Positions 1-64,000 of a DNA stretch of 64,000 nucleotides are shown piece after piece. Every line of letters begins with the position of its first letter. The stretch's first letter is position 1. The position numbers and the translations under genes are program-made. The DNA comes from Siphonodentalium dalli (Eukaryota; Mollusca; Scaphopoda; Gadilida; Siphonodentaliidae): NCBI GenBank assembly GCA_032622095.1, contig CP136066.1:91161319-91225318 (forward strand). The letters run 5' to 3'. Under the pieces are notes generated by a model that was not told the origin of the DNA, did no database searches, and was given only the letters and a program-made list of their open reading frames with translations.

Positions 1-65
1 GGCAAAATATAATTTCATTTGGCAAATATTTTGGCAAGAGAAAATTTTGGTCCAGCGCCAACCCT
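1..65 (+). repeat. Right end of an hAT-like element cut by the window edge
   Basis: TTGGCAAA-rich sequence ends in GGTCCAGCGCCAACCCTG. The same end is seen at 25500-25564 and 29530-29599, where it closes elements that begin CAGGGTT. Confidence 0.6.
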
Positions 66-388
66 GATAATGACCTGTGTAATTACCATCCACACAGGAC
101 TTTGGCAAGCTTATTGTGGTCAGTGCAAGCCATAAGGTCAGCTACTGGGAAGTGCAGCATTGAGTATCATGACTCTTGTATCGAGATACGTATCGTATCA
201 TGGTAAAACAGAATCATCCCATCCCCTAATTAAAGTGTAATGGCTAAAATAGTGGATTCATTGTCGTCATGGCTATTGAACGCGATAAATAATCAGTAAG
301 AGCTTCTTGCAGATTGCTCAATTTTTTTGGGTGAAAATCCCATGATAACATTGAAACCGCCAATCTTTTTAAAGTGATTGAGACTTAC

Positions 389-536
389 CATCTTGTGACA
401 TGCCTACATCCAGACATTTCTTGTATCGACATGCTTTACACAGATTACGTGTCATTGTGCTGATTTTGCAGTTATCATCTTTTGTACATACATATCTGCT
501 TTGCTGTCGCTCCTTAACCATTCTACGGAAAAATCC
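389..536 (-). CDS. 2DBD-NR exon D: finger II of DBD2
   Basis: The exon is 148 nt, residues 241-289 plus one base. The acceptor is TTATTTTTCAG|GGATTT and the donor is GATG|GTAAGT (phase 1). It starts GFFRRMVKE, the canonical recognition helix after the P-box. Finger II ligands are C257, C263, C273 and C276, with a five-residue D-box TKDDN. CRYKKCLDVGM is the classic end of a nuclear-receptor DBD. Unlike DBD1, this DBD has all consensus positions of a normal DNA binder. The next exon, hinge and ligand-binding domain are not in the window, so the coding sequence is 3' truncated here by the window edge, not by mutation. Confidence 0.93.
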
Positions 537-775
537 CTGAAAATAATAATACAGGTAAATAATATATAGCAATGAGATAGTGAAACCAGAGGAAAATTAT
601 GTTTATCCATAATAAAAGGCCACTAGGCCACATGTCCCCCGAATAAGGTGGCTTCTCAACAGTACCAGTACCGGTCCCGGAAATGTCTGCACATGTACAA
701 TTTTCACGGCACCAGTACTGAGTGTTGAGTATTGACGGAACACGGTACTAGTCGGTACTGAAAAAGTAGAATCTA

Positions 776-953
776 CATGTAATGCCCTAAATAATCGACT
801 CCTTAACCAGTGGATTTATGGGTCATTTTTCAGGATTTAGTCGGAAATATGGCTTGTTGCCATTCATCGGAAAGCTCTCATTTCCGACTAAATCCTGAAA
901 AATTACCCATAATTCTGCTGTAGTTAAGGAGTTGATTATTTAGGGCATTACTG
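776..953. mobile_element. Mariner-like MITE (CAGTAATGCCC family), copy 1
   Basis: A foldback element with ends CATGTAATGCCC and GGGCATTACTG, flanked by TA on both sides. The arms contain TTAGTCGGAAATATGGCTTG and its complement. The central loop is short. One extra base is present near the left end relative to other copies. Confidence 0.8.
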
Positions 954-1311
954 TATGTGTGTATAAGCGATGGATAACTTGATTCAGATTTTATTTACAG
1001 TGTTAACAAAACCAAAATTTAAACTGCTATTTGTTATTGCTAAATAAATTTTTCTTGTATGCTGACTATAGTCGCATAGCGGCAGACCTGAGTTGCAACT
1101 TGCCCTGACCAAAACGGAAGGCAATACGATCTATCAGTAGTAACAAAGAATAATTATTTCGTTGCGAAGTTGGATAATTTCAAATCACACACATCATCTG
1201 CATATATCATCAGGTGCCACAGTGGTCTCAACACAAAGTGATCAGTTAGCGACATTGTCACGCATATATGAAGTATGGGCACATACACATGATGTCACCT
1301 AAACATAAAGA

Positions 1312-1522
1312 CATTATGGGTAATTTATCAGGATTTAGTCGGAAATATGGCTTGTTGCCATTCTTCGGAAAGCTCTCACCTGATTTATGGCCCTTAGATA
1401 TGAGTTATGGTTCTCACTGAGAGTTTTCCGATGAATGGCAACAAGCCATATTTCCGACTAAATCCTGAAAAATTACCCATAATTCTGCTGTGGTTAAGGA
1501 GTCAATTATTTAGGGCATTACT
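1312..1522. mobile_element. Mariner-like MITE, copy 2, left end missing
   Basis: Both internal arms match the family, starting at ATTATGGGTAATT and ending GGGCATTACT. The left 40 or so bases are absent, and a 30-base spacer separates the arms. Confidence 0.75.
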
Positions 1523-2084
1523 TTACTCAACAAATTTTTATACCCCAAGTCCATATATTTGTCTAATGGATGGACATCCGGTTAAGTAGAACCGATTCAG
1601 TTTACGCCATATAGTGTCACATGACATGCTTTTGACGATCATTTGATTGGCTAATTAACAGTGGCGCTGATACTCTCAGAAATCCCATGCAACATAATTC
1701 ACAGTGAGGTATTTAATTTATTGAACATGTGAAGATGCAAATTGTAATTCCATTATTTAATCGGAGTTTCTTGACCAACCAACTTCGCTGCATTTGTTCT
1801 TTAGTTTAGCATTATAAGGATTTGAGTTTTTCCGTTTGTCGTCCTCTTGCTTGGTTATCTGGTAAAAATTATTTTAAGGATTTATAAAATGACCACCAAT
1901 CACAAATATCTTCTGGTGATTTTTTAAGGTTTCACATGACTTTTGTGCTGAGCCTCAAATTTCTTCAATAAAATGGTTGATCAACGATTGTAAACTATTG
2001 CAAGTAATTATCGATCTCTACAAAATGTATAATTAACCCCAGGTATCAAGCGATTAGTCAATTTCTTAATTAAGAATTACAATA

Positions 2085-2998
2085 GAGTGAAAGAGTTATA
2101 TCCCTGACTCGCACCTATTTGACCTGGTAACCCCCATTCAATGAAATCTGAATCCCAGTCACCCAAGGGCCCACCGTATTAAATATAATCTAAATAGACC
2201 TGATGGATCTTGTAAAGAAGACATATCAAGAATTACTATGGAGGGAAATAGTTATGTCCATGGCTCCGCCCATATTTGACCTGGTGAACCCATTTGAACA
2301 ATCTGAATCCCAATCACTCAAGGACCCTACATACCAAATAAAAGCTAAATAGGCCTGATGGTTCTTGAGAAGAAAGCGTTTTAAAAATTACTATGACGGA
2401 AAGAGTTATGTCACCGACTCTCACCCCCCCCACACCAGTGACCCCATTTGAACAATCTGAATCCCAGTCACCCAAGGACCCTACATACCAAATATAAGCT
2501 GATAATGCCCAATTGTTTTGAGAGGACGATGTATGGAAGAAAGAGCTATATCCCTGGCTCCTCCCCAATTTGACCTGGTGACCCCAATTAGAACAAATCT
2601 GAATCCCAGTCACCTAGGGAACATTCACACCATATAAGACCCCATTCGGTCAAATGGTTCTGGAGAAGAAATTTAACCCTTTGATGACGGCAGCTGCGCA
2701 AGTGCAGCATTTAAGATCCTGTGCGAGTGCATTCTCTAAAAAAAAGCAAGTTTCTGATAGGGAGCCTCGCATATATAAGAGAATGCACTGGCTTACAAGG
2801 TCAAGGTAAATATTGTTAGGCCAATGTGTTCTCTTATATATGTGAGGTTCCATATGGGAGACTTGCATATATAAGAGAATGCATTGGCACAGGGCTTTCA
2901 CAAAATTTCAGGAAGCTCCAGCCATGGAAGGGTTTAAAGATTTGTTTGGATGGACGATGGATGGCTCCACAGTAGACTTCGTCTCAGGTGAGCTAATA
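2085..2998 (+). repeat. Pearl-like element with about 145-bp core repeats (family D)
   Basis: Three to four diverged tandem units each contain GAGTTATGTCCCTGGCTCC-like sequence, TTTGACCTGGTGACCCC and GAATCCCAGTCACCC. The element ends with a GGATGGACGATGGATGG stretch and CTTCGTCTCAGGTGAGCTA. The same architecture and ending recur at 59945-60332. A TTAA-type MITE interrupts it at 2673-2937. Confidence 0.65.
2673..2937. mobile_element. piggyBac-like TTAA MITE
   Basis: TTAACCCTTTGATGACGG begins and GGAAGGGTTTAA ends the element. The inside is built from palindromes of ATTCTCTTATATATGCGAG and its complement, as in the other family members. It sits within a family D core-repeat element. Confidence 0.7.
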
Positions 2999-3044
2999 AA
3001 CAGATTCTATCTTCAATAATGTGCATATGCCATAGTTCCACACA

Positions 3045-3176
3045 AGCCTAATTATAGTGTGTCTGTCATTTGCAGAATGAGGTCTCCAGAGGGTGAATTT
3101 AGCGATGCTATCCCGCTTAGCAGGCTAGCATCACTAAATTCACTCTCTGGGAACCTCATTCTGCATGGCTTCATCT
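3045..3176. repeat. Foldback element (GCCTGAGTTTAGTGTG family)
   Basis: The arms contain AGAATGAGGTCTCCAGAGGG and its complement around a short loop. The left end reads AGCCTAATTATAGTGTG. No clear target duplication is seen. Confidence 0.6.
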
Positions 3177-3194
3177 GCAATGGAGACATAGACT

Positions 3195-3990
3195 CAGATT
3201 GAAGTTCGAATGAAAGTGTCCATGATACTGTAGCTCAACTTTGCAAAGAAGTGAAATTTTTGTGATGAGCAATAAATGGAATGATGAATTGAATTTTGAA
3301 ATCCAAGATGGCAGCTGGCAGCCATGTTTTTTGCCGAATGACCCCAAAATGACTCGTTCCCATCTACATGTCAAGGCTATCATCCATAAAAAATTTCATA
3401 ATGATCCGACCAAAGGTACAACCTCTAGCCCATGCCAAAGGATTTAGTCATGCAAAGAGTAAAATCCAAGATGGCTGCTGGCGGCCATGTTTTATGGCCG
3501 AATGACCCCAAAATGACTCATTCCCATCTGCATGTCAATGTCAACAGCCATGACAAATTTCATAATGATCCGACCAAAGATACGACTCGTACTAGCCCAT
3601 GCCAAAGAATATTTAGTCATGCAAAGAGTAAAATCCAAGTTGGCTGCTGGCGGCCATGTTTTTTTGCCGAATGGCCCCAAAATGAGTCGTTCCCATCCAT
3701 GACAAATTTCATTATGATCCGACCAAAGGTACGACCTGTAGCCCATGCCAAAGAATTTAGTCATGCAAAGAGTAAAATCCAAGATGGCTGCTGGTGGCCA
3801 TGTTTTATAGCCGAATGACCCCAAAATGACTCGTTCTCATCTACATGTCAATGTCAAAAGCCATGAAAAATTTCATAATGATCCGACCAAAGGTACAACC
3901 TGTAGCCCATGCTAATGGAAGTTGTTGATGGATGTTTCCAAACACACACACATGCACACACGGATGACAGATACCAAGCTATAGTAATAG
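3195..3990 (+). repeat. Pearl-like element with about 165-bp core repeats (family C)
   Basis: Four tandem units carry TCCAAGATGGCTGCTGG, then GGCCATGTTTT, CCGAATGACCCCAAAATGA and ATGATCCGACCAAAGGT. After the units come CACACACACATGCACACACG and GATACCAAGCTATAGTAATAG. The same end is seen at 27300-27420. Confidence 0.65.
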
Positions 3991-4010
3991 CTCAAAGTCG
4001 AGCTAAAAAT

Positions 4011-4112
4011 GCTGAACATTGTGATTTACACCCATTGGGCACTTCGATTATGCAATGTGTCATCTGCCAATTTGGGGATAAAGAGAAACTACTAAAAAGA
4101 AATAGAATCTAT
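4011..4112 (+). repeat. Short interspersed repeat; insertion site of the large inverted-repeat element
   Basis: ATTGTGATTTACACCCATTGG to AAATAGAATCTAT matches the repeats at 13300-13360, 21213-21316 and 22190-22216. At 22190 the sequence runs on uninterrupted (AATCTATGTGAAG). Here it resumes only at 9411. Confidence 0.6.
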
Positions 4113-4203
4113 TAGTCCGGGAGCTAATAGGGGTACCCTTGCACCCCCCCCTGGGACTTAACTTCACCCCACTCATTTTGTTCCTTATTATGTCCTTCAA
4201 CTT

Positions 4204-4493
4204 TTAACCCTTTACCCAACAAACCGGCCAAAACCGGCCAAATAAGGCTTCAACAGCCTAAAATATCTTCGGTCTGTCTCAATAGAACCATACAAATATG
4301 GATATCACTGGAACCGGCTCCTTGACCACATTGTGATAGTTACAGCTATGCCCTGTGCCAATGCATTCTCTTATATATGCGAGTCGACCATAGGTCGCCT
4401 CGCATATATAAGAGAATGCATTGGCCTAATGGTCGACTCGCATATATAAGAGAATGCATTGGCACAGGGCCCTTCTGTTGGGTAAAGGGTTAA
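4204..4493. mobile_element. piggyBac-like TTAA MITE inside the left arm
   Basis: TTAACCCTTTACCCAAC to GTTGGGTAAAGGGTTAA. The right arm of the host element carries the empty site at about 9142-9161 (CTTTTAAGCAATG when reversed), with a single TTAA. It contains three palindromic copies of AGAGAATGCATTGGC. Confidence 0.85.
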
Positions 4494-5668
4494 GCAATGT
4501 TAACAAGAAAAAAAAGTGGCCGTGTAGACTCCAGACAAAATGGCGTCCATCATGGCCTCCGTTTTTCAGCCCAGACCCTAAGTCAGTTTATGCAAATTAT
4601 AGCGGGAAAATCTTGTAAAATGTATACAAATGTATATATTTTCGTGAAGCTGAGACATAATGACACATTTTGGAGCCAAAATTGAAACTCACCATCCAAG
4701 ATGGCCGCCCAAAATAGCCACCGGAAGTTGAAAATATAACATTTTTTCACAAATGTCTTCTAGATCAATTCATGCTGTTTGGAACTGGTTGAGTAATGCA
4801 ACTTTATTTTGTGTTTTGTATATTAACTGATCATTGGAGCAACGAAATATGCAATTATTGGGGTCCTAACCCCTTCCGATCCCTCAAAAATTCGATTTTA
4901 CAGAATGCGGTATAAAATTTCACAAAAAATCACAATTGGGATTCTAGTCATATTTCAACAAGAAATGAACATAACTTTGTAATGTAAGTGAGGCATATCA
5001 TTAACTATTAATATTCCAAATCACTGGAACCAAAATTCTTACTTTGGCTCAAAATGGCTGCCAATATGGCCGCCAAAATATGGAAAATAGTAAATATTAC
5101 ACCAGCGTGTCCTGCAATCGCTTACAAGTTGTGGTTGATGTATAAAATTGGCTATTCTGCATTCTATACATTGAATACTAACATGTCTGATGCACCATGG
5201 TTAATTGTTACTATTGTCACCCCTGACATCGTCAAAAATATTGGATTTTTCTCTCAAAAACTTTTCAGGTTTGGACCATTTTTTCAGGTAAAATATAACT
5301 ATCTTTGGATTGAAAGGTGTTTATTGTTTTGGTCTATTTTAAATGTATCACACTACAGTGTTTAGAGATTGAATTGCTCAAGATGGCTTCCAAAATGGCA
5401 ACCAAATTTGTAGAATGTTAATTTTTTACATATATCCCGAACATTCTCTGCATTATCCGAAAAGGTAGCATATTGCGACTCACTTGGTTATTATACATGT
5501 TATTTAATTAACTGACAACTACATGTTCTATTCTGGTTGTCTCAGTTCCTTTTGGAGCATGACAAATTCATTTTAAAGTATGCAATTTTGCTGAGAACCT
5601 CTTTTGTAATTTTGGCCACATTTATTGAAAGGAAATGGGCAGAACTTTGATACAGAACTGAGATGGAT

Positions 5669-7949
5669 CATAATCTTTGGCTATTCTGGTCCATTATGAT
5701 AAAAAAAATGTCAACATGATACAGTGTGGATACCAACATCATAGCCAGGGAGTTACTCTATGATCATATGTGAGGTGAATAGGTATACAGGGAGTTATTG
5801 TATGTCATGACTGATGTGAGTAGGTATACAATGAGTGACTATATGGTTATTAGTGGGTTGTCCATGGTAAGATGCATCTATGTATACAGGGAGAGGTCAT
5901 GGTCAGGTGTGAGGTCAATCGGTATGCATGGAGTGACTCTATGGTGTATGATTGTGTATATTCAGTACGGGTGCAACCGGTGTACCTGTATGGTCATTGG
6001 TGTGGTGTATGGATATAGCTACATGGTCATCTATGTGTTGATTATGAATATATGGAGTGACTGTAAGGTCCTGGGAGGTATGTGCATGTGTTGTCTGTAT
6101 GATCATGGATGGGGTGTGTGGATAAATAGGGAGTGATTTTATGGTTACGGGTAATGTGTACAGGTATACATGGAATAACTGTACGGTCATGATTACATGG
6201 AATAACTGTACGGTCATGATTGAACATGAATACCTGGAGTAAGCTGGGTGGACATTATCGAGAGTGTCCGTGTGGTAATGGTGGGATGTATATTTATATA
6301 TCTCGTGGATGTATTATCATTTGTGGGTGTATAAGGCCTAGCTGTATTATCATGGATGGCGTGTATGATTATGCAGTGAATTGCTGAATTGTCATGTGTG
6401 AGGTGTATATGCAAGTATGGAGTGTTTGAGTGGCCGTGTGTTTTTTTTGTATATCTGGAAGGGCTGAATGGCCATTAGTGAGGTTTACATGTATACCTGG
6501 AGTAAATCTATAGTCTAGGGTGAGCTGCATATGTATATCGAGTGGTTATATGACTATGTGTGTCAAATAGGTATACAAGTAGTGACTGTATGGTTAATAG
6601 TGAGATGAGAACATGTAGAGATACAAGACAGTAGTGACTGTATGGTCACAAATGTAATGAACATCTATACAGGGGGTGACTAAATGGTCATGTGTCAGGC
6701 ATATGAGTATACCTGGTGCTCCTGTTTAGTGACTCGTGGCGGTATGGTCATGTGTAGGTTATACCAGTATAACACGTGTTGCTTTATTGTCATGGTCGAG
6801 GGATATGTGTATATAGCGAGTGGCTATATGGCCATGGATGAGGTGCACATGCATACATGGAGAGACTATAGTGACATGGATGGGGTGTATTAGTATATCT
6901 TGAGTGGCTATTCGGCTATGGTGTGACAAATAGGGATACAAGGAGTGATATGGCCAATGTTGAGGCGAATATGTATACAAGGATTGACCATGATCATGTA
7001 TGAATGTTTTGAATAGGTACACACGGGGTGACTATATGGCCATAGGTCAGATGAAGGAGTATACCAGGTGACATGTGTGAGGGTATGAGTATGAAGCGAG
7101 TGGCTATATGGCCATTGGTGAGGTGCATATGTATACCGGAATGACTTTATGGCCATTGTTGTGGTGTTGATGTAGATATTGATTGTCTATTTGACCATGC
7201 GTTTGAAGAATAGGTATACAGGGGGTGACCTTATGGCCAATGGTGAGATGAATGGGTATACAGGGAGTGACTATATGGTTATGTGTCATGTTTAGGAGTA
7301 TTAATACCCGGTGTGCCTGCATTGTGACGCATGGCTGTATGGTCATCCGTGGTCATGGATCAGGTGTACATGTATACAGCGGGTCACTATATTGTTATGT
7401 CTGTGGTGTTTATGTATATATGTAATGACTGTGTGCTAATGGGTGGCTATCGCTATCCACGCTTAACACCCCCCCATCTACATAAACATCATCAAGATGG
7501 AGAACTCTCTGACATGACCTCTTTATTGATTAACATACCCTTGAGTTATTGTAGAAAGCGATAGCCACCCAAGATACAACCCACCCATTACCACCAAGAT
7601 ATAACCCACCCATTACCCAAGTCACTCCATATGTACATAAACACCACACAAATGACAACATAGTAACCCACTTTATACACGTACACCTGATCATGCAGCC
7701 ATACTTGGTTATACCCATACATACCACAAATGACGATACAGCCACGAGTCACCATGCATGAACACCAGGTATACACCTACACCCGACACATGACAAAAAG
7801 TCACTATGTATACATATTCACTACATTCACGAGCATACAGTCACTCATTGTATACATATTCACCTCACCATGGACCATACAGCCGCTACATGTATACCTA
7901 TTCGCCATACACATGACCATAGAGTCAATCCAGGTAAACATATTAATCT
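5669..7949. repeat. Diverged tandem repeats forming the core of the inverted-repeat element
   Basis: Units of roughly 40-70 bp carry GGTATACAGGGAGTGAC and TATATGGTCATGTGTGAGGTG with much variation. The orientation switches near 7440-7580, where GGTGGCTATCGCTATCCAC faces AAGCGATAGCCACCC. Long open frames on both strands follow from base composition and are not genes. Confidence 0.65.
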
Positions 7950-9448
7950 CAGTTCCGTCTCAAAGTTCTGCTCATTTCCTTTCAATAATATGGCCAGAAT
8001 CACAAAAGAGGTTCTCCGCAAAATTCCATACTGCAACTTTAAAATGAATTTGTCATGCCCCATACGGAACTGGAACAAATATAATAGAACGTATTTGTCA
8101 GTTAATTAACTAAAATAACCAAGTGAGTCACAATTTGCTATCTTTTTCGGATAACGCAGAGAATAATGTTCGGGATATGTTAACTTTTAACTTTTTACAA
8201 ATTTGGTTGCCATTTTGGAAGCCATCTTGAGCATTTCAGTCTTTAAACATCACAGTGTGACACACTTAAGATAGACCAAAACAATAAACACCTTTGATAC
8301 CAAAGATAGTTGCAGTTTACTTGAACAAATGGTCGAACCCTGAAAAGTGAATTTTTGACAATATTTTTGTCAAGTTTGTGAGAGAAAAATCCCATATTTC
8401 TGGTGATGTCAGTGGTGACAATAGTAAAAATGATCCATGGTGCATTAGACATGTTAGTATGCAATGTATAGAATACAGAATAGCCAATTGTATACATCAA
8501 CCACAACTTGTAAGCGATTGCAGGACACGCTGGTGTAATATTTACTATTTTCCATATTTTGGCGGCCATATTGGCAGCCATTTTGAGCCAAAGTAAGAAT
8601 TTTGGTCCCAGTGATTTGGAACATTAATAGTTAATGATATGCCTCACTTACATTACAAAGTTATGTTCATTTCTTGTTGAAATATGACTAGAATCCCAAT
8701 TGTGATTTTTTGTGAAATTTTATACCGCATTCTGTAAAATCGAATTTTTGAGGGATCGGAAGGGGTTAGGACCCCAATAATTGCATATTTCTTTGCTCCA
8801 ATGATCAGTTAATATACAAAACACAAAATAAAGTTGCATTACTCAACCAGTTCCAAACAGCATGAATTGATCTAGAAGATATTTGTGAAAAAATGTTATA
8901 TTTTCAACTTCCGGTGGCCATTTTGGCAGCCATCTTGGATGGTGAGTTTCAATTTTGGCTCAAAAATGTGTCATTATGTCTCAGCTTCACGAAAATAGAT
9001 ACATTTGTATACATTTTACAAGATTTTCCCGCTATAATTTGCATAAAACTGACTTAGGGTCTTGGCTGAAAAACGGCGGCCATGATGGACGCCATCTTGT
9101 CTGGAGTCTACACGGCCACTTTTTTTTCTTGTTAACATTGCTTAAAAGTTGAAGGACATAATAAGGAACAAAATGAGTGGGGTGAAGTTAAGTCCCAGGG
9201 GGGGTGCAAGGGTACCCCTATTGGCTCCCGGACTATAAGAGAATTCTTACAAGAATCGTCGATAAATATACAAAACAGCAATGTCTTACCGTAGGTACCT
9301 GATTAATATGATGTTAATGTTTCAGAATTATTACTGTGATGATAGTATCATGATACAACGCGGCTTTGAACGTTCCGCGAGGAGTATATAAGCTATTAGC
9401 TCCCGGACTATATGTGAAGAAATTTGATAATAAAGAAACTTTCGAGAG

Positions 9449-9596
9449 AACATGCGGCCTAAGCAGAGTGAGGTCCGCAGATGGTGAATTTAGTGATGCT
9501 AGCCCACTATGATGAATTAGTGACACTGTCCGTGTCACTAATTCACCATCTGGGAACCTCATTCTGCAAATGACAGACATACTAAACTCAGCCTAT
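9449..9596. repeat. Foldback element (GCCTGAGTTTAGTGTG family)
   Basis: GCAGAGTGAGGTCCGCAGAT to ATGACAGACATACTAAACTC, with arms of about 55 bp. Confidence 0.6.
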
Positions 9597-10089
9597 GGTT
9601 TCACAGGAGACTTCAACTCAGTTGACCGAATAAAGAGACTATCTTCAACACTGTGAATATGCTTTCAACAAACAATTGCACTTGGGAGCTAACTCTTTGT
9701 TATCAACAACAATAAACTATCAATGCATTTAACAACAAATGAATGGCAATGACATTGCATACAAAATTGAATTGAACTGCAATGTGATGAATAATCCAAC
9801 TGCATTGATTATTTGTGTCTCAATATAGACTAGCAGGGGTCAATATAAACAGTTGTCGACATAACTTGCCAAATGGATACATCACATAATTAACTTGATT
9901 ATTAGCACTGCCGTCCATTAGATATTAACTGTCCCTGTAACGATCTTGTTTGGATTTCTGAGACCTTAAAGATGCATTCAGGGTTCCAGACCTCCAGTTA
10001 CAACAACAACATAAACAAACTAATCACTTTCTGGTTTGCTCTGTTGAAAATGAGAGGTCACCACAAAGATCCATATGAAGTTTTGAAAC

Positions 10090-10640
10090 GATCAGATGAG
10101 AGATGTGGCCTGTAAGGATGTGCTAAAGGATTTAGTCATGCAAAGAGTAGAATCCAAGATGGCCAATTTTTTTCAACGAAATTAGGAAAAGTTTGATGGC
10201 TCCCATCTGGTATTTACATGGAAGATCCATATGAAGTTTGGTGATGATCGGATGAGGGGTCCGGTGTAGGGTGTGCCAAAGGATTTAATCATGCAAAGAT
10301 TAAAATCCAAGATGGCTGCCAGCTACCGTATTTTTCATCGAAAATCATTCAAATTTAAAAGCTCCCATCTGGAGGTGATCCTAAATATTCCTGTAAATTT
10401 TCAAAACAATTCTCCAATAAACGCGGGCTGCAGGGTGTGCTGGTGGATTAAAATTTGATATCCAAGATGGCTGCTGGCGACAATATTTTTTTTAACGAAA
10501 TTCCAGAAATAATTGATGGCTCTCATCTAGAGGTCATTCCAAAGATCCATATGAAGTTTGGTGATGATCAGATAAGAGATGTGACCTGTAGGGTGTGCTA
10601 AATGAAATTTTTGATGGACGCACACACGGCAAGACCAACT
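10090..10640 (+). repeat. Core-repeat element related to family C
   Basis: About four units near 150-170 bp each have GGATTTAGTCATGCAAAGA, ATCCAAGATGGC and CATATGAAGTTTGGTGATGATC. The end contains GACGCACACACGGCAAGACC. Confidence 0.6.
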
Positions 10641-10880
10641 ATAGGTTGTTAGGGGCTATATGGTTTATGAGCTTTTCTTCGTCCATATTAATGGGCTTTC
10701 GAAAATTGCACCAACAAAAAAGGTTTAAGACCTAGTTTGAATATTTATATTAGCATACAAAATATACAACAAAAATACTTCTGTAAACTCTGTTATTAGT
10801 AACTAGCTGAAACAGGCTCCCTTTGCGAGCCTTTATTCAGCGTCGGAGGGGCCTGCATTAGCAGCCTGTGGCCCCTGTGT

Positions 10881-11081
10881 GCGCTTCACACACATGACAG
10901 ACAGATACTATTCTTTTACATATAGAGCTAATATTTATTATGCTACTTCAATATATCCTCCAGGGTACAACGAGTCACCACACCAAATTTGGTTGAAATT
11001 GAACCAGCAGTTTGGGAGAAAAATTCAGACAGATGGACAGACAGATAGAAAGATCCTACTTTTATATATATATAGACTAGC
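10881..11081 (+). repeat. Short ACGG/GACA-type element
   Basis: CACACCAAATTTGGTTGAAATT and a GACAGATGGACAGACAGA stretch followed by TATATATATA are typical of the hairpin-ended repeats in this window. Confidence 0.45.
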
Positions 11082-11590
11082 CGATGAGCCCGACGTTGTC
11101 CGGGCTATTCAAAAACCAAATTTCAAGTCGATAGCTCCACCCGTTTCCTATATCTGGTCTGCGCATGCGCGAAGCTGGCGTCGCACGGGCTCGGCGACCC
11201 GATAAAATTCGTATCCGGGGCAAGACACATTCACATACCAAATTTCAAGTCGATAGCTCCACCCGTTGCCGAGATCTCGTCTGCGCATGCGCGAAGCTGG
11301 CGTCGCACGGGCTCGGCGACCCGATAAAATTCGCATCCGGGGCAAGATACATTCACATACCAAATATCAAGTCGATAGCTCCACCCGTTTCCGAGATCTC
11401 GTCTGCGCATGCGCGAAGCGGGCGCCGCACGGGCTCGCCAATACGACAACGTTCACCGCCTGGTCAAACTACACACACGTACCAAGTTTCGTCCCGATCG
11501 GTCGAGAATCGTAGATTTGTATAAATGACAGACAGACAGACAAACAAACAAACATACATACATACAGACAGAGGTCTTCAAAATATATAT
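11082..11590 (+). repeat. Pearl-like element with three 120-bp core repeats (family E)
   Basis: GC-rich units, each with CTGCGCATGCGCGAAGC, start near 11159, 11280 and 11402, so the period is about 120-121 bp. A palindrome AGCCCGACGTTGTCCGGGCT opens the element. A (GACA)n/(AACA)n stretch closes it. Confidence 0.65.
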
Positions 11591-12242
11591 GAGATTTGGT
11601 GTGTATATAGCTGTGTCATGTAACTCTTCAGTATTGGAGAAAAATAAAGATATATGAATAGGTATGCCCGGGTTAATGAGCTAAAAGGCCCACTTAATTT
11701 TCGAAACCCCAGATTACGTTATATAAATTATATACCATTTGAAAGAGGAAGCTCCAAAACATTGTATTATCAACTTTTCCGGTGTAATAAACTGAGGACA
11801 TGTTGTTTTTGTTTAGTTGCCAATGCGTTTTGTCATCTAGATTGCAGTAAAAAGCAGTATTATTTGCTATGCAGGGGGAATAACTCTATATATTAAAGAT
11901 AGAATTTTTTCCCTTCCATTGAAAAAGTTTGAATTCTGTTACATTCTGGGATCCAAAGGGGAGGAAGTCATTCTATGATTTCAGCAGTTTTCTATTTCTC
12001 TGTGGGCATCTTCTGAGACACAGATGTTTCAAATAGTGATGAATTATAGTATTTTAATCATATTTTATGGCAGAGATTGTTATTAAAACCGTATATCAAG
12101 TCACTATAAAAAAAATAATCAGCGACTCGAAATTTAAGTGGCCTTTAAACCCCTAAACAGGTTGTCCAGTATATGCAAGGACAATATGGAATAAGACTTG
12201 GTCCAACTATTCGTGGTTTTTAAAAAGTTGTGTTTAAATTAT

Positions 12243-12406
12243 TTAACCCTTCAATGACTGGAGCTTCATGAAATGTTGCGAAAACCCTGTAAGTGCATTC
12301 TCTTATATATGCAAGACTCTCTATGTGAAACTCGCATATATAAGAGAATGCACTGGCACAGGATATTTAATGCTGCAACACGCAGCTCCTGTCATGAAAG
12401 GGTTAA
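12243..12406. mobile_element. piggyBac-like TTAA MITE
   Basis: TTAACCCTTCAATGACTGG to CATGAAAGGGTTAA, with one ATTCTCTTATATATGC palindrome inside. Confidence 0.8.
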
Positions 12407-12920
12407 AGACCCATAACAACAGTTAATATTGCATTCGATACAAAGGCTTAAGGGCTTAAGCCCATAAACCCAAATAGCCTCATAACCATTTTATATATAC
12501 CAAAGTCCCAACCACATAAAGCCATTTGGTTGGCACAAGATGGACGCCAACCCATGGCAATAGCTCAAACTTGACTTTGTCAATTTGAGCTAATACACCG
12601 TGACAAGCTATTGTTATTCTAATAGATTGAGATTTCTCCAAGGATATTTAATGCTGCACCAGTGCAGCTCCTGTCATGAAAGGGTTAAAAGATGCGTAAC
12701 AACAGTTAATATGGCATTCGATACGAAGGCTTAAGCTCATGAACCCAAATAGCCCTTATACCATATTATACCAAAGTCCAAACCACATAAATCCATTTTG
12801 TTGGCGTGGCAAGACAGATGCCAACCAATGACAATAGCTCAAACTTGACTTTGTCAATTTGAGCTAATACTACCAATTGTTATTCTAATAGATTGAATTT
12901 CTCCAAGACCCTAAAGTTGA
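12361..12920 (+). repeat. Direct tandem duplication, period about 280 bp
   Basis: GGATATTTAATGCTGCA at 12361 is repeated at 12641, followed in both by TCATGAAAGGGTTAAA, ACAACAGTTAATAT and AGCTCAAACTTGACTTTGTC. Each unit starts in the right end of the TTAA MITE and ends in a family C terminal hairpin. Confidence 0.65.
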
Positions 12921-13299
12921 CTCAAGCTTCAAATGGAACCACGTTCTGCATTGGTCACATCCAATACTTTGATTCTCATGACAAGCTGGACATGACTTAT
13001 GACCGATACCACGTACTAGGATAACGTTTGGAAGACATGGTGATTAAAAGTGATTGACAGTTAAACAACTCAATGATGTGCGATTAACAAGGGGACGGTG
13101 TAAGCCTTAGTTTATAATCCCCTCCCGAACCATGACCTAGTATATGGCCACAAATCGGCTATAGACCGAGCCCAACCCCCCCTTTTTCCATAGGAAGGGG
13201 AACCACTGACACTGACAATTATCAGGTCGCAAGGAATCTTGCACTTGATGCCTGAATAAGATGTGATCAGTAGCACATGTTAGGAGACATAGATAAAAG

Positions 13300-13369
13300 T
13301 TCCCCAATGGTGAATATTGTGATGTACACCCATTGGGAACCTCGATTATGCAATGTATCGATTATGCAA
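13300..13369 (+). repeat. Short interspersed repeat
   Basis: TCCCCAATGGTGAATATTG and its partner CCCATTGGGAACCTCG form a small foldback, also seen at 4011 and 21213. Confidence 0.5.
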
Positions 13370-13901
13370 TTATGCAATGGCTACTTTTCAGTGACAAATA
13401 TCCAAATTTTCTCCTGCCAAATTGTGTGTTTTCCCCTGACAGAAACCCTAAATTAACATCTATAACAAATAAACCATTCCACCTTTATATTCCATTAATT
13501 TTAACTTGTGTTCATTTATGTTCATTGACTTGTGTTCATTTATGTTCATAGTTTAGTAGGAATAAGGAATCAGGAAAGAGTGATTTATTTTGCAATAATA
13601 CGGAACAGGTCCCAAATACATGTGAGTCTGTATAGCATGAACTCATAGTGATATTAACACCAGTCATTGCAGCCATAACATGCATTGAGGATAAACGCAA
13701 AAAATATCCTCAATATGGCGACAAGTCAAAGTAGAGTCAATGACAGTTTTGTTATCCCGCCTGTAGCCCCCAGCACAAATGCATAAATAACGACGCACAT
13801 GTTCACATTTTCCCACCAAAACAGATACACCCTGCAAAAAATCACTGTAAAGCAGCTGTCCTCACCATTAACTCAAGTATTGAGCGATCGCGACTTATTC
13901 T

Positions 13902-13960
13902 CCGCACACACTCGACAAGGGATGTTGGCTATATGCACCTCCCCAATCTATCCTCACCCA
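13902..13960 (-). pseudogene. Truncated copy of exon C (copy C4)
   Basis: The minus strand reads IANIPCRVC in an open frame, then diverges at the position of Gly223. The segment upstream of the match (CAATCTATCCTCACCC on plus) is shared with copies C1 and C2. It is the copy furthest from true exon C. Confidence 0.65.
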
Positions 13961-13987
13961 AAGATGATTAAAAATGAGAGCCACATG

Positions 13988-14200
13988 CAGTAATGCCCTA
14001 AATAATCGACTCCTTAACCACAGCAGAATTATGGGTAATTTTTCAGGATTTAGTCGGAAATATGGCTTGTTGCCATTCACCGGAAAGCTCTCAGTGAGAG
14101 CTTTCCGATGAATAGCAACAAGCCATATTTCCGAATAAATCCTGAAAAATTACACATAATTCTGCTGTGGTTAAGGAGTCGATTATTTAGGGCATTACTG
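13988..14200. mobile_element. Mariner-like MITE, copy 3
   Basis: CAGTAATGCCCTAAATAATC to TAGGGCATTACTG, 213 bp. The right flank is TA and the left flank is TG, probably a mutated TA. The insertion lies at the donor of exon-C relic C3. Confidence 0.85.
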
Positions 14201-14203
14201 TAC

Positions 14204-14290
14204 CTTACAACCTTCACATGTTAATGGTAGCCAGAAAGGGCGCTCCACACACTCATCATCAAAGGATTTTGGCTACACTGCATCCACACC
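14204..14290 (-). pseudogene. Decayed copy of exon C (copy C3), donor interrupted by a MITE
   Basis: The minus strand retains VCGAP, GYH and the P-box stretch ACATGTGAAGGTTGTAAG with a following GTA. A nine-base loss removes the FGA part and TGA codons replace the first Cys-Arg region. The mariner-like MITE at 13988-14200 was inserted at the TA of the GTA donor, so the second base of the 5' splice site is also part of the MITE target site. Confidence 0.72.
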
Positions 14291-14310
14291 CCAGATAGGG
14301 TTATAAATTA

Positions 14311-14332
14311 TAGCATGTCCTTTACAACCTTC
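14311..14332 (-). pseudogene. Short P-box fragment of another exon C copy
   Basis: About 20 bp match only the end of exon C on the minus strand (CACATGAAGGTTGTAAAG). The preceding plus-strand GGGTTATAAAT-type spacer is shared with copies C1 and C2, so this is the remnant of a further unit, cut by a TTAA-type MITE fragment that starts near 14337. Confidence 0.55.
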
Positions 14333-14336
14333 ATGT

Positions 14337-14441
14337 GTGTACTCTTTCATGATGGGAGCTGTGCTGGTGCAACATTAAAGATCCTACAGGTGCTATAGTG
14401 CATTCTCTTATATATGCGAGTCTCCCATAGGGTTATAATAT
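14337..14441. repeat. Fragment of a TTAA MITE
   Basis: CTCTTTCATGATGGGAGCTG and GTGCATTCTCTTATATATGC match the interior of the piggyBac-like MITEs. The ends are not preserved. Confidence 0.5.
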
Positions 14442-14455
14442 ATGAAAGCACGATT

Positions 14456-14551
14456 CTTACAACCTTCATAAGGCTCCAAATTGTAGCCAGACAAGGGAGC
14501 TCCACACACTCGACAAGGGATATTTGCTACAACCCATCTCCACAATCTAAC
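14456..14551 (-). pseudogene. Decayed copy of exon C (copy C2), frame still open
   Basis: The minus strand encodes [15 protein letters not shown] followed by an altered region and EGCK. Deletions of 1 and 5 bases before the P-box together keep the frame, but remove the third Cys of finger I. The position after AAG is AATCGT, so the donor is lost. The copy shares its upstream segment (around 14540-14580) more closely with copy C1 than with exon C, which suggests that the relics duplicated among themselves. Confidence 0.72.
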
Positions 14552-14596
14552 CCCCCCCCACCCACCTGGAGAGGGTTATAAATGAAAGCATGTACT

Positions 14597-14691
14597 TTAC
14601 AACCTTCATGTGTTAAGGCTCCGAGCCAGATGATGACGCTCCACACACTCAACAAGGGATGTTGGCTACACCACATCTCCACAATCTATCC
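14597..14691 (-). pseudogene. Decayed copy of exon C (copy C1)
   Basis: The minus strand reads as exon C in order: ATAGCCAACATCCC-like start, CRVC region, a Gly-Ala-Ser-rich stretch, then GAAGGTTGTAAA followed by GTACAT, so a donor-like GT remains. The Arg codon of CRVC is TGA and the YHF region carries a deletion plus a small insertion before the P-box, so it cannot replace exon C. It is separated from true exon C by a hairpin-ended repeat at 14711-15421. Removing that repeat, the spacing to exon C is about 127 bp. Confidence 0.75.
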
Positions 14692-14710
14692 CCCAACCCC
14701 AAACAGATTT

Positions 14711-15314
14711 AACGAGAGGCCGATCACGATCGGCAGATGTTTAACCCATACCTTGGCGATAGCGACTAGCCATAACTGATAATTTGTCAGATATTGATAT
14801 CATTATATTACATGAAACTATTGCAATAAAATCTTCATATTTTCAAAACAGGATATCACACCTAATTAATCGTATAAAACTAAAATAAATGAAAGTGTCA
14901 AATTTTTTTTATTATTTAATTTTTTTTTTATTGTTATTAAAGTTCAAACAAAATTTAATATTTGTATATGCTAAATTTAGCAAGGAGCTAAATCTAAAAA
15001 AAATTGATTTTTTTTTTCTTTTCCTTTTTCTCGAAAAAGGGTCATAACTCCTTTAAAATTAATCGGATCAAACCCATATTCGGACTCGATCTGTATTTTG
15101 GGCTGTGAAAAAATGTTTGAGTTATGGCAGAATGCGTGAATTCTAAGTCGAAAAAGGGCCATAACTCTGTAACAAAAACTCGGATCAAACCCAAATTCGA
15201 ACTCGATCTGTATTTTGGGCTGAGAAACCCATATACAATTTGGTTTCGATCGGATAGAAAATGTTTGAGTTATCGCATTACTCGTAAAGTGTCTACGGAC
15301 AGACAGACAGACGG

Positions 15315-15352
<38 letters not shown>

Positions 15353-15421
15353 GAACGACGAGTGGTCAATCCGGGCAACGACACTATGTTTACCATACTA
15401 TGGTATGGGTAAACATAAAAA
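14711..15421 (+). mobile_element. Hairpin-ended ACGG-type element (family A, Helentron/pearl-like)
   Basis: The element starts AACGAGAGGCCGATCACG, where GCCGATCACGATCGGC is a perfect small hairpin. It ends with (GACA/GACG)n, GACGAGTGGTCAATCCGG, and a terminal hairpin GTTTACCATAC...GTATGGGTAAAC plus ATAAAAA. Copies at 32349-33829 and 54316-55525 share both ends with different middles. It lies about 14 bp from the exon C donor. Confidence 0.7.
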
Positions 15422-15434
15422 TGAAAACACATAC

Positions 15435-15547
15435 CTTACAACCTTCACATGTTAAGGCTCCAAAATGATAGCCAGACGAGGGTGCTCCACACACTCTACA
15501 AGGGATGTTGGCTATCCCAGCTTCCTTCATAGTCTTCTGACCTGAAC
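15435..15547 (-). CDS. 2DBD-NR exon C: linker and finger I of DBD2
   Basis: The exon is 113 nt. With the one base from exon B it gives 38 codons, residues 203-240. The acceptor is ATTATTACAG|GTTCAG. A second AG six bases further in would also keep the frame, so a two-residue NAGNAG-like choice is possible. About 14 linker residues precede CRVC (C219, C222) and CEGC (C236, C239). The donor is TGTAAG|GTATGT, phase 0, giving a CEGCKG P-box with exon D. This P-box is the common type for AGGTCA half-sites. Only about 24 residues separate the last Cys of DBD1 from the first of DBD2. A hairpin-ended repeat begins about 14 bp into the next intron, and decayed copies of this exon lie beyond it. Confidence 0.92.
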
Positions 15548-15832
15548 CTGTAATAATTAATATATGAATTATATAAGAATAAGTTTGCTCATATAAAAGC
15601 AATCATTCTGTAAAAATTGATTGAAGGGCATTGATTAGTTTAATTATGTCATATGACATCCAACCTATATGCCAATTTCCCACCAAATTATATGAAAGCA
15701 ATAAGCAGCATGAGTAGTGCAGAACCGATAAATGGAAATTGAACAAGAGCAAGCTCTCAATTTTGGGAGTGCGCAATACTAAATATTTGTATGGATAGAA
15801 TGTTTTTTTTATTTTCTGAGTATCCTTTCCCC

Positions 15833-16724
15833 TTAACACGTTCACTGCCACTATGAGTTAACTCGTAGTAAATGGTTCCATGGGGACTGCTACTACGAGT
15901 TAACTCACAGTAATGCTCATACCACATAAATAATAACACAAACCGCAAGCAATGTTGGTATATGCGCCAATACATGCCCAACGATCCCATTGATCGATTT
16001 TATATGTATAATTACGATGGCTTGAGATACAACGATTCCCACAGCCCGAACAAGGGGTGGGGTCCAGTTAGAAATCTTGGTAGGATACTCCAATTCACCA
16101 GGACCTCTTCTGTACGTCCCTAAACCATGATATACATGTGCAACTAGACCATTCCCGGACACATTGTGCATATATAAAGGAATTATCGTGCTTTATACAA
16201 TTTTTGTCGATCAAATCCGGGTCAAATGAAAGATGAAACGTGTTATAAAGCTCCTACAAGATAACTCATAGTCGGCACCTGGGATGAAACTCACCAGTGG
16301 TCATCCCTGGTGCCAGCTACGAGTTATCTCGTAGGTAAATACATATTATGTTTTTTGACGTCTTATTCAACGTAGTCTGTACCAATTATCATATATAAAT
16401 TCATTTACCATGTCTTACATACGATATGCTTGTACATGTATAGCACTCTTCGTCATCTAAGACACTGACAACGTAATTGTATTTACCTACGAGATAACTC
16501 GTAGCTGGCACCAGGCATGAAACACTAATAAATTCCGTCCCAGTTGCCGACTACGAGTTATCTCGTAGTAGCCTTATAACATGTTTCAGCATCATATGAC
16601 CCGATATTGGTCGAACCTTTACTCATACATATGTAAAATATCATCTACTATCAGCAAAACATCAAATCCCATGTTGGCATACGGGATGGAATTACCCATT
16701 GGTTTTCAGCAGTAAACGTGTTAA
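15833..16724. mobile_element. TTAA-flanked element with CTACGAG palindromes (piggyBac-like)
   Basis: TTAACACGTTCACTGCC begins and CAGTAAACGTGTTAA ends it, 892 bp. Six internal palindromes related to CTACGAGTTATCTCGTAG occur near 15854, 15893, 16255, 16318, 16488 and 16552. No transposase frame remains. Confidence 0.7.
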
Positions 16725-16817
16725 ACTGGACTATAAAAACACCGAAGCACAACCAAATCAGATGATCCATGCCCAAGTTACAAGCTGAAATGTTCATATA
16801 TGGATAACAGAACTTTA

Positions 16818-16929
16818 CAGTAAAGCCCTAAATAATTGACTCCTTAACCACAGCAGAATTATGGGTAATTTTTTCAGGATTTAGTCGGAAATATGGCTTG
16901 TTGCCATTCATCGGAAAGCTCTCACTGAG
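16818..16929 (+). mobile_element. Mariner-like MITE, left half only (copy 4)
   Basis: CAGTAAAGCCCTAAATAATT through GGAAAGCTCTCACTGAG, then unrelated sequence. The right arm is missing. Confidence 0.75.
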
Positions 16930-17190
16930 TTACAAGGTGATATGTTCCAAAGGACACAAATTTCCCAGTCAAATAAGGGCCATAACTCTGGTAAAATTAA
17001 TGGAAGAAACCCGTAGTATGTGGGTATCCTTTCCCCAACATCTGCTATCACAATTCCAAATGACAACAAAATACAATAATTAACACCCGAGTTACAAGGT
17101 GATATGTTCAGATAGACGGACGAGTATACGGAGCCCTCGGCTATATGACCCGTACCGCCTAAGGGCATAATAAGCCGATAATAGCCTATT
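16930..17190 (+). repeat. ACGG-type element fragment
   Basis: GGGCCATAACTCTGGTAAAA, GTTACAAGGTGATATG repeated twice, GATAGACGGACGAGTATACG and then GGGCATAATAAGCC, as in other ACGG-type ends (61565-61635). Confidence 0.5.
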
Positions 17191-18607
17191 GGTTGACTGC
17201 AAGTCGGTGTTGAAAATCGTCTTCTGCGGATTGTTTTTAAAAAAATCAAGTCTAATTGCTATTAGAAATATGCTTGGTTTTATTGAATGTATTAGCTGCG
17301 GTACCCGGCATTGCTCAGGTGAAGAATGAGTAAATTATTAGTGCCACTCAAGTCATTTAAATTAATTATTAGCCACCTGAGGTAAATATCACTTATTACA
17401 TGACACTCTCCAGATAAAGTTACCTGTATATTTTAAGTTGATAATAAACACTCTTTATTGCAGCCCTCTTAATTCAGATTGTTTTGCTTCGGCAATCCGC
17501 TATGGCAATGGTATGCCGTGGCCCAGTTTGCTTCAGCAAATTGCTTCGGCAATATTGATTGCCGTAGCCAATTATGAAGGCTGTTATTGCTAATTATTAG
17601 TGCCTCTTTAAGTCATCTTTAGAAGGTCAACAGGTACCTATACCATGACAACTACCCGGAATTGAAAGTAAAATGCAATTATAGCCTTTAGCGTCGTAAT
17701 CAGCACTAAGAAATTTCGTTTTCGATGCATTCAATACCCTCTTGTGAAAGTTGAGATATATCTGGTCAGATGAGTGAACCCACCTTTATTTAAGGTAGTG
17801 ACGGTTGCAAAGCATATACCCAAAATGATCGAATGGCAACATTGCCCTGAACAATCAATTGTATTATGCCCTATATTAGACATTTCCTAGGCGCATGGTG
17901 CTGGTTATGTTCAAATGGTGCCACAGCTCTGAAACTTTACAGGTATGTTCCCCATGGACCACTGAGTATTTTAAGATCGGGATACTTTACCACACGATCA
18001 CTCCCTTGTAATGGTTGCTAGGCAACTACCCAGAATTGAAATAATAGCTATTACGGTCATAATTCAGCCCTAGGGAATGGTGTTTTTGATGCAGTCAATA
18101 CCATATTGTGAAATTTGGGATATATCAGACCGGAATTGAAAGTAAAATGCAATTACAGCTTTTGTAAACTTTCAGAGGTAAACTTCAATAACCCAATAGC
18201 AATAAGCATGCTTCAATTTCTACCTCAATTGGGAACTGATCCCTTGAACTATATATATACACCACACCCGCTAGATTATACTTCCGATGTGAGCGGGATG
18301 CATCTTTAGCACTATTAGCATGGTTCAACATCGTTCAATGTTTTCCAAATATGAGTATATACCATACAGTTAGTACAATCGACACTGAAATTATTGCTCA
18401 GTAATGCATGATTTGACACATGTTTGTAATGCGCATGCCCAAGACTAGATGGTCTTGTGACCATGCAGCCCCTTTCAACGGGCCTACTAGTAATCTGGAG
18501 TATTGTTGAAACATCATCAACATCATAATCCTCGTAGTCATCAACATCATCCTCATCGTTGCTGTCATCCCACTACCATCCTCATTATCATCACGGTTAT
18601 AAACAAG

Positions 18608-19213
18608 AGGTGTGCACTCGAGTGCTAGCATACCCCCACCGTGGCAAATTCAACCCGCATTATCCGTAAAATCAACCAAAAAGATTTTTAACTTTAAAGA
18701 AAAATTCGGACTAATAATATCGATATGGTGTCACAAGAAGCTTGTACAGAAAAAATTATTCAAATCGGTTCAAATTTGTTAAAGTTATTAAGTCAGACAG
18801 AATTTTCTAAGTCAAAATAAGTCGAAAATGAGGTGTAATATTACGAAAAACAGTCTGAGCCAATCCCTAGCCGCATCATGTAGAGAGGCTATTTGGAGAA
18901 GCATGTATACCAAAAATTATTGAAATCGGTTCATATTTGTTAAAGCTATTAAGTCGGAAAGAATTTTCTAAGTTAAAATAAGTCGAAAAAGAGGCGTAAC
19001 TTGAAAATAAAAGTCGGACCGAACCGCAATTAGCATCATGCGGAGAGACCGTCCTAAGGAGATTGCATACAAAAAATTATTGAAATCGGTTCATAGTTGT
19101 TCGAGTTATGAGGTCGGACGGTCGGACGGACGGACGAACGGACGGAGAAAGTGTGACGGACAGACGCAGTCAATCCAGTATACCCCCCATTTTCTTCGAA
19201 AGTGGGGGTATAA
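18608..19213 (+). mobile_element. Hairpin-ended ACGG-type element (family B)
   Basis: It starts near GTGCACTCGAGTGC. Internal AAATCGGTTCATATTTGTTA units follow, then a run of GGACGGACGGACGAACGG, GCAGTCAATCCAGTATACC and a terminal hairpin of CCCCCCATTTTC and GAAAGTGGGGG. It ends about 14 bp from the exon B donor. A second copy ends at 22189. Confidence 0.65.
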
Positions 19214-19226
19214 TAATTATACACAC

Positions 19227-19368
19227 CTGGAGGGTACATTTTGAGTTGCATACATTTCTGATAACGACAGAACTGACACTGCACCCTGCTCTCCTTCGTT
19301 ATCATACATTTTTGATCCCTTAGACAAAGGAACTTCTTCTCCTGCTTTGATGCTCTCATGTAAAATTT
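19227..19368 (-). CDS. 2DBD-NR exon B: finger II of DBD1
   Basis: The exon is 142 nt long, residues 156-202 plus one base. The acceptor is CTTTTTCAG|AAATTT and the donor is CCAG|GTGTGT (phase 1). It begins KFYMRASK, which completes the P-box as CEACKK and replaces the usual GFFRR with KFYMR. Finger II ligands are C170, C176, C186 and C189, with a five-residue D-box LRDQK between the first two. The RYQKCMQLKM segment fits the helix and C-terminal extension of a normal nuclear-receptor DBD. The open frame continues past the donor into repeat DNA and is not coding there. The terminal hairpin of a repeat element ends about 14 bp inside the following intron. Confidence 0.9.
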
Positions 19369-19419
19369 CTGAAAAAGAATTGTAGAAAATAAACATTAAA
19401 GACGAGCACAAGCCTTGAA

Positions 19420-19525
19420 TTAGTGAGTCTGACATCTGCAGAATTGGGTCCCCAGAGGAACGATATCCCGCCCAGTGTGTAACGTCACCAAATTCACCCT
19501 CTGCAGAACTCATTCTGCTTAGACC
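19420..19525. repeat. Foldback element (GCCTGAGTTTAGTGTG family)
   Basis: Diverged copy with CTGCAGAATTGGGTCCCCAG facing CTCTGCAGAACTCATTCTGC. Confidence 0.5.
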
Positions 19526-20303
19526 TCAACTGGTATGGAAGACCTACGATCAGATTGAAGTTCGCAGTTGAAGTTGATGCTGTTCACCCATTATTCACCT
19601 CGATTATCCATTTTATCTTCTGCAAATTAGGGAATGTAGAAACTGAACAGAAAGGAAAAAGTTACTAAAACAATGTTAATTGAGACTATAGATACTTCTC
19701 AGAATATGAGGCCTAAGCAGAATGACGTCCCCAGAATGGTTAATTTAGTGATGCTAGCCCAGTGTGCATGGAAAGCAAATACACGTGGACTACCAGGCTA
19801 AATAAAGCACTGAAAAAAAGTCATCTCATGAATCTAGCTCAATCCTAGAACTACATGTAAGTGTCCTGTGCCGTATTTGGTAGATACCCTACGATAGACA
19901 AAATGTCACAACAGAGACATCATCACAGACTAAAACACTATATTTAGTAGTACATGTATGACATTGTACTCAAACGGAGATTTAAACCGTTTGCGTGAGA
20001 AATTGCGTAAGTCGTCAACTCTGAAATTTGATTTTAAATATTGGATGCATTAGGTGAAATAAATAATAATTCTGTGTACTCAGCACCTCCCTCATCACAC
20101 AAAGAGAGCCTCATAAAAAAACAATTTCTTTGCAAATTTATCAAAATTGTTTGTAAAGTTCAAAACTCAATCACCAATTTATCCTCAATTAGAAATTTAG
20201 ATATGTCATCAACATTAGAGTACCATTTTTTGTGTGAGTCAATGATATCAAAATACAGGTCAAGTTCGAATTTGAGTTTGATCCGATGATATTATAATAA
20301 TAT

Positions 20304-20510
20304 GATAGAAAGAGTGCGGCGCCCTCATTTGGGGATATAGAGAAACTAAACCAAACTAGCCGCATCATGTAGAGAGGGTATTGTGAGAAGCATGTATACC
20401 AAAAATTATTGAAATCGGTGGCAAGTCGATGCCGCTTTGTTAAAGAAATTTAAAAAAATGTTGAAATGTTCTAAGTCGAAAGGGTTAATAATTCCGTAAA
20501 CAAATAATTT
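20304..20510 (+). repeat. Near-identical direct repeat, first copy
   Basis: GATAGAAAGAGTGCGGCGCC and about 180 following bases recur at 21086-21109 plus 21282-21463. The second copy has 170 extra bases of foldback repeat after GCCCTCA. The similarity suggests a recent duplication. Confidence 0.65.
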
Positions 20511-20737
20511 TTGTTTGGGGGGAAAAATGTTCATACTTGATAAAGGCTACTAGATAGCCGAAAGCTCGTGTTTTTTAAAAACTCAAATGAGTCTTAAATG
20601 GTGTTACTTTATTTTATTCCCATTTATTATTGACACAGACTCATATGGCATATACTTCAATAATGTCTTAATTGATGATGTAATGGCTAAAATGCTTTGG
20701 ATGATAGATTGCCTGGAAAACAGTAGGAATATATTCC

Positions 20738-20924
20738 TTAACCCTTTCAGTGCCAAGTATGATTTTTGTATCACCCCATATTTCCTTGATCATTTTTCAA
20801 ATTTATTGATTATAATAAGAGCTCTTTCCATCAATGTATCACATTAATATAATCAATAAATTTGAAAAATGAAAAATGAATTATGGGTTGATACAAAAAT
20901 CGGACTTGGCACTGAAAGGGTTAA
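20738..20924. mobile_element. TTAA MITE with CAGTGCCAAG ends
   Basis: TTAACCCTTTCAGTGCCAAG and CTTGGCACTGAAAGGGTTAA form perfect inverted ends. The arms are a nearly complete palindrome of about 85 bp. Confidence 0.85.
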
Positions 20925-21085
20925 AATTATCCACATATGCTGATATATGCAATACTTTCCAGAATTTTTGGGGGGAAAAAATTTAATAAAAAGGCCCCCC
21001 CCCCCCTTCCTTAAACCAATTTTCTGTATATACATGTACATGTACTCTAATTGCTGAGAACACAGGCGTTTATTTTTAATGGCCT

Positions 21086-21463
21086 GATAGAAAGAGTGCG
21101 GCGCCCTCAAGCCTAAGTTTAGTGTGCCTGTCATTTGTGAATGAGGTCCCAAAATTCACCCTCTTGGGACCTCATTCTGCATGGCCTCATCTGCCACATA
21201 TTCAGATTGAAGTTCCCAAATGGTGAATATTGTGATGTACACCCATTTGGAACCTCGATTATGCAATGTGTCGACTGCCAATTTGGGGATATAGAGAAAC
21301 TAAACCAAACTAGCCGCATCATGTAGAGAGGGTATTGTGAGAAGCATGTATACCAAAAATTATTGAAATCGGTGGCAAGTCGATGCCGCTTTGTTAAAGA
21401 AATTAAAAAAAATGTTGAAATGTTCTAAGTCGAAAGGGTTAATAATTCCGTAAACAAATAATT
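21086..21463 (+). repeat. Near-identical direct repeat, second copy, with embedded foldback
   Basis: See 20304-20510. The embedded 21110-21281 segment contains a shortened GCCTGAGTTTAGTGTG foldback and the CCCAAATGGTGAATATTG repeat. Confidence 0.6.
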
Positions 21464-21589
21464 TTTCCTTCATCTATATACACGTTGCACATCTGCAATA
21501 GGTGGGTAACAATACTCTGAAGTTTCAAATATCTACGATCAAAACTGTAGGAGGAGTTGATTACACCATGAAGGTAGCCTCATACAGAA

Positions 21590-22189
21590 AAACAGAAAAT
21601 TATAAAAAAAATAATTCAAAGTCGAAAGGCCCATAACTTTAGGAAAAATCATTGGATCAAACTCAAATTCGAACTTGACCTGTATTTTGATATGAACGAC
21701 CCACAAAAAAAAACAGAATTTTCAATTAAACAATCCAAACTTGAGTTATCATCCGGAAACCAAAGAAAAAAACAAGTAAAATTGAATTTTCTAAGTCGAA
21801 AAGCCCATAACTCTGAGAAAAATCATCGGATCAAACTCAAATTCGAACTTGACCTGTATTTTGATATCATTGACTCACACAAAAAACGGTATTTGCAATT
21901 AAAGGATCCAAACTTGAGATATCATCCGGAAACCGAAAAAGTAAAAAAATTTCTAAGTAAAAAAATGAGGCGTAACTTAAAAAAAAAAAGTCGGACTGAA
22001 CCGCAATTAGCATCTTGTGGAGAGGCAGTCCTAAGGAGATTGCATACAAAAAATTTGTGAAATCGGTTCATAATTGTTCGAGTTATGAGGTCGGATGGAC
22101 GGACGGACGGCTCAACGGAGGGAAAAAGCGTGACGAACGGACGCAGTCAATCCAGTATACCCCCCATTTTCTTCGAAAGTGGGGGTATA
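21590..22189 (+). mobile_element. Hairpin-ended ACGG-type element (family B), second copy
   Basis: Two to three units with AAGTCGAAAGGCCCATAACT and TCGAACTTGACCTGTATTTT precede GGACGGACGGACGG and the same terminal hairpin as at 19213. It is followed directly by AAAAGAAATAGAATCTATG, the empty site of the 5.3-kb element. Confidence 0.6.
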
Positions 22190-22257
22190 AAAAGAAATAG
22201 AATCTATGTGAAGAAGTTTCTATAGAAATTTTATAATAAAGAACTTTCCAGAGAAGA

Positions 22258-22385
22258 TGAGGCCTAAAGCAGAATGAGGTCCCCAGAGGGTGAATTTAGT
22301 GATGCTAGCCTGTTATGTGGGATAGCGTCATTAATTCACCCCCTGGGGACCTCATTCAGAAAATGACAGGAACTCTAAACTCAGG
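22258..22385. repeat. Foldback element (GCCTGAGTTTAGTGTG family)
   Basis: AGGCCTAAAGCAGAATGAGG to AATGACAGGAACTCTAAACT, with arms of about 55 bp. Confidence 0.6.
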
Positions 22386-22501
22386 CTTGGGCGCCCTGAT
22401 GATTATGAGGATCGATGTTGTGTTGAAAGTTTTTTTTTTTTTTTAAATTGTAAAGGATAATTTATTCTGAAGTCTCTGAACTTTCTCTATTGATTCAGGG
22501 G

Positions 22502-22783
22502 GATTAATCCTTTTATGATGGGAGCTGTGCTGCTGCAGCATCACAGATCCTGTGCCAGTGCATTCTCTTATATATGTCAGTCTCCCATAGCGAGCATCGC
22601 ATATATAAGAGGGCTGCACTGGCTTACAAGGTCAAGGTAAATAATGTTAGGCCAATGCATTCCCTTATATACATGTATGTGAGGCGACGTATGAGAGACT
22701 CGCATATATACTGGTAAGAGAATGCATTGGCACAGGGTTTTCGCAAAATTTCAGGAAGCTCCAGGCATAGAAGGGTTTATAAT
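22502..22783. repeat. Diverged TTAA MITE
   Basis: TTAATCCTTTTATGATGGG to ATAGAAGGGTTTATAA, with the usual three ATTCTCTTATATATG palindromes. The end motifs are mutated. Confidence 0.6.
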
Positions 22784-23227
22784 AACCCTTACTTGACTGG
22801 AGCTACCTGAAATTTTGCTCTCGCAACCGTATGCACTCGCAATTTTAATTCACGGGTGCTAAAATTCGCACTCGTCCCTCTTCAAAATGTTCATGGTCAC
22901 AGTAATAGTTTGAACGTGTATTGACCACGACACACAATCCGTGTCCTGACCAAAATTGAACACACCTTGGAAATGATTGTAACAATCGGATTGTGCTCTA
23001 ATGGATGAAAATGTACAAATGTACATGGAATATAATATAAGTATTGGTACAAGTAGTACATGAAGACCAATCTACAAAATGCAAAATCAATGACTCGAAC
23101 AAAGAATAAACACACACAGCCAAGACTAATCGAAGGAGTCAGGAAGGCAATGGGATGTTCTTTGACATTTCACCAATGATATTGATAAGCAGAACACCTC
23201 GAGAAATCCTCTGCAAATTCAAACATA

Positions 23228-23440
23228 CAGTAATGCCCTAAATAATCGACTCCTTAACCACAGCAGAATTATGGGTAATTTATCAGGATTTAGTCGGAAA
23301 TATGGCTTGCTGTCATTCATCAGAAAGCTCTCGATGAGAGCTTTCCGATGAATAGCAACAAGCCATATTTCCAACTAAATTCTGAAAAATTTCCCATAAT
23401 TCTGCTGTGGTTAAAGGATCATATACTTCGGGCATTACTG
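23228..23440. mobile_element. Mariner-like MITE, copy 5
   Basis: CAGTAATGCCCTAAATAATC to GGGCATTACTG, 213 bp, flanked by TA on both sides. The right arm is more diverged than the left. Confidence 0.85.
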
Positions 23441-23489
23441 TATGTAGGGTGATAACAGACTGAATGGTTTAATTCTCCATTAGTACCAA

Positions 23490-24367
23490 GGGGTGGAACA
23501 ATTTTTTTTCCGGGCACGTATGCCGAGGTGGGTGGTTGGTCGATGGGACCAATAAACAAAAATTTCTGCAACTCATATTTTTTTCCTGCAAGTCTTTTTG
23601 ACTTTTTTGCAATGAGTTTGGCTTAAAACACCTTAGAATAAGAGAAATAATGTAATTCTAATTGCTAAACTGACTGCAGGCAGTTATCGTGTTGTATTTT
23701 GTTGCAAATGGGTGTCAGTCCCAGCTGTCAGTCCAAGGTAAATTCAAACATAAATTTCGTAACGACAATTTTTTAAACAAATATATCTTATATATCTTAT
23801 ATTAAACCAAGCTAATCAAATATACACACCTGTAATAAAATACAAATTTCATGATGATCTGACCAAAGGTTCGACCTGTAGCCATGCCAAAGGATTTAGT
23901 CATGCAAAGAGTAAAATACAAGATGGCTGCTGGCGGCCATGTTTTATAGCCGAATGACCCCAAAATGACTCGTTCCCATCTAAATGTCAATATTAACATT
24001 CATGACAAATTACATGATGATCCGACCAAAGGTACGACCTGTAGCCCGTGCTAAAGGATTTAGTCATGCAAAGAGTAAAATCCAAGATGGCGGTTGGCAG
24101 CCATGTTTTTTTGCTGAATGACCCCAAAATGAGTCATTCCTATATACATGTCAATGTTAACATCCATGACAAATAGTATGCACAGAAATTCATATACAGC
24201 TGTTCATAGCGAATTCCCTCCGTAAATCTCTGTTTTAGTGTTTTGGGGTGTCCAAAAATGGTCGGAAAAAACTACCGAAAACAGACGCCGGGGTGGGTGG
24301 GTCCCAACAAGGGTCGGAAGGAAAAAATCGGAATGCGTGCCTGTAAAAAATTTCCGACCCCCCCCCC
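23490..24367. mobile_element. TIR element with G-rich ends and family C cores
   Basis: GGGGTGGAACAATTTTTTTT and GGCACGTATGCCG on the left face GGAATGCGTGCCTG and TTTCCGACCCCCCC on the right. Two to three TCCAAGATGGC-type core units lie inside (23830-24180). A shorter copy is at 28978-29528. Confidence 0.6.
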
Positions 24368-24486
24368 TATGTCCATACTTTTATAAGCTTTTAATGCTAC
24401 CGGTATTAGCATATCATGTGTCATATTTTTTTTCTAACTCTAATCAAATCCCTCATTCAGGGAGAGTACATGTACATGTATGTACC

Positions 24487-25564
24487 CAGGGTTTCTGCTA
24501 GGGGTTTGGGAAATGGGACCACTATATTAACTGGGGGAAATATCAGTCCATGCATCCAACTGTGAATATCTCATATTAGCAAATCAAACTATAAATTGCC
24601 CAAATTCTGGAAGTCTATGGTAATTATAAATATGAGTAGATAAAGTCAACGAATATTTATTTACATTGTACCGGTATGTAGAAATTTTGCGATGAAAACA
24701 TCAATAATAAATCTGTGAATAAAAGTAGGTGTACTCAGAGTTTTTCATATCGAAACCAACAATGGCAAGGAAACTGTTAAATGTGCACTTTATTTCAAAA
24801 TTCTATGTCTGACTTCACTAAACACATGAACATTTTTTATACTGTGAAATATTCCTGATAAACATTCACTGACTAACATCTGTTCTACATAATCAGCTCA
24901 AATCGGAATAGGAACATAATTTGAAACAGAAAGCAACAAACAAACTTGCCCTGATATATGAAACAGGTTACATTCCATCTGCGTGAATTACAGTACAAAT
25001 ATGTGCAAATCTGGATTCTAACCAGTCGCTTTGAAAAGCCAATAATTCACATTTGGCAAAAAATATTTTCATTTGGCAAAAGTTTTGGCAAGTCGCTTTT
25101 TAATTTCTCAAGAAAGTTGAAAAATATTGGTCAATCATATTATATTAGTTGTGTTTTATAAGGTTTAGAAAAAGTCAACACCTCTATTAAGATACAGTTA
25201 ATCTCATAGCATTAGTACCGATGGTTGTTGGGATTACTAGTATTTAGTGTGGTGGTAGTGTTTATATAGCTAATCCTTCTGTGATGTGCCCTTCTGATGA
25301 AGGAACCCTTCTATCATTGTATTGTTCTTATACTTATATGATACACCACAATAGAGATGCGAGTATAATTAATTATTAACTAACTGATTTTCTATCAATA
25401 TCAAAAGTCGTTCAAACCACAAGTATCGTAACATAAGACCTAAGGTTACAGAAAATGATACTATCAGGGATAGCATTTGGCAAATGCTAAAATAATTTGG
25501 CAAAAAATATTTTCATTTGGCAAATTATTTGGCAAAAGTAAATTTTGGTCCAGCGCAGACCCTG
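24487..25564 (+). mobile_element. hAT-like element with CAGGGTT ends
   Basis: CAGGGTTTCTGCTAG opens and CAGCGCAGACCCTG closes the element. The right end has several TTTGGCAAA motifs shared with 1-65 and 28067-29599. I see no matching 8-bp target duplication, so the left end may be misplaced. Confidence 0.5.
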
Positions 25565-25863
25565 TTCACAGATCTGAGGTCAATGACGCATTGACAATTT
25601 TCCCATGCATTGTCAAACTCAACTATTGTTGGAAAACTGAATACAGGCGATATATCCATAATTCATTTTTTTTTCTCATTGCAATATAGGAGACATCATT
25701 TTCAAGTTTTTATCAGTCAACGATATTCATGACAGATTATTCTTTCAAATCTTGTTGTATTTATAACTATTTCTAAATACTATGATTATCACAATTATTT
25801 ACTACACCAGGAATGGACACTTCTAGAGACATACATGTACATCCGTTAGGATATTCGTCAGCT

Positions 25864-25958
25864 TTTCAAAGAGACTGGATTCGAACCGGCCATCGCTGGA
25901 AAGCTTGTTAGCCTAAAGAACCATGCACCTTGCCAACTGAGGCACCAGGGCCTCAACT
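25864..25958 (-). repeat. tRNA-like sequence, probably a SINE head or tRNA pseudogene
   Basis: The minus strand has a perfect Pol III B box GGTTCGAATCC and, about 50 bases before it, TGCCTCAGTTGG, close to an A box. The ends do not form a convincing acceptor stem, so I do not call a working tRNA. It lies about 35 bp inside the intron after exon A. Confidence 0.45.
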
Positions 25959-25992
25959 ATGAAAATCGGGGAAGGAGAATTATTTTACTTAC

Positions 25993-26457
25993 TTTGCATG
26001 CTTCACAAACAAAAGCTCCGCAGTAAAAACCAGAAGCAATGTCCCCGCAAACTTGGCAAATTGTGTTCAGGTTATGTTTTTTTGCCTTCTTCGTGGGAGA
26101 ACAACTATTGTTCGTTGTAGAAGAAACATCATATCCAGATCCAGCAAATAAATCAGAATGCTCGTCATTGTAAGTCAAATCTGTAGGTTCAGTTTCCGAG
26201 AAATTAAACTTCACTTTCTCCTTATGATAGCCAAAGCTTGAATCCTTCTCAGCATAACGACACGATGATGAGTAATCCTTCTCCTCCTTGGGTATAAACA
26301 ATGGGTGATTTGACATACCACCGCCGAAGGACAATGCATCTTTCTGCCCCCTGTTAAATGGTCCTTGGCTGTCAATGTCACTAGACCACTGATAGCCATT
26401 TGATACCAAAGAACGTTTGCCGACACTCAAAGTCATACTGTTATTGTCAGGTGACAT
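25993..26457 (-). CDS. 2DBD-NR exon A: start codon, A/B domain and finger I of DBD1
   Basis: This exon encodes residues 1-155. The ATG at 26457-26455 was chosen because an in-frame TGA lies just upstream (26481-26479). Residues 1 to about 125 form a Ser/Asn-rich, low-homology A/B region, with a basic patch KKAKKH just before the DBD that could act in nuclear import. Finger I follows as CQVC (C134, C137) and CEAC (C151, C154). The exon ends after K155 at a strong donor, CAAA|GTAAGT, phase 0. With the first base triplet of exon B the P-box reads CEACKK. From memory this is the signature of the first DBD in 2DBD-NRs, unlike the usual CEGCKG or CEGCKA. The P-box contacts the DNA half-site, so DBD1 may have unusual or weak DNA specificity. 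Confidence 0.9.
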
Positions 26458-26524
26458 CCGCAAGGTATATGAAATATATCATATACATGTATGTCGGCAT
26501 GCATCAGTATCTGTATCGAGACAC
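26458..26524 (-). promoter_or_regulatory. Probable 5' UTR part of exon A, with upstream ORFs and a 3' splice site
   Basis: A pyrimidine tract followed by CAG at 26527-26525 looks like a good 3' splice site, so this 67-nt leader probably joins an upstream non-coding exon outside what I can identify. It is closed in the main frame by TGA at 26481-26479. Two upstream ATGs, at 26504 and 26488, open short frames that run past the main start and end at 26433 and 26447. If the leader is in the mature mRNA, these overlapping uORFs could lower translation. Neither splice site nor uORF use is tested. Confidence 0.5.
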
Positions 26525-26563
26525 CTGAAAAAAAAAAATAAGTTCAGAACTTCAGAGATACAG

Positions 26564-26590
26564 TAACGCCCTAAATAATCGACTCCTTAA
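26564..26590 (+). repeat. Left tip of a mariner-like MITE
   Basis: CAGTAACGCCCTAAATAATC and GACTCC remain. A matching TTAACCACAGCAGAATTATG stretch reappears at 27116, so about 525 bp seem to have been inserted into or substituted within a MITE. Part of that insert (26930-27115) resembles 36716-36900. Confidence 0.45.
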
Positions 26591-27169
26591 AAAGAACGGG
26601 CGACGTTCATTGCAGAAATATTCATATTTGTTCAAATCGCCATCAACAGAAGGAATATTAAAATATACATGTATATAGATTTGTTCATAAGCCAAATATA
26701 ATCAGCGCGTAAATAGTATATTGTCGTCAAGACGTACGATGGTGTACGTAAACAAGAGCCTGCTCGTGTTACATAAGTTTTGCTTCTGTTTACATAACAC
26801 AGCGCAATTCTATTGGTTAATCACACACAAATGATATAAACGCTCTTTATTATTTCCATATCAGGAAACAGTAACAAATAACATTCTTTATGTTTACCAT
26901 ATCCAGATCTAAACAAAAGCCAGATTCTGTAATGTTTTTTGCTTTTGTTTACAAAACAAAGAAAAAACATTTGACAATAACATAATGCCATATTTCTGAT
27001 TGGTATAAGAACAAAGTCTGTCTATATTTACATGTAACTATTATTTCTGTTTATGGCAGTTTTTGATGGAGGTAAATATTTTACAGCATACCCACCTCCA
27101 ACGCCGCCCATATCTTTAACCACAGCAGAATTATGGGTAATTTAATGACAATCAAACAAACAGTACGGC

Positions 27170-27420
27170 CCATAGCCCGTGCTAATGGATTGCATTTTTG
27201 AAATCCAAAATGGTCGTTGGCGGCCATGTTTTTGGCCGAATGACCCCAAAATGACTCGTTCCCATCTACATGTCAATGTCAACAGCCACATGTGACAAAT
27301 TTCATAATTAGACGATGCTAATGGAAATTGTTGACAGACATCTCCACACATACATGCACACACGGACGACGGATACCAAGCCATGGCAATAGCTCAAACT
27401 TTACAAGTAAAGTTGAGCTA
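27170..27420 (+). repeat. Family C element, one core unit and terminal part
   Basis: One ATCCAAAATGGTCGTTGGCG unit, CACACGGACGACGGATACC and the terminal hairpin AGCTCAAACTTTAC...GTAAAGTTGAGCT. Confidence 0.55.
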
Positions 27421-28066
27421 AAAATGAACAGATGACAGAGAGGTAAAGACATTGAAGAGATGCAGTAATGCCCTAAGTAATCGACTCCTTAAACACAGCA
27501 GAATTATGGGTAACTTTTCAGGATTTAGGCTTCGGAAATATGGCTTGTTGCCATTCATCGTAAAGCTTTCCGATGAATGGCAACAAGCCATATTTCCGAC
27601 TAAATCCTGAAAAGTTACCCATAGTGATGAGCCGATTGCCAAATAGAGCCTTGCGCCGATTATTTGAGGTCACAATCGGCCGATTCAGGTGCCGATTCCG
27701 ATTATTGTAATAATTATACCAAAATATGTTATATACTACTTCGATTTGGAAGCAACAACATCAGTAATATACCAGTACCTTTGGGTAAGTATAAAGGTAG
27801 GTATGGGTGGATTGTGAACGAATTCCTGCGTCCTGACAACCAATACACATGTTATATTATGCTCAATTTATTATGCGAATTTGGCATTCGCCACAATGAC
27901 AAGCAACACTTGTTTACTGTCTACAGGTTATTTTTATGTCGGCTAAAAGATAAGAGGTCATTGAGGTCACTGGTTCATTTTACATAATTATTTCAATTCA
28001 TTCGATATATAATAACTGAAGCGTGGTGAATGCAGTCAACTGCATAATTATGTGTCAGATGACATG

Positions 28067-29599
28067 CAGGGTTCGCGCTGTCGGTAGCCAAATTAGCCAA
28101 TGGCCAATCTTTTTCGAAATTTGGCTAATAAAAATTTCATTTGGCTTAACTTTTGGCTAAACTTTTTTTTACCCCAAATGGAGACGGAAAGCATGAAGTT
28201 GGAAAGCTAACTAAAAAAACTCTGAATAGATATAATATTCAAGACGAAATTAGGCCACGAAAGTATTTCGTACCATGGAAATATCGCACTGTAACGGTGG
28301 CGTTGATTGAATTGTGATGGCTCTACAAAGGGAACATTACACATTGAAACTGCACATAATCAAACTTCACGAGACAGTAAAAGGTAAGCTCTAACATTTA
28401 ACCAGCCTAATCGTCAAAACGCTTAAGCTGTATACTGATTATGTATTTTTTTGTTGATTAGGCAGTCTGTAATCTTAATTTAGATAAATTACCTAAATGC
28501 TTTGTTCCTTACAGCAGTTCTTAACTCAATGGTTACGTAATGTGTCATTAACTGCGTCCCGTCTAATAACCTGGCTTCACACCATAAAAGGTTTGAATAC
28601 AATAGATATTCAACAGTTATCACCTTGATATAATAAGCAATAGTTAGCGATCGTCGTGGTGTCATCGACATAGAGTTATTACAATTGGTTTAGCGGATTT
28701 GTGTGATTATAATTATATCGAATTTTAGTTTCATGTTTGCGATAGCCGTATTCAATATTAATGTTTTATGAATTGATCTGCCTGTGTGATACCTATGTTC
28801 GTATAATATTGTTTTTAAAGTTGTTTTTGTGTTGTTTTAATTATGTTTTTATTCTGGTTTAAAACAAATATTTTAGTCATTAATTGTGAACCGCCCAGAA
28901 AATGAGGATCTATTTGCCAAAAAAAAAAAATAATTTGGCCAATAACTATTTGGCCAAAGTTTTTTTCATTTGGCTCAGGGGGGGGGGGTGGAACAAAAAA
29001 TTCCGGCACATATGCCGGGGTGGGTGGGTGGTCAAAGCCACCAACAAGCAATTTTTTCCGCAACTAAAAAAAAAAATTCCTGCTTGTTTTTTAGTGTTTT
29101 GGCAATGAGTTGGGCTTCAAAACCACTTTGAATGAGAGAAATAATGTAATTCAAACTGTAAACTGACTGCAGGCAGTTATTGTGTTGTATTTTGTTGCAA
29201 ATTTTGAAATCCAAGATGGCCGCTGGCAGCCATGTTTTTTTTGGCCGAATGACCTCAAAATGACTCATTCCTATTTACATGTCCATGATAACATCCAAGA
29301 TAAATAGTATGCACAGAAATTCATATACAGCTGTTTACAGTGAATTTCCCCCCGCAAATCTCTGTTTTAGTGTTAAAAGGGGGGGTGGGTGTCAAAAAAT
29401 GGTCGGAAAAAACTGCCGAAAACGGAAAAAAATTTGGCGGTGGGGGTGGGTGGGTACAAAAAATGATCGAAAGGGAAAAAATGCCATACGTGCCTGAAAT
29501 TATTTTCCGACCCCCCCCCCCCCCCCCCTGTTTGGCTAATAAAATTTTCATTTGGCTAAACTTTTGGCCACAAGATTTTTCAGTCCAGCGCAAACACTG
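28067..29599. mobile_element. hAT-like element nested in the preceding hAT
   Basis: CAGGGTTCGCGCTG and CAGCGCAAACACTG are inverted ends. The flanks ATGACATG and GTGACATT match at 6 of 8 positions, as expected for a slightly decayed 8-bp duplication. TTTGGCTAA motifs cluster near both ends. Confidence 0.65.
28978..29528. mobile_element. TIR element with G-rich ends, nested fourth level
   Basis: A G-run and GTGGAACAAAAAATTCC with GGCACATATGCCGG face ATACGTGCCTG and TTTTCCGACCCCCC. It is a shorter version of 23490-24367, with one TCCAAGATGGC core unit. Confidence 0.6.
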
Positions 29600-30042
29600 G
29601 TGACATTTACTTCCGGGGATTTATACCTGTATTAAGCAGGACCTGGATGTATATCATCAAATTTGTATGTTTACTGGTCATTTATTCAACAAAACATCGT
29701 TTATTGAAGAAAAATAAGCACCTGATTATTATTTAGACAATCGGAAATGCCGATGTTGAAACCCGAGTACCGATTGTCATCCGATGGGCCACAATCGGCC
29801 GATTCCGATTGTCGTTTCCGATCATCGGCTCATCACTAGTTACCCATAATTCTGCTGTGTTTAAGAAGTCGATTACTTAGGGCATTACTGTTATAGAATG
29901 CAGAAGTATTCATATTCAATGGTGGGAACTGTTCAGATAATACGATCAACAAACAACCCATGGTCATTTGTTGAACTTATTATCTAAACATTTCCGAAGA
30001 GAACAACTCGTCCATGAGTATTTAGTATAGAAAGGGTTCATT

Positions 30043-30640
30043 TAGTGTTAAAATGACTGAGATTCTGGAGTCTACCAGTCAAACCCCAAATGCCAAGTCA
30101 TAGTTGACTAGTCGGTACCTGCGGCCAAGAACTACCGGTATATACATGCAGCTACTAGTACACCCATATGCTTATTTCCCTCAACATAACAGGTATAAAA
30201 CAATTGTAGAGTATCAGCTTTTTTGCATGCTACTAAACCAGAAGTATTTAATCACGTGATTTTGATAAAGCAGGATTCTTCATCCACTCGTATTGATAAA
30301 AAAGTTGTGTTGAAACTGTGAGTCTCAGATGTCAATTTCGCCGTCATGAAACTTGGAACACCTGGTCACCCAGTTATCTCACGATTGGTACACGACTTTA
30401 TATATATGCCACATTTTGAACATACTGACTATATTGCATTGTCAACACTGTCATATCCGTGGCAAGTGTTTGATTGATGTGCCATGTACCTACATTATAG
30501 TCTTGTAAACTCTTATTGTGGGAAGTATATACAATGTTCCGAATAGTCAACAGCAAAATACATGTACAGAGTCGATAGTGGGGGCTATGCCCCGGCTATC
30601 GCCGTCCACATTAGATAGTCGACTAATCATTTCAACACTA
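30043..30640. mobile_element. Candidate hAT remnant
   Basis: TAGTGTTAAAATGA and TCATTTCAACACTA are inverted with one mismatch. The flanks (GGTTCATT and GTTAATTC) match only loosely, so the target duplication is uncertain. GACTAGTCGG and GATAGTCGACTAATC are subterminal. Confidence 0.45.
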
Positions 30641-30746
30641 GTTAATTCACAATTGTGGCTAGCAATTCTTTGTATAAAACCAACTAATTAGATTGGGTGT
30701 CGTCTAACAGAAGAATGCAAGAAAGTTACTGTCTATGATTGCCAAG

Positions 30747-30870
30747 CCTGATTATAGTGTGTCTGTCATTTGCATAATGAGGTCCCCAGAGGGTGAATTT
30801 AGTGATGCTATCCAGCACAGCGGGCTAGCTCCACCAAATTCACCCTTTGGGAACCTCATTCTGCTTAGGA
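30747..30870. repeat. Foldback element (GCCTGAGTTTAGTGTG family)
   Basis: AAGCCTGATTATAGTGTGTC to GAACCTCATTCTGCTTAGG around a short loop. Confidence 0.6.
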
Positions 30871-31061
30871 ATCAACTGCTACATGGGAGACCTAGGATCA
30901 TATTGAAGTTCACCAGTTGAAGTTGGTGATGTTAACCCATTAGTCACCTCGATTATGCATTTTATCTTCCGCGAATGAGGGGATATAGAAACTTCCCAGA
31001 AGGGGAAAAGTAACTAAAAACAATGTTAATTTGAGACTATAGATATCGGTACTTCCCAGAA

Positions 31062-31197
31062 GATGAGGCTTAAGCAGAATGAGGTTCCCAGAGGATGAAT
31101 TTGGTGATGCTAGCCCAGTGCGCGATTTAGCATCACTAAATTCATACTTTGTGGACCTCATGCTGCAAATGACAGACACACTAAATTCAGGCTTGAT
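31062..31197. repeat. Foldback element (GCCTGAGTTTAGTGTG family)
   Basis: GAGGCTTAAGCAGAATGAGG to CAGACACACTAAATTCAGGC. Confidence 0.6.
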
Positions 31198-31663
31198 GAT
31201 TGCAGGTGTTAATGAATGTCAGTAGAATCGATATACCTCAAAGGGATGTACTGTAACATTAGCGATACCCGGAAGAACCACCTGCAGCTAATTTACATAC
31301 ATTTACATAGTAATCGAAAGATACTGATTGCTGGTTATTCTTGGCCTAAAGAATTTTATGAATCTCATCCCATTGGAATAAGTAAAATTGGAGACAAAAT
31401 TTTCCAGGGTGGAAATGAGGAAATTGTTTTTCAAATAAGGACAGAGTCAAAGGTCAAAACAATACATGTATGCACAATATGTTAAATTAACCCTTTCTAT
31501 ACGGTACTAAATGGATTCTCCCATTCGGTTATAAATGTATACATTGGAATGTTCTATTGTTCATTTCTAGGGGTGTTCAGGAAAAATGAGCAACCGATAT
31601 TACAAAGAAAAGATAATACAAGTGCTGAAAGATGCATGTTCTTTGGTGGGAAATGTTGAGATA

Positions 31664-31846
31664 CAGTAATGCCCTAAATAATTGACTCTTTAACCACAGC
31701 AGAATTATGGGTATTTTTTCAGGATTTAGTCGGAAATATGGCTTGTTCCGATGAATGGCAACAAGCCATATTTCCGACTAAATCCTGAAAAATTACCCAT
31801 AATTCTGCTGTGGTTAAGGAGTCAATTATTTAAAGGCATTATACTG
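31664..31846. mobile_element. Mariner-like MITE, copy 8
   Basis: CAGTAATGCCCTAAATAATT to GGCATTATACTG, flanked by TA. The loop is deleted so that the two arms meet at CTTGTTCCGATGAATGGC. Confidence 0.8.
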
Positions 31847-32348
31847 TAATAAGTTCAACAAACGACCTGTTTGTTGAACATATAATCTCAACATTTCCTA
31901 AGGGAAATACTCATCAATGAGTATTTTAATAGTAAAGAAAGCCACAGATGAAATAGTTCAAACATTAACCATTGGTTTATAAATCTGTTTGTTAATTTAA
32001 TTTATCTTTTTAAAATTATTATGAAACATTATTAATTAGCTATAGGTTATCGCTGCAATAAGTGGAAAGCTGCCCGCATCATAAGTAAAATAGTCGGCCA
32101 ATACGTAGAAAGGCAGCCAATAAGTCAACGGTAACGTAAATAACGTCATACGTATTTAGCTCAATCGGCAAAGAATATTGGGTCGATGGAAGATAGATTA
32201 CAGTTGCTTTCGGATGAATTACAGTAGTCACTGATTATGGGAGTAAATATACGTGGATGAACTACATGTATCCATATCAATATCATTCCCAGTGGAAACA
32301 GACAGTACTGTGGAATCTCTGTAAGATCTTCACAAAGTTCACAAGAAT

Positions 32349-33077
32349 AACGAGAGGCTGATCACGATCGGCAGATGTTAACCCATCCCTTGGTGATAGT
32401 AAATTACTATCATCGGAATCATAAATGAGAGTTTTGATGTTGAATTATAGAGTATACTGTTATGTACTGGTACAGGATATGTAATGCTGCACCACCACAG
32501 CCTTGGGTTAAATGTGAAAAGGTGACCTGGACATGGAATACTTGGGTTAAGAGAGTCCAATTTAAGTTTACAATGATAATGTATCAAATTCTACCAACAA
32601 CAGCCAACAACAATTATATAGCAGAGCTGTCAACAAATCACAGGGCATTGTTTATGTTGAAGGCTGGCATCTCTATTAAACCAATAACATTTATAATGAC
32701 CTCAGACCATCTGTAGAGTGATATACTAATGTTAATATCATGCGATGTGTATTGATGAAACTTTTTTAAAAATTAGATACCATAGCTTTCTTTATCAGCA
32801 TATTGGCATAAGAGACATCAGAAAATAATATAGCCTTATCAATAGCTAAGCAGTCCAAAGGCATGGGATGCAATTGGTGAATTGGGTTTAATGTCGCTCC
32901 AAACAAATTTACCAGCACATAACACAAGTTTTTGGACCGATTTAAACCAAATTTGGTGTGGTTACTCGGGTACCCTAGGCAGAGTTATAATGGTGTTAGT
33001 TTTTCAAATTTTGTTAACTTTAAAAAAATATATATATATTATTATTTAAAAACAAATATTTTATTATATTTTAGGTT

Positions 33078-33112
<35 letters not shown>

Positions 33113-33829
33113 TTTTTTAAGAGTGAATATTTTTTCGAAAAAGGCCCATAACTGTCATGTAATTACCTATACATCAACTGGAAACCCCACTAGATTCATA
33201 CCGTTTGAATCAAGGACCAATAACAATAATCATATCAACTAACACATGGAACGTTAGACCTGAATAGCAGACGCTCAGCCCTCCAAGGACCTCACGTGAC
33301 ACGTCCAAGACGAACACCGATTATCATACAATGAAGCACCACCTCCAAATATGGTTGTGGGACACTACCATAACAGAAGAACCAATCCTGAGGTGTATTA
33401 CCAAAGTACCTCATTTAATATGCACCCCAAATAGTATATGAGACACCACGATTCACTAACAAAGTATGCTTACTCAGTTCCATCTTGAGTGTCTATATCT
33501 ATAGAGCATCCCCTCTGACTATTCAGCGACATTATATACATTACATGTGTATTATCAGATTGATTCAACTCATATACCTATCTATGTGTTGCTTTACATA
33601 ACATAACTCAGTTAAAAATAGTCGGATCAAACCCATATCTGTCTTTTGTGCTGAGAAATCCATATACAAAATTGGGTTCCGATCAGATAGAAAATGTTTG
33701 AGTTATCTCACCATGCGTAAAGTGTCTACGGACAGACAGACGGATGGACAGACTAACGACGAGTGGTCAATCCGGACGACGGACGTTGACACTATGTTTA
33801 CCATACTATGGTATGGGTAAACATAAAAA
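32349..33829 (+). mobile_element. Hairpin-ended ACGG-type element (family A), long copy
   Basis: It starts AACGAGAGGCTGATCACG and ends with GGACAGACTAACGACGAGTG and the GTTTACCATAC...GTATGGGTAAAC hairpin. The first 650 bp match 54316-55000. A (TTTA)n tract (33078-33114) and roughly 450 bp of unassigned DNA (33150-33590) lie inside. Confidence 0.65.
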
Positions 33830-33939
33830 TTGCTGGAATAATTGTTAATTTAATAAAGCACACAATGGTATATATATATATATATATGTTAATATATTCA
33901 TCCTGTGAAACAACGATTACCAATGTTGCTAATTAATAA

Positions 33940-34085
33940 AATACTTATTAATTGGTTGTTTCCACATTGACCGAGTTATGAGGCCTCGGTCTGTCATATT
34001 AGCCTTCGGCCTGCGGCATCAGGCCAATACGACAGACCTCGGCCTCAAAACTCGGCCAATATGAAAACAACCAATTAATAACATA
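33940..34085. repeat. Palindromic sequence around a GAGGCC core
   Basis: TTAATTGGTTGTTTCCACATTG faces CAATATGAAAACAACCAATTAA (each half given in part), enclosing GAGGCCTCGG and CCTCGGCCTC. It is probably a small foldback repeat. Confidence 0.45.
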
Positions 34086-34549
34086 TATTATTATTACTGA
34101 CACAGCTAAATGAAAGGCATATTATCAAAACATCCTTAGAAATGAATAACATATTACAATGTATAATTTCTGAACTGATCAATGAATCTAAACCAATCCA
34201 GAATCAAGGGTTAACAGGTGACTGAGCAAAATAAAACGATTATAAATGTTACTTTCATATGATCAATTTGAGTATTGTGGTGCCAGCCAGGGGAGGAGCA
34301 ATTGTTCAATAATTTATTCATGCTGAACAATGAAGGCCTCGGCATTTATCATATGCCAAAGCATGCATAAGTCTTGTTGACAAAGGGTGGAATGAACCTT
34401 GTGTACCTATCCTATTGTCGGCCAAGTCCACCATGACTGACATACCCTAGTAACAGTTTATCTCCCCCCTTGGGTAATAATTGTTAGTACATTTTTGTGG
34501 TAACGAGTTTGCCTCCTGCAACATGATGGTATATTTCTGCTATGGTTTT

Positions 34550-34933
34550 TTAACCCTTTACCCAACAAAACGGCCAAAACCGGCCAAATAAAGCTTCAAC
34601 AGCCTAAAATATCTTCGGTCTGTCTCAATAACACCATACAAATATGGATATCATTGGAACCGGCTCCTTGACCACATTGTGATAGTTACAGTTATGCCCT
34701 GTGCCAATGCATTCTCTATGGTCGACTCGCATATATAAGAGAATGCATTGGCCTAAAAAAATATCTTTTTTTAACACTTTTACCATTTTTCTTACATTCT
34801 TTAACAATTTTATAATTTTTAATGTGTTAAGCCAATGCATTCTCTTATATATGCGAGGCGACCTATGGTCGACTCGCATATATAAGAGAATGCATTGGCA
34901 CAGGGCCGTTCTGTTTGTTTGGTAAAGGGTTAA
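34550..34933. mobile_element. piggyBac-like TTAA MITE
   Basis: TTAACCCTTTACCCAACAAA to TTTGGTAAAGGGTTAA, close to the copy at 4204-4493, including AACGGCCAAAACCGGCC near the left end. Confidence 0.8.
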
Positions 34934-35064
34934 TCGTCGACTGTGCACCCATAAATTTTTTACATGACATTGGGCACTGGCAGATTCAATATGTAGTAGA
35001 AGCCTTGCTTCCTTTAGTTTTTCAATGTTCATGGACATAGAGTAATGCTCGAAGTATACCAGTA

Positions 35065-35158
35065 TGACCCTTTAACCACAGCAGAATTATGTGAAATTTT
35101 TCAGGATTTAGTCGGAAATATGGCTTGTTGCCATTCATTGGAAAGCTCTCACTGAGAG
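35065..35158 (+). mobile_element. Mariner-like MITE, left arm fragment (copy 9)
   Basis: CTTTAACCACAGCAGAATTA through GGAAAGCTCTCACTGAGAG. The outer end and the right arm are absent. Confidence 0.7.
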
Positions 35159-35319
35159 TAGAACATAAATCGTACCAAGAAGGACAACTAACTATATCTT
35201 GTTACCAGCCGCAATCACGGCAAACTGCATTTAAACTATAGATTCAACCACGATCTTATTATCGAAATAAACCACTTTATTATGCCTTTATAGGCAAATA
35301 ATATATCCAATATTCAGTT

Positions 35320-35603
35320 TTAACCCTTTGAGTGCCAGGTCCGATTTTTGTATCAACCCATATACCCTGTGCCAATGCATTCTCTTATATATGCGAGTCG
35401 ACCATAGGTCGCCTCACATATATAAGAGAATGCATTGGCCTAACAATTTTTCATCATTTGTTATTATTTTTTACAATTTTTTACAATTTTACGGTAATAA
35501 ATGTTTTTAAATCTAAAAAAAAAAAAATAATAAATAAATAAATTTTTTAGGGCCAATTTTACAGACCGTAAATTAGGGCCGATGAGATCGGCCCCTGGGT
35601 TAA
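35320..35603. mobile_element. TTAA MITE with GAGTGCCAGG end
   Basis: TTAACCCTTTGAGTGCCAGG to GGCCCCTGGGTTAA. The left part matches the copy at 53311. The right end is diverged. Confidence 0.6.
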
Positions 35604-35690
35604 TCTGTATTATATTCACAAAATAACTATTCGAAGTCTTGAAACTGGGATGTATAAAAATGATGTTGTTGTAAAGAGACAGACCATCTT

Positions 35691-35857
35691 TTAACCCGTT
35701 CATGACTGCAGCTTCCTGAAATTTTTCGAAAACCCTGTGCCAATGCATTCTCTTATATATATGAGGCACCCTATGGGAGATGCACATATATAAGAGAATG
35801 CACTGGCACAGGGTCTTTAAAGCTGCACCAGCACATCTCCCGTCATGAAAGGGTTAA
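35691..35857. mobile_element. piggyBac-like TTAA MITE
   Basis: TTAACCCGTTCATGACTGC to CGTCATGAAAGGGTTAA, with one ATTCTCTTATATAT palindrome. Confidence 0.8.
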
Positions 35858-36610
35858 ACGCACACAGACATGGGAGAGAATTCTTTTGTTATTTTGTTTT
35901 GTGGACATATGTGACACTTCACAAGTAAGCCCTTTAGAAGGTCTATATAACATAATTAAGGGTTTGCGTCATTACATTATATAGATTCGCGCATTATACA
36001 TGTACGTCAGTTGTAAAACCCGTAATTTGGTGCGTCCACAACTTACAAGTATAAGCACATATATAAGAGAATGCACTGGCACTGGGTCTATAATGCTGCA
36101 CCAGCACATCTCCCGTCATGAAAGGGTTGAACGCACACAGTGATACATGGGAGAGAATTCTTTTGTTATTTTGTTTTATGGACATATGTGACACTTCACA
36201 AGTAAGCCCTTTAGAAGGTCTATATAACATAATTAAGGGTTTGCGTCATTACATTATATAGATTCGCGCATTATACATGTACGTCAGTTGTAAAACCCGT
36301 AATTTGGTGCGTCCACAACTTACAAGTATAAGCACATATATAAGAGAATGCACTGGCACTGGGTCTATAATGCTGCACCAGCACATCTCCCGTCATGAAA
36401 GGGTTGAACGCACACAGTGATACATGGGAGAGAATTCTTTTGTTATTTTGTTTTATGGACATACATGTATGTGACACTTCACAAGTAAGCCCTTTAGAAG
36501 GTCTATATAACATAATTAAGGGTATGCGTCATTACATTATATAGATTCGCGCATTATACATGTACGTCAGTTGTAAAACCCGTAATTTGGTGCATCCACA
36601 ACTTACAAGT
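35830..36610 (+). repeat. Three tandem copies of a 280-bp unit
   Basis: GATTCGCGCATTATACATG occurs at about 35985, 36262 and 36545, giving spacings near 277 and 283 bp. The units are almost identical. Each contains the right end of a TTAA MITE (CATGAAAGGGTT), so duplication followed that insertion. Confidence 0.75.
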
Positions 36611-37336
36611 CACAATGCTACTGATAGTAAATTCCTTATTTGGTAATAATTAGGAGAAAATACTACAGCGCAACGGAACATTTCCATTGGACTATCCGGT
36701 AGTTCTGTAACATTTTTGATGTTTGTTTCCATAACAAAGCGTACAAATGTGACAATAACATGCAACGTACGCGATATTTATGAAAGATATAAGAACAAAA
36801 TATGTCTATTATATAATATTCTTTCTGTTTACAGCAGTTTTAGCGGATGTGACTATTTTAACAGCTATACCCACAATAAGGCTGCCTGTATCTTTAACAA
36901 CAAGAGAGGTGAAAGCTGCTTGCCAGTTACCTAAATAAAGAATACAATATACATATCTTACATTATAAGCCATTTATTTACACATATCTTCTACATTGGA
37001 TTATATCCCATAATTTCAACATATCAAGAGGTAAAAATGGCCCAAATGTGACTGAGATTCATATAAATTTGACATAGAGCCAGAGAACAATAAAATTTGA
37101 ATAATCAGGAGGCTATAAATCATATGCCATATGCCTCTTACAATAACCCGATTTATATTAAAAAAATGTGGGAGGGGTGATTTCATCTTAGCCTTCCAAA
37201 CTACATCCTACCCCTGCTCAATTTAACTAGCATGCATGACTATACCAATAGTTAAAAAATAAACTTTTAAAACTGCATAAAACGATAAATAAAGTCAATT
37301 ATTTCACATGTTCCACACAGTTAAGTTTAATATCCC

Positions 37337-37577
37337 TTTTAACCTTTTCTATAGTAAACATTGAGGTGTAGTTCCCTTAGGAAATGTTCAGATAATAAGT
37401 CTAACAAACGATCATATTTCTAAACATTTCCCACCAAAGAATATGAAACCTTCTGCATTTGTTTGTATGTCTGTTGTCTGCTTTTATTACCTGAACACCC
37501 CTCCAGATGAATAAAATAGACCATTTCAATGTATAATTTTATTACTGAAGGGAGAATCCATTTAGTATAGAAAGGTT
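37337..37577. repeat. TTAA-type element with TTCTATAGTA ends
   Basis: TTAACCTTTTCTATAGTA faces TTTAGTATAGAAAGGTTT. The AAATGTTCAGATAATAAG and GAATCCATTTAGTA motifs recur at 29940-30045, 31490-31950 and 48770-48960. Confidence 0.5.
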
Positions 37578-38049
37578 TGTTCAGAGGCAATGTTTACCAA
37601 CCAAATGTGATTGTTATGTTTACTATATTAAGTACTATGTTAATTGAAATAGGAATATTGTGCAATGCAAGAGTAGGCAAATTGAATGAACCATTAGTGG
37701 AAATAGAAAAACTCAATTTCGCATTTACTAATTTAAGATGAATCCTACGGTATGTAACATTGGAATTTAGTATAAACAGGAAAGACTTGAGTAATGTTAG
37801 CCCTTCAAAAACTATATACTGCTTGAGTAGTTTATTTACTATATTCACATTCATTTTAACCCTTGCATCAATGAAAGGATTCTTCTGTTATGGTAGAAAT
37901 GTACATAATATCTAGTCTTTAAGAAAGTTATAGATACAAAAGCTACAGAAAGATCCACAGTTCGAAGTAATTATATGACATATATATAGTTGCGAATTTA
38001 TCATGAAAATATTGTTTTTTTTGTTATTTCTTTTGTGATTTTCCTATTA

Positions 38050-38262
38050 CAGTAATGCCGTAAGTAATCGACTCCTTAACCAGAGCAGAATTATGGGTAA
38101 CTCTTCAGGATTTGGTCGGAAATATGGCTTGTTGCCATTCATCGGAAAGCTCTCACTGAGAGCGTTCCGATGAATGGCAACAAGCCATATTTCCAACTAA
38201 ATCCTGAAAAGTTACCCATAATTCTGCTCTGGTTAAGGAGTCGATTACTTAGGGCATTACTG
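38050..38262. mobile_element. Mariner-like MITE, copy 10, with an empty-site paralogue
   Basis: CAGTAATGCCGTAAGTAATC to TTAGGGCATTACTG, 213 bp, flanked by TA. The surrounding sequence is repeated at 41701-42016 without the MITE: CCTATTACATTATG there, against CCTATTA and TACATTATG here. This proves a TA target duplication. Confidence 0.92.
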
Positions 38263-38309
38263 TACATTATGTTCGGATATTTCATCTGAGAATTTCCCAC
38301 TACAGCAAG

Positions 38310-38442
38310 CCTGAGTTTAGTGTGCTTGTAATTTGTAGAATGAGGTCCCGAGAGGGTGAATTCAGTGAATTTATGTGGGATAGCATCACTTAATTCACCC
38401 TCTGGGAACCTCATTCTGTGACAGGCACACTAAACTCAGGCT
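38310..38442. repeat. Foldback element (GCCTGAGTTTAGTGTG family), well preserved
   Basis: AAGCCTGAGTTTAGTGTGCT and AGCACACTAAACTCAGGCTT-like ends bracket arms with AATGAGGTCCCGAGAGGG. Confidence 0.7.
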
Positions 38443-38729
38443 TGCACTAAGTACATAGGGGTGTAACGATTATTTGATAATATTTAAGTCTTATTAGGCC
38501 ACTTGAATTTTAGAAAATAACATATTATATGAATTAGAGTGACAACGGTAAGTCTCATTTCAAGCAGGATATAAAGCATAATCCATTGAACCAAAAGATA
38601 TCTGACAATAACTTTTTAGCATTTCCAATCCCATACATATATACAAAATTCCAAAGTTATGCTTGAGAAACTTGATCAAGTTGACCTCTCAGTAAAATTC
38701 AAAATACTGACTCAGAGAGCCCTAGATTA

Positions 38730-38850
38730 CAGTAATGTCCTAAATAATCGACTCCTTAACCACAGCAGAATTGTGGATAATTTTTCAGGATTTAGTTGGA
38801 AATATGAATTAGAGCTGTGGTTAAGGAGTCGATTATTTAGGGCATTACTG
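38730..38850. mobile_element. Mariner-like MITE, shortened copy 11
   Basis: 121 bp. CAGTAATGTCCTAAATAATC to TTAGGGCATTACTG with TA flanks. The inner right arm is deleted. Confidence 0.8.
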
Positions 38851-39346
38851 TAGCTCTCAAAGCAATGGATTTTCAAAAATTTTAAAGGGGGAGAACCACC
38901 AGACCCCCCCCCCACACCATCATCATGGGGACACCCCCTCCTGTATCTACCCCCACTCAGGCCTTCGGGATATGTCAAAATCATTGCTTGAAAACAGGTG
39001 TCCCCAAAAAGTCCCTGGATCCTCCACTGCATGTATTGGCCTTATCTTCATTTACATACATGTCTACATGTATATCCTATTAACAGATATGTAAATAACT
39101 ATAGATATAGCGCAGTGGACGGATGTGTATAAACTCAGAGATTTTCAATGAATTGGAGATCAACCATTACTCGTGTGACCACACATTGAAGTACAGCATA
39201 CCTTGTAATCAGATAAATGTGGTTTGGTTGACAACTCTGATATTCAGCTGCGATCAGGGGCCAAAACTATAAAACACCCGTCCTTGTAATTTACAAGAAG
39301 GAACAATGTATAATTTCAAGTACTATATTAAATTGAGAAAACTACA

Positions 39347-39422
39347 TGTGGGATAGCATCACTAAAATCATCCTCTGGGGACCTCATTCTGCAAATGACA
39401 GGCACACTAAACTCAGGCTTGA
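39347..39422. repeat. Half of a foldback element (GCCTGAGTTTAGTGTG family)
   Basis: GGGATAGCATCACTAAAATC to CACTAAACTCAGGCTTG. The left arm is missing. Confidence 0.55.
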
Positions 39423-39895
39423 TTATATTCTACATCAGCTTTCAGTATTTGTGATTTTCATAAGTAAGTTTTTATTTATTTCAGATTTTTTTGGGGGTGA
39501 ACAAAATTGTCACATCAGCACCACCTTAACAATTTAGAGGCTGGAGGGGTATCTGTTGGGACAGGTGTCTAACTTAAAAGTCCTACTGCACCAGTCAACT
39601 GCACCCCTCCCCTTGAATTATCCCCAAATATCCAAGTTCTGGAAATCCATTTGCACCCCCCTGCCTCAGGTTGTACATTTTATTAGGTTCTCTCAAGCTG
39701 CAACTGAAATTTAAAACTTGACACCACTCCCCCCAACTGATGATCATTTCAGACCAAAACTTTGGTAGAGACCAGAAAAATAGTCAATTATTGGTCCAAA
39801 AGCAACAAATCTCATATCAAATACCGGTTAGAAAAAATATTTGCCACTATCCACCCCCAACCCAGTAGCCTCATTCCCGGGAATGAGTGGCCCAA

Positions 39896-39982
39896 GTAGA
39901 TAAACTCCAGACATGCCACGACCTTGGAAATGACATTCCAGACATGCCATAACCTTTTTTTGGAAATGACATTCCTTACATA
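39896..39982 (+). repeat. 31-bp minisatellite, edge block
   Basis: Diverged units (TCCAGACATGCCACGACC, GGAAATGACATTCCAGACAT) open the array. Confidence 0.7.
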
Positions 39983-40046
39983 CAGTAATGCCCTAAAAAA
40001 TCAATTCCTTAACCACAGCAAGGAGTCAATTATTAGGGCATAACTG
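39983..40046. mobile_element. Mariner-like MITE reduced to its ends, 64 bp (copy 12)
   Basis: CAGTAATGCCCTAAAAAATC to TTAGGGCATAACTG with TA flanks. Only about 30 bp remain of each end, and it interrupts the minisatellite. Confidence 0.75.
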
Positions 40047-40221
40047 TACTCGACCCTGTGGCAATAACATTCCTGAATTTCCAGACATACTATGACCCTG
40101 GGAATAACATTCCGATCATACTACCACCCTGGCAATGACATTCCAGACATACTGCCTCCCTGCTGAGAATGACATTCCAGACATACTGCCTCCCTGCTGA
40201 GGATGACATTCCGTTCATACT
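40047..40221 (+). repeat. 31-bp minisatellite block
   Basis: About five diverged units with AATGACATTCCAGACATACT and CCTCCCTGCTGA variants. Confidence 0.75.
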
Positions 40222-40709
40222 ATTACTGTGAATGGCTTTAAATTTGTTGGTATAAATTTTCGTGGTTCAGCCATTTATTACTTATTGGTGGGTTCGTAAA
40301 TTTGTGGGTCCGCCCGTACTAACTGTCACCTCCAAACCCCCAATAATAACAATCAAGTCAAACTAATAGAAGTGCAGACAACTCGGCGATCCGTCGGAAA
40401 TTGCACATCCGCACTGTAGGCATATAATTAATTAGCATGTCGAGTGTCCAAGCTTTTGTTAACTATTGAGATGTCAACAACGGGATTGTATTACATTAAC
40501 CTACATAACCTAGGTGAAAGTCACTCTCGTCTCATAACAAAACTACCTCGGCTTTTAATGTACATCGGGTCAATAGAGTTACTAGTACATGTATCTCCCG
40601 CATGACATTCTCAAAATGGTGACCGCGATAGTTTTGAAAATAAACAAATTCGTGGGGTTTTTTAATTTTGTGGTTATCAACAACCATGAAAACCACGAAA
40701 ATTGGACCA
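40222..40709. mobile_element. TIR element (AATTTTCGTGGTT ends) inside the minisatellite
   Basis: AATTTTCGTGGTTCAG near the left end faces AACCACGAAAATT near the right. The minisatellite resumes on both sides, so it is an insertion of about 0.49 kb. No target duplication is clear because the array is repetitive. Confidence 0.6.
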
Positions 40710-41690
40710 CCCTTGGAATGACATTCCAGACATACTACAACCCTGGGAATGTCATTCTGGATATACCATGACTCTGGCAATGACATTACAGACATACTAT
40801 GACTCTGGCCATGACATTCCAGACATACTATGACTCTGGCCATGACATTCCAGACATACCATGATTCTGGCCATGACATTCCAGACATACTATGACTCTG
40901 GCAATGACATTCCAAACATAACATGACTCTTGAAATGACATTCCAGTCATATAACCACCCAGGCAATGACATTCCAGACATACCATGACTCTTGCAATGA
41001 CATTCCAGTCATACAACCACCCAGGCAATGACATTCCAGACATACTGTGACTCTGGCAATGACATTCCAGACATACTATGACTCTGGCAATGACATTCCA
41101 GACATACTATGACTCTTGCAATGACATTCCAGACATACTATGACTCTTGCAATGACATTCCAGACATACTGTGACTCTGGCAATGACATTCCAAACATGC
41201 TATGACTCTGGCAATGACATTCCAAACATGCTATGAATCTGGCAATGACATTCCAGTTATACTATGACTCTGGCAATGACATTCCAAACATTTATGCATA
41301 CTACCACACTGGAATGACATTCCAGACATACTATGACTCTGGCAATGGCATTCCATGACATTTTGCATACTATGAATCTGGCAATGACATTTATGCATAC
41401 TACCAGACTGGATTGTCATTCCAGACATAATATGACTCTGACAATGGCAATGACATTCCAAGACTCTTGCAATGACATTCCAGTCATACAACCACCCAGG
41501 CAATGACATTCCAGACATACTGTTATCTCTGGCAACGACATTCCAAACATGCTATGACTCTGGCAATGACATTCCAGACATACTATGACTCTGGCAATGA
41601 CATTCCAGACATACTATGACTCTGACAATGACATTCCAAACATACGATGACTCTGGCAATGACATTACAAACATGCTATGAACAGTTTGG
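40710..41690 (+). repeat. 31-bp minisatellite, main block
   Basis: About 30 units of ACTCTGGCAATGACATTCC plus AGACATACTATG. Higher-order variants such as TCATACAACCACCCAGG and TTTATGCATACTACC recur. Because 31 is not a multiple of 3, translated frames rotate, which produces the long spurious minus-strand frames. Confidence 0.9.
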
Positions 41691-42021
41691 CACTGAAAGG
41701 GTTAAGAAAGTTATAGATATAAAAGATACAAAAAGATGCACAGTTCGAAGTAATTATATAGCATATATATAGTGGCAAATTTATCATGAAAATATTGGTT
41801 TTTTGGTTATTTATTTTGGTGATTTTCCTATTACATTATGTTTGGTTATTTCTTCGGAGAATTTCCCACTACAGCAAGTCTGAGTTTAGTGTGCTTGTCA
41901 TTTGCAGAATGAGGTCCCCAGAGGGTGAATTCAGTGAATGTATGCGGGATAGCATCACTAAATTCACCCTCTGGGGACCTCATTCTGTGACAGGCACACT
42001 AAACTCAGACTTGCAATCGTA
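41691..42021 (+). repeat. Segment duplicated from 37.9-38.4 kb, lodged in the minisatellite
   Basis: GGCACTGAAAGGGTTAAGAA, then TATAGATATAAAAGATAC to AACTCAGACTTGC matches 37918-38443 but lacks the mariner-like MITE. It ends with a foldback of the GCCTGAGTTTAGTGTG family (41876-42016). Confidence 0.8.
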
Positions 42022-42652
42022 ATGCTATGACTCTGGCAATGACATTCCAGTCATACAACCACCCAGGCAATGATATTCCAGACATACTGTGAATCTGGCA
42101 ATGACATTTATGCATACTACCACACTGGAATGACATTCCAAACATACTATGACTCTGGCAATGGCATTCCATGACTCTTGCAATGACATTCCAGTCATAC
42201 AATCACACAGGCAATGACATTCCAGTCATACAACCACCCAGGCAATGACATTCCAGTCATATAACCACCCAGGCATTGACATTCCAGCCATACTATGACT
42301 CTGGCAATGACATTCCAAACATGGTATGACTCTGGCAATGACATTCCAGACATACTGTGAATCTGGCAATGACATTTATGCATACTACCACACTGGAATG
42401 ACATTCCAAACATACTATGACTCTGGCAATGGCATTCCATGACTCTTGCAATGACATTCCAGTCATACAATCACCCAGGCAATGACATTCCAGTCATACA
42501 ATCACCCAGGCAATGACATTCCAGTCATACAACCACCCAGGCAATGACATTCCAGTCATACAACCACCCAGGCATTGACATTCCAGACATACTACGACTC
42601 TGGCAATGACATTCCAAACATGGTATGACTCTGGCAATGACATTCCAAACAT
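42022..42652 (+). repeat. 31-bp minisatellite block
   Basis: About 20 units, many with ATACAACCACCCAGGCAATG. A larger period is visible: the stretch with CTGTGAATCTGGCAATGACA and TTTATGCATACTACCACACT at 42090-42180 recurs at 42350-42440. Confidence 0.88.
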
Positions 42653-42901
42653 TTTTTTTTTTTCATTTTTTTTTATTCAGATCATTTTTTAAATTTCATC
42701 ATGTGACATTAGTCTTATTCAGTATTGTATAACATTTTCAAATATTTTTAGGTATATATGAACATACATGTATATATGATTAAATGTAATTTGTAGATAT
42801 AAAGTAACAAAATATAAAACACGTAATTTTTTTGTTGTTGTGGATAATCAGTGAATTTGTGAAACGTGGATACCTATGATCACTTATTTCTGAACTGTCC
42901 T

Positions 42902-42942
<41 letters not shown>
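42902..42942 (+). repeat. Run of 41 guanines
   Basis: An uninterrupted G run (C run on the LINE sense strand) in the 3' region of the LINE. The true length could be different because such runs are hard to sequence. Confidence 0.9.
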
Positions 42943-42943
<1 letters not shown>

Positions 42944-43054
42944 AGTTATTAAATCCATATTATGAGCATGTTAGAGTAATAGCTTCACTGAGAAGTAGAT
43001 ATTGCCTTGTTTTCAATTGCTAAGAATTGCTTCCAGAGCTTCCCATCTTTCCCC

Positions 43055-45610
43055 TTATTTTTTACTTCTATCATTCAAGGAATATGTGTTTAGAGTTTCA
43101 ATTCTTTTATAATATTTAAAAAATTCAAGAAGTCCATTTATAGTTGGGTTGGTAGCCCTCATCTTACATGAGTATATAAATTTTCTATACAGCATTGTAC
43201 AGATATCAAGGGTATCATTGGGATGTATATCTCCATGCATACCTAGGACAGTATACTCTGGTTTTAATTCGAATGTAATATCACACTTTTCTTTTAACTT
43301 ATGTTGGAGTTGAAGTAGAACTGATTTTGAAATGGGGCAATCCCAAAAGAGATGTATAATTGTTTCTTTCGTGTTCCCACAAAAAGAGCATAATTCTGTT
43401 TCTGACAGTTTACACTTGAATAATTTTGAATTTGTATAAAGTATGTCTTGATTAATTTTGTATTGAAAACTTATCAGGCCAGTATCATCTGTGATATGAT
43501 ATGGGTTCCTATATATTTGTTTCCAATCCAAATCACATAAAGCTATTCCAAGTCTATTAGACCATTTTTTTTGTATGTGGGAAGGTATTTCAGCATATTG
43601 TCTAAGAATAATTGGGTAAAAAATCTTACATGGTGTTAAGGCATTCCCGAGAATTTCTATTTTTTCTTTTTTAATTGATTCAAGTTTCTCACTATTTCTC
43701 AAACATGCTCTCCATTGGGATGGTATCGCATTCAACAGTCCTTGATAGTGTGTGAAAGGAATTTGTAAATTATAAGTGCTACAGAATGATGGATAGTCTA
43801 AGAGTCCACCATCATCAAGTCATTTATAAAAAATACACCCTGCTTTATCCATTTAGTGTTTAAGAGCATATGATTGTCTATTTTTATATATTTATTCCAA
43901 TAAATGGATTGGGATTGGATGTCTTGTGGGGCTGTGCTGATATCTTGATCTACCAAACTCCAAGCCTGTATAACGCTTTTCCAAAATGGATTAACTTTAT
44001 TTGCCATAATAGTCAGTGCTTCATTTTGAAAGAACGAAAACTTTTGGACCACCAAAGGGCTCCAAGTCATCTAAGATTATATTTTTCCAGCTGGCATTAT
44101 TGGAAGTGTCTAGCAATTTTTGTATCCAGGTCATTTTTAATGCATTTGCAAACGAGTCAATATGTGGAAACTTCAAGCCTCCGTTTTCAATTTCATTTAT
44201 TATAACATTACGTTTAATTTTATCTTTTTTTCCAGACCATAAAAAGCGATAAAAGATTTGTTGGATTTTTAGAGATGTGTCTTTTGAAGGGGGAGGTAGT
44301 ACTGATAGACAGTGAATTAACATTGGAAGTGCAATAGTCTTTATTACTGTTGTTTTTCCAGTAAGACTTAGTTGTCTGAAGGACCAGTCATTCAGTAGAT
44401 TTTCTAGCTTTTTTATTTTTGTCTTGTAATTATTTTCAATGTAGTCGTCATTGAAGAGGTTGAATTCAATACCAAGTATAGTGACCGAATTTGAGTGATT
44501 CCATAGGATATTTTCTTCTGTTGGAATTTCTTCACCACAGCCCCGTTTCGATCCAATCCATAAGACTTGAGGTTTTTGGAAGTTTGCTTTTAGTCCTGTT
44601 ATCTTTGCGAAATTTCGGACTGTATTAAGGGCTTCGTTTAATGAGTGTGAGTCATTCCTGAGGAAGAGGTTCATGTCATCTGCATATTGTGAGACCATGT
44701 ATTCAGTTTTGTTAATTTTTATCCCGTTTATATCTAAATTATTTTTTAAAGATGCGAGTTTCTACCGCTAAAATAAACAGGTAAGGAGAAAGTGGGTCAC
44801 CTTGTCTTACCCCTCTATGTATATCTATCTTGTTAGATAGGTTTCCGTTATTGACAATATAACTGAAAATATCTGTATAAAAGGTTTTTACCCAACCGAT
44901 GATATCTGGTCCAAATTTGTAAAATTTTAAACAATTTTCTAAATAACTCCATTTTAAGGAGTCAAAAGCTTTTTCAAAATCAAGTAGTACTAGTAATCCA
45001 GGTATATCTCTTTGCTCGCATTTTTCTAATAAATCAAATGTAAGCCTTGTTGATTCCCCAATGTAACGCCCTGCTAGAAATCCAAGTTGTGAATCTGCAA
45101 TAAGTTTTGGGAGGACTTTCTTTACCCGATTAGCAATATTAACTGTTGATCCAATTTTAACATCAACATTGAGAAGCGAAATAGGCCCTCCAATTTTTAA
45201 TGTATTCTTTAGGTTTATTGGGTTTTGGCAGACATGTTATAATTCCACATCTTTGCGTGACTGATAATTTTTGTGTACGAAAACCATAGTTCAATGAGTT
45301 AACAACAAATTGCCCCAGATCTTTCCAGAAAAATTTGTAGAATTCTGCTGTATATCCATCTGATCCTAGGGATTTTTCATTTTTTATCTTTTTTAATGAT
45401 GCTGTGCATTGTATTCAGTTAGTTGTCCCTCCAAGGATTCAGTTTCTTGCGTATCCAAGAAATTCAGAAAAGGGTTTTCAACATCAAGAAAATTATTTTC
45501 TTCATCTCCAGCTGTTGGTTCAATCTTTGATTCATATAGATTTTTGTAAAAATTGTGTTGTTCTTCAATTATGTCAGAAAGTTCGGTTATTTCAGATCCA
45601 TCACTTTTAA
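43055..45610 (-). pseudogene. LINE ORF2 remnant: reverse transcriptase and C-terminal domain
   Basis: From the 5' end, the fragments are: a linker with EEQHNFYKNLYES (about 45545); RT motif DFEKAFDSL (about 44960-44985); RGVRQGDPLSPYLF (about 44775-44818); the catalytic YADD (44686-44675); then GGLKFPHIDSFANALKMTW, typical of L1/Tx1-type thumb regions; and a C-terminal CSFC-x8-H-x4-C motif (about 43336-43390). The endonuclease domain is absent through 5' truncation. Several frameshifts (near 45400, 45190, 44850, 44760, 44040 and 43760) break the frame, so it is dead. Motifs are otherwise well kept, which points to a fairly young copy. Family assignment is from motif reading only. Confidence 0.85.
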
Positions 45611-46490
45611 GACATTCCAAACATGCTATGACTCTGGCAATGACATTCCAAACATACTATGACTCTGGCAATGACATTCCAGACATACTATAACTCTGGC
45701 AATGACATTCCATGACTCTGGCAATGACATTCCAGTCATACAACCACCCAGGCAATGACATTACCGACATACCATGACTCTGGCAATGACATTCCAGACA
45801 TACAACCACCCAGGCAATGACATTCCAGTCATACAACCACCCAGGCATTGACATTCCAGACATACTATGACTCTGGCAATGACATTCCAAACATGCTATG
45901 ACTCTGGCAATGACATTCCAAACATACTATGACTTTGGCAATGACATTCCAGACATACTACAACTCTGGCAATGACATTCCATGACTCTGGCAATGACAT
46001 TCCAGTCATACAACCACCCAGGCAATGACATTACCGACATACTGTGACTCTGGCAATGACATTCCAGACATACTATGACTCTGGCAATGACATTCCAGAC
46101 ATACTATGACTCTTGCAATGACATTCCAGTCATACAACCACCCAGGCAATGACATTCCAAACATACTGTGACTCTGGCAATGACATTCCAGACATATTAT
46201 GACTCTGGCCATGTCATTCCAGACATACTATGACTCTGGCAATGACATTCCAGACATACTATAACTCTGACAATGACAGTCCACGACTCTGGCAATGACA
46301 TTCCAGACATACTGTGACTCTGGTAATGACATTCCAGTCTTTCCAGACATACTATGACTCTGGAAATAACATTCCAGTTATTCTATGAATCTGGCAATGA
46401 CATTCCAGACATACTATGAATCTGGCAATGACATTTATGCATACAACCACACTGGAATGACATTCCAGACATGCCACAACCCTGGGATTG
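45611..46490 (+). repeat. 31-bp minisatellite, right block
   Basis: About 28 units after the LINE. It ends at CATGCCACAACCCTGGG, a variant close to the left edge of the array (39905). Confidence 0.88.
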
Positions 46491-46874
46491 AACTAAGAAG
46501 TTGTACCTGTACTTGTACTTGTGTGCACCCAAGTTACAGAGGGGAGGTAAATGATTTACATATCCTGATAACAGAGTCAGTATCAATTTTCAGCTTGTTT
46601 TCTAAAAGCACCAACAGAGCCACTTTATTTGCTGCACCAATAATCAATGTAGATATCAAAGGAACAATGGACATGCAATTTATAAGAATACTATAGTGCA
46701 TACAAATCTAGCATACAGCAGTTTGCTATAATATATCAAGCTTGATGGCTCAACAGTGAATTGCTTCTTGATGATGAATGGCCACAAGAACACAGAAGGG
46801 TAGGATTTTCATAACTTTTCTCAATAGTAAGCTGTCAAACTGTACGCCATTAAGAGAAAATGTGCTGATAGCTA

Positions 46875-47078
46875 CAGTAATGCCCTAAATAATCGACTCC
46901 TTAACTACAGTAGAATAATGGGTAACTTTTCAGGATTTAGTCGGAAATATGGCTTGTTGCCATTCATCGGAAAGCTCTCATTCCAATGAATGGCAACAAG
47001 CCATTTTTCCGACTAAATTTTGCAAAGTTACCCATAATTCTGCTGTGGTTAAGGAGTCGATTATTTAGGGCATTACTG
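46875..47078. mobile_element. Mariner-like MITE, copy 13
   Basis: CAGTAATGCCCTAAATAATC to TTAGGGCATTACTG, flanked by TA. The arms are nearly complete. Confidence 0.88.
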
Positions 47079-47457
47079 TACCACAATGTGATTCAGGAAT
47101 ACCATTTCCGATGGTGGTATGAATCTGGTTATTAAACAGCGGGTATGATTCCCGAATTTGCCACTTGAAAAGTGAAAATGACCCTAATCCTGCGTACCAA
47201 AGGAGTGAGGGGGATACCCTTTAACACAATACTTAAACATGAATGTATTCCAATATAATTGCATTCGCCTGAAGTACATTTTTTAGTCTATGTAATAGTA
47301 TGTATACAGGGTTCCCACATTCAGGGACAAACCTGCAGGGCCACTTGGCAGACACTTGAGACATCTTCTCCCTAAAATGTGCCACTTCTCTCTATTTTTG
47401 TCCCAGGGACTGGCAGGGAGTAGTGAATTCTCTCTCATATACCAGTACATGTATATA

Positions 47458-47630
47458 CAGTAATGCCCTAAGTAATCGACTCTTTAACCACAGCAGAATT
47501 ATGGGTAACTTTTCAGGATTTCCCCGAGAGCTTTCCGATGAATGGCAACAAGCCATACTTCCGACTAAATCCTGAAAAGTTACCCATAATTCTGCTGTGG
47601 TTAAGGAGTCGATTATTTAGGGCATTACTG
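47458..47630. mobile_element. Mariner-like MITE, copy 14, left arm shortened
   Basis: CAGTAATGCCCTAAGTAATC to TTAGGGCATTACTG with TA flanks. The inner left arm after TTTTCAGGATT is deleted. Confidence 0.85.
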
Positions 47631-47721
47631 TACTATTGTTGTTTCTCGCAACTGCCATGCATCTGTAGACTGCACAAATATCATCAAAGGACACTGTAAT
47701 AATCCAGACAGCAACTTATTC

Positions 47722-47991
47722 TTAACCCTTTCATGATGGGGCCTGCACTGGTGCAGCATTAAAGATCCTGTGCCAGTGCATTATCTTATATATGCAAGTC
47801 TCCCATAGGGCCGGAGCCTCGCATATATAAGAGAATGCACTGACTTACAAGGTCAAGATAAATATTGTAAGGCCAATGTATTCTCTTAAATATGCGAGGC
47901 TCCCTATGATGGGAGACTCGCATATATAAGAGAATGTATTGGCACAGGGTTTTCACAAAATTTCAGGAAGCTCCAGTCACGAAAGGTTTAA
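47722..47991. mobile_element. piggyBac-like TTAA MITE
   Basis: TTAACCCTTTCATGATGGG to CACGAAAGGTTTAA, with three ATTCTCTTATATATGC-type palindromes. Confidence 0.78.
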
Positions 47992-48437
47992 TCAATCTTG
48001 TCTCTCCAGTCTCCGGTTGATTATCATAAAACAATAAATCAATCACTTATAATTATAGAAAGCCAAGATTACATGTACATATGGGCACCTGTAACTTCAG
48101 AGAAGGTATTTGTTGTGTAAACAATTAAACATCACCAACAGGCGTATAAATGTCCCTATACATGTACCGTATGCATGAACCTCCATAGTAGCTGTCTCAT
48201 ATGCATTCAGATTAAACTACATATTGATAAGTGTACATGTATAACTTAACCTGTATCAACTGCTACTATGAAATTGGTATGCAGCTTTTTTCTACTTTCT
48301 AGTGGAATTGAGAACTCACTTCAGCTCACTTGCCCATTTTTTTAACAGATAAAAAACATTTTTTACAAAAGTTAATCATTTTTGCTTTTTGACGAATTTT
48401 GGCACATTGGCAGGGCGAACCCTGCCAATGTGGCAAT

Positions 48438-48611
48438 TTAAGCCTTCCATGAGCCTCGCATATATGAGAAAATATATTGGCCTAACAATATTTACATTGA
48501 CCTTGTAAGCCAGTGCATTCTCTTATATGGGAGACTCGCATATATAAGAGAAGGCACTGGCACATGGTCTTTGATGCTGCACCAATGCAGCTCCCATCAT
48601 GAAAGAGTTAA
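48438..48611. mobile_element. TTAA MITE, diverged
   Basis: TTAAGCCTTCCATGAGCC to ATCATGAAAGAGTTAA, with two ATATATAAGAGAA palindromes. Confidence 0.65.
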
Positions 48612-49179
48612 GCAAACATTGAATGGTGATTTGTTCAAGTATAATTTGAATTTATTGCACAATCAAGTGCAAAATTAAGAAAGAATTCAAACTAGAAAAC
48701 AAACTATTACCATTTCTTTACAAAATTCTCATTCATAAGTACATGCAGAGTTAGTTAATCCCTATGAAAATGTTCAGACCACAGGCCGTTTGTTGAACTT
48801 ATTAATGTACACCTGAACATTTCCCACTAACGAATAAAATTATTCTGCTCACTCGTACTTTCTGTTTGTCAGCTTGTCATCTGCTTATTTTTCCTGAACA
48901 TTCCTCCAGATGAATAATTGATGTATACTTTTATGGGAGAATCCATTTAGTAAATAAAATACCAAAGCAGTATAAATCCTGAAAATAAATCTTGGCGGAA
49001 AACGGTTTCTGAACACATCTGTGAATAAAAATCACAAGCGAAATTTGGTCAGAATCAGATCATGTTTCTTTGCTATCGTGACATGGATGGACTGAGCAAT
49101 ATTATCCTTTTTCCTATTCGATCATCCTAATAGAGTCTTCCATATCACTTTTAAAACATATTGTTCCAGGAAATAAATA

Positions 49180-49410
49180 TCAGCGATAAAGATTTCCGAA
49201 CACATCCAAGTCATCTGTGATTAAATATAACAAGCGAAATTCGGTCAGAAATTGATCACGTTTCTTCGCTGTCATTTCACTGAGAGCTTGGCAAGTGCCC
49301 CCTGACACAATCAAGCCAAATGCTGAGTTGTCACCAATAAAAGCATGGTGATGTTCATAAATTTCTTGTTGGGTCATCTCCAGTGCATCAAAAGTGGGTT
49401 GAAATTATTG
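49180..49410 (-). CDS. Hypothetical reading frame, unrecognised
   Basis: A minus-strand frame of about 75 codons contains MTQQEIYEHHHAFIGDNSAF and ends LDVFGNLYR before a stop. The composition looks more like real protein than most frames here, and a decayed duplicate of its 3' half lies at 48985-49090. I do not recognise the family. It could be a terminal exon, a gene relic or part of an old transposon. Its A-rich context and the lack of a clear splice acceptor make it doubtful. Confidence 0.22.
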
Positions 49411-49535
49411 ATTTACGAGCAGTCGACAACACAACATACGCTGCTGGTGATATATAAAGATTCCCCAGGTCATTAATGTAGGGCACAATTATGGAAAGTA
49501 GGGTAATTGTCATACCAGTGCACAAATGTAAGGTA

Positions 49536-49596
49536 CAGTATTGGCCTAAATAATCGACTTCTTAAACACAGGAGTCAATTATTTAGGGCATTACTG
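49536..49596. mobile_element. Mariner-like MITE reduced to its ends, 61 bp (copy 15)
   Basis: CAGTATTGGCCTAAATAATC to TTAGGGCATTACTG with TA flanks. Everything between the outer 25-30 bp of each end is gone. Confidence 0.75.
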
Positions 49597-49737
49597 TAAT
49601 TGTCATGCTCATTCACAATCAATCTGTCCACTGTTCTCCATGGATAACATTTATATCTCTGTCAATGCACTCAATTCTTTTCTCTTAACCTTTCTATACT
49701 AAATGCATTCTCCTATGGGAGGCCGTTTTCACATTTA

Positions 49738-49915
49738 TTCCTTATTTGCGCTTAAGCATAAATATTTGCGCTTAAGCGTAAATCATTTACACTTAAACTT
49801 AAACATTTGCGCTTAAGTGCATATAACCTCTGTCATTTGTGCTTTAACTGCTTTTAGAAGCGCAAATCATTTATGGTTAAGCACAAATGATTTGCTTAAG
49901 CGCAAATAAAAATTC
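49738..49915. repeat. Cluster of TTTGCGCTTAAG motifs
   Basis: At least eight close variants of ATTTGCGCTTAAGC in either orientation occur in about 180 bp. They may be subterminal repeats of an element I cannot delimit. Confidence 0.55.
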
Positions 49916-50345
49916 ATATGCATTGAGTCATTAACGTAAATGGAGGGGGCGACTAACAGTCCTCCCTGTTCATAGTGAGTGGTAACAATTCTATGATGAC
50001 ACCATCCATAGTTTGAGTGGCTGGGATGGCTATAGCCAAAAGGTGGGTTCAGTAAATAACATTTAAGAAGAAATATATTTCTCCCAAAATATTTGCTGCC
50101 TGGTTTTGTTGCAGCTGGATGGACGTTTGTTGCCATATATTAACCATTCCATGACAGGAGCTTCCTGAAATATTGCGAAAACCCTGTGCGTCCAGGTTAT
50201 ATATTAACCAGAATTACAGACCGAATTGAAAGCTTTCAATCAATTCTCTAAAACACAAGAATCTGATAATGGTCTATTGAGAGATATAACAAAAGTTTCT
50301 GGTATTGATCTATTTAACAGGTTGAACTCCAAATGTTTGTTATCT

Positions 50346-51344
50346 TCTAATATATATTTTGGGACTTCTGTTTGTTTGTTTGTTTGTCTGTTAGCTATGG
50401 CCGGGAAAACTGCCAGACGGATTTTGACAAAATTTGATACCTAGGGTTACTTTTGGCCAGGGAGTGTTTTGGACGGGTCAAATCGTGACTACGACCTGAC
50501 CTTGACCTTCAAAAAGGTCAATTCAAGGTCAAATCGGGTAAAACGTGGGACGGATTTCGACGAAATTTGATACCTACAGATACTTTTATTCGGGGAGTCT
50601 TTTGGATGGGTCAAATCGTTACCCTGACCTGACCTTGACCTTCAAAAAAGTCAATTCAAGGTCAAATCGGGTAAAACGGATGGATTTCAACGAAGGGTAC
50701 TTTTGTCCGGGGAGTGTTTTGGACGGGCCAAATCATGACCCAGACCTGACCTCCCTTACATTTTCGCAGTGTACTTAACAAGCTTCTCGAGCAGTAGAAA
50801 CGGATGAGCAACGTGACCGTCGACTCGAGTCTAATACAGTTCAAACACAAGCTTCTCGAGCGGTAGAAACGGATGAGCAACGCGACCGTCGACTCAAGTC
50901 TAATAGAGTCCAAACACAAGCTTCTCGAGCGGTAGAAACAGACGAACAATGCGAACGTCGAATAGAAACAGAGACAAATAGGTCTTTTAATGATCGACGA
51001 CGTCGAATAGAAACAGAGAGAAATAGGTGTTATAATGATCGACGTCATCAGCGTGATGGTGACCAATGGATGGAGGCCGCCTTTGCCTACTTACCTCATA
51101 TAGATTACCAGTTATCCCCTGCCGTGCAGATTGGCGCCATGGCAGTCATCTGTCCTCGGTGTGAGACACTCAAATGGCCGGGGGAATCGCCTGGTATCTG
51201 TTGTGTAAGTGGCAAAATTGTACTCGAGAATTTCGAAGACCCGCTGGGCCGATTTCCACCATTTTTGGGGTGTTGGTGAGTTAAAACATAACTATAAAAA
51301 AAACAACACAACGACTCTCCCCGTCAGGACGGGTACCCAGCTAG
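50346..51344 (+). mobile_element. Helitron, non-autonomous, with protein remnant
   Basis: The 5' end TCTAATATATATTTTGGG begins with TC. The 3' end has the hairpin CCCGTCAGGACGGG followed by TACCCAGCTAG and T, the classical Helitron CTAG terminus. Two further 5' ends with the same sequence lie at 58835 and 59237. The first 400 bp hold CCTGACCTTGACCTTCAAAA-type repeats. Confidence 0.8.
50779..51279 (+). pseudogene. Helitron protein N-terminal fragment
   Basis: A 167-codon open frame lies just after an in-frame TAA. It starts with tandem charged repeats of about 23 residues (ASRAVETDEQRDRRL), then RRRIETERNR-type units, as in the arginine-rich N-terminus of Helitron Rep/helicase proteins. At 51070-51250 it has a zinc-finger-like segment CPRC...LKWPGESPGICC...GKI, which I recognise from Helitron proteins. 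The Rep nuclease and helicase domains are missing, so it cannot move alone. A splice-acceptor-like TTTTCGCAG precedes the frame. Confidence 0.75.
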
Positions 51345-51543
51345 TTAACCCTAAGTTAGTACTATTGACCCAAATTTTTTCTCAATGTGTCAGAGAGACA
51401 GTATTGTCATTTTAATAAATGCGAACTATTACAACGGCGGCCAAATATGTTATGTGTAATCCCATTGCAAACTCCAATCTGGCTATGAGGCAGCCGCAGA
51501 GTAATCGAGAATACGGTCACCATTTGTAAGATGTTCGCAATTA

Positions 51544-51650
51544 CAGTAATGCCCTAAATAATCGACTCCTTAACCACAGTAGAATTATGGGTAATTTTTC
51601 AGGATTAAGTCGGAAATATGGCTTGTTGCCATTCATCGGAAAGCTCTCAT
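51544..51650 (+). mobile_element. Mariner-like MITE, left half only (copy 16)
   Basis: CAGTAATGCCCTAAATAATC through GGAAAGCTCTCA, then unrelated sequence. TA precedes the left end. Confidence 0.75.
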
Positions 51651-52439
51651 TTTAAAACCATTTTAGTGTTGCAGTCTGTTAACCAACGGTAGACTATATG
51701 TTTCTGCTTTCACAAATGTTTGAAATTAAATTAAATCACTTGGAAATTTTCAAACTACAACAGATGCTTCATTTTAAATTTTGAACAGTGTCTCCAACAT
51801 ATTTGGGAAATTCAAACCCAAGGGGCGCAAATTACAGTGGGTTCAATCAAGATTTCTAAGTCATAATTCCGAAGTTAGACACCCAAACGGCGACCGTCTA
51901 GCCATGCCACTATTCAACAAATTTTCATGCGCATTCCAGTTTGTATTTTAAACATTAAGACAAGCTGCGTCATTCATCTTGTGCTTTCGCAATCAAATTA
52001 TGATAAATGTGTTGAAGACAGTCGGTTTCTCTTAATTTTTGAAAATATGTACACTTGTCAGTACAGGTGTGTTTAAGAGGATTATGTTGAAGCAACACGA
52101 AGAATAGGTAAGACTATTGAGAACATGATAACTTTGTTAAATATAAACGATTACTACTGGGCCAGATTCAACTCTATAGAGAAGGTAACTGAACATAAAG
52201 AGTTGAATATTTAACAAGTCAGACAGTAATCATCGGCTGAGTGTTATACAGTAATGTTCAGTCCTTTTTTTTTTTTTTGTGGGAAATTGAGGAAATTTTC
52301 ATATTGCTCTTTTCATATATGAGCACAACAATGACACTCGTTTCCTTGCTTATGCGGTTTCTGGTGTTAAAAAAGACGAGTTTTGTGATATTTTTTGCCA
52401 ATAGATTGAACAAATGTTACAATATCAATGAAAATGCAA

Positions 52440-53836
52440 TTGGAGATAGACTATTTTGATCACAAAAGTACCAGTATTTTGAGAATTACTGACTCGTCAA
52501 ATAGAACACCAATATCGGCATCTCAAGAAGAGAAAGACCTCGGGTGTTGTTCTTAGATAACCAAATTTTCGTATTGCTCTTTTCATATTTCCGCACAACA
52601 ATGGCACTCCTTGCCTGCTTATGCGGTTACTTGTGTGTTAAAAAAGACAAGTTCAATATTGACGAAAATGCACTTGGAGATATAATATTTTGATCACAAA
52701 AGTACCCAAATTTTGAGAATTACTGACTCGTCACAAAGAACACCAATATCGGCATCTCAAGAAGAGAAACACCTCAGGTGTTGTTCATAGATAACCAACT
52801 GAATTTAAACAAACAAATCAACGAAATGGTGATGAAAGCAAACAAAATAATATAGGTCATCAAACAAACTTTTGAATACAAGGAGAAAGATATTATATCT
52901 ATGCTAATACAGACATTGATCCGACCGTTTATAGAATATGGGAACAGCGTGAGTACTTACTAAAACACTCAATCTTGAGCTATAGTATAGAGTCAGTCCA
53001 GAGGAGGGCTACAAAGATTATTTCAAAATATTGGACATTACCTTATAGGGAAAGACTCTGCAAATCCTGTTTTATAATGTCACTCAAATATCACCGTAAA
53101 AGGGGAGATCTCATAGGTGTTTAAACTGATGCACAAATACTTAATATCGACAATAGAATTCTTTTCAAAAAAGAGTCATACCAAAGTACAAGAGGACACA
53201 AACTGAAGATACAGAAAGAAAAAAAACAAATAAAGGTGACCGTAAGTTCTTCTTTGCACAAAGGATTAATCTACCAGATCATATTGTTGAAGCAAACACA
53301 TTAGATGAGATTAACCCTTTCAGTGCCAAGTCCGATTTTTGTATCAACCCATATACCCTGTGCCAATGCATTCTCTTATATATGCGAGTCGACCATAGGT
53401 CGCCTCGCATATATAAGAGAATGCATTGGCCTAACAATTTTTCATCATTTATTATTATTATTTACAATTTTTTACAATTTTAATAATTTTTTTCTTATAT
53501 TCTTTAACAGACTTATTTTGTAGATTTAGTGCCAGGGAATCTTACGTTTTTCATGGGCATCAAAATTATTACTATGAATACTTGGTGATAGTTTTGAGTT
53601 ATAACATGCCCCTAAGGTTTTATCCAGTTTGTTTTTAAATTCGCTATAGCATGCTTAAGCATACCCAAACAAAATTCAACCAAAAATAAAAACAAAAACA
53701 ATTTATATTTTTTTTTTTAATTTTTTTTATGACCCATATTACCGACCGTAAATTGAAAGGGTTAAGGATCAAATCGATGCTGTTTTCAGTTGCGAACGAT
53801 ACCATTTGACTAACTGCAGAAATAATATATCCAGTA
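52440..53836 (+). pseudogene. CR1/jockey-like LINE reverse transcriptase remnant
   Basis: The plus strand encodes, in pieces, SQEEKDLG, then NKQINEMVMKANKIIGVIKQ, a segment with LIRPFIEYGN, SVQRRATKII, and KFFFAQRINLPDHIVEAN. These are the conserved C-terminal landmarks of CR1/jockey-type RT proteins. Stops and frameshifts abound. The region 52440-52560 is duplicated at 52680-52800. A TTAA MITE splits the frame at 53311 and the frame resumes in phase after it (KDQIDAVFSCERYHLTN), then meets a TA-type MITE at 53837. Confidence 0.8.
53311..53765. mobile_element. TTAA MITE inserted in the CR1-like remnant
   Basis: TTAACCCTTTCAGTGCCAAG to AAATTGAAAGGGTTAA. It has one CATTCTCTTATATATGCGAG palindrome. 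Removing it and one TTAA restores the LINE reading frame. Confidence 0.85.
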
Positions 53837-53986
53837 CTCTCAGGTGCCTAATAATACTAGGAGAAAATTCCCAACATTCACTATTATTTACACATACAGT
53901 GAAATGGCCTTCACTATTATTAATTTCAGCCTATATCCCCACCCATCACTATTATTAGGCCATCACGATTATTAGGCACCTGAGAG
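53837..53986. mobile_element. TA-flanked MITE (CTCTCAGGTGCC family), copy 1
   Basis: CTCTCAGGTGCCTAATAAT and ATTATTAGGCACCTGAGAG are perfect inverted ends. TA flanks both sides. Confidence 0.85.
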
Positions 53987-54044
53987 TACACTCTTATAAT
54001 TAATGTGTAGAAACGATTACACATCAAATGTGTAAACCCGGTTA

Positions 54045-54221
54045 CTCTCAGGTGCCTAATAATAGTGTCAGCACGATTATTAATTTTTGAGAATATTTCC
54101 AAATGATCACTATTATTTGGCATTGAGACATGAGTGAAATTGCCATCACTATTATTATTTTCAGCATAAATCACCATCCATCACTATTATTAGGCCATCA
54201 CGATTATTAGGCACCTGAGAG
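54045..54221. mobile_element. TA-flanked MITE (CTCTCAGGTGCC family), copy 2
   Basis: The inverted ends are as in copy 1, 177 bp, flanked by TA, and located 56 bp inside the CACTCTTATAA element. Confidence 0.85.
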
Positions 54222-54315
54222 TAATACACATAGCAATGTCTATTTTTGCATACAAATACATGGACCAAGGGCCGTTCTACACATAATGTGAATATTTTGT
54301 TACACACAATTGTGT

Positions 54316-55525
54316 AACGAGAGGCCGATCACGATCGGCAGATGTTAACCCATCCCTTGGCGATAAAAATTTAATATGATCGGATAAATGAGAGTTTTGG
54401 TGTTCAATTATAGAGTATACTGTTATGTACTATTATAGACAAATGTACATAACACAAATTATTGGAATTTATGGGTCACTGGCATTTATATAAGAGAATG
54501 CACTGGTACAGAATATGTAATGCTAAACCGCCACAGCCAGCAAGCCCATGGGTTAAATGTGTAGGTGTGACCTGGACATGGAATCCTTGGGTTAAGAGAG
54601 TCCAATTTAAGTTTACAATAATAATGTGTCCTAGTATACAGATAAGCAACCTCACCACTGACCCATTAATATCAATTATATAGCAGCACAGATGTCCATG
54701 TCTACTGTTAATAGCATGTGATGTTTATTGTTGAATCTTTATTTTAAATTAGATGCCATAGCCTTATGTATCAGATTATTTGCACATTGGCATAAGTCCA
54801 AAGGCAATTGGTGAATTGGATTTAATGTTGCTCCAAACAGATTTACCAGTACATAACACAAGATTTTGGACCGATTTAATCAAATTTGGTGTGGTGATTC
54901 GGGGTACCCTTGGCAGAGTTATAATGGTGTTAGTTTTTCAATTTTTTTTAACTTATTTAAAAAAATTAAAGGGACACATTGGAAATCTTTTTATCATAAT
55001 CATCAATATCTAAATGAAAACAAATGACAATGTCAATGACATTTTTTTTATTATTATTATAAAAGTTAAAAATAATTTTTTTTAAAAATCGATTCAATTT
55101 TTCAATTTTTTTTCGAAAAAGGGTCATAACTCCTTTAAAATTAATCGGATCAAACCCATATTCGAAATCGATCTGTATTTTGGGCCGAGAAACTCACATA
55201 CCAAATTTGGTTCCGATCAGATAAAAAATGTTTGAGTTATGGCAGAATGCGTGAATTCTAAGTCGAAAAAGGGCCATAACTCTGTACAAAAAAGTTGGAT
55301 CAAACCCATATTCGAACTCGATCTGTATTTTGGGCTGAAAACCCCATACACAAAATTTGGTTTTGATCAGGTAAAAAATGTTTGAGTTATCGCATTACAC
55401 GTAAAGTGTCTACGGACGGACAGACGGACGGACAGACGGACGGACAGACGGACGGACGAACGACGAGTGGTCAATCCGGACAACGACACTATGTTTACCA
55501 TACATGGTATGGGTAAACATAAAAA
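54316..55525 (+). mobile_element. Hairpin-ended ACGG-type element (family A), third copy
   Basis: AACGAGAGGCCGATCACG start, two ATAACTC...TCGATCTGTATTTTGG units, (GGACGGACAGAC)n and the GTTTACCATAC...GTATGGGTAAAC terminal hairpin with ATAAAAA. Confidence 0.7.
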
Positions 55526-55920
55526 CGTAGAGCATGCGCATTGCGGTGCCTTCAGTTTCATAGTCTGCTACATGATGGCCATATTGTTTGAGTATATTTT
55601 TTGGAATACAATCTACAGCGATCGTAGACAAGGAAGGTAAGTTCAGAATTCCGACTTGTGGGTATAGTATCAATGATATATGAGGATTTATTTGTTAAAA
55701 CTTTCATGGCGAATACTGCCCTTAGACTCGTTTATATGATTGTTGTAATACGGTAATACTAATATTATGCAACCGCGCCACGCCGTGAAAGTTTTAACAT
55801 ATAAATCTCCATATGTCATCAATGTTGATACTATATACCCACAATTCGCAATACTGAACTTACATTGTTGTCTACGATCTGTATGTGTAAGAATCTACAC
55901 AAAATGTATAAGGGATATAT

Positions 55921-57163
55921 TAGGGACCGACGAAGCTTCGAGATTCAATTCGATTTCGAATCTTACATTCCGATTCGATTCGAAAGCGGTCGTGTGATTC
56001 GGGATATTTCGAATCGTTGTATACAAGTCCTTTATCGCCGGGAATAGACTGCATTATATATACAAAACATTAATTATATCCCCAATACTTAAATTGAGGC
56101 TCCTTCCGCGACCAACTGGGAACTTCGTGGTCCAATGTGTACAGGGTAAGTTGTCCAATAGCCCACTGCTCATATATATATTGGCCTCCCAGTCCCAGAG
56201 AGGGTTACTCGTGGCAGGTCGGTGGGTTACTCGTGCGACCTGCAGGTATGTCTGTGGTGGTTCGCGTGTTCATCACAGTTGTACCATAATCGCAGCGCAC
56301 ACGGGTTTCCTCCACCACATAAAACCAGCAATGTGGCGATTTTGCCCGGCCACAGCTGCAGAAGCGAGTGAATTTCTTGTGAGACATATTTGTATATCGG
56401 TATTTGATATTCTTATACCAGAAAAACCTATATTGTGTTACTCAGCTCAATCAAATAATATATATTATTTTTTTTATTTTAAAATTTAACACGATATAAA
56501 TATATTAAATAAACATTCTGGGCTCCAACATGTAGTGTCTAAATTCGATCAACATCTTTATACAGAATATGTTATCCGGGAAATGGAATATGGATGACCA
56601 TTTAGCTTTCATGACAACTCAATTGATCTGATGGACAGGCCCAAGTTGGGATACTATACATTACATAGTTCCTGTAATCCCGTTTGCCAAGTCACGATGC
56701 GCAATTTTGATATCGCGCGTGCCTGCTGTGCGCGACAGGGTGAAGCGTACATGCGCAGAAGAGTTTCCGTTTGCAATGACTCGAATCAGACTCCATTGAC
56801 TCCAAAGTTCCAAACTGTTTACTTTCACGAACTTCACGCATAGTGGCAGTGTCAAAAATATGAAATGATGGTGTGCCATTCTCATATATTAAACTGTGTA
56901 AACCCTGATTAAACATGGTTCATATCATGTCATAGAAATTAAGTTTAATGAACCTCCTTTGTAATCTGAATTATCTCACTGACGTTATAAAATCATTGGA
57001 CAATTGCCCCCATTTTTGCTCGTATCCCCCACTGATCGGTACCGCCAATCTACTAAAGTGTTTGAAAAAGATTCGATTCGAGATTCGATTCGATTTCGAA
57101 TCATTATCGTGATTCGATTCGAGATTCGATTCGATGTTGAAATTGCCGATTCGTCGGTCCCTA
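55921..57163. mobile_element. Non-autonomous hAT element with perfect 8-bp target duplication
   Basis: TAGGGACCGACGAA and TTCGTCGGTCCCTA are inverted ends. GGATATAT is duplicated exactly at 55913-55920 and 57164-57171. GATTCGATTC motifs are repeated near both ends. The interior (56050-57000) has no recognisable transposase. Confidence 0.88.
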
Positions 57164-58834
57164 GGATATATGTTGATTTTATGCACACCGGTGTGTATAA
57201 ATGTGTAGAAATTGACCCATTTATTGTGTAAAAAATGTTACACAATTTGTGTATGTACATAAAACTACACATATACTATACAAATATGTTTAAGATAAAA
57301 AATTAATAATGATTGTGTAACAGGGCTACACATTGTGTGTAGAAATCCTACACATTAGTCATAAGAGTGTACGGACAAATGCATACAATATTAACTTTTC
57401 ACAGTCGTTCCATCTAAATACTTTATGTTAATTTATTTTTTCAAGGGTTAAAAGTCATTGCGACTAAGGTTGCCATTAGTATTAGTTCTCAGAATCGACT
57501 AATCAACCGTTAAAGTTGATGGCTAGTTGATTAGTCGTTCATATATGCGCCCTAAATTACATCCAGGTAAACAAGTGATAAATGTGCAATTATGATGACC
57601 ACTTTATATCCACTCTGTCAGTGTTCAGTGTTTTAAGGGGAATACTCATGCTCTCATTTATCCCGATGTAGTTATACACATGCCCTTACTATTAAATACT
57701 ACCCAGAATTACCAATGAGCCCGATGTGTCTGCAAACTGCACACACGCCGTGACAGTAAAATTGCATCTATTAAAGCAAATCTCGGTGTGACATCAAACG
57801 CAAAGGAAGCCGCACCAGAAGTGGAGAGTCTGATAAGAGGCTGTCGGGTGGCAAGCCTTGATTTAACTGGATTCGCATCTCAATTTGCGATGCAATTTCC
57901 TATTTCTGCTAACCAATTTACAATGAAAAAACATGTACAAGTATTGGTAGGGAATGCTATAAATAATCTACCCAGTACAGCAAAATTCTATCCAAATTAA
58001 ACAAGACAGTCAATGACTGTGGGGTCGCTCACCAGACTATAAAGACTGAGAAGACTGGCACTATGAAGACTACAAAAGTCAGTACTTGTCAAATTTACTT
58101 CAAATAAGTAGTTAGAACTATACACTCAGCTTAGAAATTAAAGTGTTCACAGTGACATACATACACATTCTTAATTCAGTTAATTTGAAGGCAGAGTATG
58201 AAATCTGCAAGGACTGCTCCTTCATGAATAACCAACTCAATTTGAGCAAACCTGATATGAGATACAGATGTTGACATTTTAATATGTGCACCATATGTGT
58301 ACATGTGTTGGAAGACAAAAAATTGTATTACACTAACATTCATCAGAAGATTTATTTAAATCTGAAAAGTGAATGTTATCAGGAACTAAATTCTACATGT
58401 AGTTCATACTCAAATTTAAATGTTAAAATAGTAGGCTAAAACATACAAATGGTAAGAAAGATGTTAGATAACCATACCAGTCAGGTAAGCTTAATAAAAC
58501 TGTTAAATATTGTCCTCATCTGAAGCTGAACCCACCCCATGATATCGTGTTATAAAATAATAAATATTGGGTAAAATATTACAACTGGGGGCCCCTTCTC
58601 TTTATTTATATGGGTCTATAATTTTATATTCATTTTCGTATTTATAATTGGTTTTGGGAAAAAAAATTAAATCTCATTGAAAAAATATTCAACCAACTTG
58701 CCATCCCTGCGAGAATAGGACATGTGGGATGATTTATTTGGATGCCTGACTGCTAACTCAGACAGGCAATTCAACACCCACCCCCATGTTCTGTTTGAGT
58801 AAATACATGTGTGCCCCACTATTATGAGTACACA

Positions 58835-59236
58835 TCTAATATATATTTTGGGACTTCTGTTTGTCTGTTAGCTATGGCCGGGAAAACTGCCGGACGGATT
58901 GATCCCAAACTTCCTATCTAAGGGTAAAATCCCAGATGGAGTGTCATCGCACCACTTCTGAGAACGTTGGAGCACTCATTCTCCAATCCCCCGTCACCGC
59001 AATGGGAATTCATGGGTTAATCGCGTGATAGTTAAAGAGCGTTCGTATCCGCAGTGTCGTTGATAAAGAGAGTGTATGTGTCCAGACATGAGCGTGTTGT
59101 GTCTGTGTACAGACATGAGCGTGTTGTGTGATGTCTGTGTTCGTACTTAGGGGTTCCTGGGAATGGGGGAGATTTTCATCGGGTCAGTTTTTCCACCCGA
59201 GGTGACCTTCACCTTGAAACGGGTACCCACACATGA
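58835..59236 (+). mobile_element. Helitron 5' fragment
   Basis: TCTAATATATATTTTGGG follows an A at 58834. The 3' portion ends ACGGGTACCCACACATG without a CTAG, so it is truncated at the start of the next copy. Confidence 0.6.
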
Positions 59237-59448
59237 TCTAATATATATTTTGGGACTTCTGTCTGTTTGTTTGTCTGTTAGCTATGGCCGGGAAAACTGC
59301 TAGACGGATTTCGATGAAATTTGATACCTACAGGTAATTTTGTCCGGGGAGTGTTTTGGACGGGTCAATTAGTGACTCTGACCTGACCTTGACCTTCAAA
59401 ATTGTCAATTCAAGGTCAAAGCCCGGACGAAGTCGGGTCACCTGCTAG
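59237..59448 (+). mobile_element. Short Helitron with both ends
   Basis: It starts TCTAATATATATTTTGGG after an A and ends with the hairpin CCCGGACGAAGTCGGG then TCACCTGCTAG. It is 212 bp, so only ends and one CCTGACCTTGACCTTC unit remain. Confidence 0.75.
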
Positions 59449-59944
59449 AGTGCTAGTAGACATATAAATCAAGACTTTGAAAATAAAACAAATATACTAG
59501 TATGCAGGTTAATACTACGCATGTAACCTCCATCAATCAAGTATTTCATATAGCAGTAAACAGTGGATTAAACTTTATTCATGCTAAAAGTAGACCAGGC
59601 ATTATTTCTGCTAGATCTGCCAGATCAATTGTCAACATTGTTATCACTGTTAATTAATTTATAACTACAAGACAGCTGTGCTACCACTTTGTTGTTGTAC
59701 TATTGACATGTGGGCATGTCAAATATAATTTAGTGATCATGAGCTGTACATATTCAAAAGGCATTTAATGATACAATGATTGTACAGTGTGAGGTGGGGT
59801 TCATGGGAGGGGCAGGGGGTGTTTGTGTGCAGGGACGATGGGGGAGGGGGGTAGTGGTGTGTAAAATGAAAAATATATGTATTTTCATTTTTTTTTTCAT
59901 TTAGAATTTTTTTTTTAATTGAGCAAAGATTTCAATCTATTTTT

Positions 59945-60332
59945 TTTTTAGAGTTATGTCCCTGGCTCCACCCATATCTGACCCAGTGACCCTATTTGAA
60001 CAAATCTGAACCCCAGTCACCCAAGGAACCTCCATACCAAATATAAACTAAATAGACCAGATGGTTCTTGAGAAGAAATCGTTTTAAGAATTACTAAGGA
60101 GGGAAAGAGTTATGGCCCTGACTTCGCAGCTATTTGATCCAGTGACCTCATTTGAACAAATCTTAATGTGAATCATCAAGGGAACATCAACACCAAATAT
60201 GAACCCATTCAGTCTTATGGATCTGAAGAAGATGTTGAAAGAATTGTTGACGGATGGACGGACGGATGACAGACGAGGAGTGATGACTGATGACTATAGC
60301 TCCACCGGAGACGTCGTCTCAGGTGAGCTAAA
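59945..60332 (+). repeat. Pearl-like element (family D), second copy
   Basis: Two GAGTTATGTCCCTGGCTCC-type units, GGATGGACGGACGGATGACA, and GACGTCGTCTCAGGTGAGCT at the end. A poly-T/A stretch lies before it at 59880-59955. Confidence 0.65.
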
Positions 60333-60589
60333 AATTAAGTCGACCCCTGGGTGATAAATTGCACTGCATACATGAACAGTGTTAACTAGCTGTTACTTAC
60401 AGGCATGGCATCGGTGCATAGTCCTGCCTCAAACACAACAATACCTGCATGGCCGTATGGGCGATTCATCCACGAAAGTAAACAAGAGGTACGCTGTAGC
60501 GTGGCATTTGCCCCTGACCATAGCAATTCGGATTAAGCATGGACGAAACTGCGGATATCCGGGAAGGTCTGTATGACCATTCCAAAAGA

Positions 60590-61630
60590 AGTTTGTACGA
60601 GAAATTCCGGAAACCCAAAAACAAGTGATCCGGAAACCCAAAAACAAGCGAAAATTCAAATTTTCTAAGTTGAAAAAAGGGCCATAACTCGGGCAAAAAT
60701 CATCAGATCATACCCAAATTCGCACTTGATATGTATTTTCATATAACTGATCCACAAAAATACGGGATTTACAATCGTACCACCAAAGCTCACGCTATCA
60801 TCTGGAAACCCAAAAAACAAGAGAAAAATTGAATTTTCTAAGTCAAAAAAGGGCCATAACTCTGGTGAAAATGGGTGGACGAAACCCGCGCTATGCATGT
60901 AGCTGTTCCCCCATGCTGCTCTATCAACATACCAAATATCAGCTTAATCTACCCAGCGGTTGCTGAACAATAATGCAAAATGTTTGTACGGACGGACAAA
61001 ATTGAATTTTCTAAGTAAAAAAAGGGCCATAACTCTTGATGAAAATGGGTGGACGAAACCCGCGCTATGCATGTAGCTGTTCCCCCATGCTGCTCTATCA
61101 CCATACCAAATAACAGCTAAATCTGCCAAGCGGTTGCTGAACAATAATGCAAAATGTTTGTACGGACGTACGGACGGCTCGACGTACTGGCCAGAGTATA
61201 CCCATGAATACTTGTGGGGTGCGATCTTTTGTTTGAGTAACTTGTGGGGTGCAACCCACAACTGACGATTTTTTAAAGAGCGGCCCCAAACTCCCCCAAG
61301 CCCACCCACCCTAGTGTAGAATTTGACTTATACAGGACGAAATTGATCATTTGTGGTGTTATAAACTGTTTCTAAGCAATCTCCGTTATTTCGTTAATAT
61401 ATCCGCTTTTTAAATATCTTTTTTTTCTAAATATTTATTTCAGATATATTACATATTCTGAGAAATATTATATTAATGAAATAACGGAGATGGTTTGTAA
61501 ATAAAACAATTAGAAGAAAAGCATGTTAAATTCATGTTAAGTTCATCGCACCCCACAAGTACTCTCTGGTTAGTGCGGACGGACGTACGGAGACGTCGAC
61601 TATATACCCGCCGACTTCAAGTCGGGGCAT
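60590..61630 (+). repeat. ACGG-type elements, adjoining copies
   Basis: AAAAAAGGGCCATAACTC units and TGGGTGGACGAAACCCGCGC occur twice. GTTTGTACGGACGGAC-type microsatellite stretches occur near 60980, 61160 and 61575. A terminal CCGACTTCAAGTCGGGGCAT hairpin lies at about 61607. Confidence 0.6.
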
Positions 61631-62289
61631 AATAACCATTGACTACCACACCTGTCGAAGGTTGGTCGATTAATCGAATAATCGTGGCAAGCCTAATCGG
61701 GACTTACCAGAAGTCACCTAAATTTATGTTGACAATGATGAAGGTTCCTTGTTTAATTGAATTGAGCTTTCCGAGATGAATCCAATGATACCAATATCTC
61801 ATTTCCCCGCCAAAATGGACATAGAACAATATATCATTCAGCCGACGAGTTGTCAGATCTCAAATACCAAAAAATTTAGATGTAACGGACATAACAGGAG
61901 AATCACCCCAATGGATGTTGATTTTGTATGGATACAAGTTGATCTGACATTGTTAAGTGTTTTCGCGTTCCACACAAAATGTCAGACAACTTGCATCCAT
62001 AATCTATGGAACCCAAGCAAATCAACATCCATTTCTTAAGTACATGTAGATCAGTGACAAATTAATAGAAAACAGGCGCCCTTTACCCTGTTGTTTGTGT
62101 TGAGTCAGTGTATTTGAGACATGTTTACGTCTAGGTGTTGTGGAAATACGTTAATTACTTGCACTTTGCTCTTGTTGGCAATTTGATTGAAACCTTAATA
62201 TATGTACAGTGACTGTGTTTACATAGAGATATAGATAATAGTTGTTATAGTTAACTGTTCTGAGTACGGTAGCGTACTAGTAAGGTTTT

Positions 62290-62525
62290 TCTCGTCGAGT
62301 GAGATGTGGTGGATTCTTTTCACAAGTTGTTGGGCGAAAACCCATTATGAATGTCCTCATAGTAGGGAACATCCATGGATACCAAATTTCATTGAGATCC
62401 AGGCACTACAGTTCAAATTATGACCTGAACAGACATCGGACGGATGAACATAAGGACGCACGCCCACTCCGACACACAGACGGACAGATGCAAAGGAGGA
62501 TAGGTGCCCTCCCCCTCTTTTTTTA
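62290..62525 (+). repeat. ACGG-type element fragment
   Basis: ATACCAAATTTCATTGAGATCC precedes GACATCGGACGGATGAAC and ACACAGACGGACAGATGC. No clear terminal hairpin is seen. 61760-62280 contains nothing I can assign. Confidence 0.45.
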
Positions 62526-62919
62526 GTAAAAACTACCAACCATAATAATCTGTAATAAGGTATACTGCGGTGTGATATTAGAATTACCGTACTCAGTCAC
62601 AAGGGCGCGATTTAAGCGGTATCGCATCGCTATTTGCGATACAATATACACGGTTTGACGATGCACTATCAGCCTGCTTCTCGCGAATTGCGATACATGA
62701 TGTACTCCTTTCATGAACGCATGAATTGCTAAAATTCCTCAGCTCACTTTCCATGCATTTAATGTCATTATCAGTTTTGTAAATAAGCCATGGAAAGACT
62801 TTCTGCCATGCTTAAACACTTTTTATTTTTACAACAGAAATGTTTGTATTGTAAACAGAATACCACATGGTCCCATCAACCACATTTGTTAACAAGAGCT
62901 ACGCTGGTCGGCAGGAACT

Positions 62920-63747
62920 GGTAAAAAAGGGGCATAACTCTGGTAAAAATTGGCGGACGGGACTCAAATTTGAACTTGACCTGTGTTTTGGTGGGAGAAA
63001 GTAATATACCAAATTATCATTGAATCCGATAAGCTCTAGTAAAGTTATCATTCGGACAACAAATTTCAGGGATTTTCTAAGTCAAATTACGTCAAATAAG
63101 GGGCATAACTCTGGTGAAAATTGGCGGACGGAACCCAAATTCGAACTTGAGCTGTCTTTTCTCCTGTCTTTTCTCCAAATTTGATTGAAATCGGTTCACT
63201 CTAACTAAAGTTATCATCCGGACAACAAATTTCAGGGATTTTCTAAGTCAAATTACGTCAAAAAAGGGGCCATAACTCTCGCAAAAATTATCGGATTAAA
63301 ACGAAATTCGGACTTGAGCTGTATTTTGATATATGTAATCCACAAAAAACGGGTTTTGCGTATAAACATTCCAAAATCGAGTTATCATCCGGAAACCAAA
63401 AAACATAAGAAAAACTGAATTTTCTGAGTCGAAAAAGGGGCATAACTCTGCCAAAAATGGTCGGACAGAACCCAAGTTCGAACTTGACCTGTATTTTGGT
63501 GGGAGAAAGTAATATACCAAATTTGGATTCATTCCGATAAACTATACTAAAGTTATCATCCGAACAACAAATTTCAAGGATTTTCTAAGTCAAAAAACGT
63601 TAAATAAGGGGCATAACTCCGGTGAAAATTGGCGGGCGGAACCCAAAAGTTATCATCCGGACAACAGGTTAACGGACGGACGGACGGACGCCCGGACGGA
63701 CAGACCAATACTATAATACGGCCTTTTTTTCAAAAGGGCGTATAAAA
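62920..63747 (+). mobile_element. ACGG-type element with five core units
   Basis: Units with GGGGCATAACTCTGG, TTGGCGGACGG and AGTTATCATCCGGACAAC repeat about every 120-180 bp. GGACGGACGGACGCCCGG and a terminal hairpin of CGGCCTTTTTTT and AAAAGGGCG follow, then TATAAAAA. Confidence 0.6.
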
Positions 63748-64000
63748 ATGCTTTCATTGGCTGTCAAGAAATGACCAACCAATCAGAATCAATTTAATAT
63801 GGATCCGGGCCCACTCGCCCCAGGCAGTTTTTGAGGCGAGCTGGCCCAGCTTTGAGGGGCGAGTTGGCCCGGGTATTACATTTGTATTAAAGTTGTAAAT
63901 AAGTTAATAAATATCAATATATTAATTTCTTAAGTTCAGATTATGATATATTTCAGAGTTATGTCCATCAATTTTGACATTTAGATGATATTCAACAACA

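Follow-up and report, generated by a model that had tools for sequence, protein, structure and literature searches.

Intronic minisatellites consist of short tandem units within an intron, multiplied by slippage or unequal exchange. Tandem duplication of exons is frequent among animals, with a 2002 study cited for about 10% of animal genes (PMC9013439). According to the accessible sections of two further sources, clusters of mutually exclusive exons (MXE) arise by duplication of an exon together with part of the adjacent intron (PMC6071210), and dmrt1 of Solea senegalensis carries a partial intragenic duplication (PMC7605655). The accessible sections of the 2DBD-NR literature (PMC10497141, PMC1810520, PMC6844482) make no mention of exon copies in a gene of this kind; the words "exon" and "intron" are absent from the main text of PMC10497141, and the Echinococcus 2DBD-NR is described, in the sections available of PMC6844482, as encoded by ten exons, with an alternative 5' site.

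Here we show that the intron 3' of exon C of a 2DBD-NR gene contains five decayed copies of this exon, all on the minus strand like exon C itself. The type of event is known; for this gene, there is no earlier report in the accessible sections of the open-licence literature searched, consistent with the statement in the preliminary description that none was known in 2DBD-NR genes. As in the animal tandem exon duplications (PMC9013439), the extra copies lie beside their source and are found by similarity in the adjacent DNA; unlike those duplications, the copies comprise about the last 81 of the 113 nt of the exon, apparently without the acceptor, and all look dead. Inclusion of adjacent intron within the duplicated segment is shared with the MXE clusters, as described in the accessible sections of PMC6071210, but the MXE exons are spliced and coding, whereas the array copies are not open and complete. 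The dmrt1 case, so far as the available sections of PMC7605655 describe it, is similarly a partial duplication that takes in part of an exon of a transcription-factor gene, but it exceeds 10 kb and a SINE is proposed as its cause, whereas the array is a row of roughly 130-bp units. Like intronic minisatellites, the array is made of short tandem units in an intron, but its unit is largely former coding sequence, too decayed for Tandem Repeats Finder (the array is absent from its list at a minimum score of 30).

The window, that is, the whole 64-kb stretch of DNA analysed, carries exons A, B, C and D of the host gene on the minus strand, in that order. The core of exon A (26058-25993; 5' end not fixed), located by motif scan, encodes the first zinc finger of DBD1 with the P-box CEACK. 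Exon B (19368-19200; 3' end not fixed) follows an AG ending at 19369 and encodes the second finger of DBD1, recognized by its translation (KFYMRASKQ...). Exon C (15547-15435), 113 nt long (2 nt plus 37 codons), encodes the first zinc finger of DBD2 and the P-box CEGCK/G, between the acceptor ...attattacag and the donor GTATGT. Exon D (536-380; 3' end not fixed), located by motif scan and translation (GFFRRMVKE...), follows an AG ending at 537 and encodes the second finger of DBD2; it adjoins the left window edge, and later exons, among them any for a ligand-binding domain, would lie beyond the window. With the joins deduced from splice sites, exons A+B and C+D match zf-C4 (Pfam) at 3.5e-21 and 7.7e-28, respectively. 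The P-boxes are CEACK + KFYM (EACKK) and CEGCK + GFFRR (EGCKG), the pair that defines 2DBD-NRA in the accessible sections of PMC10497141; judged by its two zf-C4 DBDs and this pair, the predicted product is that of a 2DBD-NRA-type nuclear receptor gene. Exon C joined to exon D matches 88 distinct PDB sequences (60 listed), the best among those listed being NR1D1 (3e-24). Searches for relatives of DBD2 in bacterial/archaeal and viral collections gave 50 and 12 pattern matches, respectively, none of which was confirmed, an outcome to be expected of an animal gene.

A blastn search of the whole window with exon C plus 5 nt of intron (15547-15430) recovered four copies on the minus strand: copy 1 at 14668-14593 (81%, E 3e-18), copy 2 at 14529-14456 (85%, E 2e-20), copy 4 at 14275-14201 (76%, E 3e-12) and copy 5 at 13932-13905 (96% over 28 nt, E 7e-8). 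Copy 5 also matches copy 1 (86% over 50 nt, blastn), and copy 3 matches copy 1 over 45 bp at 91% (E 4e-13, blastn), running into the spacer. All further exon C matches in the 64-kb window had E 0.82 or worse, one of them falling within copy 3. In the same window, exons A and D as blastn queries at E 0.01 returned self-matches only, and exon B gave one extra match (E 0.010); by this measure, exon C is the only one of the four exons with such copies in the window. The decayed, same-orientation copies downstream of exon C that had been proposed in the preliminary description are borne out by the four matches at E 2e-20 to 7e-8, and the coordinates given there were good.

Blastn, alignment and reading frames place copy 1 at 14669-14596 (exon part, followed by spacer) and copy 4 at 14276-14204, both on the minus strand like all the copies, and blastn and translation place copy 2 at 14530-14456 (75 nt, open in the receptor frame). 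Copy 3 (14338-14294), previously described as a P-box scrap at 14311-14332, is indeed a copy but more than a scrap, namely, the 3' part of a unit with the P-box codons, GG in place of GT, and spacer. Copy 5 (13985-13905) comprises spacer and the first 28 nt of the exon-derived part and is then truncated; its matches to other units end at 13959, and the remainder, up to the MITE described below, was assigned by position. The 12-mer TGAAGGTTGTAA, which covers P-box codons (e.g. 14468-14457), is identical in the alignment in exon C and all four copies that reach it. With the insert and the MITE taken out, the unit spacings are 134 (exon C to copy 1), 139 (copies 1 to 2), 117 (copies 3 to 4) and 129 (copies 4 to 5), and the spacing from copy 2 to copy 3 is 135 with its dispersed repeat left in. 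Tree building with exon C and copies 1-4 (copy 5, being too short, was omitted) supported only the pairing of copies 1 and 3 (ultrafast bootstrap 94); the node with copy 4 has a value of 38.

Once the mobile repeats are removed, the repeated unit consists of about exon C nt 33-113 and 44-65 nt of intron-derived spacer, so that adjacent units in the same orientation share both exon and intron parts. The copies are exon-derived, as the preliminary description had it, but they are not copies of the whole exon, beginning instead at about nt 33. The spacers of four copies yielded no counterpart of exon C nt 1-28 (P 0.16-0.58 under permissive and 0.09-1.0 under strict scoring), and none was found in these spacers when the 5' flank of exon C was added to nt 1-28 (P 0.09-0.51 and 0.06-0.94, respectively); nt 29-32 are too few to test for presence. 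The spacers do match each other: of the six pairs, five have permissive P values of 0.0005, 0.0005, 0.0005, 0.0015 and 0.0065 (0.0005-0.02 under strict scoring), and the pair of copies 1 and 4 has 0.28 (strict, 0.57). When decay of a copied nt 1-28 was simulated, a score as low as that observed was reached in none of 1000 runs each at 14, 22 and 30% divergence and in 5 of 1000 at 40%; the score of the exon segment next to it is 458, compared with 137. The intron of exon C itself matches the copies over only about 13 nt, after which the insert begins. Because nt 1-28 are undetectable in the copies, the acceptor of exon C was probably never copied into the array. Most simply, the content of the unit suggests a duplicated segment that started within exon C and reached into the intron, and so did not take the acceptor along.

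Three mobile repeats interrupt the array. Thirteen nt after exon C, the first unit is split by an insert (about 15421-14710) that is matched elsewhere in the window, e.g. at 55525-55084 (82%) and 54365-54315 (96%). This insert, like its relative at 55525-55084, is a composite repeat; it contains a tract of the tetranucleotide GTCT (15298-15352) and, internally, two direct copies of an 80-bp sequence (15227-15148 and 15110-15031, 86%). The 5' part of copy 3 has given way to a dispersed repeat (about 14432-14341); stretches of 76-93 nt of it are matched at 81-84% by seven other places in the window, and an eighth place matches at 73%. This element, which has a CATATATAAGAG-type palindromic core, also lies at 47725-47810, 35768-35854, 48526-48608 and 22510-22590. 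Directly after the GT of copy 4 lies a palindromic MITE of about 214 bp (about 14202-13988; inverted self-match of 95.8%), all or part of which is matched by about 18 other places in the window, at up to 93% over the full length. Full copies and fragments of the MITE occur, e.g. at 38048-38262, 23226-23442, 46875-47079 and 779-954. The insert and the MITE had both been recognized in the preliminary description, with limits (14711-15421 and 13988-14200) that are corrected here. At E 0.01, the three repeats gave 31, 40 and 45 blastn matches, self-matches and both palindrome arms counted.

Each copy carries lesions. Copy 1 has a 7-nt deletion, an in-frame TGA and an altered third Cys codon, and retains AAA/GT. 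Copy 2 has an open frame, preserved by its deletions taken together, but has lost the third zinc-ligand Cys, and its donor GT is changed to AA; its 25-residue translation had no Pfam match at 0.001, a result that is uninformative for want of a control search with exon C by itself. Copy 3 is a fragment with GG where GT is expected. Copy 4 has a 3-nt insertion, TGA TGA TGA in frame, and 1-nt and 10-nt deletions, and retains AAG/GT; copy 5 has 28 nt of exon sequence and is then cut off. Thus, GT is present in two of the four copies that reach the donor position, copies 1 and 4, and copy 2 is the one with an open frame, just as had been read from the sequence at the outset, but the frame, the four cysteines and GT occur together in none. 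Neither do the copies show the acceptor and donor expected of an MXE, exon nt 1-28 and the native acceptor being undetectable, or an open frame with a complete zinc finger, given the stops in copies 1 and 4, the missing third Cys in copy 2 and the fragmentary state of copies 3 and 5. On this evidence, no copy looks usable as an exon now.

In three coding columns, exon C differs from all copies in which the column is present (4, 3 and 2 copies), and all three differences are synonymous given the inferred ancestral base (P 0.013-0.023), as would be expected of exon C as a source under constraint. Variation among the copies themselves is also seen in two of the three columns; it includes a stop (T) in copies 1 and 4, which we read as later decay. 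Copy-specific coding changes, counted by hand from the alignment (n=20), include 12 nonsynonymous ones against 14-15 expected (P 0.07-0.18), and 11 of the 20 fall on third codon positions (P 0.038); without two doubtful columns of copy 3, the hand count is 18, of which 10 are nonsynonymous and 10 in third positions. Compared with each other, in pairs that are non-independent, the copies differ in 50 of 344 cells of the exon part and 20 of 69 of the intron part; in the longest single pair, copies 1 and 2, the counts are 12 of 69 and 5 of 18 (P 0.33). Against exon C, 34 of 268 exon cells and 16 of 44 intron cells differ; for fixed differences, 3 of 18 intron columns compared with 3 of 81 exon columns is not significant (P 0.07); the final five of the intron columns may belong to the insert. 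The slower change of the exon part and the third-position excess could reflect past constraint, conversion by exon C, or the choice of alignable stretches. These weak signs of constraint slightly lower our confidence in a minisatellite origin and give a little more weight to former use as alternative exons, that of copy 2 included. The distances among copies 1, 2 and 4 are 0.13-0.20. With an assumed substitution rate of 2-4e-9 per site per year, a hand estimate would put the age of the array, very roughly, at 17-55 million years.

We consider it quite probable that the array is a decayed, exon-derived intronic minisatellite, the units of which were born unspliceable and most likely only lengthen the intron. 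A segment starting near nt 33 of exon C and extending some 44-65 nt into the intron would have been duplicated in tandem several times, and we infer slippage or unequal exchange as the process that produced about five extra units 3' of exon C. This segment would have left behind the acceptor and the first 32 or so nt of the exon, so that the new copies would not have been born as spliceable exons. They would then have decayed, while the three mobile repeats inserted into, or replaced, parts of the array, which today most likely has no effect beyond a longer intron. The proposal in the preliminary description that the expansion was local and without function from the start fits better than that of alternative exons, with nt 1-28 undetectable and stops in both copies that keep GT.

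That the copies are defunct alternative (mutually exclusive) P-box exons, once served by acceptors of spacer origin, appears unlikely. Such use would agree with the GT kept in copies 1 and 4, with the third-position excess (11 of 20) and with the slower change of the exon part compared with the intron part, but the share of synonymous changes is non-significant (P 0.07-0.18), one of the three testable copies being in frame is about chance, and no copy is complete, with stops in copies 1 and 4, GT missing from copies 2 and 3, and copy 5 cut off. The earlier suggestion that the copies could once have offered alternative P-box exons is not supported, given the lack of detectable exon nt 1-28 in them, despite its detectability in the simulations, together with the in-frame stops of copies 1 and 4. 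A candidate cryptic acceptor within a spacer lies on the minus strand before copy 2 (14585-14566), a pyrimidine-rich AG, ataaccctctccag/GTGGG, with 14 pyrimidines among 18 positions, a level reached by 1.6% of the 3017 AGs on that strand. From the AG at 14566 the frame is open, and an exon at 14565-14456 would be 110 nt long (2 nt plus 36 codons), in the phase of exon C, but would lack the donor GT. The acceptor of exon C itself has 11 pyrimidines among 18, equalled by the AGs before copy 4 (14364) and copy 5 (13953), so that pyrimidine content is no argument against cryptic acceptors before these copies. It seems very unlikely that copy 2 was once a real alternative exon of 110 nt, using the spacer acceptor at 14566 and a donor since lost, and coding for a variant of the first zinc finger in which the P-box was the same; if it was, exonisation of a minisatellite unit would have supplied the receptor temporarily with a second DBD2 finger.

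Two other explanations take the unit to be either mobile or functional at present. The region is rich in mobile repeats, and the unit could be a dispersed genomic repeat that carried a captured exon C fragment and inserted here, but the copies stand in tandem beside their source and on the same strand, and exon C has no significant match elsewhere in the 64 kb, whereas the local repeats have dozens; this supports the original view of the copies as a local tandem array, with no dispersed copies within the window, and the captured-fragment explanation appears highly improbable. A present regulatory role, e.g. as decoy 5' splice sites or pairing elements for splicing of exon C, would draw on the two GT sites that follow an exon C-like 3' end, but the mobile repeats disrupt the array, and change in its intron-derived part has been no slower than in the exon part, so that we give such a role scarcely any credence.

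The finding is real but modest: a decayed, exon-derived tandem array in an intron, which most likely has no function now and had none earlier. The array is a clear fossil of exon sequence multiplying inside an intron, and it illustrates why a tandem copy of an exon need not be a candidate for an alternative exon: the position of the duplication breakpoint decides, and here the breakpoint apparently fell inside exon C, so that the acceptor was left behind. Should younger versions exist in related species, it could be followed in the array whether such copies ever gain splice sites.
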